Shown one piece after another: positions 1 to 64,000 of a stretch of DNA of 64,000 nucleotides. Below the pieces are notes generated by a model. The model worked only from the letters and a program-made list of their open reading frames with translations, was not told the origin of the DNA and did not search any database. The DNA lies in the NCBI GenBank assembly GCA_007128135.1, contig SKYA01000006.1, positions 19,000 through 82,999 on the forward strand, written 5' to 3'. The translations under genes and the position numbers were made by a program. The DNA is from Paracoccaceae bacterium (lineage in GTDB: Bacteria > Pseudomonadota > Alphaproteobacteria > Rhodobacterales > Rhodobacteraceae). Positions within the stretch are counted from its first letter, which is position 1. Each line of letters starts with the position of its first letter.

Positions 1-1154
1 GTGGCAAGCGCCTCCTCGCCCTGCGCGGCAAGCTGGGCAAGTTGCGCCTCGATCGGGGCCAGATCGGTCGCGTCGACCGAACCTATTGCGATGCGGAGTG
101 CCGCAAGCTCGGACTCGATCTCAGCCAGGTTGATCTCGGGCGCAGGTGCGTCCTGATCGCGCAGGGCCGCGATTTCTGCCTCTAGCGGGGCCAGATCGGG
201 TGCCGGTGGCAGGGCCGCAATCTCTGCGCGCAGGCTGGCCAGATCGGCGGACAGCGCCGCTGTCGGGTCCGCTTCGTCGCGCTCTTGCGGCAACAGGTAA
301 TGCGCGCCAAACCCGATCCCTCCGGCAACGACCCCGCCGATGAGCATCGGAAAGAACCCGGTCGAAGACCTGGCTGGCGGCGACTGGGGCGCAGAAGGGC
401 TGCCTGGACGGGTAGACTCTGCCCCGGTTTTGCTGGCAGGGGACGCGTCCGCAGACGCCGGGTCAAGCGCCGCGACGGGCGCTTGCTGTTCTGCCTCGCT
501 TTCCTCTGCCGGGCCGGGCAGACCGGAGCCGGATGCCGCACCGACATCAGGTGCAGCCCCGGTCGGCGCGTCGCCTTCGTTGTCCGCCGCAGCGTCGGGG
601 AGCGTCTCGTGCGGTGCCCCATCGCCCTTCGCCTCGGGCGAGTCCGCCGCGGGCGGCGTGTCCGAACCCGGCAACTCCTCAGGAGAGTCGGGATGTGAAC
701 CCTCTTCCAGGCCATCGGCCTGTGGCGCCCCGGCAGCCGGCGGAAACCCAGCACTTGCGGTCGCATCGGTTTCAGCCGAGGCAGGCATCGCCGGATCAGA
801 CTTCGGCTCCGGGATCACGTTTTCGGTTGTCACATGGTCGGGATCTGGCGCCGCGATGGCGCCATCGGCCACGGCGGCTGCAAGGGTGTCATCTCCTGCC
901 GCTGCACGCGACTCATCGTCATGCCGCTCGGGCGCCTCCGTGTTCCCGGAGGGGTCCGGGGCAACATCGGAACTGCCGGACTTCGCCTCTCGCCTCTGGC
1001 GCTCGGTGTTCCCTGCGGGAGCCGCGGTCTGCTTCAGGCTGCCGGACGCTTTCGTCTCGGGCGCCCCGACCTCTTGTTCTGCCGACCCGGTCGCTTCTGG
1101 CTTTGACGCTGAGCGCCCGCCGCCTGCGCGGCTTTTCCTGGTCGTCTTTCGCAC
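1..1154 (-). CDS. Mitofilin/Mic60-like inner membrane protein (COG4223-type), partial at left edge
   Basis: Minus-strand reading from a GTG at 1154 ([24 protein letters not shown]...): long acidic Pro/Ala/Glu-rich N-terminus, one TM ([23 protein letters not shown]), then coiled-coil-like sequence ([30 protein letters not shown]). Adjacent to hemD, the usual alphaproteobacterial context. Confidence 0.75.
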
Positions 1155-1200
1155 CAAAGCTTGACCCTCACTCCCGGCGCCGCACTGCAGCGGCATTACT

Positions 1201-1947
1201 TCAGTCACCATATCGCGGCTTTTCCGCAGGCTCAAGCGCCGCTTGCACGCGACCCAGTGCCGCGATCATGGCCGGGCCATCGGGGCGTGCCGCACAATGC
1301 TGACTGGCCCATGGCACAACCTGGGCGGCAGCCTGCGCGGCGGAACTTATCGCCAGCAGATGCAGGCGGGTGGACGGCGCGGTGCAGCCCTCCATCGCAG
1401 CGACCAGCAGCCGGGCCGAGCGCGGCGAGAAGACCGGCAGCACCACATCGCCCCCCTTCCCCAGCCGCGCACGCGCCGCGTCGGTCAGGGGCTGCGCGAC
1501 CTGCTCATAGACCACGCAGGCCTCGGCCTGCAGCCCGGCCGCGCGCAATTCGGCCGCGATGTCCATCGCGGCATGGTCACCTCGCAGATGCAGCACCGGT
1601 TCCTCGGGCAAGGCCGCCAGCAGCGCCGCCCGCAGGGATTGCGCATCGCCGGCCGCAACATGGACCTTTCCGAACCCTGCCGCCTGCGCGGCCTGAGCCG
1701 TTCGCGGGCCGACGCACCAGATCGGCCTGTCGCGCAGGGGCTTTGCCGCGACCAGTGCAGCAATGGCATGCTGCGACGTGGCCACGAGAGTCTGCGCGGC
1801 GCTCAAGACCTCCTCGGAGGGCGGCGCCGGCACGATCCGCAGCAGTGGCGCAACCAGCACCTCGCCGCGCCACCCCGCTGCGCGTGCAGCCTGCGCAAAG
1901 CGCAGGCTGTCGGCCTCGGGGCGCGTCAGGAACAGGCATGGCAGCAT
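1201..1947 (-). CDS. hemD: Uroporphyrinogen-III synthase
   Basis: ORF track with start moved to [25 protein letters not shown]; HemD-type sequence ([34 protein letters not shown]); divergent from tsaD. Confidence 0.8.
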
Positions 1948-2036
1948 GGGCCGCTCCGGTTGGCAGCAGCGCGGGATTGTGCGCCCCGCCGCGCAGTGGT
2001 AGCTGGAAACGGCCTGCCTTGGCAACCGGAGTCCCG

Positions 2037-3146
2037 ATGCGCCCGCCCTTCTCAGCCCCACTCACTGTGCTCGGAATCGAGAGCAGCTGCGACGACACGG
2101 CGGCTGCGGTCCTGCGCCATGCGCCGGGCGAGGCGCCCGAAATCCTTGCATCGGTCGTCCTGGGCCAGCAGGACCTGCACGCGGCCTTTGGCGGCGTGGT
2201 CCCCGAAATCGCCGCGCGCGCCCATGCCGAGAAACTCGACCACGCCGTGGAAGCGGCGCTGGCACAGGCCGGGATCGGGCTAGACGGACTCGATGCGCTG
2301 GCCGTCACCTCCGGACCGGGGCTGATTGGCGGGGTGCTGTCGGGGGTGATGCTGGCAAGGGGGATCGCGGCGGCCACTGGCCTGCCACTCATCGGTGTGA
2401 ACCATCTTGCAGGCCATGCGCTGACCCCGCGCCTGACCGATGGCGTGACCTTCCCCTATCTGATGCTGCTGGTCTCGGGCGGACATTGCCAGTTCCTGCT
2501 GGTCCGGGGTGCCGAGCATTTCACGCGACTGGGCGGCACGATCGACGATGCGCCGGGGGAAGCCTTCGACAAGGTCGCGAAATTGCTGGGCCTGCCGCAA
2601 CCGGGCGGGCCTGCGGTCGAGGCCGAGGCGCATGCAGGCGACCCGACCCGCTTCGCCCTGCCCCGCCCGCTTGCTGACCGGCCTGGCTGCGACATGTCGT
2701 TTTCGGGGCTGAAGACGGCTGTGCTGCGCGCGCGTGACCAGCTTGTGGCGCTGCATGGCGGGTTGCGACGCGCCGACCGCGCCGATCTCTGCGCCTCGTT
2801 CCAGATGGCAGTGGCGGATCTGCTCGCGATCAAGTCCGCGCGGGCGCTGGATATCTACCTTGTCCAGACTCCTGCCGCGCCGGTATTCGCGGTTGCCGGA
2901 GGTGTGGCCGCGAATGCCACGCTGCGCGCACGGCTGGAAGACGTGGCGCGCGGCGCGGGCGCGAGCTTCCTTGCGCCGCCGCTGGCGCTGTGCACCGACA
3001 ATGCCGCGATGATCGCATGGGCCGGAATCGAACGGCTGCGCGCTGGAGTGCCAGCAGGCAGCGATCTTGTCGCGCGCCCGCGCTGGCCACTTGACACACA
3101 GGCCGCCCCCTTGCTGGGCGCCGGAAAGAAGGGAGCCAAGGCATGA
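2037..3146 (+). CDS. tsaD: tRNA N6-threonylcarbamoyladenosine synthase TsaD
   Basis: [26 protein letters not shown]...[12 protein letters not shown]...[10 protein letters not shown]...[12 protein letters not shown]: hallmark Kae1/TsaD motifs. Confidence 0.97.
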
Positions 3147-3239
3147 GGGCTTGCAAAGCGAGGCCGCAGGGCTCCTTTCGAGCCGGGAGACCGGGGTTGA
3201 CCGGTATTCCGGCGCTGTCTGTCGTTTCCCTTTTCAGGG

Positions 3240-3262
3240 GCCGCGCCCCTGCGGGGCGCGGC
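3240..3262. repeat. Perfect inverted repeat GCCGCGCCCC-TGC-GGGGCGCGGC, copy 1
   Basis: Direct reading; identical 23-mer recurs at 3398-3420. Confidence 0.9.
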
Positions 3263-3397
3263 AAGGCGAGACGCAGGCGACCGGACCCTGTCGCAGCCAC
3301 TGCACACCACCGCCATCCTGGCCCGAACAGACCCGGGCAGAGCGCGAGGCCGGAGGCATTGATCCCGGCCCGGCGCGATCCGGCAGCGTTTTCGAGG

Positions 3398-3420
3398 GCC
3401 GCGCCCCTGCGGGGCGCGGC
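3398..3420. repeat. Perfect inverted repeat GCCGCGCCCC-TGC-GGGGCGCGGC, copy 2, just upstream of the gpsA ribosome-binding site
   Basis: Direct reading; identical to 3240-3262. Confidence 0.9.
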
Positions 3421-3435
3421 ATGGAGGCCAGGCCA

Positions 3436-4386
3436 ATGAGTGTCGCCATCCTCGGTGCAGGCGCCTTTGGCACGGCGCTTGCCTGTGCCTTCGGCGAGGC
3501 CACGCTCTGGTGCCGCGACACCGCGCAGGCCGAAGCGCTTGAGCGCGCACGCGAGAACCGTGCGAGACTACCGGGGGTGGCACTCCCCGAAGGCGTGCGC
3601 GTGACCTCGGATATCGCCGAGGTGACGGCGGGGACGGTGCTGGTCGCCATACCGATGCAGGCCACGCATGGCTTCCTCAGGGCGCATGCAGGGCATCTTT
3701 CCGCGCGGGTCCTGGTCGCGTGCTCAAAGGGCATCGATCTTGAGCAGTTGACCGGCCCGGTGGGCGTGATCCGCGCGGCGCTGCCGGACACACGCGCGGC
3801 GCTGCTGACAGGCCCGAGCTTTGCCGACGACATTGCCCGCGGCCTGCCCACGGCATTGACGCTTGCCTGCGAGGACGAGGCTCTCGGTCGTGATTTGCAG
3901 CAACAGCTCGCGACCCCGAATCTGCGGCTCTACCGCAATACCGATGTGATCGGGGCCGAACTCGGTGGCGCCCTGAAGAATGTGATCGCGATCGCGGCGG
4001 GCATGGTGCTCGGGGCGGGCCTTGGCGATTCGGCGCGCGCGGCACTCATGGCGCGCGGCTATGCCGAGATGCAGCGGCTGGCGCTCGATCTCGGCGCCCA
4101 GCCCGAGACACTGGTCGGGCTTTCGGGGCTCGGGGACCTGATCCTGACCTGCGGCTCGGAGAAATCGCGCAATTTCCGCTACGGGCTGGCGCTGGGTCGG
4201 GGCGAGAGCTTTGATCCCGGCACCACGGTCGAAGGCGCGGCCACTGCGCGGGCGGTGGCGCGGCTGGCGCTCGCGCGCGGGATCGACATGCCCATCACGC
4301 GCATGGTCGCCGCCCTGATCGAAGGATATCTGACACTGGGCGAGGCGCGCGATGCGCTGCTCGCCCGTCCGCTGACCGAGGAATAG
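3436..4386 (+). CDS. gpsA: Glycerol-3-phosphate dehydrogenase (NAD(P)+)
   Basis: [20 protein letters not shown]...ACSKGID...[10 protein letters not shown]...[16 protein letters not shown]...[12 protein letters not shown]: GpsA motifs. Confidence 0.96.
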
Positions 4387-4394
4387 GAGAGACC

Positions 4395-4670
4395 ATGCCC
4401 CTCTACATGCTTCTCTGCACCGACAGGCAAGGTGCGCTCGATATCCGCAAGGCCAATCGTGCGGCCCATCTAGACTATGTCGCCGAGACCGGCTGCGTGG
4501 TGCTTGCGGGGCCAGTGCTGGACGAGGCTGGCGAGATGGCGGGCTCACTGATCATTCTCGACCTGCCCGATATCGAGGCAGTGCGCGCCTGGGGCGCGCA
4601 GGACCCCTATGCGCAGGCCGGGCTCTTCGAGAGCGTGCGCGCGCAGGAATGGAAACGGGTGATCGGCTGA
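4395..4670 (+). CDS. YciI family protein
   Basis: MPLYMLLCTDRQGALDIRKANRAAHLDYVAETG...VRAWGAQDPYAQAGLF: YCII-related domain pattern. Confidence 0.85.
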   Translation: MPLYMLLCTDRQGALDIRKANRAAHLDYVAETGCVVLAGPVLDEAGEMAGSLIILDLPDIEAVRAWGAQDPYAQAGLFESVRAQEWKRVIG

Positions 4671-5089
4671 TGCGCTTCTGGCTGATGAAATCCGAACCCG
4701 AGGTGTTTTCCTGGACGGATCTGGTCGCCAGGGGAGAGACAGGCGAAGAATGGGACGGGGTGCGCAACTATCAGGCGCGCAACTACATGCGCGAGATGAA
4801 GCTGGGCGACCGCGCGTTTTTCTATCACAGCCAGAGCGACAAGGCGGTGGTCGGGATCTGCGAGGTGATCGCCGCGGCGCACCCCGACAGCACCACCGAT
4901 GACCCCCGCTGGGACTGCGTGGATGTGCGCGCGCGGCAGGCTTTCGAGACCCCGGTGACGCTGGCGATGGTCAAGGCCGAACCGGGGCTGGCCGAGATGG
5001 CGCTTCTGCGCCAGTCGCGGCTTTCGGTGCAGCCGGTGACGACGGAAGAATGGCGAATCGTCTGCACGATGGGAGGTGTTGATCCGTGA
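4670..5089 (+). CDS. EVE domain-containing protein
   Basis: MRFWLMKSEPEVFSWTDL...WDGVRNYQARNYMREMKLGDRAFFYHS: EVE-domain signature; TGATG overlap with the yciI-like gene. Confidence 0.92.
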   Translation: MRFWLMKSEPEVFSWTDLVARGETGEEWDGVRNYQARNYMREMKLGDRAFFYHSQSDKAVVGICEVIAAAHPDSTTDDPRWDCVDVRARQAFETPVTLAMVKAEPGLAEMALLRQSRLSVQPVTTEEWRIVCTMGGVDP

Positions 5090-5123
5090 GGGGGCTGGCA
5101 CTGTAAGGGCCAGCACCCCCCGC

Positions 5124-5180
5124 TTCAGGGGGCTGACTGCCCCCTGAAAACCCCCGTGAGTATTTCAGGCAAGATGAAGG
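5124..5180 (+). repeat. Dispersed intergenic hairpin element, copy A (TTCAGGGGGC-TGACT-GCCCCCTGAA followed by GAGTATTTcaGGCAAGATGAAGG)
   Basis: 10-bp perfect stem plus conserved tail shared with copies near 15773, 35471, 45133 and 48191; lies between convergent genes. Confidence 0.75.
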
Positions 5181-5181
5181 A

Positions 5182-6798
5182 TCAGGCCGTCTGCTGGCGC
5201 GCGGCAAGCAGGTTGGTGAGCCAGTCCGGGTCCATCTGCGGGACCGAGGACAGGAGCAGCTCGGTATAGGGTTTGTGAGGGGGCGCGAAGACTGCGGCCT
5301 TGGGCCCCTGTTCGACCACGCGGCCATATTGCATCACCACCACATCATCGGCAATCGCGCGCACGGTCGCCAGATCATGGGTGATGAACATGTACGCCAG
5401 CCCAAGCTCGGATTGCAGCTTGTCGAGCAGCCGCAGGATACCCTCCTGCACGATCTGGTCGAGCGCCGACGTGACCTCGTCGCAGATGATGACCTTCGGC
5501 TCGGCCGCCAGCGCGCGGGCAATGCCGATACGCTGTTTCTGTCCGCCCGAGAGCTCGGAGGGCAGCCGGTCGATGAAGCGGTCGGGCTCAAGCTCGATCA
5601 TCTCGAGCAGTGCACGCACGCGCTCGTGCAGCGCACGCCCCCTCAGCCCCAGATACATCGCCGCCGGGCGGCCGATGATCTGGCGCAGCGTCAGCTTGGG
5701 GTTCAGCGCCGTGTCGGCCATCTGGTAGATCATCTGGCACTGGCGCAACTGGCCGCGGGAGCGGGCGCGGTAATCGGGCGGCAGCCGGGATCCCTGAAGC
5801 GTGACCTCGCCCTCTGTCGGCGGCAGCAGGCCCGTGATGACCCGCGCGACAGTCGACTTGCCCGATCCGCTCTCGCCGACAACGGCCAGCGTACGCCCGG
5901 GATAGAGATCGAAGCTGACCTCATGCAGCACCGGCTGCTTGCCATAGGCGGCGCTGACATTGCGCACTGACAGCAGCGGCTCGCTGCGCGGCGGCGGCTG
6001 GTCCGAACGCGCGAAGCGGCGGACGGCCCACAGGGTTTTCGTATACTCGGCCTGCGGGGCCGCGAGCATGGCGCGAGTATCGTTTTCCTCGATCGCCTCG
6101 CCGCGCAGCAGGATCGTGATGCGATCGGCCATCTGCGCGACCACTGCGAGATCATGGGTGATGTAGATCGCGGCGGTGTCGAGGGCGCGCACGGCATCGC
6201 GGATCGCGGCCAGAACCTCGATCTGGGTAGTGACATCGAGCGCCGTAGTGGGTTCGTCGAAAATGATGAGGTCGGGGCGGCAGGCCATGGCCATGGCGGT
6301 CATGGCGCGCTGCAACTGCCCGCCCGAGACCTGGTGCGGGTAGCGAAAGCCGATCTCTCCGGGATTGGGCAGGCGCAACCGCTCGTACAGCGCGATTGCG
6401 TCCTTCTCGGCCTCGGCGCGCGACATCACGCCATGGGTCACCGGGGTTTCGGCATACTGGTCGATCAGCTTGTGGGCCGGGTTGAAACTGGCCGCCGCCG
6501 ATTGCGCGACATAGGCGATGCGCTTGCCGCGCAGCCCGCGCCGGACGCGTTCGGGGGCGGCGCGCAGGTCCATCCCGTCGAAGCGGATGCTGCCCGCGCT
6601 GATACGGCACCCATCGCGGGCAAAGCCCATGGCCGCAAGCCCGAGCGTGGATTTGCCCGCCCCCGACTCACCGATCAGCCCGACCACCTCGCCCCGGTGC
6701 AGGGTCAGGTCCACGCCCGATAGGATGGGCGACCATTCCTCGCCCGAGCGCCCCTCGATCACCAGATCGCGGATTTCCAGTAGCACCTCGCCTGTCAT
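5182..6798 (-). CDS. Dipeptide/oligopeptide-type ABC transporter, fused tandem ATP-binding protein
   Basis: Two Walker A/Walker B/signature sets (GESGAGKST...SGGQLQRAM...LIIFDEPT; GESGSGKST...SGGQKQRIGIARAL). Start MTGEVLLEIRDL overlaps the permease stop (ATGA). Confidence 0.93.
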   Translation of the reverse strand: MTGEVLLEIRDLVIEGRSGEEWSPILSGVDLTLHRGEVVGLIGESGAGKSTLGLAAMGFARDGCRISAGSIRFDGMDLRAAPERVRRGLRGKRIAYVAQSAAASFNPAHKLIDQYAETPVTHGVMSRAEAEKDAIALYERLRLPNPGEIGFRYPHQVSGGQLQRAMTAMAMACRPDLIIFDEPTTALDVTTQIEVLAAIRDAVRALDTAAIYITHDLAVVAQMADRITILLRGEAIEENDTRAMLAAPQAEYTKTLWAVRRFARSDQPPPRSEPLLSVRNVSAAYGKQPVLHEVSFDLYPGRTLAVVGESGSGKSTVARVITGLLPPTEGEVTLQGSRLPPDYRARSRGQLRQCQMIYQMADTALNPKLTLRQIIGRPAAMYLGLRGRALHERVRALLEMIELEPDRFIDRLPSELSGGQKQRIGIARALAAEPKVIICDEVTSALDQIVQEGILRLLDKLQSELGLAYMFITHDLATVRAIADDVVVMQYGRVVEQGPKAAVFAPPHKPYTELLLSSVPQMDPDWLTNLLAARQQTA

Positions 6799-7715
6799 CC
6801 TGCCTGCTCCCTCAGCCCCGAGGCGCGGTAAAGCTGCCAATCGACGACGAAATTCACCGCCACGGTCAGCAGCGCGATGGCGCCAGCGGGCAGAAGCGGG
6901 GTGATGTCGCCGAAGGTGATCAGCGTCGCGTTCTCGCGCACCATCGAGCCCCAGTCGGCCATGGGCGGCTGGATACCGAGGCCCAGGAAAGACAGCGAGG
7001 AAATGGTCAGGAACACGAAGCAGAACCGCAGCCCGAACTCGGCCACAAGGGGTGCCAGCGCATTGGGCAGGATCTCGCGGCGGATCAGATACCAGCTTCC
7101 CTCGCCGCGCAGTCGGGCGGCCTCGATATAGTCCATCACCACGATGCCCTGCGCGACCGAGCGCGCGATACGGTAGACGCGCGTGGCATCCACCGCCGCG
7201 ATCACGAGAATCAGCGTCAGGACCGAGGTACCGAAGATCGTGAGCAGCAGCAGCGAGAAGATCAGCGACGGGATTGCCATCAGGGCATCGACAAGGCGCG
7301 ACAGGCCCTGATCCAGCCAGCCGCCCCGAAGCGCGGCCCAGAGCCCCAGCAAAGACCCCACGATGAATGCAAGTGCCGTGGTGGCAAAGGCGATCCCCAC
7401 AGTATTGCGCGCGCCATAGATCAGCCGCGAGGCCATGTCCCGTCCCAGGCGGTCAGTGCCCAGCCAGTGCGTCGCGCCCCATGGCTGGAACTGCGCCCCC
7501 ACCACCTCGCGCTCGGGAAACGGCGCGAGCAGGGGCGCCGCGAAGGCCACCACGACATATGTCGCGATCACCATCAGCCCGAAGGCTGCGGTCAGCGGCA
7601 TGCCGCGCAATCCCCCACGCCAGCGGACCGGCGCCAGCCGAAAGAGCGCCGCGCGCAGCAGATGCGCCAGCCCGAATGCCACCGTGATGCCGAGTGCAAG
7701 ATAGAGCCAGCCCAT
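6795..7715 (-). CDS. ABC transporter permease, DppC/OppC family
   Basis: HWLGTDRLGRDMASRLIYGARNTVGIAF... EAARLRGEGSWYLIRREILPNALAPLVAEFG. Confidence 0.92.
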   Translation of the reverse strand: MGWLYLALGITVAFGLAHLLRAALFRLAPVRWRGGLRGMPLTAAFGLMVIATYVVVAFAAPLLAPFPEREVVGAQFQPWGATHWLGTDRLGRDMASRLIYGARNTVGIAFATTALAFIVGSLLGLWAALRGGWLDQGLSRLVDALMAIPSLIFSLLLLTIFGTSVLTLILVIAAVDATRVYRIARSVAQGIVVMDYIEAARLRGEGSWYLIRREILPNALAPLVAEFGLRFCFVFLTISSLSFLGLGIQPPMADWGSMVRENATLITFGDITPLLPAGAIALLTVAVNFVVDWQLYRASGLREQAG

Positions 7716-7719
7716 TGCG

Positions 7720-8673
7720 CTACCCCTTCGACATCAGTCGCGGATTGGTCAGCGTCGCCAGCACATCCGCAGTCAGGTTCAGCAGCACATAAGCCGAGGC
7801 AAAGATCAGCGCGATGGCCTGCACAACCGCAATGTCGCGCTTGGCGACCGAGTCGACCATCAGCTGGCCAAGGCCGGGATAGACAAAGACCACCTCGACC
7901 ACCACCACGCCGGTGATCAGATAGGCAAGGTTCAGCGCCACCACATTGATGATCGGTGCCAGCGCATTGGGCAGGGCATGGCGCAGCACGATGCGCAGCG
8001 GCGACAATCCCTTGAGCCGGGCCATCTCGATATAGGGCTGCGCCATCAGGTTGATGATCGCGGCGCGCGTCATGCGCATCATATGCGCAGTGACCACCAG
8101 CGTCAGGGTCAGCGCGGGCAGGAACGCCATGTAGATCTTGTCGGCAAAGGTCGAGACAGGCGAGATCCGGACCATCGAGGGGAAATAGCCGCTCTGCGCC
8201 AGCCACAGCACGAGGATATAGGCCACAAAGAATTCAGGGAAGGAAATAGCGGTCAGCGCGCCCGCATTCGAAACACGGTCAAAGACCGAATTGCGCCACA
8301 GCGCGGCGAGGATACCGAGCACCAGGGCAAGCGGCACCGCAAGGGCCGCAGCATAGAGCGCGAGGAAGATCGTGTTGCCCAGCCGTGCAGCGATCATGTC
8401 GGATATGGGCCGGCGATTGGCCAGCGAGACGCCGAAATCACCCTGCAAGGCACCGGTGAGCCAGTTCCAGTAACGCACCGGCGCGGGCAGGTCGAGACCA
8501 AGCTGGCGGCGAAGGGCCGCGACCGTCTCGGGCGTGGCGGCCTGTCCCAGCAGCGACGAGGCCAGATCACCGGGCAGGAGTTCGGTCGCGCCGAAGATCA
8601 CGACCGACACCACGAACAGCGTCAGGACGCCTAGCGCCAGCCGCTGCAGGATCATGCGGAGCAGAGCGCCCAT
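7720..8673 (-). CDS. ABC transporter permease, DppB/OppB family
   Basis: MGALLRMILQRLALGVLTLFVVSVVIFGATELLPGDLASSLLGQ... IEMARLKGLSPLRIVLRHALPNALAP. Confidence 0.92.
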   Translation of the reverse strand: MGALLRMILQRLALGVLTLFVVSVVIFGATELLPGDLASSLLGQAATPETVAALRRQLGLDLPAPVRYWNWLTGALQGDFGVSLANRRPISDMIAARLGNTIFLALYAAALAVPLALVLGILAALWRNSVFDRVSNAGALTAISFPEFFVAYILVLWLAQSGYFPSMVRISPVSTFADKIYMAFLPALTLTLVVTAHMMRMTRAAIINLMAQPYIEMARLKGLSPLRIVLRHALPNALAPIINVVALNLAYLITGVVVVEVVFVYPGLGQLMVDSVAKRDIAVVQAIALIFASAYVLLNLTADVLATLTNPRLMSKG

Positions 8674-8707
8674 CCATCCCTCTTTCCGGTCATTTCCCCT
8701 CGCGGGG

Positions 8708-8738
8708 GCTGGCCCCTGCGCTGTGCGCAGGGGCCAGC
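8708..8738. promoter_or_regulatory. Intercistronic stem-loop GCTGGCCCCTGCGC-TGT-GCGCAGGGGCCAGC between the binding-protein and permease genes
   Basis: Direct reading: 14-bp perfect stem, 3-nt loop, no following T-run. Confidence 0.75.
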
Positions 8739-8743
8739 ATTGA

Positions 8744-10330
8744 TCAGGCCATCCACCAGCGCTCGACACAGCGGAACCCGTCGAGGTTCCAATTGGCCGA
8801 GATGCGTTCCGGGGTGGCGATGTTCAGTCCCGTTGCCATGACGTAATTGTTGTTCATCGGGATGACGACCGCGCCCTCGAAGGACACGATCTGCTGCATC
8901 TCGTGATACATCTCGCGGCGAAGGTCCTCATTCACTTCCGAGCGCGCCTTGAGCAGCAGTTCGTTGAAACGCTCATGCTCCCAGAAGCTGTCATTCCAGG
9001 CCGCGCCCGAGGCATAGCCAGTGGTGAACATGTGGTCCTCGACCGCGCGACCGCCCCAGTAGCTGGCGCAGAAGGGTTTCTGCATCCAGACATTGTCCCA
9101 GTAGCCATCATTGGGCTCGCGCACCAGGTTGATGTTGATGCCCGCCTGCCGTGCCGTTTCGGCATAGAGCGCGCCGGCATCGACAGCGCCCGAAAACGCG
9201 GCATCGGCCACATGCAGCGACACGTCCAGACTGTCGAGCCCGGCCTGCCGCAGATAATATTTCGCGCGGTCCGGATCGAATGTCTTGGGCTCCATCTCGG
9301 CATGGAAATAGCGATTGGCGGGCCCGATCGGGTTGTCATTCGACACTGCGCCATGTCCGCCGAGAATCTTCTCGACCATATCCTCGCGGTCGATGGCGTA
9401 TTTCAGCGCCAGTCGCACATTGTTGTCATTGAAGGGCGCCGCGCGGCTGTCCATCGGGAAGACGTAATGCGCATTTCCGGGGATGGAGAGGATATTGGCC
9501 ACGCCGCGCGCCTCCAGCATCCCGATGGTTGCCGGGTCGATCTGATCGATCAGGTCCACCTGCCCGGTCATCAGCGCGTTGAGCCGTGCCGCCGAATCGA
9601 GAATGGCGAGAATCTCCACCCGGTCGAAATGGCCGCGGTCGGCTTTCCAGTAATTCGGGTTGCGGTTCAGGCTCGCCTGCACGCCGGGCTCGAAGCTCTC
9701 GACAATATAGGGGCCGCAGCCATCGGTGGAGGTCGGGTCGATCCTGCCATCGGTGCCGGGCATGATCGCAAGGTGATAATCCGACATCAGATAGGGGAAA
9801 TCGCCATTGGGCGCGTCGAGCGTGACCACGATATTCTGCCCGTCGGCGCGAATCTCGGTCACAGGGTTGAAGAACAGCTTGACCGCCGAAGTGGCATCAT
9901 CGCCACGATGATGGTTGAGCGAGGCGATCACATCCTCCACCGTGACGGTCTTGCCCGAATGGAAGCTGACCCCCTCGCGGATGCGGAACACCCAGGTCTT
10001 GCCATCCGCGCTCTCCCAGCTCTCGGCAATCTCGGGAATGAGCTGCCCGTCCGCCGCGACCTCGATCAGCTGGTTGTGGCGCGCGGCCGCAAAGACCTGC
10101 GCATAGAGATTGTCGATCAGGCCGGGGTCATAGCCATCGGTGGTGTTGCCATGGCCAAGACCGATACGGAACGTGCCGCCGCGCCGTGGTTCGGCATGCG
10201 CCGCACCCATTGTGCCGGGCAGGATAAGCCCTGCCGCACCCAGCGCCCCGGCCCCCTGCAGAAGGGTGCGTCGGGTCATCGGCCGTGCAAAGGGCCGTAT
10301 GATGGTAGGCTTGCGCAGATCGCGTGTCAT
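8744..10330 (-). CDS. ABC transporter substrate-binding protein, family 5, Tat-type signal
   Basis: MTRDLRKPTIIRPFARPMTRRTLLQGAGALGAAGLILPG... RRGGTFRIGLGHGNTTDGYDPGLIDN...WVFRIREGVSFHSGKTVTVEDV. Confidence 0.93.
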   Translation of the reverse strand: MTRDLRKPTIIRPFARPMTRRTLLQGAGALGAAGLILPGTMGAAHAEPRRGGTFRIGLGHGNTTDGYDPGLIDNLYAQVFAAARHNQLIEVAADGQLIPEIAESWESADGKTWVFRIREGVSFHSGKTVTVEDVIASLNHHRGDDATSAVKLFFNPVTEIRADGQNIVVTLDAPNGDFPYLMSDYHLAIMPGTDGRIDPTSTDGCGPYIVESFEPGVQASLNRNPNYWKADRGHFDRVEILAILDSAARLNALMTGQVDLIDQIDPATIGMLEARGVANILSIPGNAHYVFPMDSRAAPFNDNNVRLALKYAIDREDMVEKILGGHGAVSNDNPIGPANRYFHAEMEPKTFDPDRAKYYLRQAGLDSLDVSLHVADAAFSGAVDAGALYAETARQAGININLVREPNDGYWDNVWMQKPFCASYWGGRAVEDHMFTTGYASGAAWNDSFWEHERFNELLLKARSEVNEDLRREMYHEMQQIVSFEGAVVIPMNNNYVMATGLNIATPERISANWNLDGFRCVERWWMA

Positions 10331-11220
10331 GTCGTGCTCCCTGTTGGCTTCAGGTCCGGTGTCCGATCGCGGGGCCACCTTCCGGACAGCCGCGCGAGTC
10401 AGGGACCCGAGCCCATGTTATGATGACTGGATGTAACTGCCCCGTGACAGCCCATCCGGACGTGGCGCAGGATGACCCGCGCAGGACAAGGCGTCAAGCG
10501 CCTCGTGTAAAGCGAGGCAGGTTTCAGACTGCCCGCGGTATGGCGGAACACGCAAGGCCGGGACTTGACGCGGAGTGCCCAACCGGGCACCGCGCGATAT
10601 AAAGGACTGTCATGCGTCTTTCGCGCGGAAATCTCTGCCATTCCGGCGCGCAACCGACCTGGATGCCAGTCTTCAGGCAATGGCGACCGCAGCCCGGAAA
10701 CCGGGGCTTGCGCATGCCACCATCGCGATCAGACGGTCCTTCGGGAACGATCTGCCGAACCAGGATACCCTCAAGGGCCGCGCCATGGTCGAGGGCGCGG
10801 AGCACCCGCGATCCGCGGTACCATGGGCCGTCAGGTGTTCAGTCCGCCGGTCACCACGCGACTGTCGGTCGGGGCGGAAATTCCGATCACCCTCGCCGCT
10901 TCCCTTTGCGGTGACCTGCCCGCGTCGGCAGGCCGGACAGGGTCGCGCGTCTCGGGATCGGCGCATCGCGAGGACGCCTGCAGCGTGATGACGAACCACC
11001 GCGATTTCCCTGGCAGCAGCCGCAGGTGCAATGCGGACAGGTTTCGGGCACAAGCGATCCGGCTACGGCCATTCAGGGCGCGGAAGGGGTCATCAGATTT
11101 CGCGCGCCACCGGCTGCAGACGTGATAATGTCTGACCACGACAGATTGCGGCACCAGACCGCGGCAGAGGCAGCATCCGCCCGGCGACGCCCGGTCGAGA
11201 CCAGCACAAGCGACACCCGG

Positions 11221-11544
11221 ATGCGGCACAAGAAGGCGGACATACCCTTTCCCTGGCGGCGCTATCTGGGCGCGGCCCTGCTGATCCTGCTTCTGGCCAG
11301 CCTGCCGATGCTCTCGGCGCTGATTGCCGAACTGATCGCCAATGCCAATGGCTGCACCCTGCACGAGGGCAACAGCTACCCCTGCCATGTCTTCGGAGAG
11401 GATATCGGAGACCTGCTCTACACGATGTTCGTTCTCGGCTGGCTAATGCTGTTGACCATTCCCTACGGCGTCATCGCACTGGCCCTGTTGCTGATCACGC
11501 TGATCCTGCATCTGCTGATGCGCTGGTGGTGGCGGCGCGGCTGA
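11221..11544 (+). CDS. Small hypothetical membrane protein
   Basis: MRHKKADIPFPWRRYLGAALLILLLASLPMLSALIAELIANANGCTLHEGNSYPCHVFGEDIGDLLYTMFVLGWLMLLTIPYG: TM helices with two Cys between; start uncertain (alternative 11128). Confidence 0.6.
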   Translation: MRHKKADIPFPWRRYLGAALLILLLASLPMLSALIAELIANANGCTLHEGNSYPCHVFGEDIGDLLYTMFVLGWLMLLTIPYGVIALALLLITLILHLLMRWWWRRG

Positions 11545-11779
11545 ACCCGATGGCCACATGGCGCCACCCGGAGATGCAGCGCTCCGGGCAAGGTCCGACC
11601 GAGCCGCGCCACCATAGGCGAAACCCGACATGCCCGCTCCGGTGGGCGCAACGAGATACCCAAGGTCATGCGCGCTCCACCCGCGCACCCTGTGCGCATG
11701 CAGACTCTCGATCCGTGAACCTGAAACCCTTGCCCGTTGTCCCGTTCCCGGATCACCGGAGGCGCGACACCACCCGATC

Positions 11780-12013
11780 TCAGGCCGGACGGGCGCGCGC
11801 AGCGCGCCCGCCCCGGCGCATCCGGACCGCACTCTTGCGATCGGGCAACTCTGCCATGATCGTGCGCCGCGCCTCGGCCGACATGCGCGACCAGGCCGAA
11901 ATCTCGTCCAGCGAACGCAGGCAGCCGACACAGAGCCCGGCCTGCGGATGGATGACGCATATCTTCACACAGGGGCTCTCGATCTCGTCTCGCGCCCAAC
12001 TCTGGTCCGTCAT
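11780..12013 (-). CDS. DUF1289 domain protein
   Basis: IESPCVKICVIHPQAGLCVGCLRSLDEISAWSRMSAEARRTIMAELPDR: DUF1289 Cys pattern. Confidence 0.88.
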   Translation of the reverse strand: MTDQSWARDEIESPCVKICVIHPQAGLCVGCLRSLDEISAWSRMSAEARRTIMAELPDRKSAVRMRRGGRAARARPA

Positions 12014-12097
12014 TCCTGCCGCCTGCCTTCTGCCCGCCTCGCGTTCTGCGCAACATAAACACGCGGTCGGGTAAAACCAGTCCCAAAAGCGACCAGA

Positions 12098-12580
12098 TCA
12101 CTCCTGTTGCCGCCGGATCACGGCCATACGGTCGAGCGCACCCTGCAGGATGACCCCGGCAGCCACATGGTCGATCACCAGTGCCCGCTTGCGCCGCGAG
12201 GTATCGGCTTCGAGCAGCGCACGCTCGGCGGCCACGGTCGACAGCCGCTCGTCCCAGAATCCGATGGGAAGGTTCGTCAAGGCCGACAGATTGCGCGCAA
12301 AGGCGCGGGTGGACTGGCAGCGGGGCCCTTCCGAGCCATCCATGTTGCGCGGCAGGCCCAGCACCATACCCCCGATCTCGCGACCTGCAACGATGTCCAG
12401 CAGGGCGGTCGCATCCAGACCGAATTTCCGCCGCCTTATGGTCTGCAAGGGCGTTGCCACAGACAGCATCCGGTCCGATACGGCCACACCGATGGTCTTC
12501 TCGCCCAGATCAAGCCCGGCCACCGCCCTGCCATGCGGCAGGGCGCTCGCAAACGCCTCGAAAGGCTCGAGCACCGCCAT
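12098..12580 (-). CDS. ruvX: Holliday junction resolvase-like RuvX/YqgF
   Basis: AVAGLDLGEKTIGVAVSDRMLSVATPLQTI...GGMVLGLPRNMDGSEGPRCQSTRAFARNL...FWDERLSTVAAERALLEAD...DHVAAGVILQGALDR. Confidence 0.95.
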   Translation of the reverse strand: MAVLEPFEAFASALPHGRAVAGLDLGEKTIGVAVSDRMLSVATPLQTIRRRKFGLDATALLDIVAGREIGGMVLGLPRNMDGSEGPRCQSTRAFARNLSALTNLPIGFWDERLSTVAAERALLEADTSRRKRALVIDHVAAGVILQGALDRMAVIRRQQE

Positions 12581-13839
12581 CAGGGCGCGCCGCCCGCTAG
12601 CCCTGCCTGTGCGGCTGCTTCATTGATCAGCGCCAGTTCGGCGGCCTGCGCGGCAAAGACCTGCCGCGCCTCGCCCAGCACCGCGCGCGCCTGTTCCTCG
12701 CGCCCCAGCACGGCCAGTGCACGGATCAGCCGCGCCCAGTCATCCGCCGGACCACCCTCGCTGGCCAGCCGCGCCGAGAGATTGCCGACCATGCCCTCGA
12801 TCATCGCCTCGCGGTCTTCCGGCTCCATCTCCTCGGCGGCATCCAGATCCCCGGCTGTCGGGCCACGCGCCGACGCAGGCAGCGGCGGCAGGGTGAAGCG
12901 CGGCTCGCCCGAAATCCGGGCCAGCTCGGGCAGGGCCGCACGGATTTCGGGCAGCCACGGGGCATCGGCGGTGCTTAGCTCATGCAGGCGGCGCCAGACG
13001 CGGAAGGTCATGTCGGGTCGTCCGGTCTGGGCATACATCCGCCCCGTGTAATAAAGCGCGACCCCGTCGGACGGATCCCGTCGCAAGATACGCTCGATCA
13101 CCACCTCTGCCTCGGGCGAGACAAGACCGCCGGCGGCGATCACCATCAGGTCGAGCAGTTGTGCCAGATCGCCCGACCCCGCGTTTTCGCCCAGAAGCGC
13201 GACCACGCGCTCCTGCGCAGAAATCGCCTGCGCGTAGTTGCCCAGCCGCGCCTCGTTCTGGGCCAGCAGCCGCCAGCCGGTCACATCCTCGCTGCGGTTA
13301 AGCATCACCTCGCGCAGTTGCGCGACCATCGACTCAAGTTCTTCCTGCCCCTCGAGGGTCCGGGGCTCGCCGAAGGCGCGCGCGAATTCGGCCTCGAGTT
13401 CGGCCTGCCCGGGACGGGTGCGCCGTGCCTCGGCAGCCTGCGCGTGGCGCTCGACCAGCGGCATGTCCGCGTATCCCGGCACGCCAACGCGCATATAGAG
13501 CAGCCCGCTGCCCAGCACCGCGACCAGCACCACCGCAAGCGCCAGCAGGCGCATCGGCGCGGGCGCGGGTCGGCCTGCCGGACGCGCGCCTTCGCCGCGG
13601 TCAAGATCGAGGATGCGACGCGATATCTCCAGCCGCAACCGTTCGGCCTCATCCGTGCCCAGCGTGCCGCGCATGAGGTCACGCTCGACCTCGCTCAACT
13701 GGTCGCGATAGACCTTCATCGCACGGTCCCGGCCATCGCCGACTGCGATAGTGCCAGCACGCATCACAGCCCGCCCCAGCACCAGCGCAACCCCCAGCGC
13801 GATCAGCGCGAATCCTGCATAAGCTGCAAGTTCTGTCAT
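12580..13839 (-). CDS. ccmI: Cytochrome c biogenesis protein CcmI (CycH)
   Basis: Start set at MTELAAYAGFALIALGVALVLGRAVMR; KVYRDQLSEVERDLMRGTLGTDEAERLRLEISRRIL plus TPR-like C-terminus. The 1088-aa ORF in the track is an upstream read-through. Confidence 0.9.
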   Translation of the reverse strand: MTELAAYAGFALIALGVALVLGRAVMRAGTIAVGDGRDRAMKVYRDQLSEVERDLMRGTLGTDEAERLRLEISRRILDLDRGEGARPAGRPAPAPMRLLALAVVLVAVLGSGLLYMRVGVPGYADMPLVERHAQAAEARRTRPGQAELEAEFARAFGEPRTLEGQEELESMVAQLREVMLNRSEDVTGWRLLAQNEARLGNYAQAISAQERVVALLGENAGSGDLAQLLDLMVIAAGGLVSPEAEVVIERILRRDPSDGVALYYTGRMYAQTGRPDMTFRVWRRLHELSTADAPWLPEIRAALPELARISGEPRFTLPPLPASARGPTAGDLDAAEEMEPEDREAMIEGMVGNLSARLASEGGPADDWARLIRALAVLGREEQARAVLGEARQVFAAQAAELALINEAAAQAGLAGGAP

Positions 13840-14037
13840 GCCTTGTTCCTTCTGTCGGGCTCTCTCTAGCGCCTCTTGCCCTTGTAAAAAAGCGCAAAAC
13901 CCTGCGCATGGCCTCACAATCCCGTCTCCCGCGACGGCAGGTCGCAGCCAGAACCGATTGTGACGCTTCTGGAAAAACACTGTCGGATACGGTAGGCCAG
14001 ACAGGGCCAGATTGTCACCGACCCGGAGCGCGCGCGG

Positions 14038-15285
14038 ATGAAACGCTATTCTGCCTTTGCCATTGCCCGCGAAGCGTTCCGCCAGCACAGCGGATGGCAG
14101 CGCGCCTGGGCCAGCCCGGAGCCGCGTGACGCCTATGAGGTGGTGATCGTGGGCGCCGGCGGGCATGGGCTTGCCACGGCCTACTACCTGGGCAAACGGT
14201 ATGGCATCACCAATGTGGCGGTGATCGAAAAGGGCTGGCTGGGTGGGGGCAATACCGGGCGCAACACCACCATCATCCGCTCGAACTACCTGCAGGACCC
14301 TTCCGCCGCGATCTACGAGAAATCCCGCGCACTCTACGAGACCCTGTCGCAGGAACTCAACTACAACATCATGTTCTCGCCCCGCGGCGTGATGATGCTG
14401 GCGCAGACCGAACACGAGAAACGCGGCTATCTGCGCACCGAACGCGCCAATGCCCTGCAGGGCGTGGAGACGCGCTTCATCCAGCCCGCCGAAGTCAGGC
14501 GCCTGGTGCCGATCATCAATATCCACGGGCCACGCTACCCTGTCCTTGGTGCGCTTTGGCAGGAACGCGCGGGCACAGCGCGCCATGATGCTGTCGCCTG
14601 GGGCTATGCGCGGGCCTGCTCGGCCATGGGCATGCACATCATCGAGCAATGCGCGGTCAAGGGTGTCGAGTCCGCAGATGGCGCCGTCACTGCCGTCAAC
14701 ACGACAAAGGGACGGATTGCCTGCAGCAAGCTCGGCATCGTGGTCGCGGGCCACTCGGGCGCGCTGGCCGACATGGCAGGATTCCGTCTGCCGGTCGAAT
14801 CGGTCGCCCTGCAGGCGCTGGTCTCCGAGCCCATCAAGCCCTGCATGGATGTGGTGGTCATGGCCAACACCGTCCATGGCTACATGAGCCAGTCCGACAA
14901 GGGCGAGATGGTCATCGGTGGCGGCGCGGACGGGTTCAACAACTACACCCAGCGCGGTTCCTGGCACCATATCGAGGAAACCGTGCGCGCCCTGGTCGAG
15001 ACATTCCCCATGATCTCGCGCCTGAAGATGCTGCGCCAGTGGGGCGGGATCGTGGACATGACCGGCGACCGGTCGCCGATCATCTCGAAAACACCGCTCG
15101 GTGGCTGCTTTATCAATTGCGGCTGGGGCACCGGCGGCTTCAAGGCCATCCCCGGCTCGGGCTGGGCCATGGCGGAACTTGTCGCGAAGGGTGAGCCGGG
15201 CCCGCTGGCCGCCGAATTCGCGCTGGCCCGCTTCCGCGAGGGCCGCTTCATCGACGAAAGCGTGGCGGCCGGGGTGGCACACTGA
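14038..15285 (+). CDS. soxB: Sarcosine oxidase subunit beta
   Basis: MKRYSAFAIAREAFRQHSGWQRAWASPEPRDAYEVVIVGAGGHGLATAYYLGKRYGITNVAVIEKGWLGGGNTGRNTTIIRSNYL: SoxB FAD motif; followed by soxD/A/G. Confidence 0.96.
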   Translation: MKRYSAFAIAREAFRQHSGWQRAWASPEPRDAYEVVIVGAGGHGLATAYYLGKRYGITNVAVIEKGWLGGGNTGRNTTIIRSNYLQDPSAAIYEKSRALYETLSQELNYNIMFSPRGVMMLAQTEHEKRGYLRTERANALQGVETRFIQPAEVRRLVPIINIHGPRYPVLGALWQERAGTARHDAVAWGYARACSAMGMHIIEQCAVKGVESADGAVTAVNTTKGRIACSKLGIVVAGHSGALADMAGFRLPVESVALQALVSEPIKPCMDVVVMANTVHGYMSQSDKGEMVIGGGADGFNNYTQRGSWHHIEETVRALVETFPMISRLKMLRQWGGIVDMTGDRSPIISKTPLGGCFINCGWGTGGFKAIPGSGWAMAELVAKGEPGPLAAEFALARFREGRFIDESVAAGVAH

Positions 15286-15364
15286 TGCATGACAGCGCCA
15301 CGCAATCCGAATCACCCCATAAGGGTTCCATATGCGCATCTGAACGCAATTTGGAGTACTCGAC

Positions 15365-15586
15365 ATGGCTGAACAAACTTCCGGCGGGCGCAGTACGCTC
15401 GCCTTCATTCTCGGCGGCGTGGTCATCGCCATCGCCATGGTTGTCTGGTATCTGGCTGCAACCGACAACAACATCTTCTCCCGCAGCACGGCTCCAGCCG
15501 GATCTTCGGTCACGATCGAGATGCCTGCAGCACCGGCAGCACCTGCACCCGCAGAACCCGCCGCGCCGGCCGCCCCGGCCGACTGA
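15365..15586 (+). CDS. Small single-TM protein with Ala/Pro-rich tail, inside the sox operon
   Basis: MAEQTSGGRSTLAFILGGVVIAIAMVVWYLAATDNNIFSRS...EMPAAPAAPAPAEPAAPAAPAD; RBS-like ttggag upstream. Confidence 0.65.
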   Translation: MAEQTSGGRSTLAFILGGVVIAIAMVVWYLAATDNNIFSRSTAPAGSSVTIEMPAAPAAPAPAEPAAPAAPAD

Positions 15587-15772
15587 ACCTGCGCAGAGCG
15601 CGAATCGTGAAGCCCGGATCGGCCATCGCGCCGCACCGGGCTTTCGCATGTCCGACCGGCCGGGTCGACACGGGCATCCGGGCACAACGCCACGGAAGGC
15701 GCAACAACTGCTCCCACGACCCTGCCGCGGTTGCGGCGAGGGCAGCGCATTGATGCCGACAATCCCGATCCC

Positions 15773-15831
15773 CCTTCATCTTGCCCCAAATACTCCGGGG
15801 GTCCGGGGGCAACGCCCCCGGCTCTCGCCGC
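15773..15831 (-). repeat. Dispersed intergenic hairpin element, copy B
   Basis: CCTTCATCTTGCCCCAAATACTCCGGGGG then hairpin CCGGGGGC-AAC-GCCCCCGG; reverse orientation relative to copy A. Confidence 0.7.
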
Positions 15832-15844
15832 AAGGACGAACGCC

Positions 15845-16168
15845 ATGCTCCTCCTGACCTGCCCCTGCTGCGGCGTGAGCGCCGAGGAAACCGAATTCGC
15901 CCCCGGTGGCGAGGCGCATCTCAGACGCTTCGGTCCCGGCTCCTCGGATAGGGAATTCGAATCCTACATGTTCCAGCGCAAGAACCCGCGCGGCGTGCAT
16001 TTCGAACGCTGGCGCCATGCCTATGGCTGCGGCAAATGGTTTCTGGCCGCGCGCTGCACCACGACGCTCGAGGTCTTCGCCACCTACCCGGCCCAGACCC
16101 CGGAGCCGTCCGCGGAGCTGATCGCGAAGATCCGTGAGAAACGCCCCGATTGGGAGGGCACCCAATGA
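15845..16168 (+). CDS. soxD: Sarcosine oxidase subunit delta
   Basis: MLLLTCPCCGVSAEETEFAPGGEAHLRRF...RKNPRGVHFERWRHAYGCGKWFLAARCTTT: SoxD zinc motif. Confidence 0.96.
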   Translation: MLLLTCPCCGVSAEETEFAPGGEAHLRRFGPGSSDREFESYMFQRKNPRGVHFERWRHAYGCGKWFLAARCTTTLEVFATYPAQTPEPSAELIAKIREKRPDWEGTQ

Positions 16169-19100
16169 GCCATCGCCTCGCTTCGGGCGGTCGACTGATC
16201 GACCGCACCAGCCCGCTGTCCATCACCTTCAACGGCAAGCGCCTCACCGGCTTCAAGGGCGACACGCTGGCAGCAACCCTGCTCGCGCAGGACCAGATGC
16301 TCGTGGGGCGATCCTTCAAGTATCATCGGCCGCGCGGCATCGTCGCCTCGGGTGCGGAAGAGCCCAACGCGCTGGTCGGGCTGGGCACCGGTAACCGGTT
16401 CGAACCCAATCAGCGCAGCACCACGACCGAACTCTTCGAGGGTCTGCGCGCGCAGAGCCAGAACCACTGGCCAAGCCTTGAATACGATTTCCTGGCGCTC
16501 AACGATCTGGTGCCGCAAGTGCTGACGGCCGGGTTCTATTACAAGACATTTCTCTGGCCGCGCGCCTTCTGGAAACATGTCTACGAGCCGATCATCCGCC
16601 GCTCGGCCGGGCTGGGGAACGCACCTGACGCCGACAGCAGAGACTCCGACCGCTACGAGCAGATCCATGCCTTCGCGGATGTCCTCGTCATCGGGGGCGG
16701 TATTGCCGGGCTGCAGGCAGCCCTCGCCGCTGCCGAGGCGGGCGCGCGCGTGGCGGTCTGGGAGCAGACTGCGCATTGGGGCGGCCGCGCGCCGGTGGAC
16801 GGGGTAGAGATCGACAGCGCCAAGGCCGAAGACTGGATCAGGAACACCGTCGAACGCCTCGAAAAAATGGCGAATGTCCATATGCGGCTGCGCTGCATGG
16901 GCGCGGGCGTTTACGACCATGGCTATGTGCTGGGCTATGAGCGGGTCAGTGATCATGCGCCGGGGGCTGACGCGCCGCGCCACCGGCTTTGGCGGATGCG
17001 CGCCGGCCGGATCATCACCGCCACGGGCGCCATCGAGCGGCCGCTGTCCTTTGCGGGCAATGACCTGCCGGGCGTGATGCTGGCCTCGGCCATGCGCGAC
17101 TATCTGGTGAACTTTGCCGTGGCACCAGGTCACGAGATCGTGGTCGTCACCAATAATGACGATGCTTACCGCACCGCCATCGCGCTGCGCCGGGCCGGGC
17201 TTGGCGTGGCCGCTGTGGTCGATGCGCGGGCCGAGGTCACGGGAGCGCTGCCGCAGGCAGCGCGCGCGGCAGGGATTCGCATCCTGACCGGCAGCGGCAT
17301 TCGCAAGGTCAAGGGCGGCAAGCGCGTCAAGGGCGTCGAGATCTGCGAGATCGACAGCCGCGGAGTGGCTGTCACCCATCGTCTGGACTGCGATGCAGTG
17401 GCCATGTCAGGCGGCTGGTCGCCCGTGGTGCATCTGTGGTCCCATTGCGGCGGCAAGCTGATCTGGGACGAGGCCGGGCATTTCTTCCGCCCCGACCCGG
17501 AGCGCCCGCCACTGGCGTCCGATGGCAGGGGCAACCTGCGGGCCTGCGGCGCCGCGAACGGGGTGACGGGGGCTGTGCTGTCCGATGCGCATGATGCGGG
17601 GCTGAAGGCCGCGCAGGACAGTGGCGCCAGCGCCAAACCCGGACCCGCAGCAAGCGATCAGGTCGCGGCAGAGGCCCCGATGGAGCCGGTCTGGATGATG
17701 CCGCGCAATGCCGAATACGATCTGCGCTCCAAGATGTGGCTCGATTTCCAGAATGACGTCAAGGTCTCCGATGTGCAGCTTGCCGCGCGCGAGGGCTTCC
17801 AGTCGGTCGAACATACCAAGCGCTACACCACGCTGGGCATGGCGACGGATCAAGGTAAATTAAGTAATATCAATGGTTTGGCGGTTCTTTCTGATGCATT
17901 GGGTCAGCCCATTCCCGCCACCGGCACCACCACCTTCCGCCCGCCCTATACACCCATCTCGATGGGCGCGATTGCTGGAGGGGCCGTGGGGGCCGTCTTC
18001 CAGCCTCTGCGCCGGACGCCGATGCATGACTGGCACGCGGCCAACGGCGCCGATTGGGAACCCGTCGGCCAGTGGCGGCGACCCTACGCCTATCTGCGCC
18101 CGGGAGAGAGCCGCATCCAGGCCGTCAACCGCGAAGTGCGCAATGTGCGCGAGGCTGCGGGACTTCTCGATGCCTCGACACTCGGCAAGATCCTCGTCGC
18201 CGGCCCGGATGCGGCCCGTTTCATGGACATGCTCTACACCAACATGATGAGCAGTCTGAAACCCGGTAGATGCCGCTACGGGCTGATGTGCAACGAAAAT
18301 GGATTCCTGATGGATGACGGGGTCGTGGCGCGGCTGGACGAGACCACGTTTCTTGTCCACACCACCTCGGGCGGGGCCGAGCATGTACATGGCTGGATGG
18401 AAGACTGGCTGCAATGCGAATGGTGGGACTGGCAGGTGCACACGGTCAACCTGACCGAGCAATATGCGCAGGTGGCGGTCGCCGGGCCGCAGGCCCGGCG
18501 CCTGCTCGAGCGTCTCGGCGGCATGGACCTCGCGCGCGAGGCGCTGCCCTTCATGGAATGGCGTGAAGGCATGCTGGGCGGCTTTGACGCCCGCGTGTTC
18601 CGCATCAGCTTCTCGGGAGAGTTGAGCTTCGAGATCGCCGTCCCCGCGGGACAGGGCCGCGCGCTTTGGGACCGGCTGCTCGAGGCGGGCGCGGATCTGG
18701 GTGTCATGCCCTATGGCACCGAGGCGCTGCACATCCTGCGCGCCGAAAAGGGTTTCATCATGATCGGGGATGAAACCGATGGCACAGCGATCCCGCAGGA
18801 CCTGGGCCTCGACTGGGCGATCAGCAAGAAGAAGGCCGATTTCCTCGGCAAGCGCGGGATGCAACGCGAAGCGATGCAAGACCCTGAGCGCTGGAAGCTG
18901 GTCGGGCTGGAAACACTCGATGGCTCGGTGCTGCCACATGGCGCGCTGGCCGTGCTGGCGGGGCGCAATGCCAACAAGCAGACCCGCACCGAGGGGCGCG
19001 TGACCTCGACCTATTTCTCGGCGAATCTGGGGCGCGGCATCGCCATGGGGCTGGTTGCGCGCGGCCCGGAACGGATGGGCGAGGTGCTGCGCTTTGCGGG

Positions 19101-19179
19101 ACCGAAGGGCAGGATGATCGAGGCGCGGATCGTGGATGCGGTGCTGATCGACAAGGACGGGGAGCGTCAGAATGTCTGA
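16165..19179 (+). CDS. soxA: Sarcosine oxidase subunit alpha
   Basis: Start MSHRLASGGRLIDRTSPLSITFNGKRLTGFKGDTLAATLLA (ATGA overlap with soxD); Rossmann motif VIGGGIAGLQAAL; C-terminal GCV_T-like domain. Confidence 0.97.
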   Translation: MSHRLASGGRLIDRTSPLSITFNGKRLTGFKGDTLAATLLAQDQMLVGRSFKYHRPRGIVASGAEEPNALVGLGTGNRFEPNQRSTTTELFEGLRAQSQNHWPSLEYDFLALNDLVPQVLTAGFYYKTFLWPRAFWKHVYEPIIRRSAGLGNAPDADSRDSDRYEQIHAFADVLVIGGGIAGLQAALAAAEAGARVAVWEQTAHWGGRAPVDGVEIDSAKAEDWIRNTVERLEKMANVHMRLRCMGAGVYDHGYVLGYERVSDHAPGADAPRHRLWRMRAGRIITATGAIERPLSFAGNDLPGVMLASAMRDYLVNFAVAPGHEIVVVTNNDDAYRTAIALRRAGLGVAAVVDARAEVTGALPQAARAAGIRILTGSGIRKVKGGKRVKGVEICEIDSRGVAVTHRLDCDAVAMSGGWSPVVHLWSHCGGKLIWDEAGHFFRPDPERPPLASDGRGNLRACGAANGVTGAVLSDAHDAGLKAAQDSGASAKPGPAASDQVAAEAPMEPVWMMPRNAEYDLRSKMWLDFQNDVKVSDVQLAAREGFQSVEHTKRYTTLGMATDQGKLSNINGLAVLSDALGQPIPATGTTTFRPPYTPISMGAIAGGAVGAVFQPLRRTPMHDWHAANGADWEPVGQWRRPYAYLRPGESRIQAVNREVRNVREAAGLLDASTLGKILVAGPDAARFMDMLYTNMMSSLKPGRCRYGLMCNENGFLMDDGVVARLDETTFLVHTTSGGAEHVHGWMEDWLQCEWWDWQVHTVNLTEQYAQVAVAGPQARRLLERLGGMDLAREALPFMEWREGMLGGFDARVFRISFSGELSFEIAVPAGQGRALWDRLLEAGADLGVMPYGTEALHILRAEKGFIMIGDETDGTAIPQDLGLDWAISKKKADFLGKRGMQREAMQDPERWKLVGLETLDGSVLPHGALAVLAGRNANKQTRTEGRVTSTYFSANLGRGIAMGLVARGPERMGEVLRFAGPKGRMIEARIVDAVLIDKDGERQNV

Positions 19180-19729
19180 GAACGCAATCAGCGCGCTGCC
19201 GGGGGCGGTCTCGGAGGGGTTTGTGCGGGTCACCGAAGCAGGGCCTTGCGGCATGATCACGCTGCGTGGAGAGATGGCGCGGCTTGCATTTGCGCTTGCC
19301 CCGCTCGGGCTCGACATTCCCGGCACCCGCGCGGTCACACAGGCTGGCGACAAGGTGCTCGCCTGGATGTCGCCGGATGAATTGCTGCTGATGCTGCCCT
19401 ATGACGAGGCCCCCGGGACCGCCCGCGCGCTGCAGGACGCGCTGCGCGGCGACTTTGCGACCATTGCAAATGTTTCGGACGCCCGTGCGGTCTTCACGCT
19501 GCACGGCGCGCATGCGCGCGATGTGCTGGCCAAGCTCTGCCCGGTGGATTTCGGCATGCTCGCCCAAGGCCAGATCCGGCGCACGCGCGCGGGCCAGGTG
19601 GCGGCGGCCATCTGGGTCTCGGGCGAGGACGAGATGCGCGTGATCTGCTTCCGGTCGGTCGCGCAATACATGTTTGACCTGCTGACGATCGCTGCCCTGC
19701 CCGGCTCGGAACCTGCACTCTACTCCTGA
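19172..19729 (+). CDS. soxG: Sarcosine oxidase subunit gamma
   Basis: Overlaps the soxA end by 8 bp; SoxG-like length and sequence. Confidence 0.9.
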   Translation: MSENAISALPGAVSEGFVRVTEAGPCGMITLRGEMARLAFALAPLGLDIPGTRAVTQAGDKVLAWMSPDELLLMLPYDEAPGTARALQDALRGDFATIANVSDARAVFTLHGAHARDVLAKLCPVDFGMLAQGQIRRTRAGQVAAAIWVSGEDEMRVICFRSVAQYMFDLLTIAALPGSEPALYS

Positions 19730-19759
19730 GCCGGAAACCCGGAATTTCCCGCCTGCCCC

Positions 19760-19789
19760 TTGACCTCGCAGCCCCGAAGGCTCTTATTC
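19760..19789 (+). promoter_or_regulatory. Putative sigma70-type promoter of sodB (TTGACC-18-TTATTC)
   Basis: -35 TTGACC at 19760-19765 and -10 TTATTC at 19784-19789, 18-bp spacer, 40 bp before sodB. Confidence 0.45.
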
Positions 19790-19828
19790 AGGGCAGTCAA
19801 GACAAAGATAACAGACGAGGAAAAACCC

Positions 19829-20428
19829 ATGGCATTCGAACTCCCTGACCTTCCTTACGCCCATGATGCGCTGGCGGACCTCGGCATGAGCGCCGAGACG
19901 CTGGAGTTTCACCATGACATTCACCACAAGGCCTATGTGGACAATGGCAACAAGCTGATTGCCGGCACCGAATGGGAAGGCAAGTCGCTGGAAGACATCA
20001 TCACCGGCACCTACCAGTCCGGCGCGGTAGCGCAGTCGGGCATCTTCAACAATGCCTCGCAGCACTGGAACCACAACCAGTTCTGGGAAATGATGGGGCC
20101 GGGCGACAAGAAGATGCCGGGCGAACTGGAAAAGGCCCTGATCGAGAGTTTCGGCTCGGTCGAAAAATTCAAGGAAGCCTTTGCCGCCGCAGGTGCGGGC
20201 CAGTTCGGCTCGGGCTGGTGTTGGCTGGTGCAGGACAAGGACGGCTCGCTGAAAGTGACCAAGACAGAGAACGGCGTGAACCCGCTCTGCTTCGGCCAGA
20301 CAGCACTTCTGGGCTGCGATGTCTGGGAGCACAGCTATTACATCGACTTCCGCAACAAACGTCCTGCCTACCTGTCCAACTTCCTCGAGAAGCTGATCAA
20401 CTGGGAGAATGTCGCGTCCCGGATGTAG
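19829..20428 (+). CDS. sodB: Superoxide dismutase (Fe/Mn family)
   Basis: MAFELPDLPYAHDALADLGMSAETLEFHHDIHHKAYVDNGNKL...NHNQFWEMM...DVWEHSYYIDFRNKRPAYL. Confidence 0.97.
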   Translation: MAFELPDLPYAHDALADLGMSAETLEFHHDIHHKAYVDNGNKLIAGTEWEGKSLEDIITGTYQSGAVAQSGIFNNASQHWNHNQFWEMMGPGDKKMPGELEKALIESFGSVEKFKEAFAAAGAGQFGSGWCWLVQDKDGSLKVTKTENGVNPLCFGQTALLGCDVWEHSYYIDFRNKRPAYLSNFLEKLINWENVASRM

Positions 20429-20470
20429 AGGCGCCGGGCCGATCCCCCTGCCCGTGCGATGGGACTGCGA

Positions 20471-20497
20471 AGGGTGCGCGTCTCGCGCACCCTTTTT
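20471..20497 (+). terminator. Intrinsic terminator downstream of sodB
   Basis: AGGGTGCGC-GTCTC-GCGCACCCT followed by TTTT; 9-bp perfect stem. Confidence 0.85.
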
Positions 20498-20671
20498 GCA
20501 TGTCATGCCGTTCTCCCGCAGGCGCGTAACGCGGGCGTCCGGCGATGCCCGCGGACGCCTCAGGACCGGTTTCGCGGTGCCGGGCCACCCCGCAGGAAGG
20601 CCCGGTGCAGGCAGTTCTTGACCAGTTGCGCGCGAGCGGCGACACTGTTGCAGGCCAACAGGGAGGGTGCG

Positions 20672-21811
20672 ATGGGCCGCCAGGTGCTTGTGGGAACAAC
20701 CAAGGGAGCCTTCATACTTTCACAGTCCACGGATGGCGCATTCAGTGTCTCGGGGCCGCATTGCGGGGGCTGGCCCATCAATCATGTGATCGGCGATGGC
20801 GCGGGGCGGATCTGGGCTGGCGGCGGGGGCGACTGGTTCGGCGCGGGTGTCTGGCGTTCGTCCGATAATGGTGCCAGCTGGACCCTCACCCGTCTGTCAT
20901 CCGGGCAGATGGATGCCTGGGCCGAGAATGACCCCGCTTTCGCGGAAATGATCGGCTGGGAGAAGCAGGACCTCCTCTTCGGGCAGGATTTCGTGCAGAT
21001 CTGGTCGCTGCATCTCGGGGCGGGAGGACTTTATGCCGGCACCAAACCTGCCGATTTGCTGGCAAGCCACGACAATGGCGTGACGTTCTCTCGGGTCGAG
21101 GGCCTGGGCGCGCATCCATCGCGCGATACATGGCAGCCCGGCGCGGCGGGGCTGATCCTGCATTCCATCGTCTCGGACCCGCATGATCCGAAGAAGCTCT
21201 GGGTAGGCATTTCGGCTGCAGGAGTCCTTGCAACCGAGGATGGCGGTGAAACATGGGAGCGACGCAACCGGCTGTCGAATGTCGATAGCTGCGCGCACCA
21301 TCACCACCCCGCTGGCCCCTCGGGCGGCGAGACCGGGCATTGCGTGCATAATCTGGTGCGTGCGCCGGACCCGGCGAGCGACCTGCTCTATCAGCAGAAC
21401 CACCACGGTGTCTGGCGCAGTCCTGATGGCGGACGCTCCTGGGAGGACCGGACCGCGGGCCTGCCCTCGACCTTCGGTTTTCCGATTGCCGTGCATCCGC
21501 GTGACCCCCAGAAGATCTGGGTCCTGCCGCTCAATGGCGACATGGAGGGCCGCTTTCCGCCCGAGGCGCGGGCAGCGGTCTGGCATTCGGCGGATGGGGG
21601 CGCGACATGGCGGGACCAGCGCAACGGCCTGCCGCAATCATGGTGCTTCTTCACGGTGCTACGCCAGGCCATGGCGACCGACCAGGCCGAGGCGCCCGCG
21701 CTCTATTTCGGCACCAATAGCGGGTCGGTCTTTGCCTCTTTCGACGAGGGGGCAAGCTGGCACGAGATCGCGCGCCATCTGCCCGCGATCCAGAGCGTCG
21801 AGGCCCTCTGA
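20672..21811 (+). CDS. Sialidase/BNR-repeat beta-propeller-like protein
   Basis: MGRQVLVGTTKGAFILSQS...VWRSSDNGASWTL...ATEDGGETWERRN...VWRSPDGGRSWEDRT...VWHSADGGATWRDQ: repeated Asp-box motifs (SxDxGxxW). Confidence 0.88.
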   Translation: MGRQVLVGTTKGAFILSQSTDGAFSVSGPHCGGWPINHVIGDGAGRIWAGGGGDWFGAGVWRSSDNGASWTLTRLSSGQMDAWAENDPAFAEMIGWEKQDLLFGQDFVQIWSLHLGAGGLYAGTKPADLLASHDNGVTFSRVEGLGAHPSRDTWQPGAAGLILHSIVSDPHDPKKLWVGISAAGVLATEDGGETWERRNRLSNVDSCAHHHHPAGPSGGETGHCVHNLVRAPDPASDLLYQQNHHGVWRSPDGGRSWEDRTAGLPSTFGFPIAVHPRDPQKIWVLPLNGDMEGRFPPEARAAVWHSADGGATWRDQRNGLPQSWCFFTVLRQAMATDQAEAPALYFGTNSGSVFASFDEGASWHEIARHLPAIQSVEAL

Positions 21812-21887
21812 GCCGGTTTGTCACGATTGACCCCGCGTCGCAGGGCGTTACATGTCCGCCCTAGACAGCGACCGGAGAGACCCCATA

Positions 21888-22451
21888 ATGTCCGAGAGTG
21901 ACCTGGCCCGGCGCGCCCACCTGCCTGACGCGCTGCGCGTGCTTCTGGAGCAATACCCGCGCGCGCTTTGGCAGGGCCACGGCAATTTCGACGGGCTCAC
22001 CCGGTTCTGGCTCGAACGACATCTGATGTTTCGCCGCGCATTGGCGCAATGGCAGGCCGAAACCCGGGGGTTTCTCGACAATGACCGTGCGCCGCGCGCC
22101 CACGCGCAGGCAACCGCGCGGCTCGGTGGCTTCCTCATCAACGAGTTGCATGGCCATCACCATATCGAGGACACGCATTACTTCCCGGTTCTTTCGGCAG
22201 CCGAGACGCGGCTTGCGCGCGGCTTCGATCTGCTCGACGCGGACCATCACGCGCTCGAGCGTGAACTTGCCGCGCTGACCGACAGGGCGAACGCGCATCT
22301 GCACGCCTTGCAGCAGGCCGGCGACACGGCACGCACAGCCGGTGCGATGCTTGCGCAACTGGACAGTTTCGCCCCGTTCCTGAACCGGCATCTGGTCGAT
22401 GAGGAGGACCTCGTGGTGCCCGTGATCCTGCATCACGCGCTTCGCTTCTGA
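21888..22451 (+). CDS. Hemerythrin (HHE) domain protein
   Basis: GHGNFDGLTRFWLERHLMFRRAL...LINELHGHHHIEDTHYFPVL...LDADHHALERELAAL...HLVDEEDLVVPVILHH. Confidence 0.8.
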   Translation: MSESDLARRAHLPDALRVLLEQYPRALWQGHGNFDGLTRFWLERHLMFRRALAQWQAETRGFLDNDRAPRAHAQATARLGGFLINELHGHHHIEDTHYFPVLSAAETRLARGFDLLDADHHALERELAALTDRANAHLHALQQAGDTARTAGAMLAQLDSFAPFLNRHLVDEEDLVVPVILHHALRF

Positions 22452-22463
22452 CCCCTGCCTGCC

Positions 22464-23162
22464 TCAGGATGCGCGAAAGACGCTCATGATTTCGGCCAGC
22501 GGTTTCTTGATCTTGGCGACCGCAGGCACCGTGGCTTCGGGACCGGGCCAGCCGACAGGCAGGATCATCACGGGTTTTTCCTGCGCCGGGCGCCCACAGA
22601 GCGGGCCAAGGAACTTCATCGGATTGGGGGTATGGCACAGGCACACGAGCCCCGCGTGATGCAGTGCCGTGATGAGCACCCCGGTGGCGATACCCACGCT
22701 TTCGGGCACATAATAGTTCTTGTAGCGCGTCCCTTCCTGCGTCACACCGTAGCGCTGCGCAAACACGACGATCAGCCAGGGCGCGGTGGTCAGATGGGGT
22801 TTCTCCTCCCCGGTGCCGATCGGCTCCAGGGCGGCCAGCCATTCATCCCCGGCACCGCCACTGTAGAAGGCCCGTTCCTCCTCTTCGGCGGCGGCGCGAA
22901 TACGGGCCTTCATCTGCGGGTCGGAGATGGCGGCGAAATGCCAGGGCTGGTGATTGGCCCCTGACGGCGCACTTCCGGCAGCCTCGATGCAGGCTGCGAT
23001 GATTGCCTCCGGAATCGGGCGGGGGTCGAACACGCGCACCGAATGGCGCTTTCGCATGTAGTCCCGAAAGTCGCAGGCCTCTTTCAGCGCCTGCGCATCG
23101 GATTTCTGCACCCGGTCCGGCAGCGGTAGCGGGGTATAACGGACAGTGCTGCTGGAATACAT
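22464..23162 (-). CDS. Nitroreductase family protein
   Basis: RDYMRKRHSVRVFDPRPIPEAIIAACIEAAGSAPSGANHQPWHFAAI...ATGVLITALHHAGL. Confidence 0.93.
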   Translation of the reverse strand: MYSSSTVRYTPLPLPDRVQKSDAQALKEACDFRDYMRKRHSVRVFDPRPIPEAIIAACIEAAGSAPSGANHQPWHFAAISDPQMKARIRAAAEEEERAFYSGGAGDEWLAALEPIGTGEEKPHLTTAPWLIVVFAQRYGVTQEGTRYKNYYVPESVGIATGVLITALHHAGLVCLCHTPNPMKFLGPLCGRPAQEKPVMILPVGWPGPEATVPAVAKIKKPLAEIMSVFRAS

Positions 23163-23331
23163 GGGGCGGGCTCTCCTGGATGCGACCGGGACAGGCTATG
23201 CCAGATTGCGCGGTTCGGGAAGGGGGCGCCGCGCGGCGGCGCTGCCCCATGAATGGTCCTGACGGCAGGGGATATGAAGCCAGTGGCCCCGGACCAGGGC
23301 CTGCCCCTCGTCGAAGGCGCCATGCAGATTA

Positions 23332-23904
23332 TCAGCCGTCCGGCGCGCAGCCGCCTGCGGCGGGAGCAGCCAGCATCTGGCGCACCCGCTCTGCCAGCCA
23401 GTCAAGCTGAGGGTCGCGCAGCCCCAGTTCTGCCAGATGCGCAGCCGTATTCCACAGATAGGCCGCATTCGGACCACGCCCGCCGGTCGCGCGCGCGATG
23501 ATGCGCGCCTGTTCCTCGAGCGCCAGCCCGCCGCAATATTGCGCATGAGCACGGTCGATGACATAGGTCACGGCCTCGACCGCGCGCCCGTCCTGCAACT
23601 CGACAGGGCAACGCGCCTCCAGATAGGCCGCCGAGATCAGTTCGCGTGCCCGCAGGTATTCCAGGCTTTCTTCGGCAATCTGTGTCGGTATCTCGAAGGC
23701 CACGCCCTCGCAACTGCCCGGCCCCTCATCAAGCGCCAGCACTAGACCCGGACGCTCGGGCGTACCGCGATGGTGGATCGAGCGCATGCAGAACGAGCGC
23801 TCATAGCCGTCCAGCCGTGCGAGTGCGCGCGTGCTGTAGGCAAAGCCCGGCTCCCAGATCAGCGAGCCATAGCCAAAGATCCAGATCGTGCCCGTTGCAT
23901 CCAT
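23332..23904 (-). CDS. Gamma-glutamylcyclotransferase (ChaC-like)
   Basis: IWIFGYGSLIWEPGFAYSTRALARLDGYERSFCMRSIHHRGTPERPGLVLALDEG: ChaC signature. Confidence 0.93.
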   Translation of the reverse strand: MDATGTIWIFGYGSLIWEPGFAYSTRALARLDGYERSFCMRSIHHRGTPERPGLVLALDEGPGSCEGVAFEIPTQIAEESLEYLRARELISAAYLEARCPVELQDGRAVEAVTYVIDRAHAQYCGGLALEEQARIIARATGGRGPNAAYLWNTAAHLAELGLRDPQLDWLAERVRQMLAAPAAGGCAPDG

Positions 23905-23971
23905 GTGACTGGTCCTTTCCCGTGGCTTCGGTGTAATGGGGATTACGGCGAACGAAAAGGGAGGTCGTGCC

Positions 23972-24922
23972 ATGCGGCGCGTTACCGGGCTGATCCTTGC
24001 GGCAATCGTGCTGTTCAGTGCGTATTGGGGCGTTGCGGCTTACCTGGGCGGGTTTGCGGGCGCTGCTCGACTGGATGCCTTGCCGCAGGTCGAGGGGCAG
24101 ATGAGCCGCATCAGCGGCTATCCCCTGCGCTTCGAGACCGAGATCCGCGCCTTGCGCTGGCAAAGCCGCACGGGGGAGGTAGTCTGGCAGGCCGATCCGG
24201 TCCGGCTTGGGGCCTCCAGCCTTAGGCCATGGCACCTGACAGCACGCTTTCCGCAGGAGCAGACGCTTCTGCTGGACGGCCAGAGCCAGATCCTGAGCAA
24301 CCGCGACATGCAGGGCGAGGTCATTTTCTTGCGTGACCTGACACTGGGCAATGCAACGCTTGCCATCGAGGGTGCCGAACTCTCCCTGGCGCCGGGGGAC
24401 GTGGCGGTGGATGTGCTGACAGTCGGCCTTTCTCACGCAGAGCGCACACAATACGAGCTTGACCTGGAGATGCGCGCACTGACGCTGCCGCTGCCGGTGC
24501 TGGCGCTGATCGACCCCGAACAGCATCTGCCGGCAACGCTTGGGCACATTCGCGCCAGGGGAAGTCTGCATTTCGCCGCCGCGCTCGATCCGCGCCGCCC
24601 CGCCCCGGCCCTGAAAAGCATCCTGCTGGATGACCTGCGGGCAGGCTGGGGGCCGCTTGATATCGGGCTTGCCGGAGAGGTGACGCGCAGCCCGAAAGGA
24701 CTGCTCGATGGCAGCCTGCGCCTTTCGCTCTCGGACTGGCAGGTCCTGCACCGGATGCTCGTCGCAACCGGCGTGCTGTCGCCGGATGCGGCATTCATGG
24801 CCGGAATGTTCCTTGCGTCCCAGGCCGCCCCCGGCACCGCGCAGGTGACGCTGCCGCTCAACCTGTCAGGCTCGGTGCTGGCCATCGGACCGTTTCCGCT
24901 GGCGCAGTTGCCCCCTCTCTGA
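23972..24922 (+). CDS. DUF2125 domain protein
   Basis: MRRVTGLILAAIVLFSAYWGVAAYLGGFAGAARLDALPQVEGQMSRISGYPLRFETEI: pattern resembling alphaproteobacterial DUF2125 proteins. Confidence 0.75.
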   Translation: MRRVTGLILAAIVLFSAYWGVAAYLGGFAGAARLDALPQVEGQMSRISGYPLRFETEIRALRWQSRTGEVVWQADPVRLGASSLRPWHLTARFPQEQTLLLDGQSQILSNRDMQGEVIFLRDLTLGNATLAIEGAELSLAPGDVAVDVLTVGLSHAERTQYELDLEMRALTLPLPVLALIDPEQHLPATLGHIRARGSLHFAAALDPRRPAPALKSILLDDLRAGWGPLDIGLAGEVTRSPKGLLDGSLRLSLSDWQVLHRMLVATGVLSPDAAFMAGMFLASQAAPGTAQVTLPLNLSGSVLAIGPFPLAQLPPL

Positions 24923-24998
24923 CAGCCCGTCCAGGTCTGCCGACCGCATCCACGCAGAGCGTGCAAAGAAGTCGTGACCGGCGCACCCGGGTCCCCGG

Positions 24999-25370
24999 TC
25001 ACATGCTGTCAAGCTTCAAGACCCGCAGATGCAGCCAGCGCGCAACCGGCACGGCACCTAGCACACCCACGGCATTGGCCAGCATGTCGCCCCATTCGAA
25101 CCCGCGCCCGAATTGCGGCGGGACGAATTCCAGAGCCGCGTCATAGCCAATGGCCAGCGGCACGACAAAGGGCCAGAACCTGGGTCGCACGCTCAGGACG
25201 TGCAACACCATGTCAAAGAACAGGATGGCATGCGCCAGCCTGTCGATCGGGCTCGTGGTCGGAACCGGCGGTTCCGCAGGGGGCATCAGCAAAAGGGCCG
25301 TCACGACCAGGGCCATGACCATCGAGCCGGCATAGCCTGCCTTGCGCAGCCGTGCCGCGCGATCTGTCAC
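24999..25370 (-). CDS. VanZ-like membrane protein
   Basis: SPIDRLAHAILFFDMVLHVLSVRPRFWPFVVPLAIGYDAALEFVPPQFGRGFEWGDMLANAVGVLGAV: VanZ-like D/E pattern. Confidence 0.65.
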   Translation of the reverse strand: MTDRAARLRKAGYAGSMVMALVVTALLLMPPAEPPVPTTSPIDRLAHAILFFDMVLHVLSVRPRFWPFVVPLAIGYDAALEFVPPQFGRGFEWGDMLANAVGVLGAVPVARWLHLRVLKLDSM

Positions 25371-25428
25371 AATTCCTCCCGACGCCCTGCCGCCTCGACC
25401 GTCCCGGTCTCATGTCAGGGCGCGGCGT

Positions 25429-26283
25429 TCAAGCCGTAAGGGCCATTGCCTCACGTTCGCGCAATTCACTCGTTATCCGGGTCATCGCACGTTCTTCAAG
25501 CTGGCGCACCCGCTCCTTGGAGATTCCCATCTCGGCCCCTATCTCGGCCAGCGTGCGCGGCGTATCCTGAAGGTGGCGCTCGGTGATGATGCGTTGCTCG
25601 CGCTCGGGCAGCGACCGGACCGCGCGGTAAAGAAGCTTGCGGCGGCGACGGGTCTCTAGCGTATCAAGCACCTCCGCCTCGGTTCCGACGCGGTCATCCT
25701 CGATCGCATCCATCCAGTCGCGACCGTCCTCGCCATCCGATTGCGGCGTGTTCAGCGACAGATCCTGCCCGGACATGCGCCCCAGCATGATCTGGACCTG
25801 CGCCTCGGGCACATCAAGCTCGCGCGCGACCGAGGCCGACAGCGCCTCATGCCTGATCTCGCCATCTTCCAGTTTCGCCAGGGTCTTGCGCAGGTGAAAG
25901 AACAGCTTCTTCTGATTGGCATTGGTCGCCGTGCGCACCACCGACCAGTTTCGCATGACATATTCCTGCATCGAGGCACGAATCCACCAGGCCGCATAAG
26001 TCGAGAAACGCGCGCCGTTTTCCGGGTCGAACTTCTCGGCCGCGCGCATCAACCCCAGGTTGCCCTGCTGGATTAGGTCGTCAAGGGGCATCCCGTAGCG
26101 CCGGAAACGCGTCGCGACCGAAACCGCAAGCCGCCCATAGGCCGTGATCAGCCGGTGGAGCGCAGCCTCATCGCGCTGGTCGCGCCAGGCAAGCGCAAGC
26201 TCCATCTCGGTCCGGGCATCGAGCATCTCGCGCGCCATGGCGTCGCGGATGAAACGGCTGGTGCGTGGGTCACGAGGTTCCAT
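25429..26283 (-). CDS. rpoH: RNA polymerase sigma factor, RpoH family
   Basis: LITAYGRLAVSVATRFRRYGMPLDDLIQQGNLGLMRAAEKFDPENGARFSTYAAWWIRASMQEYVMRNWSVVRTATNANQKKLFFHLR...LGISKERVRQLEERAM-type C-terminus. Which RpoH paralogue is not resolved. Confidence 0.92.
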   Translation of the reverse strand: MEPRDPRTSRFIRDAMAREMLDARTEMELALAWRDQRDEAALHRLITAYGRLAVSVATRFRRYGMPLDDLIQQGNLGLMRAAEKFDPENGARFSTYAAWWIRASMQEYVMRNWSVVRTATNANQKKLFFHLRKTLAKLEDGEIRHEALSASVARELDVPEAQVQIMLGRMSGQDLSLNTPQSDGEDGRDWMDAIEDDRVGTEAEVLDTLETRRRRKLLYRAVRSLPEREQRIITERHLQDTPRTLAEIGAEMGISKERVRQLEERAMTRITSELREREAMALTA

Positions 26284-26385
26284 GAGAGGACAGGTCCAGA
26301 TAGCAGCGAGTCGATATAGTTTCGTATCGCTATCATTTTTGTGCGCGACTTGTCAACGTCCCCGGGCAGGATTATCTGGCCCGCC

Positions 26386-26973
26386 ATGAGCACCCAATCG
26401 ACGCGCCCCGAGACCCAGACCGATCTGGCCGACCTGATCGTGCATCTTGCACGGCTGGGGCAGAGTACGGGTACGACGCCGCTTACCTCGGCCCAATGGA
26501 CCGCCCTGCGCTATTTCGCCCATGCCAACCGCCAGTCGCGCACCCCGTCGGCCTTTTCGTGCTTCCACGCCACCACGCGCGGCACCGCATCGCAGACCGT
26601 GAAATCCCTGGTCGAACTGGGGCTGCTGGCACGCCAGACCCACGAAAGCGACGGGCGCAGCACGCTGCTGGATGTGACCGCAGCCGGCCACGAGATGCTG
26701 CGCCGAGACCCGCTGGAAGACCTGCGCAAGGCGCTTGCGCGGCTTGCCCCTCAGAACCAGCGCGCGCTGGCCGCGAGCCTTGGTCAGGTCGCTGTCGATC
26801 TGGCCCGGTTGCGCGCGGCCCCGGTCTTCGGCACCTGCGTCGATTGCCGCCATTGCCAGATCGAAACGGACGGTCATTTCTGCCAGCAGGCGCAAGGCCT
26901 GGTCAACCCGAACGACATGGCCGCGATCTGCATCAATTTCCAGCCCGACAGCGCGTCACGCTCGGGCCTGTGA
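26386..26973 (+). CDS. MarR-type winged-helix regulator with C-terminal Cys cluster
   Basis: MarR-like HTH (HATTRGTASQTVKSLVELGLLARQTHESDGRSTLLDVTAAG) and C-terminal CVDCRHCQIETDGHFC. Confidence 0.8.
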   Translation: MSTQSTRPETQTDLADLIVHLARLGQSTGTTPLTSAQWTALRYFAHANRQSRTPSAFSCFHATTRGTASQTVKSLVELGLLARQTHESDGRSTLLDVTAAGHEMLRRDPLEDLRKALARLAPQNQRALAASLGQVAVDLARLRAAPVFGTCVDCRHCQIETDGHFCQQAQGLVNPNDMAAICINFQPDSASRSGL

Positions 26974-27057
26974 CTGCTCGGACCAGTAGCCCGATGCCCG
27001 TACGGTGGCGTGGTTCTGCCCCGAGAGGGGCAGGTTCACCCACCCTTGCCAGTCCCC

Positions 27058-29961
27058 TCAGCCAGCCGCCGCCAGTTGCGCCAGCGCCTGTTCCAGCCGC
27101 GCGATCTCCTCGCGCAGCACCTCGGCGCGCGCTTCGGCCTCGCTGACCACCTCCTCCGGCGCACTGGCGACGAATTTCGGGTTGCGCAGCCTTCCGTCAA
27201 TCCCGCCCAGTTCCTTGCGGGCCTTCTCGGCGGTCTTTTCCAGTCGTCCGTGCTCGGCACCGATATCGATCACGCCTTCCAGCGGCAGCCCGAAACTGCC
27301 CCCTTCGACCGTAATCGTGATCGATCCGCGCGGCAGGGTCTCGGCCTCTTCCAGGGCCGCAATGCGCGCCAGCCGCATCACCAGCGCCTGATTGCGCGCC
27401 AGTCGATCACGCCCGGCGGCATCGAGGTCAAGCTGCACCATGTTCAACTTCAGCCCGACCGGAACCCGCAATTGCGCCCGCGCCGAGCGGATGGTCTCGA
27501 TCAGCCCGATCACCCAGCGCATCTCGCGCATTGCCGCGTCATCGACCAGTTCCGCCCCGTATGCCGGCCAGTCGGCATGGGCGCAAAGCGTCGCGCGCTG
27601 CCCGGTCAGGCCCCAGAGTTCCTCGGTGACAAAGGGCATGATCGGGTGCAGCAGGACAAGGCATTGATCGAGAACCCATACCATGGTCGCGCGGGTCTCG
27701 GCGGCCTCGTCACCGTCAAGCAGCGGCTTGGCGAATTCCACATACCAGTCGCAGACCCGCCCCCAGACAAAGGCATAAAGCGCGTTGGCCGCGTCATTGA
27801 AGCGGTACTCCGCCAGCGCCGCATCCACGGTTTCGCGCACGCGCGCTGTTTCGGAAATGATCCAGCGGTTGACTGTCGCGCGTGCCTGCGGGGGGGTGGC
27901 GCTGGTCTGATGGCCTTCCCAGACCCCGTTCATTTCGGCAAAGCGGCAGGCATTCCACAGCTTGGTGGTGAAATTCCGGTAGCCCGCAATGCGCTGCGTA
28001 TCCAGTTTCAGCACACCGCCAAGGCTGGCCATCGCCGCATTGGTGAAGCGCAGCGCGTCCGCGCCGTATTCGTCAATGATCTCAAGCGGGTCGATGACAT
28101 TGCCAAGGCTTTTCGACATCTTCTTGCCCTTGGCGTCGCGGACAAGCCCGTGCAGATAGACCTCGCGGAAGGGGATTTCATTCACCACAGCAAGCTGCAT
28201 CATCATCATCCGCGCGACCCAGAAGAACAGGATGTCCTGACCCGTGACCAGCACAGAGGTCGGGAAATAACGCTTCAGCTCATCCGTCTGTTCGGGCCAA
28301 CCCAGCGTGCCGATGGGCCAGAGGCCGGAGGAGAACCACGTGTCGAGGACGTCGGGGTCGCGGGTCAAGGTCTTGCCCGGCGCCATAGCCTGCGCATCAG
28401 CCTCTGTAGGCGCGCAATATTGCCCACCATCCTCATCATACCACACCGGAATCTGGTGCCCCCACCACAACTGCCGCGAGATGCACCAAGGCTCGATATT
28501 CTCCAGCCAGTGATAATAGGTCTTCTCGCCGCTCTCCGGGACGATCTTCACGCGTCCAGAGCGCACCGCCTCCAGCGCAGGGCCGACGACCTTTTCGGCA
28601 TCGACGAACCACTGGTCGGTCAGCATTGGCTCGATGACCACTTTCGACCTGTCACCAAAGGGTTGCATGATCTTCTTCGCCTCGACCAGCGGCACCAGCG
28701 CCGCCGGGTCGTCATCTTCGCCCAGCTTGCGGCCCAGCCGCGGGTCATCCGCGCGGGTTATCATTGCCAGCCCCTCTGCGGTGATTTCCTCGACCACGGC
28801 CTTGCGCGCCTCATAGCGGTCAAGGCCGCGCAGGTGGTCGGGGACAAGGTTCAGCGCATCTGCCGCGGCCTCGGTCAATACCCGCTCGCCCCGCGCAACT
28901 GCGCCTGCAACCGCCGTCGCCTCGGCATAGGGCGCGCCGTCGTCGCGCATCCGCGCACGGGTATCCATCAGCCGATACATCGGAATCCCGCTGCGCTTTG
29001 CCACTCCATAGTCATTGGCGTCATGCGCGCCGGTAATCTTGACCGCGCCAGAGCCGAAATCCGGGTCGGGATACTCATCCGTGATGATCGGGACCAGGCG
29101 GCGATGCTCCTTCGGTCCAACCGGGATTTCACATAGTTTTCCAACAATTGGCGCGTATCGTTCATCTGATGGATGAACGGCAACCGCGCCGTCGCCCAGC
29201 ATGGTTTCGGGCCGCGTGGTGGCGATGGAGATGTAGTCGCGTTCCTCGTCAACCACCACATTGCCATCCGCGTCCTTCTCGACATAGCGATAGGTGATCC
29301 CGCCCGCGAGCGGATATCTGAAATGCCACATATGGCCATCAGTCTCGATATTCTCGACCTCGAGATCGGAAATCGCGGTCTCGAAACGGGGGTCCCAGTT
29401 GACCAGCCGCTTGCCGCGATAGATCAGGCCCTTGGTGTACATGTCGACAAAGACCTTGATGACGGCGTCGTGGAAATTCGGGCCTGACCCGGTATCGGGG
29501 TCGCCCTTGGCGCCGCCCATGGTAAAGGCTTCGCGCGACCAGTCGCAGGAGGCCCCGAGCCGCTTCAACTGCCCGATGATCGTGCCGCGCGACTTGACCT
29601 TCTGCTGCCAGACGCGCGCGATGAAACGCTCGCGCCCCATCTCGGTCCGTGAGGGCTCGCCATTGGCAGCCATCTCGCGCTCGGTCACCATCTGGGTTGC
29701 AATTCCGGCATGGTCGGTCCCTGGCTGCCAGAGCACGTCATAGCCCTGCATCCGCTTCCAGCGCACGAGGATGTCCTGCAACGTATTGTTGAAGGCATGA
29801 CCGATATGCAGGTTGCCGGTCACATTGGGCGGCGGGATCATCACGCAGAAGGCCTCGTCGCGCGACCGGTTGGCGCCGGCCTGAAACGCGCCTGCCTCTT
29901 CCCAGAGCGAGGCAATCCGCACTTCGGCCGAAGCCGCGTCGAAGGTCTTGTCCATGGTCAT
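27058..29961 (-). CDS. valS: Valyl-tRNA synthetase
   Basis: [50 protein letters not shown]...[14 protein letters not shown]: class Ia motifs and C-terminal coiled-coil arm. Confidence 0.97.
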
Positions 29962-30103
29962 CGTCTCGCGTCCCGATCTGCTGCAGGCCGGTCGTATGTA
30001 ACGCCCCCTCCGCCCAAGGGAAAGCCCTTCTCCGGCAGCAGAAGACAGATGCGCCGATGGCGGGTTTCGGCTATGTTTCGTGCGCGGCAGCAAGGACAGC
30101 AAG

Positions 30104-30820
30104 ATGCAGCGCAAACCGGTTTCCTATTGGCGCCTGTTCCGGCAACTGGGGCTCTACTGGGCGCTCTTTCCGCTGTTCTTCGCGCTGGTATTCGGCACTG
30201 TCGGCATCTCGATGGCACGCGAGGCCGCGCTGCTGGCGCGCGAAGGTGTAGTCACCGAGGCGCTCGTACTGGAAAAGCAGATCGAACGGCGGCGATCCTC
30301 GGACGGGAATGACAGCACCTCCTACTTTCTGCGCTACACCTACCGCCCAGAGGAAAGGGCAGAGCCGGTAACGCGCAGGCAGGGGGTCAGCCGCACGTTT
30401 CATGACCGGGTGCAGGTGGGCGATCAGATCCCCGTGACCTATGCCTGGTCTCGACCGGAGCGCGCCTCGGTCGATGTCGCACATGACCGGTTGGGAGCAT
30501 GGATCTTTGGCGGCTTCGGAACTCTCGCCGCGCTGGTCGCGCTGGGTTTGGGCACCTGGATGATTGGCCGCAAGCTCTCGATCCTGCGGGCGCTGCGCCA
30601 CGGCGAGGTGCGGCAGGCCCGCGTGAGCGAAATTCGCGCGACCAATGTACAAAAGAACAAGCGCACGCAATATGTGCTGCACTGGACCGACGCGAAGGGC
30701 AATGAGGGCAAGTCGATGATGGCGGATTTCAGTCGCCTTGCCGCGCATCCGGCCGGCAGCGTGATCGTGGTCTATGTGGACCCGAAAACCGGGCGCGGCT
30801 GGTGGGAAGAGCAGATCTGA
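30104..30820 (+). CDS. DUF3592 domain membrane protein
   Basis: Two TMs; [36 protein letters not shown]...[22 protein letters not shown]3592 pattern. Confidence 0.75.
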
Positions 30821-30823
30821 GCC

Positions 30824-31876
30824 TCAGGCGCGGCGAATCGTGTCGCCGATCTCGACGCGGGGGGAAAGCTCGATCCGCTTGCCACCGATCACCCCGTCAT
30901 CCGATATTCCCGCCACGATCTCGGCAGCCTTCACGCCAATCTCGCGCCTGCAGGCATTGGTCGTGGCCAGCCGCATCCGCAACCCGTCGAGCAGTTCCAG
31001 ACCGTTGAATCCGGCAAGCCCGATCCTGCCGGGAACGTCCAACCCCTGATCGAGGCAGTAAAGCAGCCCCCCTGCCCCGATCATGTCGTTTGAATAATAA
31101 AGAAAATCCAGATCCGGCGCGCCTTCGAGGATGGCTTGCGTCATCTCGCGGCCCTTGGCCATTGATGAGCCGCCCGCATAATGCTCGGTCGCGACCAGGT
31201 CCAGACCGGCCTCCTGCAACACTTCGGAAAAACCCTCGATGCGTTTGCGCGCGCGGTGATCGTCGGGCATTTTCGAACCCAGAAAACCAATCCTGCGATA
31301 CCCTGCCGCCAGAATTGTCTGCGCCATTTCGCGGCCTGCGCGCCGATGCGAGATGCCGACCATCGAATCGATGGGCTCGCCGTCGATATCCATGATCTCG
31401 ACGATCGGAATGCCGGAATTGGCCAGCATTGCATGGGCCGCCTCGGTATGCTCGAGCCCTGCCACGATCATCCCCGAGGGCCGCCATGACAGCATCTCGT
31501 AGATGACATTCTCTTCGCGTTCGGTCTTGTAGTCGCTTGCACCGAAGACCGGTTGCAGGCCCGATTCCTCCAGCGCCTCGGAAATCCCGGACAACACTTC
31601 GGGAAAGACCATGTTGGAGAGCGAGGGAATCACCACGCCAACCAGATTGACGCGCTGGCTGGCCAGTGCGCCCGCGATCTTGTTGGGCACATATCCAAGC
31701 TTCTTGGCCGCCGCGAGCACCTTCTCGCGCGTCGCGGGCGAGACATCGGCGCGATTTCGCAACACGCGGCTGACGGTCATCTCGCTGACGCCGCTGGCCT
31801 CGGAAACATCGCGCAATGTCAGCGGGCGATGCGCGTCTGGGGGAAGATAGGGGGGCAAGGCTCTCGCTTCCTGCAA
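30824..31876 (-). CDS. LacI family transcriptional regulator
   Basis: LTLRDVSEASGVSEMTVSRVLRNRADVSPATREKVLAAAKKLGYVPNKIAGALASQRVNLVGVVIPSLSNMVFPEVLSGI. Confidence 0.95.
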   Translation of the reverse strand: MQEARALPPYLPPDAHRPLTLRDVSEASGVSEMTVSRVLRNRADVSPATREKVLAAAKKLGYVPNKIAGALASQRVNLVGVVIPSLSNMVFPEVLSGISEALEESGLQPVFGASDYKTEREENVIYEMLSWRPSGMIVAGLEHTEAAHAMLANSGIPIVEIMDIDGEPIDSMVGISHRRAGREMAQTILAAGYRRIGFLGSKMPDDHRARKRIEGFSEVLQEAGLDLVATEHYAGGSSMAKGREMTQAILEGAPDLDFLYYSNDMIGAGGLLYCLDQGLDVPGRIGLAGFNGLELLDGLRMRLATTNACRREIGVKAAEIVAGISDDGVIGGKRIELSPRVEIGDTIRRA

Positions 31877-31891
31877 ATGATGTGACAGCGC

Positions 31892-31906
31892 ATGTTAGCG
31901 CTGCAT
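31892..31906. promoter_or_regulatory. Putative LacI-family operator (ATGTTAGCGCTGCAT)
   Basis: Imperfect palindrome with AGCGCT core, 16 bp upstream of the lacI-type start. Confidence 0.55.
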
Positions 31907-31966
31907 TCCGTCCGGGCCAAGAGCCCACGGACATGCTTCGGGGTGATGACAGGAGCGCAGAAAGCC

Positions 31967-31979
31967 TGTAAGCGCTTTG
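31967..31979. promoter_or_regulatory. Second putative LacI-family operator (TGTAAGCGCTTTG)
   Basis: AAGCGCTT palindrome core just upstream of tRNA-Arg. Confidence 0.45.
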
Positions 31980-31984
31980 CTGTC

Positions 31985-32061
31985 GGCCCCGTGGCTCAAC
32001 TGGATAGAGCAGCCCCCTCCTAAGGGGCAGGTTGCAGGTTCGAATCCTGCCGGGGTCACCA
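31985..32061 (+). tRNA. tRNA-Arg (anticodon CCT)
   Basis: GGCCCCG...CGGGGTC-A-CCA acceptor, anticodon arm GCCCC-CTCCTAA-GGGGC, T-arm GCAGGTTCGAATCCTGC; encoded CCA. Confidence 0.95.
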
Positions 32062-32077
32062 TCACAATGCGCGTGGT

Positions 32078-33109
32078 CTATCCGGCAGAGGCAGAGGCCC
32101 CCATCACATGGGCCAGTTCGGCACCCGAAAGCACCACGTGGCGCGCGCGTCCGACGATCAGCGGGTCCGGCTCGCGGGCAATCGCGGTGTCCTTGTCGGG
32201 GTATTCCAGTGTCGAGAGGACGTGTTTCATGCATTCCAGCCGCGCGCGTTTCTTGTCCTTGGACTTGATGACCGTCCAGGGCGCGTCGGCCGTATCGGTA
32301 TAGAAGAACATCGCCTCCTTGGCCTCGGTGTATTCGTGCCACTTGTCCAGCGACGCCTTGTCGATGGGCGAGAGTTTCCATCGCTTGAGCGGATCGGTCT
32401 CGCGCGAGGCGAAGCGGCGGCGCTGTTCCTCGGGTGTGACCGAGAACCAGAACTTGTAGAGCCGGATTCCCGACCGCACCAGCATCCGCTCGAACTCGGG
32501 GGCCTGGCGCATGAATTCCAGATAATCCGTGGGCTTGCAGAAGCCCATCACCCGCTCGACACCTGCGCGATTATACCAGCTGCGGTCATAGAAGACCATT
32601 TCGCCCGAGGTCGGCAGATGCTCGACATAGCGCTGGAAATACCATTGCCCGAGTTCCCTTTCCGAGGGCTTGTTCAACGCCACGACGCGCGCGAAACGCG
32701 GGTTCAGGTGCTCGTTGAAGCGCTTGATCGTACCACCCTTGCCGGCAGCGTCGCGCCCTTCAAACAGGAATACGAAGCGCTCGCCCGTCTCGATGGCCCA
32801 TTTCTGCACTTTCAGCAGTTCGGCCTGAAGCAGCGCCTTTTCCTCTTCATAGGGGTTGCGCGCCATCTTGTAGCGGTAAGGGTAGCGGTCGGATTCGAAG
32901 AACTGGCGGATTTCCTCGTTGGTCAGGCTGTCGGGGTCCGGCTGCCAGCGATGGTCTCTCGGCGCTGTGCGAAGCTTTTTGCCGGGTTCTTCCGCGCCAG
33001 GGGCGTCGGTGCCGGACATGACCTCTGGCTCGCCTATGGGCACAGGTATCGGCTCGAACGCGTTAATGGCAATGTCCCGGGACTCCGGCGTGACAGCGGT
33101 TTCGGACAT
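32078..33109 (-). CDS. ppk2: Polyphosphate kinase 2
   Basis: FVFLFEGRDAAGKGGTIKRFNEHLNPRFARVVALNKPSERELGQWYFQRYVEHLPTSGEMVFYDRSWYNRAGVERVMGFC: PPK2 Walker A/B. Confidence 0.96.
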   Translation of the reverse strand: MSETAVTPESRDIAINAFEPIPVPIGEPEVMSGTDAPGAEEPGKKLRTAPRDHRWQPDPDSLTNEEIRQFFESDRYPYRYKMARNPYEEEKALLQAELLKVQKWAIETGERFVFLFEGRDAAGKGGTIKRFNEHLNPRFARVVALNKPSERELGQWYFQRYVEHLPTSGEMVFYDRSWYNRAGVERVMGFCKPTDYLEFMRQAPEFERMLVRSGIRLYKFWFSVTPEEQRRRFASRETDPLKRWKLSPIDKASLDKWHEYTEAKEAMFFYTDTADAPWTVIKSKDKKRARLECMKHVLSTLEYPDKDTAIAREPDPLIVGRARHVVLSGAELAHVMGASASAG

Positions 33110-33177
33110 GGAAAGGCTCCTGAAGTGATTGCACCAAAAGACCTTTCAAGCCCTAGGGACCGGACAAAATCCTGTCC

Positions 33178-33191
33178 TTGATACTGATCAA
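33178..33191 (-). promoter_or_regulatory. Putative FNR/FnrL binding site TTGATACTGATCAA upstream of ppk2
   Basis: Exact match to TTGAT-N4-ATCAA, centred about 75 bp upstream of the ppk2 start codon. Confidence 0.6.
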
Positions 33192-33250
33192 AACGGGTGG
33201 GGGGAACGCAGATTTTGCCGGGCTGTGACCTTCTGGTCACGTCCGGTGCA

Positions 33251-33706
33251 TCAGGACAGGGGGCGCTGCGCCAGGATGACCCCGAGCGCCATGAAGCCAA
33301 TCCCCACCAGACGGGTCGGGTCGAGCGGGCGGATGCGCGCCCCGAACAGGCCGAAATGGTCGATCACCGAAATCGCGACGATCTGGCCCAGCAGGACGAA
33401 CATCACCGCATTGCCGACCCCGAATCGTGGCGCCACCCAGGAGATCGAGAGCAGGTAGAAGGCGATCAGAAGACCCGCGAGAAACAGATGTCTGGGCTGG
33501 ACCGGCAGTTGCGCAAAGGCGCGCAACTCGCCAAAGGTCATGGCCACCATGCTGGCCGCAAGGCAGGCGATCAGGAACATTGCCGCTGCTGCGACCGCAG
33601 GCGAGGCAATGCGTCCGCCCAGCTGCGCATTGAGCGCGGCCAGCACGGGCACTCCGACCCCTGCCGCCAGCATGATGAGCGCGTATCTGACTGTCTCTGG
33701 TGCCAT
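33251..33706 (-). CDS. DMT-type transporter (DUF606/YdcZ-like)
   Basis: MAPETVRYALIMLAAGVGVPVLAALNAQLGGRIASPAVAAAAMFLIACLAASMVAM: DUF606 pattern. Confidence 0.8.
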   Translation of the reverse strand: MAPETVRYALIMLAAGVGVPVLAALNAQLGGRIASPAVAAAAMFLIACLAASMVAMTFGELRAFAQLPVQPRHLFLAGLLIAFYLLSISWVAPRFGVGNAVMFVLLGQIVAISVIDHFGLFGARIRPLDPTRLVGIGFMALGVILAQRPLS

Positions 33707-33804
33707 GGTCCTGCCTCCGCCCCGGAAAGGTGCCTGCAATCGCGCGCCAATGCCAGCCGAATCCGCGCTTGCACAGCCCACGAGGCGCGCGGATAGTGGC
33801 GCGC

Positions 33805-34656
33805 ATGACAATGACCCTTCTCTCTATCGGACATGGCTACAGCGCTCAGGGGCTGGAGGCGCTCTTGCTGCCACGCGGGGCGCGCATCATCGGCACCACC
33901 CGCAGCCCCGACAAGGCCCGCGCCATGCAGGCGCGCGGGGTGACTCCGCTGATCTGGCCGGGCAACCCGCTGCCGCTGTCAGAGGTCACGCATCTGCTGT
34001 CTTCGGTCGCGCCCGCAGGCGTGGACCCGGTGCTGGCAGCCCATGCCGACGACATCGGCCGCGCGCAACACCTGCGCTGGGGTGGCTATCTTTCGACCAT
34101 CGGGGTCTATGGTGACCGGCAGGGCGACTGGGTGGACGAGGAAGACGCACCCGACGCCACCTCGGAGCGCGCGCGGGCGCGGCTGCGGGCCGAGGCGGGC
34201 TGGAGAGAGGCGTTCGACCGGGCAGGCGTGCGGCTGCACATCTTCCGGCTGGGGGGAATTTACGGCCCCGGGCGCGGCCCTTTCGCAAAGCTCCGTACAG
34301 GCCGTGCCGAGCGGGTGGTGAAACCCGGACAGGTCTTTTCGCGCATCCACCAGGAGGACATCGCCCAAGCGCTCCATCTGGCGATGCTTTCGGATATCGG
34401 CAGCCGCATCTTCAACCTGTGCGATGACGCCCCCGCCCCACCACAGGATGTGCTGGCCCATGCCGCAGGGCTGCTGAGGATCCCGGTGCCACCGGAAGTG
34501 CCCTTTGACAAGGCCGACCTCTCGCCCATGGCGCGCAGTTTCTACGCCGACAACAAGCGCGTGCGCAATGATCGCGTGAAGCGTGACCTTGGACTTGAGT
34601 TGCGCTACCCGGACTATCAGAGCGGGCTGGCCGCGATCCTGGCGGCAGAGGGGTGA
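33805..34656 (+). CDS. SDR-family NAD(P)-dependent epimerase-like protein
   Basis: LLSIGHGYSAQGLEALLLPRGARIIGTTRSPDKARAMQARGV... YLSTIGVYGDRQGDWVDE...FRLGGIYGPGRGP. Confidence 0.85.
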   Translation: MTMTLLSIGHGYSAQGLEALLLPRGARIIGTTRSPDKARAMQARGVTPLIWPGNPLPLSEVTHLLSSVAPAGVDPVLAAHADDIGRAQHLRWGGYLSTIGVYGDRQGDWVDEEDAPDATSERARARLRAEAGWREAFDRAGVRLHIFRLGGIYGPGRGPFAKLRTGRAERVVKPGQVFSRIHQEDIAQALHLAMLSDIGSRIFNLCDDAPAPPQDVLAHAAGLLRIPVPPEVPFDKADLSPMARSFYADNKRVRNDRVKRDLGLELRYPDYQSGLAAILAAEG

Positions 34657-34692
34657 TTGCCAAGCGCGCGTGGGCGCGCTACCTCGCGCCCC

Positions 34693-35496
34693 ATGCCACG
34701 CTATGCATTGAAGATCGAGTATGATGGAAGGCCCTTCCGTGGCTGGCAGGCCCAGTCGGGCCTGCCTTCGGTGCAGACCGCCATCGAGGCGGCGCTGGCG
34801 CGGCTGGAGCCGGACTTGCCGCGCATCGCGGCAGCCGGGCGGACCGATAGCGGCGTGCATGCGACCGGGCAGGTCGCACATTGCGACCTGACGCGCGACT
34901 GGGATCCGTTCCGCCTGTACGAGGCGCTCAATCACCATCTGCGCCTGGCCCCGGTTTCGGTCGTGGCCTGTGCGCGCGTGGATGCGGATTTTCATGCGCG
35001 ATTCTCGGCGCTGGAGCGGCGCTATCTGTTCCGCCTGCTCAACCGGCGCGCACCACCGGCGCTGGAGGCTGGCCGTGTCTGGCATATCCGTCATGTGCTC
35101 GCCCTCGATCCGATGCGGGAGGCCGCGCGCCATCTGCTGGGGAAGCATGATTTCACCACCTTCCGCGCCAGCCAGTGCCAGGCCGCATCTCCTGTCAAGA
35201 CCCTCGATGCGCTGGAGATCGAGACGGTGGAAATGCCCGAAGGCCGGGAAATCCGTTTCCATCTGCGCGCGCGCTCCTTCCTGCACAATCAGGTGCGCAG
35301 CATGGTCGGCACACTTGAACGGGTTGGAGCCGGGGCCTGGTCGCCCGGGGAAGTGAAGGCAGCACTCGATGCGCGCGACCGTGCGGCCTGCGGCCCTGTC
35401 AGCCCGCCTGACGGGCTGTATCTGACCGGGGTGGGCTATGCGCGAGACCCGTTCCATTCCGGGGCCGAGACAGGGGGGCTGTCTGCCCCCCCTTGA
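34693..35496 (+). CDS. truA: tRNA pseudouridine(38-40) synthase
   Basis: [21 protein letters not shown]...[20 protein letters not shown]...[17 protein letters not shown]: TruA motifs. Confidence 0.97.
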
Positions 35497-35528
35497 CCCC
35501 CCCGAGGATATTTTTCAAGGATGAAGGG
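35471..35528 (+). repeat. Dispersed intergenic hairpin element, copy C, overlapping the truA 3' end
   Basis: GGGGGGC-TGTCT-GCCCCCC ... GAGGATATTTTTCAAGGATGAAGG; between convergent genes. Confidence 0.75.
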
Positions 35529-35534
35529 GGAAGG

Positions 35535-35818
35535 TCAGCTGCTCTCTTCGATGACCACCAGATCGCGCTCGGCGGCACCTAGGGCAAAGCTCAGCGCCTC
35601 CTGGTATTCGGGCGAATTGTAGCAGGCCACGGCCGCTTCAAGCGAGGGAAATCGTGCCACCACATTGCGCGCGCGATCCTTGCCTTCGAGCTGAACATAG
35701 CGGGTGGCACGCGCCAGAAAGACGCCACCATGCGCGGCGATCGCTCCGGTCGCGCGCTTGGCATATTCGCCGTAAGCCTCGGGGTCGGTCACGTCGACAT
35801 GGGCGATCCACAGCGCAC

Positions 35819-35822
<4 letters not shown>
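35535..35822 (-). CDS. DUF1330 domain protein
   Basis: [39 protein letters not shown]...[22 protein letters not shown]. Confidence 0.92.
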
Positions 35823-38476
<2,654 letters not shown>

Positions 38477-38512
38477 CGTTCGTCTCCGGCGCGGGATGCG
38501 GGTTGGCCCGGT

Positions 38513-39115
38513 TTAGCCCTGTGCCGGGGGGCTGTCCACACCCCTGAGAGCCGCAAGGGGGGGTGATTTCGTCACCCGATCCCCGTTTCGAATGCGCCCG
38601 TCCTGCACGACCCGGCAAAGGATGCCGCGCAGCCTGAGCGGGCGGTTCTCGGGTGCGTTGATCCAGACGCGGGAAGAAGCACCATAGCGCGCCGCCCATT
38701 TCACGCAGGCGTCATTGAAGATATCCGACACTTCCAGCAGCGCGGTACCGACCCTCAGCACGTGGCCCGGTGGCAGATTGGCCTCGGACAGGTCCATGTC
38801 CGTGATGAATGTGTCCCCCGGATGCACGATCTCGGTGCGCCTGCGCCAGACCTGGTCGAGCACGCGCCGCGACAGGATGCATATCTGGATGCCCGGGTGC
38901 GGCGCACCATCCGGAGTGCGCAACCAGGGGCGCGTTGCCCAGCGCTCGCCGACAATGCCCGCGCTGCGGGTCACGGTGACTTCCGGCACAAAGCGGCGAT
39001 GCCCGTAATCGGGCCGCAGGCACAGCATCTCTACTCTGCCTCCATCCGCGGGCGCAGCCATGACATGCGGCAGTGCGGCCTCGAGTTCTGCCAGCGAAAC
39101 CTGATCAGGCGTCAT
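38513..39115 (-). CDS. MOSC domain-containing protein
   Basis: MTPDQVSLAELEAALPHVMAAPADGGRVEMLCLRPDYGHRRFV...LLEVSDIFNDACVKWAARYG: MOSC-like fold pattern. Confidence 0.65.
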   Translation of the reverse strand: MTPDQVSLAELEAALPHVMAAPADGGRVEMLCLRPDYGHRRFVPEVTVTRSAGIVGERWATRPWLRTPDGAPHPGIQICILSRRVLDQVWRRRTEIVHPGDTFITDMDLSEANLPPGHVLRVGTALLEVSDIFNDACVKWAARYGASSRVWINAPENRPLRLRGILCRVVQDGRIRNGDRVTKSPPLAALRGVDSPPAQG

Positions 39116-39143
39116 GCTGCCAGATCCGGATTCTCGCGGCGGG

Positions 39144-40211
39144 TCACTCCTCCATGAGCGGCTCATCGCCTTCGGTCATCTTGAAGTCCAGTCCGTGGGC
39201 CGCGCGGATCTTGTCCTCGATGTCATGGGCAATCTGCGGGTTGTCCTTCAGGAAGCTCTTTGCATTCTCGCGTCCCTGCCCGATCCGCTCGTCACCATAG
39301 GAATACCAGGCGCCCGATTTCTCGACCACACCGGCCTTCACGCCCAGATCCAGCAATTCGCCCCGCTTGGAAATTCCCTCGCCATACATGATGTCGAACT
39401 CGACCTGCTTGAAGGGCGGCGCGACCTTGTTCTTGACCACTTTCACGCGGGTCTGGTTGCCCACGACCTCGTCACGATCCTTGATCGAGCCGATGCGGCG
39501 AATGTCCAGTCGGACAGAGGCGTAGAATTTCAGCGCATTGCCACCGGTCGTGGTTTCGGGAGAGCCGAACATCACCCCGATCTTCATCCGGATCTGGTTG
39601 ATGAAGATCACCATGCAATTGGACCGCGAGATCGAACTGGTCAGTTTGCGCATGGCCTGGCTCATCAGCCGGGCGTGAACGCCCACCGAACTGTCGCCCA
39701 TGTCACCCTCGAGTTCGGATTTGGGCGTCAGGGCGGCGACCGAATCGACCACGACGAGTGACACTGCGCCCGAACGCACCAGCGTGTCCACGATTTCAAG
39801 CGCCTGCTCGCCTGTATCAGGCTGCGAGATCAGCAATTCGTCCAGATCGACCCCAAGCTTGCGGGCATATTGCGGGTCAAGCGCGTGTTCGGCATCGACA
39901 AAGGCGCAGACACCGCCTTTCTTCTGTTCTTCTGCGACGACATGCAGGGTCAGCGTGGTCTTGCCCGAGGATTCTGGGCCGTAGATCTCGACCACGCGGC
40001 CCTTGGGCAGACCTCCAATCCCCAGCGCGATATCAAGCCCGAGCGACCCGGTGGAGGTTGATTCGATCTCGGTCACCGGGTTGTCGCCACCCAGCTTCAT
40101 GATCGAGCCCTTGCCGAACTGCCGCTCTATCTGGGCCAGCGCGGATTCCAGCGCTTTCTGCTTTTCTGCACTCCGCTTGTCGGTCATGGTCAAAAGGTCC
40201 GCTACTGCCAT
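39144..40211 (-). CDS. recA: Recombinase A
   Basis: [41 protein letters not shown]...[16 protein letters not shown]...[19 protein letters not shown]. Confidence 0.98.
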
Positions 40212-40260
40212 TTTCCAGCCCCTTATTTCACAGCGCGCCATGCACGGCAATCGCCCGTTT

Positions 40261-40275
40261 GTTCACCTAAAGTTC
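40261..40275. promoter_or_regulatory. Alphaproteobacterial-type LexA (SOS) box GTTCACCTAAAGTTC upstream of recA
   Basis: Exact GTTC-N7-GTTC (GAAC-N7-GAAC on the recA strand), 50 bp upstream of the recA start. Confidence 0.85.
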
Positions 40276-40488
40276 CTTAGCCCATCCTGAAGTACAAAGC
40301 GAGAACTTTTTGCGCGATCACCTCATATTAGGATGAATCGGTTAAGAATTTCTTTCTGACGCCATTGGGCGGGACGGGCATTGCATCAGGCGCAGGGCGG
40401 GGTTTCGGCGCTTGCAATGGTCAGGGAAGCAATCCTGACATATATCACCCGCATGGGAGGAAACGCCTCGACAGAAAAGGGTTTCCAA

Positions 40489-40707
40489 ATGACAAGTCTT
40501 ACCACGAATACCTTCGCTGGGTCTCCGGGCCGCTTGCGCAATGCGATGGACGGCGTGATGGCCTTTCTGGTCCTGCTGGCCGAAGCCTCGCCCCGCTATC
40601 GGTTGCTGCAGAAATACAACGCACTCAGCGACGAGCAACTGGCCGAAATGGGCATCAGCCGCGCCGATGTCGTCGAGCGGGTCTTTGGCGCGCGCGTTCA
40701 CTATTGA
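40489..40707 (+). CDS. DUF1127-like small protein
   Basis: MTSLTTNTFAGSPGRLRNAMDGVMAFLVLLAEASPRYRLLQKYNALSDEQLAEMGISRADVVERVFG: C-terminal L(S/N)DEQLAEMGISR motif. Confidence 0.75.
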   Translation: MTSLTTNTFAGSPGRLRNAMDGVMAFLVLLAEASPRYRLLQKYNALSDEQLAEMGISRADVVERVFGARVHY

Positions 40708-41291
40708 GACATTCGCAAACGGCGCCCCAGCACCTCGCGAATGGCGGCCTCGGTTCCGGGGGTCTGCGCGTGCAGCAGAGCGAAGGCGCCGGGAGGCAGG
40801 TCGGCCCGCTGCAGCACTTCGGCCAGATGCGTCGCAAAGATGGCCCAGTCAGGGGGTGGGCACCAGATCACCCCGCCCCGCAAGCCCGCCCCGAGCGCGG
40901 CACCGAATGTCTCGCCGGGACGCGTTCCGTGCGCCGACGTGATCGGTGCTCCCAGAATCACGCGCTGCCCCGGCCCGCAGGGCGCGACCATGGCCCGGGC
41001 AAGTACGCCGATCTGCTCGGGGTCGATCTGCATCCCCGTCTGATGCGCATGCGCCGCGCAGAGGCTCGCGGCCGACTGCCCGATCATATCCGCCGCCCGC
41101 GCGCATGAGCGGGCATCCGCCGCGCGCAGTGCGCTCGCGGCCCGCGCGATATCCCGTGCCTCTGCCGGCACGATCTGGCCCAGCGCCCGCCCATCGGGGT
41201 GGCACAGCGGCAGGGCGCGGGTCGCAAAGGGGACCCGCCAGCGCCCGGCCAAGAAATGCGAGAAGAGACGTTCCGAATAATCCTCGAACAT
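40701..41291 (-). CDS. Truncated aldehyde-dehydrogenase-like protein (N-terminal half only)
   Basis: HFLAGRWRVPFATRALPLCHPDGRALGQIVPAEARDIARAASALRAA ... GAALGAGLRGGVIWCPPPDWAIFATHLAEVLQRADLPPGAFALLHA aligns by eye to the ALDH N-terminal/NAD domain; about 196 aa, no catalytic Cys region. Confidence 0.55.
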   Translation of the reverse strand: MFEDYSERLFSHFLAGRWRVPFATRALPLCHPDGRALGQIVPAEARDIARAASALRAADARSCARAADMIGQSAASLCAAHAHQTGMQIDPEQIGVLARAMVAPCGPGQRVILGAPITSAHGTRPGETFGAALGAGLRGGVIWCPPPDWAIFATHLAEVLQRADLPPGAFALLHAQTPGTEAAIREVLGRRLRMSQ

Positions 41292-41367
41292 GACTCTGCC
41301 TAGCAGGCCACGCAGGGCGCTTCCAGCGCCACTTGCCAAAGCCGACGCCTTGAGCCACCACAGGCGG

Positions 41368-42270
41368 ATGACCCAGCCGCCGGAAATCCTGTGCATTGGC
41401 GCAGCACTTTGGGACGTGATCGGCCGCGCACCGCAACGGATGCGTCCTGGCGCCGATGTGCCTGGACAAATGACACGCCTGCCGGGGGGGGTTGCGCTCA
41501 ACATAGCTTTGGCGCTGGCCCGACAGGGAATGCGGGCCGCGATTCTGGCCGCTGTGGGACGCGATGCGCTGGGCGATGCGCTGGTCGCGGAGGTCGCCGC
41601 ACAGGGTGTGGAGACCGGCTTTCTCTATCGTCCGGAGGACCTTCCGACCGATGCCTACATGGCCATCGAGGACGCCGACGGCCTGATTGCCGCGATTGCC
41701 GATTCCAGCACGCTGGAGACCGCTGGCCAGTACCTGCTCGATCCGCTGGCAGATGGTCGGCTCGGTACGGAAACGGCCCCCTATGCCGGAATGATCGCGC
41801 TGGATGGTGGCCTGACACATGCCCAGTTGTCCGGGCTTGCGAGCGCGCGGATCCTTTCGCGCGCCGATCTGCGGCTGGTCCCGGCCTCGCCCGGAAAGGC
41901 CGCGCGGCTGATGCCTTTCTTCGACCGGCCGCAGACCATATTCTACCTCAATCGCGAGGAAGCCGGGATCCTCTGCGCCAGCAGCTTTGCCGATTCAGCC
42001 TCGGCTGCGCTGGCGATGCTGGCGCGCGGCGCCGGCCGAGTTATCATCACGGATGGCGCCGCGGCAGCATGCGACGCCGATGCAGGTGAGATGATCACCC
42101 GCACCCCACCTGTCGTGCGGGTGCAAAGGGTTACCGGCGCGGGCGATACCTTCATGGCTGTGCATATGGCGCTGGAATTTCTGGGCGCATCGCGTCGCGA
42201 CGCGCTCGAGCATGCGCTGCGCATCGCCGCCGATCATGTCGCCATGGCACCGGAGACCCGAGCACCATGA
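41368..42270 (+). CDS. psuK: PfkB-family carbohydrate kinase, probable pseudouridine kinase
   Basis: ILCIGAALWDVIGRAP...LPGGVALNIALALARQGMRAAILAAVGRDALGD...VTGAGDTFMAVHMALEF; next to psuG. Confidence 0.88.
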   Translation: MTQPPEILCIGAALWDVIGRAPQRMRPGADVPGQMTRLPGGVALNIALALARQGMRAAILAAVGRDALGDALVAEVAAQGVETGFLYRPEDLPTDAYMAIEDADGLIAAIADSSTLETAGQYLLDPLADGRLGTETAPYAGMIALDGGLTHAQLSGLASARILSRADLRLVPASPGKAARLMPFFDRPQTIFYLNREEAGILCASSFADSASAALAMLARGAGRVIITDGAAAACDADAGEMITRTPPVVRVQRVTGAGDTFMAVHMALEFLGASRRDALEHALRIAADHVAMAPETRAP

Positions 42271-42335
42271 GATTGCCTTCGGACTGCTCACCGCGCGACA
42301 TCCTCGCGCTTGAACTCGCGAGGGGCACCCTCGCG

Positions 42336-42351
42336 GCGCGGATATCCGCGC
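42336..42351. promoter_or_regulatory. Perfect 16-bp palindrome GCGCGGATATCCGCGC between psuK and psuG
   Basis: Direct reading; directly preceded by hairpin CGCGAGGG-GCA-CCCTCGCG (42317-42335). Confidence 0.5.
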
Positions 42352-42396
42352 AACTCCGCCCAGACTGACCTGCCCTTCATCCGGAGACCTGACCCC

Positions 42397-43314
42397 ATGC
42401 CGCCGCTCACATTCGCCCCCGACGTACAGGCCGCCCGCGAGGCTGGCCGCCCTCTGGTGGCGCTCGAATCCACCATCATCACCCATGGGATGCCATGGCC
42501 GAAGAACGTCGAGATGGCCCGCACCGTCGAGGCCGACATTCGCGAGGCTGGCGCAGTGCCTGCAACAATCGCCGTGATGGAGGGCCGGATCCACATCGGC
42601 CTGACCGAGCCGCAGCTCACCCGGCTCGCACAGGCCGGCGAGGTCATGAAACTCAGCCGCGCCGACCTGGCGGTGGCGCTTGCCACAAGCCGGATGGGCG
42701 CCACGACAGTCGCGGCCACCATGATCTGCGCGCGCCTCGCCGGGATCGATGTCTTTGCGACTGGCGGCATCGGCGGGGTGCATCAGGGCGCAGAGCAGAG
42801 TTTCGACATCTCGGCCGACCTGCAGGAACTTGCGCAGACCCGTGTCACGGTCGTCGCAGCGGGGGCCAAGGCCATTCTCGACCTGCCCAAGACGCTCGAG
42901 GTGCTGGAAACGCTGGGCGTGCCGGTCATCGCTTGCGGGCAGGATGCCTTTCCGGCCTTCTGGTCGCGCGACTCGGGGCTAACAGCGCCCCTGCGACTGG
43001 ATCATCCGCAGGATATCGCCCGCGCACATCTGATGCGCGCGCGCCTCGGCCTGCCCGGAGGCCAGCTTGTCGCGAACCCCATTCCCCCCGCGGCCGAGAT
43101 TCCGGCGGACCGGCTTGCACCGCTGATCGCGCAAGCGCAGGCCGAAGCCGCGGCGCAGGGCATCAGCACCAAATCGGTCACGCCCTTCATGCTCTCCCGC
43201 CTGTTCGAGCTGACCGAAGGCGCCTCGCTTGCAGCCAATATCGCGCTTGTGCGCAACAATGCGCTTCTGGCCGCCGGGATTGCCCGCGCGCTGGTCGCAG
43301 AGAGACGCTTGTAA
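42397..43314 (+). CDS. psuG: Pseudouridine-5'-phosphate glycosidase
   Basis: RPLVALESTIITHGMPWPKNVEMARTVE...GATTVAATMICARLAGIDVFATGGIGGVHQGAE...FDISADL: PsuG family. Confidence 0.96.
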   Translation: MPPLTFAPDVQAAREAGRPLVALESTIITHGMPWPKNVEMARTVEADIREAGAVPATIAVMEGRIHIGLTEPQLTRLAQAGEVMKLSRADLAVALATSRMGATTVAATMICARLAGIDVFATGGIGGVHQGAEQSFDISADLQELAQTRVTVVAAGAKAILDLPKTLEVLETLGVPVIACGQDAFPAFWSRDSGLTAPLRLDHPQDIARAHLMRARLGLPGGQLVANPIPPAAEIPADRLAPLIAQAQAEAAAQGISTKSVTPFMLSRLFELTEGASLAANIALVRNNALLAAGIARALVAERRL

Positions 43315-43365
43315 TCCGCTTGCCCCTCCCCCATCTTGCGCGAGACCCAGAAAGACGAGCACCCC

Positions 43366-44058
43366 ATGAGTAGTGAACCGGGAAAACGTGGCCTGATTGC
43401 CTGGCTGCGCGGCAATTTCCTCGCCGGGCTGGCCGTGATCGCACCCGGCGTGCTGACCATATGGCTGATCTGGAATGTCATCACCTGGATCGACGGGCTG
43501 GTGCTGCCGCTGATACCACGCCGCTTTCACCCGGAAACCATGCTGGGATGGGATATTCCGGGCGCGGGCGTCGTGATCTTCGTCGCCTTCACTCTGGTCA
43601 TGGGCTATTTTACCAAGGGGCTGATCGGACGCACGCTTGTTACCTGGGGCGAGCGGATCGTCGAGGCAATGCCGGTCGTCCGGTCGATCTACAACGCCGT
43701 CAAGCAGATCGCCGACACGATCCTGTCGCGGCAGGCGCCGACCTTTGACCGTGCCTGCCTTGTGCAATACCCCCGCCCCGGCATCTGGGCCGTGGCCTTC
43801 ATCTCGACCACCACGCGGGGCGAGATCGGCGAGCATCTGGCCGAAAACGGCGAGATGATCTCGGTGTTCCTGCCCACGACTCCGAACCCGACCTCGGGCT
43901 TTCTGCTGTTCGTGCCGCGCGCGGATGTTATCGAACTCGACATGGCGATCGAGGATGCGGCGAAACTGGTGATCTCGGCGGGGCTGGTCTATCCGGATTC
44001 GCGCAAGCTCAAAGGGGTGAAATTGCCGACTCTCAACCAAACATCGCCTCAAGGCTGA
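43366..44058 (+). CDS. DUF502 domain membrane protein
   Basis: FLAGLAVIAPGVLTIWLIWNVITWIDG...MPVVRSIYNAVKQIADTILS...FLPTTPNPTSGFLLFVPRADVIELDM: DUF502. Confidence 0.92.
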   Translation: MSSEPGKRGLIAWLRGNFLAGLAVIAPGVLTIWLIWNVITWIDGLVLPLIPRRFHPETMLGWDIPGAGVVIFVAFTLVMGYFTKGLIGRTLVTWGERIVEAMPVVRSIYNAVKQIADTILSRQAPTFDRACLVQYPRPGIWAVAFISTTTRGEIGEHLAENGEMISVFLPTTPNPTSGFLLFVPRADVIELDMAIEDAAKLVISAGLVYPDSRKLKGVKLPTLNQTSPQG

Positions 44059-45067
44059 CACTGGCGCGGGTGTTCAGATCGTCCTTGTGGCCGGCAAGGA
44101 ACCCCTCGCAGGCCCGTCGGCCCGCCTGTTTCAGCGTATGCAGCAAATAGGGCGTCGGGGTTACCTTGCTGGTGACCGAGAGCGTGGTCATCAGGTCGTC
44201 ATCGGCAACCATGTGCACCAGAACATCCTTCATCGTGCCGCGCTCCATCTGGCCCCCGGCGATCAGTTCCTTGACGAAATGGACCGCGCGCAATTCTCGC
44301 AGCAGGGAGGAGTTGAAGCTGATCTCGTTGATCCGGTTCTGAATTTCCTGGGGCGTCTGGGGCACGTCCTCGCGCCGCATCGGGTTGATGTTCACGATCA
44401 CGATGTCATCGGGCAGATGTGCTGCGAAAAGCGGAAACAGCGCCGGGTTGCCGGTATAGCCGCCATCCCAGAACGCCTCTGACTCGCCGGTCTTCGGGTC
44501 CATGAACTCGACGGCCTGAAACAGCGTCGGCAGGCAGGCGGAGGCCAGGATCACCTCGCCCGAGACCTCGTCCCCCGAAAAGACCCGGATCTTGCCGCTG
44601 CGCACATTGGTGGTCGCGATATGCAACTCCGGCCCTTCGGTGGCGCAGACCTGATCGTAATTCAGCGAGCGCACCACCGGCTCGAGCGGATTGCGGTAAA
44701 GCGGACCGTAGTGATAGGGGCTGGTGACCAGTGCCGCGACATCCGTCGGCGAGACCGGCATCATCCGCTCCATCCAGGAATTGATCACACCCACAGGCGG
44801 CAGCGCCTGCGCGATCCAGCCGGTCAGACGCAGATCATGCACCGCACCCACCTGATGCCAGACCTGATCGAGCAGCACGCGCGCGCCCTGCGCCCCGGCG
44901 ACCGCCCAGCCGGCCTTGAGCGCCGCCCCGTTCAGCGCCCCCGCCGAGGTGCCCGAGATCGCGGCAATCTCGATATCCTTCTCCTGCAACAGCCGGTCCA
45001 GAACCCCCCAGGTAAAGGCGCCATGCGCGCCGCCGCCCTGTAGTGCCAGATTGATCCGCTTGCTCAT
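44033..45067 (-). CDS. Patatin-like phospholipase family protein
   Basis: INLALQGGGAHGAFTWGVLDRLLQEKDIEIAAISGTSAGALNGAALKAGW...FWDGGYTGNPALFPLF: GxSxG and DGG motifs. Confidence 0.94.
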   Translation of the reverse strand: MSKRINLALQGGGAHGAFTWGVLDRLLQEKDIEIAAISGTSAGALNGAALKAGWAVAGAQGARVLLDQVWHQVGAVHDLRLTGWIAQALPPVGVINSWMERMMPVSPTDVAALVTSPYHYGPLYRNPLEPVVRSLNYDQVCATEGPELHIATTNVRSGKIRVFSGDEVSGEVILASACLPTLFQAVEFMDPKTGESEAFWDGGYTGNPALFPLFAAHLPDDIVIVNINPMRREDVPQTPQEIQNRINEISFNSSLLRELRAVHFVKELIAGGQMERGTMKDVLVHMVADDDLMTTLSVTSKVTPTPYLLHTLKQAGRRACEGFLAGHKDDLNTRASVSLEAMFG

Positions 45068-45132
45068 GCCGCACCTGTCCCCGATTCCGAACCAGATGCC
45101 CGGCTGCTCTTTCGCAAAGCCCTCGCACCAGG

Positions 45133-45156
45133 TTCATTTCCCTGCCAAAAATACTC
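45133..45156 (-). repeat. Dispersed intergenic element, partial copy D (tail motif only)
   Basis: TTCATTTCCCTGCCAAAAATACTC matches the tail of copies A and B in reverse orientation; downstream of bdhA. Confidence 0.5.
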
Positions 45157-45206
45157 AATTCCAGGCGCGCGCCCCGGACGGGCGCCACAGGGCAGTCACC
45201 CCGCCA

Positions 45207-45980
45207 TCACAGCGCCGTCCAGCCGCCATCCACCGAGATCGTGGTCCCGGTGATCTGCGCGGCAGCATCCGAACACAGGAACACCGCCGTGCCCCCCATC
45301 TGCTCGACCGTGGCAAACTCGCCCGAGGGCTGACGCGCGAGCATCACCTGTTTGATAACGGTCTCGCGGTCCATGTTGTGGGTCTTCATCTGGTCGGGGA
45401 TCTGCTTTTCCACGATGGGGGTCAGAACGTAGCCCGGACAGATCGCATTGCAGGTAATCCCCTTGCCTGCAGCCTCCAGCGCCGTGGTCCTGGTCAGGCC
45501 GACAATCCCGTGCTTGGCCGCGATATAGGCCGATTTGTAGGGGCTTGCCGTCAACCCATGGGCCGAGGCGATGTTGATCACCCGCCCCCAGCCCGCCGCA
45601 TACATGCCCGGCAGGGCGGCGGCCGTGGTGTGAAATGCCGACGAGAGGTTGATCGCAATGATCGCATCCCATTTTTCGACCGGGAATTCCTCGATCCGGG
45701 CGACATGCTGGATACCTGCATTATTGACCAGGATATCGCAGCCCCCCACCTGCCCGATCAGTGCGCGGCACTGATCGGGCCTCGACATGTCGGCCTGAAC
45801 GTATCGCACGTCGGCCCCGGTCTCGGTGGCCAGTTCCGCGGCCAGCGCGTGGTCTCCGGGGGCGTCAGTGAAGGAATTGATGACCACGCTTGCGCCCGCC
45901 CGTGCGAGTTCGCGGGCGATTCCCAGTCCGATCCCCGAATTCGACCCGGTCACGACAGCGCGTCTGCCTGCCAGCTGCAT
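45207..45980 (-). CDS. bdhA: 3-hydroxybutyrate dehydrogenase (SDR family)
   Basis: VTGSNSGIGLGIARELARAGASVVINSF...NNAGIQHVARIEEFPVEKWDAIIAINLSSAFH...SAHGLTASPYKSAYIAAKHGIVGLTRTTALE...CPGYVLTPIVEKQIPDQ. Confidence 0.93.
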   Translation of the reverse strand: MQLAGRRAVVTGSNSGIGLGIARELARAGASVVINSFTDAPGDHALAAELATETGADVRYVQADMSRPDQCRALIGQVGGCDILVNNAGIQHVARIEEFPVEKWDAIIAINLSSAFHTTAAALPGMYAAGWGRVINIASAHGLTASPYKSAYIAAKHGIVGLTRTTALEAAGKGITCNAICPGYVLTPIVEKQIPDQMKTHNMDRETVIKQVMLARQPSGEFATVEQMGGTAVFLCSDAAAQITGTTISVDGGWTAL

Positions 45981-46119
45981 CACTCTCTCCCTCATGCAAT
46001 GTCTCTGCCCCGCAGCATAGCCATCACAGCGACAATGACCAGAGGGCGCGGTGGCGGCGCGCGGCGCATCCGACCGCGACGACCGAGGCGCAAGCCGCTA
46101 CCGGTCTGACGACGCGCAC

Positions 46120-46146
46120 AAAAAAACGCCCGCACGAGGCGGGCGT
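46120..46146 (-). terminator. Intrinsic terminator (minus strand)
   Basis: Minus strand ACGCCCGC-CTCGT-GCGGGCGT followed by T7; 8-bp perfect stem. Confidence 0.85.
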
Positions 46147-46193
46147 CAGTTATTGAGGCAGGTTTCATACAGGCAAGAAACCTATCGAGCAGT
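46120..46193 (-). ncRNA. Candidate small RNA, about 74 nt
   Basis: -35 TTGGAA (46223-46228), 17-bp spacer, -10 TATATA (46200-46205), 7-bp hairpin AGGTTTC-N10-GAAACCT (46160-46183), then the 46120-46146 terminator; no convincing ORF. Confidence 0.55.
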
Positions 46194-46199
46194 GACTTA

Positions 46200-46228
46200 T
46201 ATATAACCCCTCTCGACGGGCCTTCCAA
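46200..46228 (-). promoter_or_regulatory. Putative sigma70-type promoter for the candidate sRNA (TTGGAA-17-TATATA)
   Basis: Direct reading of the minus strand. Confidence 0.55.
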
Positions 46229-46310
46229 GCTAAAAGTTTGAAAACTCGGGCAACGCATTGTAGCGTCTCGGGAAACCTGACCCTGCAATCACCCCGGAGC
46301 CGCCCGCACC

Positions 46311-48125
46311 ATGCCCGTATCCTGCCATTACAAAGCCGTTATCGCCGCGATCGTCCCCTGTGTGCTCGGGGCGGGACTGGCGCTTGCCGAACCGCTGCAT
46401 GGCATAGCTATGTATGGCGAGCCTGCCTTGCCACCAGATTTTGAGCATCTGCCCCATGTCAACCCCGATGCGCCCAAGGGCGGAAGGATCGTTCAGGGCG
46501 AGGTCGGCAGCTTCGACTCGCTCAACCCGCATATCCTGCGCGGCCGGACACCGTGGCAGTTGCAGTATCTCACCTATGAAAGCCTGATGGGCCGAAACTG
46601 GGACGAGCCCTTCACGCTCTACGGACTGCTGGCCGAATCGGTCGAGACGGATGCGGCGCGCAGTTACGTAGAATTTACCCTTCGTGAAGAAGCCCGATTC
46701 TCGGACGGCAGCCCGGTCACCGTCGAGGATGTCCTCTGGTCCTACGAGACGCTCGGCACGCTGGGCCATCCGCGCTATCATGGCACCTGGGCAAGGGTCG
46801 CCAGCGCCGAGGCCACCGGACCGCGTTCTGTGCGGTTCACCTTCACCGAACCCGACCGCGAACTGCCGCTGATCATGGGGCTGCGCCCGATCCTGAAAAA
46901 GGCGCAGTGGGAAGGGGTGGTTTTTGACGAATCGGGCACCTCCATCATCCCCATAGCGACGGCGCCATATGTCATCGACCGCTTCGAGGCGGGGCGCTAT
47001 GTCTATCTGCGGCGCAACCCGGACTACTGGGGCCGCGACCTGCCCTTCATGCGAGGTCAGGCCAATCTCGACGAGATCCGAATGGAATTCTTCGGCGATG
47101 CCACCGCCATGTTCGAGGGCTTCACCTCGGGGCTGCTGAACACCATGCGCGAGACCAACGCCAATGCCTGGAACACGCGCTACAACTTTCCGGCCGTGCA
47201 GGCTGGCGAGATCGTGAAATCCGAGATTCCGCACCAGCGCCCGTCGGGGATTTCGGGATTCGTGATGAACATGCGCAACCCGCTCTTTGCCGACTGGCGC
47301 GTGCGCGAGGCGATGATCTATGCCTTCAATTTCGAACAGATCAGCCAGATCGTGAATGACAGCGTGGACCCGCGCATCACCTCGTATTTCTCGAACTCGG
47401 AACTGGGCATGCGCCCCGGCCCGGCCCAAGGGCGCGTGGCCGAATTGCTGGCCCCCTTTGCGGATGAATTGCTGCCCGGCGCGCTCGAGGGCTACACGAT
47501 GCCGGTCTCGGATGGCTCCAGCGCGAATCGCGCCAACATGCGCGCCGCCACGGCACTTCTGGCTGAAGCCGGATGGGGGGCGGATGCTGCGGGCGTGCTG
47601 CGCAACGCCGATGGTTCTGCCTTCCGCTTCACCCTCCTGTTGCGGCAGGGCTCGAGCGAGGTGCAGGCGATTGCGGATATCTATGTCGAGGCGCTGAAAC
47701 AACTGGGAATGGATGTCACGATCAGCCAGATCGACGCGGCCCAGTATACCGAGCGCAGCAATGCGTTCGATTTCGACATGACCTACTACCTGCGCGGCCT
47801 CTCGCTCAGCCCCGGTGCCGAACAGCGGCTCTACTGGGGGTCCGAAGCCGCCAGCACACCCGGCTCGCGCAACCTGATGGGCGTCGAGAGCGCAGCGATC
47901 GACACGCTGATCGAGGGCCTGCTGACCTCGGAGGATCATGACGATTTCATCGCCACTGCCCGCGCGCTTGACCGGGTGCTGACCTCCGGCCGTTTCGTGG
48001 TGCCGTTCTGGTTCACCGACCGCGCCCGCATTGCCCATGCGCGCGAGTTGCGCTTTTCCTCGCGACTGCCGGTCTATGGCGACTGGATCGGCTTTCAGCC
48101 CGATGTCTGGTGGTGGCAGGAATAA
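46311..48125 (+). CDS. Extracellular solute-binding protein, family 5 (YejA-like)
   Basis: Signal peptide; HGIAMYGEPALPPDFEHLPHVNPDAPKGGRIVQGEVGSFDSLNPHILRG...YESLMGRNWDEPFTLYGLLAESVE: YejA-type sequence. Confidence 0.92.
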   Translation: MPVSCHYKAVIAAIVPCVLGAGLALAEPLHGIAMYGEPALPPDFEHLPHVNPDAPKGGRIVQGEVGSFDSLNPHILRGRTPWQLQYLTYESLMGRNWDEPFTLYGLLAESVETDAARSYVEFTLREEARFSDGSPVTVEDVLWSYETLGTLGHPRYHGTWARVASAEATGPRSVRFTFTEPDRELPLIMGLRPILKKAQWEGVVFDESGTSIIPIATAPYVIDRFEAGRYVYLRRNPDYWGRDLPFMRGQANLDEIRMEFFGDATAMFEGFTSGLLNTMRETNANAWNTRYNFPAVQAGEIVKSEIPHQRPSGISGFVMNMRNPLFADWRVREAMIYAFNFEQISQIVNDSVDPRITSYFSNSELGMRPGPAQGRVAELLAPFADELLPGALEGYTMPVSDGSSANRANMRAATALLAEAGWGADAAGVLRNADGSAFRFTLLLRQGSSEVQAIADIYVEALKQLGMDVTISQIDAAQYTERSNAFDFDMTYYLRGLSLSPGAEQRLYWGSEAASTPGSRNLMGVESAAIDTLIEGLLTSEDHDDFIATARALDRVLTSGRFVVPFWFTDRARIAHARELRFSSRLPVYGDWIGFQPDVWWWQE

Positions 48126-48190
48126 CCGGTCACGTGCCTGTCACGGGCCCGGCGCGCTCTGACCACCCGACGGGGGCCCTGCAACCCGGT

Positions 48191-48250
48191 CCTTTCATCC
48201 TTGCCGAAATCCCCCTCGGGGGGGTCAGGGGGGGCAGACAGCCCCCCCTG
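48191..48250 (-). repeat. Dispersed intergenic hairpin element, copy E
   Basis: CCTTTCATCCTTGCCGAAATCCCCC ... CAGGGGGGGC-AGACA-GCCCCCCCTG; loop is the reverse complement of copy C; between convergent genes. Confidence 0.75.
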
Positions 48251-48251
48251 C

Positions 48252-48767
48252 CTATGTGCCGGACGCAGCCGGGCGTTGCGGACAATCCCGCCGCACTTCT
48301 CGGTCCAGAAGCCCGGTCGCGATCAACATGCAGCGGTCGCGCGCCTCGAAGTAATAGCCCCGAGCGTACCACATCACCGCACGGTCGATATCGCCATCCG
48401 CGACCAGCCAGGCGCCGCGCAGGTAGCGGCCGGCATATCTGAGGTTGGTTTCTGCATCGAGCAACTCTTCCGGGCTGCCGGCAAACCCCATCTGGCGCGC
48501 GGTCTGCGGCAGGATCTGCATCAGACCCCAATAGGGGCCATTGCGCGCATGCGGCCGATAGTCGCTCTCGCGCTGGATGACCCGGTGCAGCAGCGTCTCG
48601 GGGATACCATGCTTGGCCGCATAGCGTTGCACGAGCTGGCGCATCTCGGGCGTCTCGCCAGGATAGAGCGCGGTCGGGGAAGCAGCCGCGCGCGAAACCT
48701 CGGGGCCGGGGCTGGCGCAGGCCATCAGACCGAAGCAAAGAATCGCAGGCGCAATCAGACGGATCAT
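48252..48767 (-). CDS. Lytic transglycosylase domain lipoprotein
   Basis: MIRLIAPAILCFGLMACASPG lipobox; HGIPETLLHRVIQRESDYRPHARNGPYWGLMQILPQTARQMGF: SLT-type motif. Confidence 0.93.
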   Translation of the reverse strand: MIRLIAPAILCFGLMACASPGPEVSRAAASPTALYPGETPEMRQLVQRYAAKHGIPETLLHRVIQRESDYRPHARNGPYWGLMQILPQTARQMGFAGSPEELLDAETNLRYAGRYLRGAWLVADGDIDRAVMWYARGYYFEARDRCMLIATGLLDREVRRDCPQRPAASGT

Positions 48768-48770
48768 GCG

Positions 48771-49109
48771 CTATCCTTTCAAGGAAGCGGCCGGACGCAC
48801 GCCAAATTCGTCAAGAATGGCGTCCAGGGCACTGGTTTTCGGGGTGTTTTCGGCTTTCAGCCGGTCGAAGCGTGCGCGCAGGCGGGTTTTTTCCGCGCCC
48901 TTGCAATCGTTCCAGGGCCGTCCTTGCAGGCCCATTTCCAGAACGTAATAGGCGATGAAATGAGGTCTTTGGCCTCCGCGCAGGAGCATGGCATAGGCCG
49001 CATCGGTGCCCATTTCGCGCAACTCCTCTGCACTGGTGATGCCCACCTGCGCGAAGGCGCCCTCCATCGCGGGGCCAAGATTGCGGATCGAGCGTATGGG
49101 TGTCGCCAT
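48771..49109 (-). CDS. TfoX C-terminal domain protein
   Basis: MATPIRSIRNLGPAMEGAFAQVGITSAEELREMGTDAAYAMLLRGGQRPHFIAYYVLEMGLQGRPWNDC: TfoX_C pattern. Confidence 0.85.
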   Translation of the reverse strand: MATPIRSIRNLGPAMEGAFAQVGITSAEELREMGTDAAYAMLLRGGQRPHFIAYYVLEMGLQGRPWNDCKGAEKTRLRARFDRLKAENTPKTSALDAILDEFGVRPAASLKG

Positions 49110-49256
49110 GAGCAGCAGCGTTGAGCATCCCCCCTGTCGGGAACCTCTCATCTGCTAGCCTGCGGCACGAGAACTGCCTAGCATTTTCTTGTCGGCCAGG
49201 GGTGCCCGGCAGACGGATCGGCAAAATTCAGCCAGTCCTGGCCCTGGCGTGCCATG

Positions 49257-49424
49257 TCAGATCAGTGCCCAGTCGGTGAACCTGACCTCAGGCTTGTGTG
49301 CCGCCGCGTTACGGGGGTGGCCGGGCCGCGAATCCGCGCTCAGTTGCGGCATGGCGCCGGGACGGCCCGGGATGTGCGGGGCGGTCCGGCGGGGATTGGG
49401 GCCTGGAATATGCGTCGGTTGCAT
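49257..49424 (-). CDS. Possible 55-aa Pro-rich hypothetical protein
   Basis: MQPTHIPGPNPRRTAPHIPGRPGAMPQLSADSRPGHPRNAAAHKPEVRFTDWALI with RBS-like GGAGA 9 nt upstream; no family recognised. Confidence 0.3.
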   Translation of the reverse strand: MQPTHIPGPNPRRTAPHIPGRPGAMPQLSADSRPGHPRNAAAHKPEVRFTDWALI

Positions 49425-49563
49425 GGGAACTCTCCGGAACACTTGCGAGAACCCGCTCAGGAAACCTGCGAATCATGGCCAGATTCGGGCATGGTTAAGA
49501 TTTCCCGCTCCCGATACGGAGACACCGTCTCAAATGTGGCCCCGATGCCACAACCCGGCCCGT

Positions 49564-50856
49564 TCAGGCCAGGTCACCCTCGGGTGTGATCCGGCTGTGC
49601 CCGCGCAGATAGGGGCGCAGGACCTCTGGCAGGTCCACGCTGCCATCCGCGCGCTGCCCGTTCTCCAGCACCGCAATCAGACAGCGCCCGACCGCCAGCC
49701 CCGAGCCATTCAGGGTATGGACGAATTCGGGTTTGCCGCCGCCTTCGGGCCGGAAGCGGGCATTCATGCGTCGGGCCTGGAAATCGCCGCAGACCGAAAC
49801 CGAGGAAATCTCGCGGTAGCGCCCCTGCCCCGGCAGCCAGACCTCGATATCATGCGTCTTCTGCGCCCCGAACCCGATGTCGCCGGTGCACAGCACCATG
49901 GTGCGATAGGGCAGGTCCAGCCGCTCGAGCACAGTCTCGGCGCAGCGGGTCATGCGGGCGTGTTCCGCGAGGCTGTCATCCGGGTGGGTGATCGAGACCA
50001 TCTCGACCTTCTCGAACTGATGCTGGCGCAGCATGCCGGTGGTATCCTTGCCGGCACTGCCCGCCTCGGAGCGGAAGCACAGCGTATGGGCCGTGAAGCG
50101 AAGCGGCAGGCTCGCGGCCTCAAGAATCTCGCCGGCGGCGAAATTGGTCATCGTGACTTCGGATGTCGGAATCAACCACCAGCCATTCGTCGTCTGATAG
50201 CTGTCCTCTGCGAATTTGGGCAACTGGTTGGTCCCGAACATGGCCTCGTCGCGCACCAGCACCGGGCTGTTCACCTCTGTAAGCCCATGCTCCTCGACAT
50301 GCAGGTCGATCATGAATTGAGCCAGCGCCCGGTGCACCCGCGCGACGGCCCCGCGCAACACCACGAAGCGCGAACCGGCGAGTTTCGCCGCTGTCGCGAA
50401 ATCCATGCCGGGGGCAACGCCTGCAATCTCGAAATGCTCGACCGGGGTAAAGTCGAAATCGTGCGGACTTCCGCGACGATAGAGTTCGACATTGTCGTTT
50501 TCATCTACCCCGTCCGGGACATCCTCCAGCGGCAGGTTGTCGATGGTCGCGAGGAGCGCATGAAGGGCGCCATCCCCCTGCCGTGCCTCTTCCTCCAGTC
50601 GCGCGACATCCGCCTTCTTGTCGGCCACCAGCGCGCGCAACCGCTCGAACTCGGCCTCATCGCCGCGCGCCTTGGCCGCGCCCACCTCTTTCGAGGCCGC
50701 GTTCTGTGCCGCGCGCGCGGCTTCGGCCTCGGCGATCGCCTGGCGGCGGCGGGCATCCAGAGACAGGATCGCCCCGGACTGGGGCGCGCGGCCCCGACGG
50801 GCGAGGGCCGCGTCAAAGGCGACAGGGTTCTCGCGGATGGCGCGGATGTCGTGCAT
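49564..50856 (-). CDS. serS: Seryl-tRNA synthetase
   Basis: [22 protein letters not shown]...[29 protein letters not shown]...[26 protein letters not shown]...[18 protein letters not shown]. Confidence 0.98.
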
Positions 50857-51021
50857 GGTCTCTCCCGTCTCTGGTCAGCGCGGATTGGCGCCCTTATGCC
50901 GCATCCCGGCGCAGGGCGGAAGGGGGCTACGTGACGCTACGGGAAGGCGCCTGGGTGATTGACCCGGTCGCGCCATTCCCGCTAGAGTGGCCACAACCGA
51001 CGCCAGACAGGAGCCTGTCCC

Positions 51022-52665
51022 ATGGATGGCAATTCGCTCGCTGAAATCGCGAGCGCTGGTGAGTCCGACCGACCGGGCCTTTTCGATTCGCCCGTGTTCA
51101 CAGACCCCTCGGCCCGCGCCCTTGCCCATGTCGGCGTGATCGATGTCGGCTCGAACTCGGTTCGGATGGTGGTGTTCGACGGTGCTGCCCGCAGCCCGGC
51201 CTATTTCTTCAATGAGAAAATCCTGTGTGGTCTGGGACGCGGGCTGGCGGAAACCAACCGTCTGAACCCGACCGGGCGCGCGCGTGCACTGGCCACCATC
51301 AAGCGTTTTGCCTTGCTGGCGCGCGGAATGAACCTGACCAACCTGACCATGGTTGCGACAGCCGCCATGCGCGAGGCCGAGGACGGCCCCGAATTCAAGA
51401 CATTGATCGAGCGCGAGACCGGCCTGCGGATGCGCATCATCGACGGCCCCGAGGAAGCACGGCTTTCGGCGCAGGGGGTACTGACCGGCTGGCCCGAAGC
51501 CAACGGTCTGGTCTGCGACATTGGCGGCAACAGCATGGAACTGGCGGTGATTGGCGGCGGGCAGGTGCATCAGGCGGTCAGCTCGCCCCTGGGGCCATTC
51601 CGGCTGCAGCAGGTGGCGGGCGGCAACAAGGGCCTGCGCGACCATATCAGCAATGTGCTGCTCGCGCTTCGCGACACGGTGGGCGATCATCACGACGCGC
51701 TTTATCTGGTGGGCGGCTCCTGGCGGGCGATTGCGCGGCTCGACATGGAACGGCGCGGCTACCCGCTGAAGGTTCTGCATGAGTATGCGATGACGCCCAA
51801 GGCGATCCGGCGCACGCATGACTGGATCAATGCGCAGGACCCGGCGCGGCTGCGCGCGCTCACCGGCATCTCGGAAGAGCGGATGAGCCTCGTGCCACTG
51901 GCCTGCAAGGTGTTACGGCGGCTGGTGCGCGTGTTCAGCCCGCGTCATGTCTATGTCTCGAGCTACGGGATCCGCGAAGGAATCCTCTACGAGCAGATGC
52001 CCGATGCGTTGCGCGCGCGTGATCCGCTGATCGAGGCGTGCCATTTCATGGAGCATTCCAGCGCCCGCCTGCCCGGTTTCGGCAAGAAGCTCTTCGAGTT
52101 CCTGCTGCCGCTCTACCGCAACCGCCCGCCCGAGCGGCTGCGCCTGATCCGGGCAGCCTGCCTGCTGCATGACGTAAACTGGCGTGCGCATCCCGATTAC
52201 CGCGCGGATGCCTGTTTCGATACCACCACCCGCGCCAATCTGGGCGGGCTCGACCATCAGGGACGGGTCTATCTTGGTATCGCGCTGATGCATCGCTACA
52301 AGACCAGCGGGATGCGGCCACGCATCAAGGAGATTGCCGGTCTGCTGTCGGAAAAGGACTTCGCCGAGGCCAAGATGCTGGGCCGCGCATTGCGTTTCGG
52401 GGCGATGTTCTCGATGGACGGTCCTGCGAGAGCGGGCGAATTGCGCTATTTCCCCAAGAAGAAGGTGCTTGAACTGATTCTGGAGCGCGAGATGCGGGCC
52501 CTGTTCGGAGAAGTGGCCGAGCAGCGCTTTTCCGCACTCGCCAACCAGATGGGGGCGAGCGCGAAAGTGCGTATTCGCCGCGCTCAGAGCTCGAACGGTT
52601 CCTCTGCGGCGGGTTCATCCGCTGCATCGGGCGATGAGTCCTCTCCGGGCTCTTCGCCGGACTGA
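51022..52665 (+). CDS. Ppx/GppA family phosphatase (exopolyphosphatase-like)
   Basis: VGVIDVGSNSVRMVVFDGAARSPAYFFNEKILCGLGRGL...ATAAMREAEDGPEF...GPEEARLSAQGVL...DIGGNSMELAVI plus C-terminal HD-like domain. Confidence 0.94.
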   Translation: MDGNSLAEIASAGESDRPGLFDSPVFTDPSARALAHVGVIDVGSNSVRMVVFDGAARSPAYFFNEKILCGLGRGLAETNRLNPTGRARALATIKRFALLARGMNLTNLTMVATAAMREAEDGPEFKTLIERETGLRMRIIDGPEEARLSAQGVLTGWPEANGLVCDIGGNSMELAVIGGGQVHQAVSSPLGPFRLQQVAGGNKGLRDHISNVLLALRDTVGDHHDALYLVGGSWRAIARLDMERRGYPLKVLHEYAMTPKAIRRTHDWINAQDPARLRALTGISEERMSLVPLACKVLRRLVRVFSPRHVYVSSYGIREGILYEQMPDALRARDPLIEACHFMEHSSARLPGFGKKLFEFLLPLYRNRPPERLRLIRAACLLHDVNWRAHPDYRADACFDTTTRANLGGLDHQGRVYLGIALMHRYKTSGMRPRIKEIAGLLSEKDFAEAKMLGRALRFGAMFSMDGPARAGELRYFPKKKVLELILEREMRALFGEVAEQRFSALANQMGASAKVRIRRAQSSNGSSAAGSSAASGDESSPGSSPD

Positions 52666-52958
52666 CGGCGACGGATCAGGATATCGCCATTGGGCAGGAT
52701 TTCTGGCGGGTGATACTGCACCATGCCCCGAAACTGACTCAGGAACCGCTCCAGTTCCGGCTCGAGCGACTCGAAACCACGCTTCAGTTCGCGCATCTGC
52801 GGCTCGACATCATGCATGAAGCCGCGCAGCATCTGCTCGAACAGATCCAGAAACGGCATGCTCTCGGCGGGTGGGTCCGCCGCAGGGGCATCCTCGGCCT
52901 GTGCGGACACGGGCAGCGCAAGGGCAATGCACAGGGCAAGGGGGCGCAAGTGTATCAT
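52584..52958 (-). CDS. Small secreted/periplasmic hypothetical protein
   Basis: MIHLRPLALCIALALPVSAQAEDAPAADPPAESMPFLDLFEQMLRGFMHDVEPQMRELKRGFESLEPELERFLSQFRGMVQYHPPEILPNGDILIRRR: signal peptide; tail overlaps ppx/gppA by 82 bp. Confidence 0.7.
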   Translation of the reverse strand: MIHLRPLALCIALALPVSAQAEDAPAADPPAESMPFLDLFEQMLRGFMHDVEPQMRELKRGFESLEPELERFLSQFRGMVQYHPPEILPNGDILIRRRQSGEEPGEDSSPDAADEPAAEEPFEL

Positions 52959-53034
52959 GGCGCGACTATAGGCAGGGCCGGGCAAGCTGCCAATGGCAGG
53001 CAGGGCGCATCGCGCAAATGTGCGCGCGCCCCGA

Positions 53035-53718
53035 TCACGCGGCGCGGCTCTCGCGGATTTCCTCCCAGGCACGATTGAGGTCGCGCAGCCTGTGCTCCGC
53101 GATCTGCACGGCCTCGGGGGGCACTCCGCGCGCGGCTAGTCGGTCGGGGTGGGTTTCGCGCACAGCCGACCGATAGGCACTGCGGATGACCTCAAGCGGC
53201 GCGTCCTGCGCGACTTCGAGCACGTCATAGGGGTCAGGGGCGACGTCACCGACATAGCGCGCGCGCAGACAGCGAAAGCAGCGCTCGGTCAGGCCAAAGA
53301 TCTCCGCGACAGTGTTCAGGAAAGCCTCTTCCTGGGGGTGGAACTCACCATCCGCCACGGCGATCTCGAACAGTCCTTCCATCAGGTCCAGCAGCACCGG
53401 GTCACGCGGCGGAAACATGCGCGCGATCTTTTCGGCATAGAGATCGAACCCCGCGACATCCTGCCGTGCCAGGTTGAACACGCGGGCGGCGTCCTTTTCA
53501 TCTTCGGGGGCGATTGTAAAGACGCGGCGAAAGGCGGCGACCTCGTTGCGCGTCACCTGCCCGTCGGCCTTGGCGAGCTTCGCCCCCAGCGCGATGACGG
53601 CAATGGTAAAGGCCACGCTCCGCTCGGGCGGGGTGCGCAACCGCTCGAAGACCGCATTCAACGGCTCGCCCTTTCGAAGGGCTTTCAGGGCATCGGCAAT
53701 GCGGGACCAGATCGACAT
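53035..53718 (-). CDS. DjlA-like protein (TerB-like domain plus C-terminal J-domain)
   Basis: VAFTIAVIALGAKLAKADGQVTRNEVAAFRRVF...DPYDVLEVAQDAPLEVIRSAYRSAVRETHPDRLAARGVP: TerB and HPD J-domain. Confidence 0.92.
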   Translation of the reverse strand: MSIWSRIADALKALRKGEPLNAVFERLRTPPERSVAFTIAVIALGAKLAKADGQVTRNEVAAFRRVFTIAPEDEKDAARVFNLARQDVAGFDLYAEKIARMFPPRDPVLLDLMEGLFEIAVADGEFHPQEEAFLNTVAEIFGLTERCFRCLRARYVGDVAPDPYDVLEVAQDAPLEVIRSAYRSAVRETHPDRLAARGVPPEAVQIAEHRLRDLNRAWEEIRESRAA

Positions 53719-53917
53719 GGGCGGCAGCGTAGCAGGGGCACTGAGGGAATGCAGCAGGACAAATCATCCCGTCATGGGGAAATGAGGAGCGACAAGGCCG
53801 CCGCGCGCGCATTGCACAATGTCGGAGCGGAAAAGCAGACGCGGGGCTTCCCGCATGTGCCGTATCAAGGGGCATCATCCGTGCGCACGCGCTCCGGTCC
53901 CCGCAACACCGGTCGCG

Positions 53918-54454
53918 CTATTGCGCGGCCGCGCGCTCCATCGCCGGCCGGATGCGACTGGCGACGATATCGCGCGTGATTGGCCCGGCAAAACGCAGGA
54001 TCACCGTACCGTCGCCCGCCAGCACATAGGTCTCGGGAACACCGTAGAGGCCCCAGTCCAGCCCCATCCGCCCGCTGGCATCAGCCCCGATAGCCGCAAA
54101 GGGGTCGCCAAGCTCGTCGAGGAAATCCAGCGCGCGGTCAGGCTGATCGCGGTAGTTCACGCCATAGACCGGAACTTCCTGCGACAATTCCTCCAGCAGG
54201 GGATGCTCGGCGCGGCACGGCGCGCACCAGGAGGCCCAGAAATTGACCAGTTTCACCTCGCCATCGCGCAGTGTCGCGTCATCGAAAAGCGTCTTGCCCT
54301 CGAGTTGCGTCAGCATGACCGAAGGCGCGGGCTGTCCCTCGCGGGCCGAGGGCAAGGCATCGCGATCCTCGCGGATATTGCCAAAGAAGAAAAGCGCTGC
54401 GATGGCCGCGAAGATCAGCGGCGGCAGCAGCATGAACACACGAATCCTACCCAT
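53918..54454 (-). CDS. ccmG: Thiol:disulfide interchange protein CcmG/DsbE
   Basis: MGRIRVFMLLPPLIFAAIAALFFFGNIRED...KLVNFWASWCAPCRAEHPLLEELSQE: CPxC-like WCAPC motif; ccm context. Confidence 0.94.
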   Translation of the reverse strand: MGRIRVFMLLPPLIFAAIAALFFFGNIREDRDALPSAREGQPAPSVMLTQLEGKTLFDDATLRDGEVKLVNFWASWCAPCRAEHPLLEELSQEVPVYGVNYRDQPDRALDFLDELGDPFAAIGADASGRMGLDWGLYGVPETYVLAGDGTVILRFAGPITRDIVASRIRPAMERAAAQ

Positions 54455-54602
54455 GTCCTCTCCGATCCTTCTCGAATTCGTCAAGCGCGCGACGCACGGC
54501 CCGCCCGCGCAGCCAGACCCACAGCACCAGCACTGCCAGAAGCCCCAGCGAAGCCACATAGGCAAGGCTCACTTCCATCGCATAGCGGCCCAGATCCGGC
54601 AT
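54447..54602 (-). CDS. ccmD: Heme exporter protein CcmD
   Basis: MPDLGRYAMEVSLAYVASLGLLAVLVLWVWLRGRAVRRALDEFEKDRRGHG: CcmD pattern between ccmC and ccmG. Confidence 0.88.
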   Translation of the reverse strand: MPDLGRYAMEVSLAYVASLGLLAVLVLWVWLRGRAVRRALDEFEKDRRGHG

Positions 54603-55333
54603 CATGCCATCCGCTCCCTTGCCACCAGCGCCTTCATGCGGCGCGCGCGGATTTCCGTCCGCGTGCCGGCCAGCACCAGCGCCACAAAGATCAGCCCGAA
54701 GCCGGTCATGCTGACATAGAGCGGCGCCTTGTAGGCCCAATCCATACGCGTGCCGGGCGCGACCGACAGCGACGCGCCCTGATGCAGCCCCTGATTCCAG
54801 AACAGGGCCGCATAGCGCGAGAGCACCGCAAAGACCGTGCCCACCAGACACAGCACCGCCGTCAGATCAGCGCCCGTGTCGGGGTCCTCGATCGCGGCCC
54901 AGAGGGCGATATAGCCCAGATAGAACAGGAACAGGATCAGGAAGGAGGTCAGGCGGGGGTCCCAGGCCCACCACGTCCCCCACATCGGCTGACCCCAGAC
55001 GGCCCCGGTAATCAAACCGATCAGCGTCATCACCAGACCCACCGGTGCTGCGGCCTTCGCCGCCAGCGCGCTGACATGGTGGCGGCGGATCAGCCAGAAG
55101 AGCGAGGCCACCAGCATCATTGCCCAGGCATTGATTGCCATCATGGCAGCGGGAACATGCAGGAACACGATCTTGACCGTGGCACCCTGCCGGAAATCAT
55201 CCGGTGTGAGGAAGAACCCCCAGATCAGGCCGATGGCCGTCACCACCAGCGCCGCCATGGCCACCACCGGCAGCAGCCAGTCGGTGGTGCGCATGAATTT
55301 CAGCGGGTTCGCATATTCCCAGAACGATGCCAT
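54602..55333 (-). CDS. ccmC: Heme exporter protein CcmC
   Basis: MASFWEYANPLKFMRTTDWLLP...FLHVPAAMMAINAW...WGQPMWGTWWAWDPRLTSFLILFLFYLGYIAL: WWAWD motif. Confidence 0.97.
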   Translation of the reverse strand: MASFWEYANPLKFMRTTDWLLPVVAMAALVVTAIGLIWGFFLTPDDFRQGATVKIVFLHVPAAMMAINAWAMMLVASLFWLIRRHHVSALAAKAAAPVGLVMTLIGLITGAVWGQPMWGTWWAWDPRLTSFLILFLFYLGYIALWAAIEDPDTGADLTAVLCLVGTVFAVLSRYAALFWNQGLHQGASLSVAPGTRMDWAYKAPLYVSMTGFGLIFVALVLAGTRTEIRARRMKALVARERMA

Positions 55334-55385
55334 GATCCTCACCTATCCCGCCGCCCGGGCGCTCTCAAGTCCGCGTGAGCGCGGA

Positions 55386-56042
55386 TCACCTAAGGTTTAT
55401 CCGCAACACCAGCGCCGATGCAAAGGGCAACAAGGCCACCGCCCCGGCAGTGATTCCGGCCAGCAGGGCAAGCGGTGTCGCGACACTCAGGCCCTGCGCG
55501 CCCCGGCTGACCACTTCCGCACCGAAGATCAGCGTCGGGATGTAGAGCGGCAGGACCAGGAGCGAGAGCAGCAACCCGCCGCGCTTGAGCCCGACCGTCA
55601 GCGCGGCCCCGAAAGCACCGATGACCGAGAGCGCCGGTGTGCCCAGCATGAGCGACAGGATCAGCCAGAGATAGGCCTCGGCCGGCAGGAACAGCAGCAG
55701 CCCCAGCACCGGCGAAAGCAGCACCAGCGGCAGTCCGGTAGTGATCCAGTGGGCAAGGGCCTTGATGCTGACCACCGCCTCCAGCGGCAACGGCGCCGTT
55801 GCCAGAAGGTCGAGCGAGCCATCCTCGAAATCGAGTGCGAAGATGCGGTCGAGCGACAGCAGGCAGGCCAGAAGCGCCCCCACCCAGAGGATGCCCGGCG
55901 CGATCCGCGACAGCGTGTCCGGTTCCGGCCCCACCCCCAGCGGCACCAGGACCGCAAGGATGAGGAAGAACGCAAGCCCCAGCCCGAAGCCGCCCCCAGC
56001 CCGCAATGCAAGCCGCAGATCGCGGATCAGAAGCGCGCTCAC
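55386..56042 (-). CDS. ccmB: Heme exporter protein CcmB
   Basis: GTG start ([40 protein letters not shown]) overlapping the ccmA stop (GTGA); six-TM CcmB. Confidence 0.94.
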
Positions 56043-56662
56043 AGGAAAGCCTCGTCGAAACCGCCGGCGCCGGGTTCGGGCAGACGGGCCTTGTGTGGGC
56101 GCAGGTCGAACACCTGCGCCTCGGGCAGCCCAAGGTCGATATGCGTGGCGATAAGTGCCATGCCACCCCGTTCCAGATGCAAGGTGACGAGTTGCGCAAA
56201 GAGTACCACCGAGTCGGTGTCGAGCGAGACCGTGGGCTCGTCCAGCACCCAGATCGGTCGGCCCGTGACAAGCAGCCGCGCCAGGCCCAGACGCCGCTTC
56301 TGCCCGGCGGAAAGGTTCTGCGCCTGCCGTGAGGCCAGCGACGCAAGGTTCATCTGGGCCACTGCGTCGCCAGTGCCGGTCTGGCCGTGGACAGCCGCCC
56401 AGAAAGCAAGATTCTCGGTCACGCTCAGGGTGGCCTTGATGCCATCGGCATGGGCGGAATAGGCGATCGAGTCGGCAGGCGCCTCGATCACACCGGCGCG
56501 TGCCGGTTGCAGCCCCGCGATTGTGCGCAGCAGGGTGGTCTTGCCGCAGCCATTGGGGCCGCGCAGGATCATCGCCATTCCGGGCTCGAGCGTGAAGGAA
56601 ACCCCCTCCAGCACCGGCAGCCCGCCACGGGCACAAGAAAGATCGTGGATACGCAACATCAT
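56039..56662 (-). CDS. ccmA: Heme exporter ATP-binding protein CcmA
   Basis: [27 protein letters not shown]...[32 protein letters not shown]. Confidence 0.96.
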
Positions 56663-57034
56663 GCCCGGCTCTTATCGCGAAACCGGGGCGATAAAAAGCG
56701 CCCGTTGCCATGGGCGGACCTTGCCGGCGTCCGGTATGGTTGCGCCCGTTGCACGCAGTTCTGCCCCTCGCAAGAAGCAGGCCCGCCGCTTTCCTTGCCC
56801 CGAACGGGCCGTGTCCGGCAGCGCCCTGCCCTGCGCAGCCGGTCTCCGTGGCAGTCGGGCTCCGCGTGGGTATCAACGGGGATCGGGCCGGGGCAAGCCT
56901 GATGCCGGAACATCTGGAACTTCTGAAAGGATGGCGCTATGGCTCTGCGTGGCGTATGCGCCGAATGCACAGCCGCAACCGGCGCGGGCCAAGTCTTGCG
57001 CGCATCGTGACCGAAACAGCCCGGGAACTGCCCC

Positions 57035-57517
57035 TTGGTTCAGCCATTCACTCTCGACGACCGCTGGCGCTGGCGGATCCGCAGGACCGGAGATCATCTG
57101 CAGATCATCGTTCCGGTCATCACGCTGCTGGTGATTCTCTGGGGGGCGACGGACTTGCTGGTGCCTTTCCTGCTGTCCTGGCTGCTGAACACGCTGCTCA
57201 CGCACGGGATCAAATACCTGACCAACCGGCGCAGACCCATGGGCGGGCCGCGATCCTTCCCCTCCGGCCATACCGCGAGCGCCGTGCATGGAGCGGCCTT
57301 CATGTTCGTCCATGTCAGCCCGGTTCTTGCGCTGCCGCTGGTTCTGGCGGCCGTTTTCGTCGGGCTGAGCCGGGTGCTCGCGCGCAAGCATTTCGTCGGG
57401 GATGTGGTAATGGGCGCCGTTCTCGGAAGCGGCACGGCGATCGGGATTGTCTGGCTGATCGACATGCCGCCAGACCTGCCGGCATTTGCTGCCGCCGCAA
57501 TGGTCTGGGCAGTCTGA
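57035..57517 (+). CDS. PAP2-family phosphatase
   Basis: HGIKYLTNRRRPMGGPRSFPSGHTASAVHGAAF...LSRVLARKHFVGDVVMGAVLG: PAP2 KxxxxxxRP-PSGH-SRxxxxxHxxxD motifs. Confidence 0.93.
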   Translation: MVQPFTLDDRWRWRIRRTGDHLQIIVPVITLLVILWGATDLLVPFLLSWLLNTLLTHGIKYLTNRRRPMGGPRSFPSGHTASAVHGAAFMFVHVSPVLALPLVLAAVFVGLSRVLARKHFVGDVVMGAVLGSGTAIGIVWLIDMPPDLPAFAAAAMVWAV

Positions 57518-57686
57518 CCACCCGAATACCAGCAAGGCGCGGGAATGCATCGCCTTGGAATGTCGCGGCGAGATTTGAAGGCAGGGACTCGCCCGAAAAA
57601 CCGACCATGTGGCAGCATGAGGTCGGCATCGCCCCGGTCAAAGGCGTCTCGTGCGGCAAGAGGAGTCATGCGCAAGCGCGGTGAGG

Positions 57687-58058
57687 TCAGTTCTCTGCCA
57701 GTTCATGCACAGGCAGCAGGGCCAGCGCCACGCGACGCTGCTCGGAGAGCAGCACGTTATAGGTGCGACAGGCAGCTGGGCTGTCCATGTTCTCCACACC
57801 CAGTCCTGCTCTTTCCAGTTCGGCCCTGAAGGCATCGGGCAGATGCGCGATCTGCGCGCCGGTCCCGATCAGCAGGACATCGGCCTTCCCGGCAAGCGCA
57901 AGCAGGCTCTCGGCATCGTCATAGCCACCCCAGTGCGTAACCTGTCCGCCACAGACCAGAAGCGGGGCCTCATATGCCTGACCTCCAAGCCGGAAAAACC
58001 CTGGACCGTAGCCATCGACTGCCAGGGCCGCACCGAAATCGATCTCCGAAAGGCGCAT
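57687..58058 (-). CDS. Mth938-like domain protein (NDUFAF3-family homologue)
   Basis: MRLSEIDFGAALAVDGYGPGFFRLGGQAYEAPLLVCGGQVTHWGGYDDAESLLALAGKADVLLIGTGAQIAHLPDAFRAELERAGLGVENMDSPAACRTYNVLLSEQRRVALALLPV. Confidence 0.93.
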   Translation of the reverse strand: MRLSEIDFGAALAVDGYGPGFFRLGGQAYEAPLLVCGGQVTHWGGYDDAESLLALAGKADVLLIGTGAQIAHLPDAFRAELERAGLGVENMDSPAACRTYNVLLSEQRRVALALLPVHELAEN

Positions 58059-58059
58059 C

Positions 58060-59031
58060 TCAGCCCTCCTTGACCCCGAATTGCGTGCCGGCCGTATCAC
58101 CCGACGATTTCGACCAGTCGCGCTTGACACCCAGTTGCAGCAGCACCTTCGACGCCACGAAGATCGAGGAATACGTCCCCACCAGAACGCCCCAGATCAT
58201 CGCGAAGACAAAGCCGCGGATCACGTCGCCGCCCAGAATGAAGAGTGCCAGCAGCGCAAGCAGCGTGGTGACCGAGGTCATGACCGTGCGCGACAGGGTC
58301 TCGTTGATCGAGAGCGTCAGCACTTCCTCCAGCGGCCGCTTCTTGTACTTGATGAGATTCTCGCGCACCCGGTCGAAAACCACCACCGTGTCATTGAGCG
58401 AATAGCCCACGATGGTGAGCAGGGCCGCGATGATCGCAAGGTCGAAGCGTATCTGCAGGATGCTGAAAATCCCTATCGTCAGCACCACGTCATGCACCAG
58501 CGCCGCCACTGCCCCGATCGAGAATTGCCACTCGAAGCGCAGCCAGATGTAGAACAGCACCGCCGCCAGTGCCAGCACGACCGAGATTATGGCAGACCGG
58601 ATCAACTCTCCCGAAACCTTCGGCCCGACCGATTCGACCGCAGCGAAACTCAGCGTCGGGTCCAGTCCGACAAGCGCATTGCGCACCGTATTTATCTGCT
58701 CGGGCGTGATGGCCTCGATCCCTTCCTGTGTCTGGATGCGGATCATCGCGACATTTCGTTCGGGACCGAAACTCGGGTCAAAGACTTCGGTGATGGCCAC
58801 ATCCCCCAGCCCCAGAGGGGCAATGGCCTCGCGATAGGCGCCCACATCGACCGGAGCCTGTGCCTCTGTGCGGATAGAGGTTCCGCCCCGGAAATCGATC
58901 CCGAAATTCAGCCCCATGACGAAGAAGGCGACAACCGAGATGATCATTGCCGTCAGCGACAGGCCGAATGTTATCTTCCAGTGACGGAAGAAGTCGATCG
59001 AGGTGTCTTGCGGAACCAGTTTCAGGCGCAT
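58060..59031 (-). CDS. secF: Protein translocase subunit SecF
   Basis: MRLKLVPQDTSIDFFRHWKITFGLSL...GLNFGIDFRGGTSI...YSLNDTVVVFDRVREN...NETLSRTVMTSVTT. Confidence 0.97.
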   Translation of the reverse strand: MRLKLVPQDTSIDFFRHWKITFGLSLTAMIISVVAFFVMGLNFGIDFRGGTSIRTEAQAPVDVGAYREAIAPLGLGDVAITEVFDPSFGPERNVAMIRIQTQEGIEAITPEQINTVRNALVGLDPTLSFAAVESVGPKVSGELIRSAIISVVLALAAVLFYIWLRFEWQFSIGAVAALVHDVVLTIGIFSILQIRFDLAIIAALLTIVGYSLNDTVVVFDRVRENLIKYKKRPLEEVLTLSINETLSRTVMTSVTTLLALLALFILGGDVIRGFVFAMIWGVLVGTYSSIFVASKVLLQLGVKRDWSKSSGDTAGTQFGVKEG

Positions 59032-59041
59032 GGGACGCTCC

Positions 59042-60709
59042 TCAGATGGCAAGGGTCTTCGGGCGCGCGCGCTCGAAATAGAGAACCATCATCAGCCGCG
59101 TGACCATCAGCGCCGTGAAGACCGAGGTGATGATCCCGAGCCCCAGCGTGACAGCAAAACCACGAACAGGTCCGGACCCCATCGCGAACAGGATCAGAGC
59201 GGTGATGAAGGTAGTGATATTGGCATCAAGGATGGCCGAAAGCGCTTTCTCGTAGCCCAGTTCGATGGCGCGCGCAGGGCCTTTGGCCGTTCGCATCTCC
59301 TCGCGTATGCGCTCGAAGATAAGCACGGTGGCATCGACCGCCATGCCGATGGTCAGCACGATCCCGGCAATGCCCGGCAGCGTCAGCGTGGCCCCGATCA
59401 GAGACAGGAGCGCGAAGATCATCGACACATTGAGAACGAGCGCGATATTGGCGATGACACCGAATATGCCATAGCTTGCCACCATGAAGACCAGAACGGC
59501 AACCATGGCGACAATTGCGGCGATCCGGCCGGCATCGATGCTGTCCTGGCCCAGTTCCGGCCCGACCGTGCGCTCTTCGAGGAAATCCATCTCGGCAGGC
59601 AGCGCGCCCGAGCGCAGCAGCACCGCCAGGCGGCTTGTCTCCTCGACCGTGAACCGCCCCGTTATGATGCCCGAGCCACCCGGTATGTGACTCTGGATCA
59701 CGGGGGCCGAGACAACCTGACCATCAAGCACGATGGCAAAGGGATTGCCGATATTCTCGGCCGTATACAGGCCGAAGGCCCGCCCGCCCGCCGGATTGAA
59801 GCGGAAATTCACTGCAGGCCGGTTGTTCTGGTCCTGCCCGGGCTGCGCATCGACCAGCTGTTCGCCGGTGACGACCGGGGTCTGTTCGAGGATGTACAAG
59901 GTGCCGGGCTCATCGAGCGAGGGGTAGATCACCTGTCGAGGGCCGGGAATTTCGTCAGGGTTCGAGGTCACGCTGACGACCGGGTGAAAGGTCAGCCGCG
60001 CCGTGGTGCCGATCAGCGCCTTGAGCTCCTCGGCCGACCCGATGCCCGGCACCTGGATCAGGATACGGTCGGCGCCCTGGCGCTGGATCGTGGGCTCGCG
60101 CGTGCCGGCTTCATCCACGCGACGGCGGATGATCTCGAGCGACAGACGCATGGTGCGCTCGTCGGTGGCCTGCCGCTCGGCATCGGAAAGGGTGACGACG
60201 ATCTCATCGCCATCAACCCGCACATCCAGATCGCGCGCCTGGGTGAAACCGGTCAGTGACTGCGTGGGCTGGGCAAGCTCGCGCACGAAGGCAGCCGCCT
60301 GGTCGATGGTCGCCGGATTGCCAACGCGCACGCGAAGCTCGCCCGGATCGTCCGAAGGTATCCGCCGGACCGCCCCGACAATGGCGCGTTCGCTCGCCAG
60401 CCGGTCGCGCACCGACGGCCACATGCCGTCGATCCGGTCGGCATAGACATCCGAAACCCGAACTTCGGCCAGAAGATGCGCGCCGCCGCGCAGATCGAGC
60501 CCCAGATTGATCAGGAAGGACGGCAGGAAGGATGGCCAGCCCGCCCTGTCTTCCTCGAGTGCGGCGCTGCGCGGCCCGGTCTCGAGCGCTGCGACCGCGT
60601 CATTGTGGCGCTCGACCCTGTCATAGAACAGGTTGGGCATCGCGAAGAGAAGCCCCAGCGCGCAGGTTGCCCAGATCAGGATGCGTTTCCACATCGGTAT
60701 TTGCAGCAT
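59042..60709 (-). CDS. secD: Protein translocase subunit SecD
   Basis: NLGLDLRGGAHLLAEV...RRVDEAGTREPTIQRQGADRILIQVPG...GIAGIVLTIGMAVDATVLIFERIREE. Confidence 0.98.
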   Translation of the reverse strand: MLQIPMWKRILIWATCALGLLFAMPNLFYDRVERHNDAVAALETGPRSAALEEDRAGWPSFLPSFLINLGLDLRGGAHLLAEVRVSDVYADRIDGMWPSVRDRLASERAIVGAVRRIPSDDPGELRVRVGNPATIDQAAAFVRELAQPTQSLTGFTQARDLDVRVDGDEIVVTLSDAERQATDERTMRLSLEIIRRRVDEAGTREPTIQRQGADRILIQVPGIGSAEELKALIGTTARLTFHPVVSVTSNPDEIPGPRQVIYPSLDEPGTLYILEQTPVVTGEQLVDAQPGQDQNNRPAVNFRFNPAGGRAFGLYTAENIGNPFAIVLDGQVVSAPVIQSHIPGGSGIITGRFTVEETSRLAVLLRSGALPAEMDFLEERTVGPELGQDSIDAGRIAAIVAMVAVLVFMVASYGIFGVIANIALVLNVSMIFALLSLIGATLTLPGIAGIVLTIGMAVDATVLIFERIREEMRTAKGPARAIELGYEKALSAILDANITTFITALILFAMGSGPVRGFAVTLGLGIITSVFTALMVTRLMMVLYFERARPKTLAI

Positions 60710-60812
60710 CAGCCCAGGGCCCCCGGTTTTGTGCAGTTCGCGAGATCTCGTGCCGACCGCACCCCCGCCGGATATGCGCGCGCTGACCGATAAAGTCCAG
60801 TCACGAGCCCGA

Positions 60813-61136
60813 TCACTCTTTCCCGGCCGGTTCGGTCTTTGAGATCACATTCGCGATGGTCTGCTTGAGCACGCGCACCTTGACCCCGTCGGCAATCTCG
60901 ACCTCGGCCTCGCCGTCTTCCTTGACCTTGACCACCTTGCCGATGATCCCGCCCTGCGTCACCACCTGATCGCCACGGCGCAGCGCGGACACCATGGCCT
61001 GGTGTTCCTTCATCTTCTTCTGCTGCGGACGGATCAGCAGGAAATACATGATAACGAAGATCAGGATGAATGGGATGATCGAGATCAGACCACCGGCGGC
61101 ACCGGCATCTTGCGCATAGGCAGGCGAGACGAACAT
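60813..61136 (-). CDS. yajC: Preprotein translocase subunit YajC
   Basis: ISIIPFILIFVIMYFLLIRPQQKKMKEHQAMVSALRRGDQVVTQGGIIGKVVKVKEDGEAEVEIADGVKVRVLKQTIANVI. Confidence 0.97.
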   Translation of the reverse strand: MFVSPAYAQDAGAAGGLISIIPFILIFVIMYFLLIRPQQKKMKEHQAMVSALRRGDQVVTQGGIIGKVVKVKEDGEAEVEIADGVKVRVLKQTIANVISKTEPAGKE

Positions 61137-61324
61137 GAAGGCTCCTGTCGATTGGCGCGCCTGTCAGGGCGGGCATTACTGCGGCCCCGCTGAGGGGCTG
61201 TATTTGGCGCGCACCCTACTGGCAGGCTTGCCGCTTGGCAAGGCAGGGCAGGGTGAAACCCGACGCGGACGATGCAGAGTTGCGCCGGCCCTCACCACAG
61301 CCTGCACAGGCCGCGCGCGCCGCC

Positions 61325-62095
61325 TTACCACAGGCCCGACAGCGCCCGCCACAACAGCCCGCCGCGGCGGGCGAATTCCGAGCCCTGCAACCCGCCGTCG
61401 CGCACTCGCGCAGGGCTGCGTCCCGCGCGCCGCAGGATCGTGCCGGCCCGCCACCCGGTCAGCAGGGCGGGTGCTGCGGCTTTCGGCACCTGCCCCCGCC
61501 CGGCACGGGCGCGCGCCAGCCGCGCCAGGCCCGCATCGGCAAGTGCCCGGATCGCGGCATCGCCATCATCGACAAGCGGCACCCGTCCCGCAGCCTGCAT
61601 CGCGGGCACGGCGAGCAGCCAGTTGGCCAGCCCCGCCGCATGAGCCATGTCGCGCACCACGGGCGTGCTTTGCTCAGGCGCGCCCAGCAACCGGGCGGCC
61701 AGCCACATCAGGTTTCCTGTCGTCGCATCCAGATGCGCCATCAGCGCGGCCTCATCGGCAAAGGGCACGCGGGCAATATCCCAGTAGCGCGCGGCGATCA
61801 TCGCCTGACCCAGCGCGACCGGCAGCCCTTCGCCCTGCCAGAGCAGCGCCAGGGGTCGTGCCACCTCATGGGCGTGCGGGGCTGCGCCGCGCGCGATCCC
61901 GTCCATCACATCGGCCCAGAACTGCAGCCGCATCTCGGCGATCAGCGGCTCCTGCGTGACATAGGGGGCACGGGCGATCTCGAGATTAAAGGCATAGAGC
62001 GGCCAGAGCCTGACGCGCGCACCCTCGGGTGCGGCCAGTGTCGCGGCGAAGCGGTCCGGGTCACCCAGGCGCACGATCTCGGCCAGATCGCTCAC
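61325..62095 (-). CDS. Squalene/phytoene synthase-family protein (NDUFAF6-like)
   Basis: GTG start VSDLAEIVRLGDPDRFAATLAAPEGARVRLWPLYAFNLEIARAPYVTQEPLIAEMRLQFWADVMDGIARG: NDUFAF6-type pattern; 4-bp GTGA overlap with the upstream methyltransferase. Confidence 0.88.
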   Translation of the reverse strand: MSDLAEIVRLGDPDRFAATLAAPEGARVRLWPLYAFNLEIARAPYVTQEPLIAEMRLQFWADVMDGIARGAAPHAHEVARPLALLWQGEGLPVALGQAMIAARYWDIARVPFADEAALMAHLDATTGNLMWLAARLLGAPEQSTPVVRDMAHAAGLANWLLAVPAMQAAGRVPLVDDGDAAIRALADAGLARLARARAGRGQVPKAAAPALLTGWRAGTILRRAGRSPARVRDGGLQGSEFARRGGLLWRALSGLW

Positions 62096-62817
62096 GCAGG
62101 CGCCACCACCATCAGCGCATAGGCGATTTCCGAGGGGGCCGCCTTCCAGCGCGCGATCTCGCGCTCGGCCTCGTCCAGCGCCGCTGCCAGTGCGCCGGTG
62201 GAACCGGGGCGCAGTTTCTCGATCCGCCGTGCCATCGGGATGTAATAGGCTTCCCACGCGTCACCGATCTGCATCTGTTCTCCCAGCACCCTGTAGCCAG
62301 CCTCTGCCACCCGCGCGCGAATACCGGCAACATCGGTGATCTGCGGATACTCCGCCCAGAAGGCGCGCGCAGCGGCAGAGGGGCGCGGCAACAGGCAGGG
62401 TTCGGAAAACGCGACCGCGCCCCCGGGCGCAAGGGCCTTGCGCCACAGCCGCAGACCTTCGGTCACGCCCAGGAAATACAGCGCGCCCGCGCACCAGATC
62501 AGGTCATAGGGGCCATGCAGATCGGCCATGTCACCTTGACGGACCCACACGCGCGACCCGAATGGCGCCACGCGCCTGCGTGCCGCCTCAACGAAATGGG
62601 CCACCTTGTCCACGGCCTCGATCTGCGCGCGCGGACGTTCCTTGGCCAGCACCACCGTATCGGCCCCCGACCCGCAGCCCGCGTCGGCGATGCGGGCCTG
62701 CTCCGGCGTGGCGGCAACCGAAAGCGCCCAGCCCAGATCCGCCGGTGCCCCCGGCCCTTCACGCGCCAGATCGGTATACAGCGTCAGAAACGCCTCGTCG
62801 GGGGTCAGTTCGGACAC
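62092..62817 (-). CDS. Class I SAM-dependent methyltransferase
   Basis: ARIADAGCGSGADTVVLAKERPRAQIEAVDKVAHFVEAARRRVAPFGSRVWVRQGDMADLHGPYDLIWCAGALYFLGVTEGLRLWRKALAPGGAVAFSEP. Confidence 0.92.
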   Translation of the reverse strand: MSELTPDEAFLTLYTDLAREGPGAPADLGWALSVAATPEQARIADAGCGSGADTVVLAKERPRAQIEAVDKVAHFVEAARRRVAPFGSRVWVRQGDMADLHGPYDLIWCAGALYFLGVTEGLRLWRKALAPGGAVAFSEPCLLPRPSAAARAFWAEYPQITDVAGIRARVAEAGYRVLGEQMQIGDAWEAYYIPMARRIEKLRPGSTGALAAALDEAEREIARWKAAPSEIAYALMVVAPA

Positions 62818-64000
62818 GGGCGCACTCCATCGCGCAGGAACTTCCAGATCACGGCATCGAGCAACGCCTCGAAACTCGCATCCACGATATTGGGCGAGAC
62901 ACCGACGGTTGACCAGCGCCGCCCCTGCCCGTCCTCGCTGTCGATGATGACCCGCGTGACGGCCTCGGTGCCGCCCTGCGTGATGCGCACCTTGAAATCA
63001 ACGAGCTTCATGTCGTCAATGGCTGACTGATAGGGCCCGAGATCCTTCGCCAGCGCCTTGGAGAGCGCGTTGACCGGACCCCGATCCTGCCCCTCGGAAT
63101 CCATCGATTCCGAGACAGACAACTTTTTCTCATCCCCGATCTTGACCACGACCACCGCCTCTGAGAGCGTGATCATCTGGTTATACTTGTTCTTGCGCCG
63201 CTCGACCGTCACGCGGTAGCGCTTGACCTCGAAGAACTGCGGCACCTGCCCCAGTGCGCTCCGCGCGAGCAACTCGAAACTCGCCTGTGCGCTGTCATAG
63301 GCATAGCCCTGATCCTCGCGCGCCTTGACCTCTTCCAGGATCGCGCCCAGCCGTGCATCGCCCTTCTCCACAGCAATGCCCATCTCTTCAAGCCGCATGC
63401 GCAGGTTCGACTGCCCGGCCTGGTTCGACATCGGCACCACACGCGCATTGCCCACAAGTGCCGGCTCGACATGTTCATAGGTCGCCGGGTCCTTGAGGAT
63501 GGCACTGGCATGCAGCCCGGCCTTGTGCGCAAAGGCCGAGGCCCCGACATAAGGCAGCGTGCGCAGGGGCACGCGGTTGAGGATGTCATCAAGCCTGCGC
63601 GAGATACGCAGCAGGCCCTTCAGCGCCTCGCGGCTTACCCCTGTCGCGAATCGTTCGGCATAGGCGGGCTTGAGCACCAGCGTCGGAATCAGCGTGGTCA
63701 GCGAGGCATTGCCGCAGCGCTCGCCCAGCCCGTTCAGTGTGCCCTGAATCTGGCGAGCGCCGGCTTCAACGGCGGCCAGCGACCCGGCGACGGCCTGCCC
63801 TGTATCATCATGGCAATGGATGCCCAGATGCGCGCCGGAAATGCCACTTGCGATCACGGATTCCGTGATGGCGCGGATTTCACTCGGCAATGTCCCGCCA
63901 TTCGTATCGCAGAGCACGACCCAGCGCGCGCCTGCGTCATGGGCGGCGTGGAGCGCTTGCAAGGCGTAATCGGGGTTCGCCTTGTAGCCGTCGAAGAAGT
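62805..64000 (-). CDS. cimA: Citramalate synthase (DRE-TIM family), partial at right edge
   Basis: VVLCDTNGGTLPSEIRAITESVIASGISGAHLGIHCHDDTGQAVAGSLAAVEAGARQIQGTLNGLGERCGNASLTTLIPTL... KYNQMITLSEAVVVVKIGDEKKLSVSESMDSEGQDRGPVNALSKALAKDLGPYQSAIDDMKLVDFKVRI: CimA. Confidence 0.93.
   Translation of the reverse strand, partial: FFDGYKANPDYALQALHAAHDAGARWVVLCDTNGGTLPSEIRAITESVIASGISGAHLGIHCHDDTGQAVAGSLAAVEAGARQIQGTLNGLGERCGNASLTTLIPTLVLKPAYAERFATGVSREALKGLLRISRRLDDILNRVPLRTLPYVGASAFAHKAGLHASAILKDPATYEHVEPALVGNARVVPMSNQAGQSNLRMRLEEMGIAVEKGDARLGAILEEVKAREDQGYAYDSAQASFELLARSALGQVPQFFEVKRYRVTVERRKNKYNQMITLSEAVVVVKIGDEKKLSVSESMDSEGQDRGPVNALSKALAKDLGPYQSAIDDMKLVDFKVRITQGGTEAVTRVIIDSEDGQGRRWSTVGVSPNIVDASFEALLDAVIWKFLRDGVRPCPN

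Follow-up and report, generated by a model that had tools for sequence, protein, structure and literature searches.

The window, a stretch of 64,000 nucleotides from Paracoccaceae bacterium, carries on its minus strand a predicted small RNA (sRNA) gene at 46120..46193, with transcription expected to start at A46193 (+1) and to end within a T-run, which gives an RNA of ca. 72-74 nt. The promoter is composed of a -35 element TTGGAA (46223..46228) and a -10 element TATATA (46200..46205) on the same strand; the order TTGGAA, 17-bp spacer, TATATA and a segment of about 74 nt given in the original prediction was found base for base. From its 5' end the RNA contains the segment CTGCTCG (nt 2-8, 46186..46192), a hairpin SL1 (nt 10-35, 46159..46184) with the loop TTGCCTGTAT, and an intrinsic terminator hairpin (46125..46147) that runs into a T7 tract (46120..46126), a potential Hfq-binding U-tail. 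The GC-rich terminator and the T7 tract are both present as described earlier. The same holds for the first hairpin, but its stem, previously given as 7 bp, is counted here as 8 bp including one G-U pair (arms nt 10-17 and 28-35). The predicted folding energy is -25.4 kcal/mol, as compared to -14.9 +/- 2.7 kcal/mol for shuffled sequences (z -3.9). The promoter agrees with the consensus at 8 of 12 positions, which is weak, and it is absent from the promoter-scan list; since the consensus alone is unconvincing, conservation was taken as the test.

The sRNA gene is flanked by bdhA, encoding 3-hydroxybutyrate dehydrogenase (45207..45995, minus strand; TIGR01963 above cut-off), which is a separate downstream neighbour, and by a yejA-like gene for a solute-binding protein of the SBP_bac_5 type (46311..48125, plus strand). 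The distance of 140 bp between the end of the sRNA and bdhA given in the original prediction applies to a start at ATG 45980 and shrinks to 125 bp if the upstream ATG 45995 is used. The divergent position relative to yejA is also found elsewhere: the sRNA lies divergently upstream in 78 of 80 loci with a YejA homolog, including those of Roseinatronobacter, Roseibaca, Salipiger, Actibacterium and Marivita, and the gene order bdhA-sRNA-yejA is the same in C. sphaeroides. The yejA promoter on the plus strand consists of TTGAAA (-35, 46238..46243) and TAGCGT (-10, 46261..46266; T, A and last T conserved at 95, 95 and 91%) separated by 17 bp. Its -35 element is the reverse strand of a near-invariant TTTTCAAAC block upstream of the sRNA, and is located 9 bp from the -35 element of the sRNA, back to back. 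This arrangement of the promoters explains the locked synteny of sRNA and yejA, and no functional link is needed. No permease genes follow the yejA-like gene, the next ORF being a lytic-transglycosylase-like one on the minus strand (48252-48767); the encoded solute-binding protein therefore appears to be an orphan in this genome.

Sequence searches matched the sRNA in 198 of 200 genomes, each representing a different genus of the family Rhodobacteraceae; the two genomes that lack a match are fragmented assemblies. Of the 36 genomes in the own genus set, 30 gave one copy each with a 121-base query, whereas the 24 other alphaproteobacterial families searched gave none. Alignment of 110 distinct copies showed that nt 1-41 (46193-46153) are identical in all of them, which is exceptional for a trans-acting sRNA. 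The column preceding +1 is conserved at 82% and the columns from -5 to -2 at about 50%, and this jump places the beginning of the conserved block at the predicted transcription start; its end coincides with the T-run. Averaged over pairs of copies, identity amounts to 1.00 in nt 1-41 and 0.89 in nt 42-74, as compared to 0.63 in the promoter and 0.29 in the downstream region. Because the aligned copies were the best BLAST matches, more divergent copies are under-represented in these values. Within the promoter, TTGG and TATA are 98-100% invariant (most relatives have TATAAA) while spacer and flanks drift, which indicates that the promoter is more than a chance resemblance; it is probably of the housekeeping type. 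In the terminator, the pair 46141/46131 covaries (C-G, G-C, A-T), as does the pair 46144/46128 (G-C, C-G), whereas every column of SL1 is invariant, and covariation is uninformative on this hairpin for that reason. The search for conservation and covariation proposed with the original prediction thus revealed a family-wide block with a covarying terminator, and the comparative evidence supports a free-standing gene for a trans-encoded sRNA of the Rhodobacteraceae at 46193-46120, with its own promoter and terminator. The sRNA is presumably transcribed in Paracoccaceae bacterium and would depend on Hfq.

The best candidate for a partner is the leader of the dcw cell-division cluster. In R. sphaeroides, the 5' leader of this cluster, ahead of mraZ, gives rise to the sRNA UpsM (PMC5089854), which accounts for about 60% of Hfq-bound sRNA (PMC5089854, PMC8307010). 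Prompted by this literature, the mraZ leaders of the own genome and of 47 other genera were compared. Each of the 48 includes a segment able to pair with the sRNA over 9-18 contiguous nucleotides (15.7 on average), whereas dinucleotide shuffles reach 7.1 (maximum 11) and all but one spot of the 64-kb window 5-10 nt. A 13-nt match at 10514 of the window (plus strand) was judged to be due to chance. The match usually involves nt 19-36 of the sRNA (46158..46175, minus strand), i.e. the loop and 3' arm of SL1, and the loop TTGCCTGTAT that had been suspected of interacting falls within it. On the leader side, the site CAGGTTTCATACAGGC is conserved at 86-100% per column over 16 nt, between A-rich or variable flanks at about 50%. 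A second site, (C)GAGCAG, is complementary to the 5' segment CTGCTCG of the sRNA and occurs at most 110 nt downstream of the main one (GAGCAG in 47 of 49 leaders). Apart from the sRNA gene itself, a genome-wide BLAST search with the sRNA as query gave a single match in the own genome, the dcw leader.

The predicted sRNA-leader duplex has an energy of -45 kcal/mol, versus -33 +/- 3 kcal/mol for shuffles, but energy prediction alone is permissive, with shuffled leaders reaching -44.8 kcal/mol; weight was therefore put on the length of the contiguous match, its conserved position and its accessibility. After opening of both RNAs, the main helix has a net energy of about -21.6 kcal/mol in the own genome and -14.1 kcal/mol in C. 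sphaeroides. As compared to 33% of shuffles, 38 of 48 leaders present the site in a loop that is closed by a stem of 10 bp or more. This stem, R1, is described as hardly conserved in sequence in the published UpsM study. Across genera it is rebuilt with compensating changes while the loop retains the antisense site (L171 = G000:C43:8300-10500; L141-L190). A constant antisense loop on an often-rebuilt stem offers a testable reason for the existence of R1, which can be examined in many genera.

We consider it quite probable that the sRNA works by base pairing with the dcw leader and UpsM, and that it does so as an RNA separate from StsR (see below). The SL1 loop TTGCCTGTAT would recognise the exposed site of 16-18 nt in the apical loop of R1, the first stem of the leader, after which the duplex would extend into the 3' arm of SL1 while the 5' end of the sRNA would clamp the second site, about 37 nt downstream. 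Such pairing would be possible on the full leader as well as on its terminated product UpsM. For C. sphaeroides UpsM, the predicted sites are nt 54-71 (R1 loop) and nt 107-113, and the known processing from 206 to 130 nt implies cleavage around nt 76, which is only a few bases 3' of the main duplex. The vicinity of the main duplex to this RNase E cut is the reason to prefer an interaction that is initiated by the loop and then spreads into the 3' arm. Pairing beside the processing site should alter how the leader is processed or the read-through into the genes for cell division, and/or lead to titration of the sRNA by the abundant UpsM. Several observations count against this reading: in silico blocking of the leader site does not by itself open the cleavage region of UpsM; in C. 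sphaeroides the uninterrupted pairing is reduced to 12 nt, followed by one mismatch and 5 nt; in this species, the only one with UpsM biochemistry, the published cleavage is attributed to StsR alone; and part of the invariant sRNA sequence is unneeded for leader pairing (see below). No other sRNA of R. sphaeroides is bound to Hfq in such amounts as UpsM, which heads the cell-division cluster, and the sRNA described here probably contributes to the control of cell division, either jointly with UpsM or by way of it; the binding in vivo, and regulation in either direction, would follow from the complementarity.

Alternatively, UpsM may act as a sponge that titrates the sRNA, the real targets of which are other mRNAs. 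The abundance of UpsM on Hfq is in agreement with such a role, as is the invariance of sRNA nucleotides that take no part in leader pairing: nt 9-18 and 37-41 are unneeded for it yet never vary, which implies further constraints or targets. Furthermore, one genome contains a second strong complementary site (L207 1501-1530, minus strand; G217:C2:1019892), where a small ORF (MTALITAKTEGGRLEEQ...), possibly an additional target in that genome, has its start codon covered by the complement of sRNA nt 3-30. However, no second target was seen in many genera, the recurrent complementary match being the dcw leader, and we regard a sponge function of UpsM as rather unlikely. In another genome, an intergenic antisense-like match to sRNA nt 2-35 with 85% identity was noticed (L209 559-592; G179:C101).

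A second alternative is that the sRNA is StsR (RSs0827) itself and as such already described. StsR is a Hfq-binding RNA of 72 nt under control of RpoHI/RpoHII which pairs with UpsM (PMC8307010, PMC8625941). Its length, compared to the 72-74 nt predicted here, and the pairing of both RNAs with the UpsM leader first led us to accept this identity, which was rejected once IGR_0827 had been located. StsR corresponds to IGR_0827, and the RSs numbers denote ordered intergenic regions (PMC8307010, PMC6509803). In the genome assigned to C. sphaeroides (G107), which has a 100% match to a cytochrome b fragment of PDB 5KKZ, landmarks are the CcsR cluster (RSs0680, 692.1-692.4 kb), UpsM (RSs0682, 694.7 kb) and mbfA (RSP_0850, 2601 kb), the latter near RSP_0847/SorX (RSs2461). 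Since these are ordered along the chromosome, IGR_0827 is expected near 850 kb, whereas the single C. sphaeroides copy of the window's sRNA is found at 1443997-1444071 (about 1444 kb) of the 3188524-bp chromosome contig, which corresponds by interpolation to about IGR 1383. At 858 kb, C. sphaeroides possesses another conserved small RNA locus, which recurs in 168 of the 200 genera and combines a strong terminator, a sigma-32-like (RpoH-type) promoter CTTTAA...CCTATCT and the invariant core TTCACTGTCCCTCGTTCCG. Its RNA matches UpsM over 11 nt (UpsM nt 13-23, towards the 5' side of the R1 domain), which fits the published opening by StsR of a double-stranded region to RNase E. From the intergenic numbering, the promoter type and the pairing site we conclude that StsR is encoded at 858 kb and that the sRNA of the window is another RNA; identity of the two is very improbable. 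It would need an StsR sequence beginning with ACTGCTCGATAGG, and TTCACTGTCCCTCG within StsR would exclude it. The own genome carries a copy of the probable StsR at G000:C73:6590-6639 (also L223 56-140).

Both RNAs are orphan sRNAs of about 72 nt (a predicted length in the case of the window's sRNA) with an intrinsic terminator, occur family-wide, and have predicted or known pairing with UpsM and the dcw leader. They differ in locus and sequence, apparently in the promoter (RpoH-type for StsR versus TTGG-17-TATAAA for the window's sRNA) and in the UpsM site: StsR would use nt 13-23 in the R1 stem, the window's sRNA nt 54-71 (R1 loop) and nt 107-113. The sRNA promoter shares TTG and TAT with RpoH promoters (PMC10673084) without having their C-14 T-13 pattern (PMC3441632), and no -14 consensus is present in the 110 sRNA copies. 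For rpoE, a published StsR target, neither RNA has a clear site in relatives, and this comparison does not discriminate between the two. If the window's sRNA and StsR both pair with the leader, two independent sRNA inputs, one housekeeping and one responding to stress through RpoH, may converge on it in nearly all Rhodobacteraceae, a proposal for which we see the arguments evenly balanced. On this view StsR and a non-StsR sRNA, the latter almost unaltered throughout the family and docking on a loop of the leader/UpsM that is made for it, would both adjust cell division via one leader.

That the sequence acts in cis, as a bdhA leader or attenuator, or is an antisense by-product that arises from the region of the yejA promoter, is suggested by its position between the two genes and its orientation, which is that of bdhA, but is hardly credible in view of the complete terminator that precedes bdhA, the conservation that stops at the T-run with none onward to bdhA, and the sRNA promoter that is conserved in its own right; the claim that the sRNA is not the bdhA leader therefore stands. 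Least credible of all is a tiny mRNA (ATGAAACCTGCCTCA...) starting from the ATG at nt 26-28, given that a conserved stop codon or ribosome-binding site is lacking, the frame ends vary between genera, and the invariance is at the nucleotide level, third positions included.

Comparison of this trans-acting sRNA with Rfam 15, as proposed earlier, gave no family above the gathering threshold (best sub-threshold scores 24.8 versus 41 and 21.6 versus 52 bits); the only gathering-level match in the window is a tRNA gene at 31985-32058. In the papers compared we found no description of the sRNA or its pairing, nor of its family-wide extent, invariance and dcw-leader partnership; the transcript may already be included in the R. 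sphaeroides sRNA list of 2009. The term 'undescribed' used originally holds in so far as no Rfam family or description was found, but not with regard to a transcript from an RNA-seq study that is probably an ortholog. This 'intergenic 134' of Paracoccus denitrificans is a putative sRNA of 84 nt detected by RNA-seq and RT-PCR (Gaimster 2016, PMC5107571); it is apparently encoded on the second chromosome and is conserved across Rhodobacteraceae, R. sphaeroides having it between the same neighbouring genes (PMC5107571). Similarly, the sRNA copies of P. pantotrophus and P. versutus are located on the second large replicon. The assignment is based on size, replicon and synteny, not on sequence or strand. 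Among other known RNAs, UpsM (RSs0682), which is derived from the 5' UTR of dcw by termination inside the leader, is a predicted pairing partner and not a homolog. CcsR1-4 and further Rhodobacter sRNAs that carry the CCUCCUCCC motif are likewise small Hfq-type RNAs from the same bacterial family, but this motif is missing from the window's sRNA, and those RNAs are derived from the 3' UTR of ccaF1.

Similar sequences were also encountered in viral DNA. Viral matches to GAAACCTGCCTCAATAACT were rejected as coding-sequence coincidences in AT-rich phages, with the exception of one true copy. A close copy of the sRNA is present on a phage or prophage contig (L280 1072-1140, minus strand; IMG/VR 3300021197_001411), directly after a tRNA-Met gene (1140-1216, minus strand) and beside a terminase small-subunit gene. 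Additionally, a member of the Microviridae (MH572320.1; L281 501-542) contains a weak complement (E 0.07) of the whole 5' half of the sRNA, on the mRNA-sense strand between the capsid and pilot genes, and the microvirus KP087940 shows a weaker match to the sRNA than MH572320.1.
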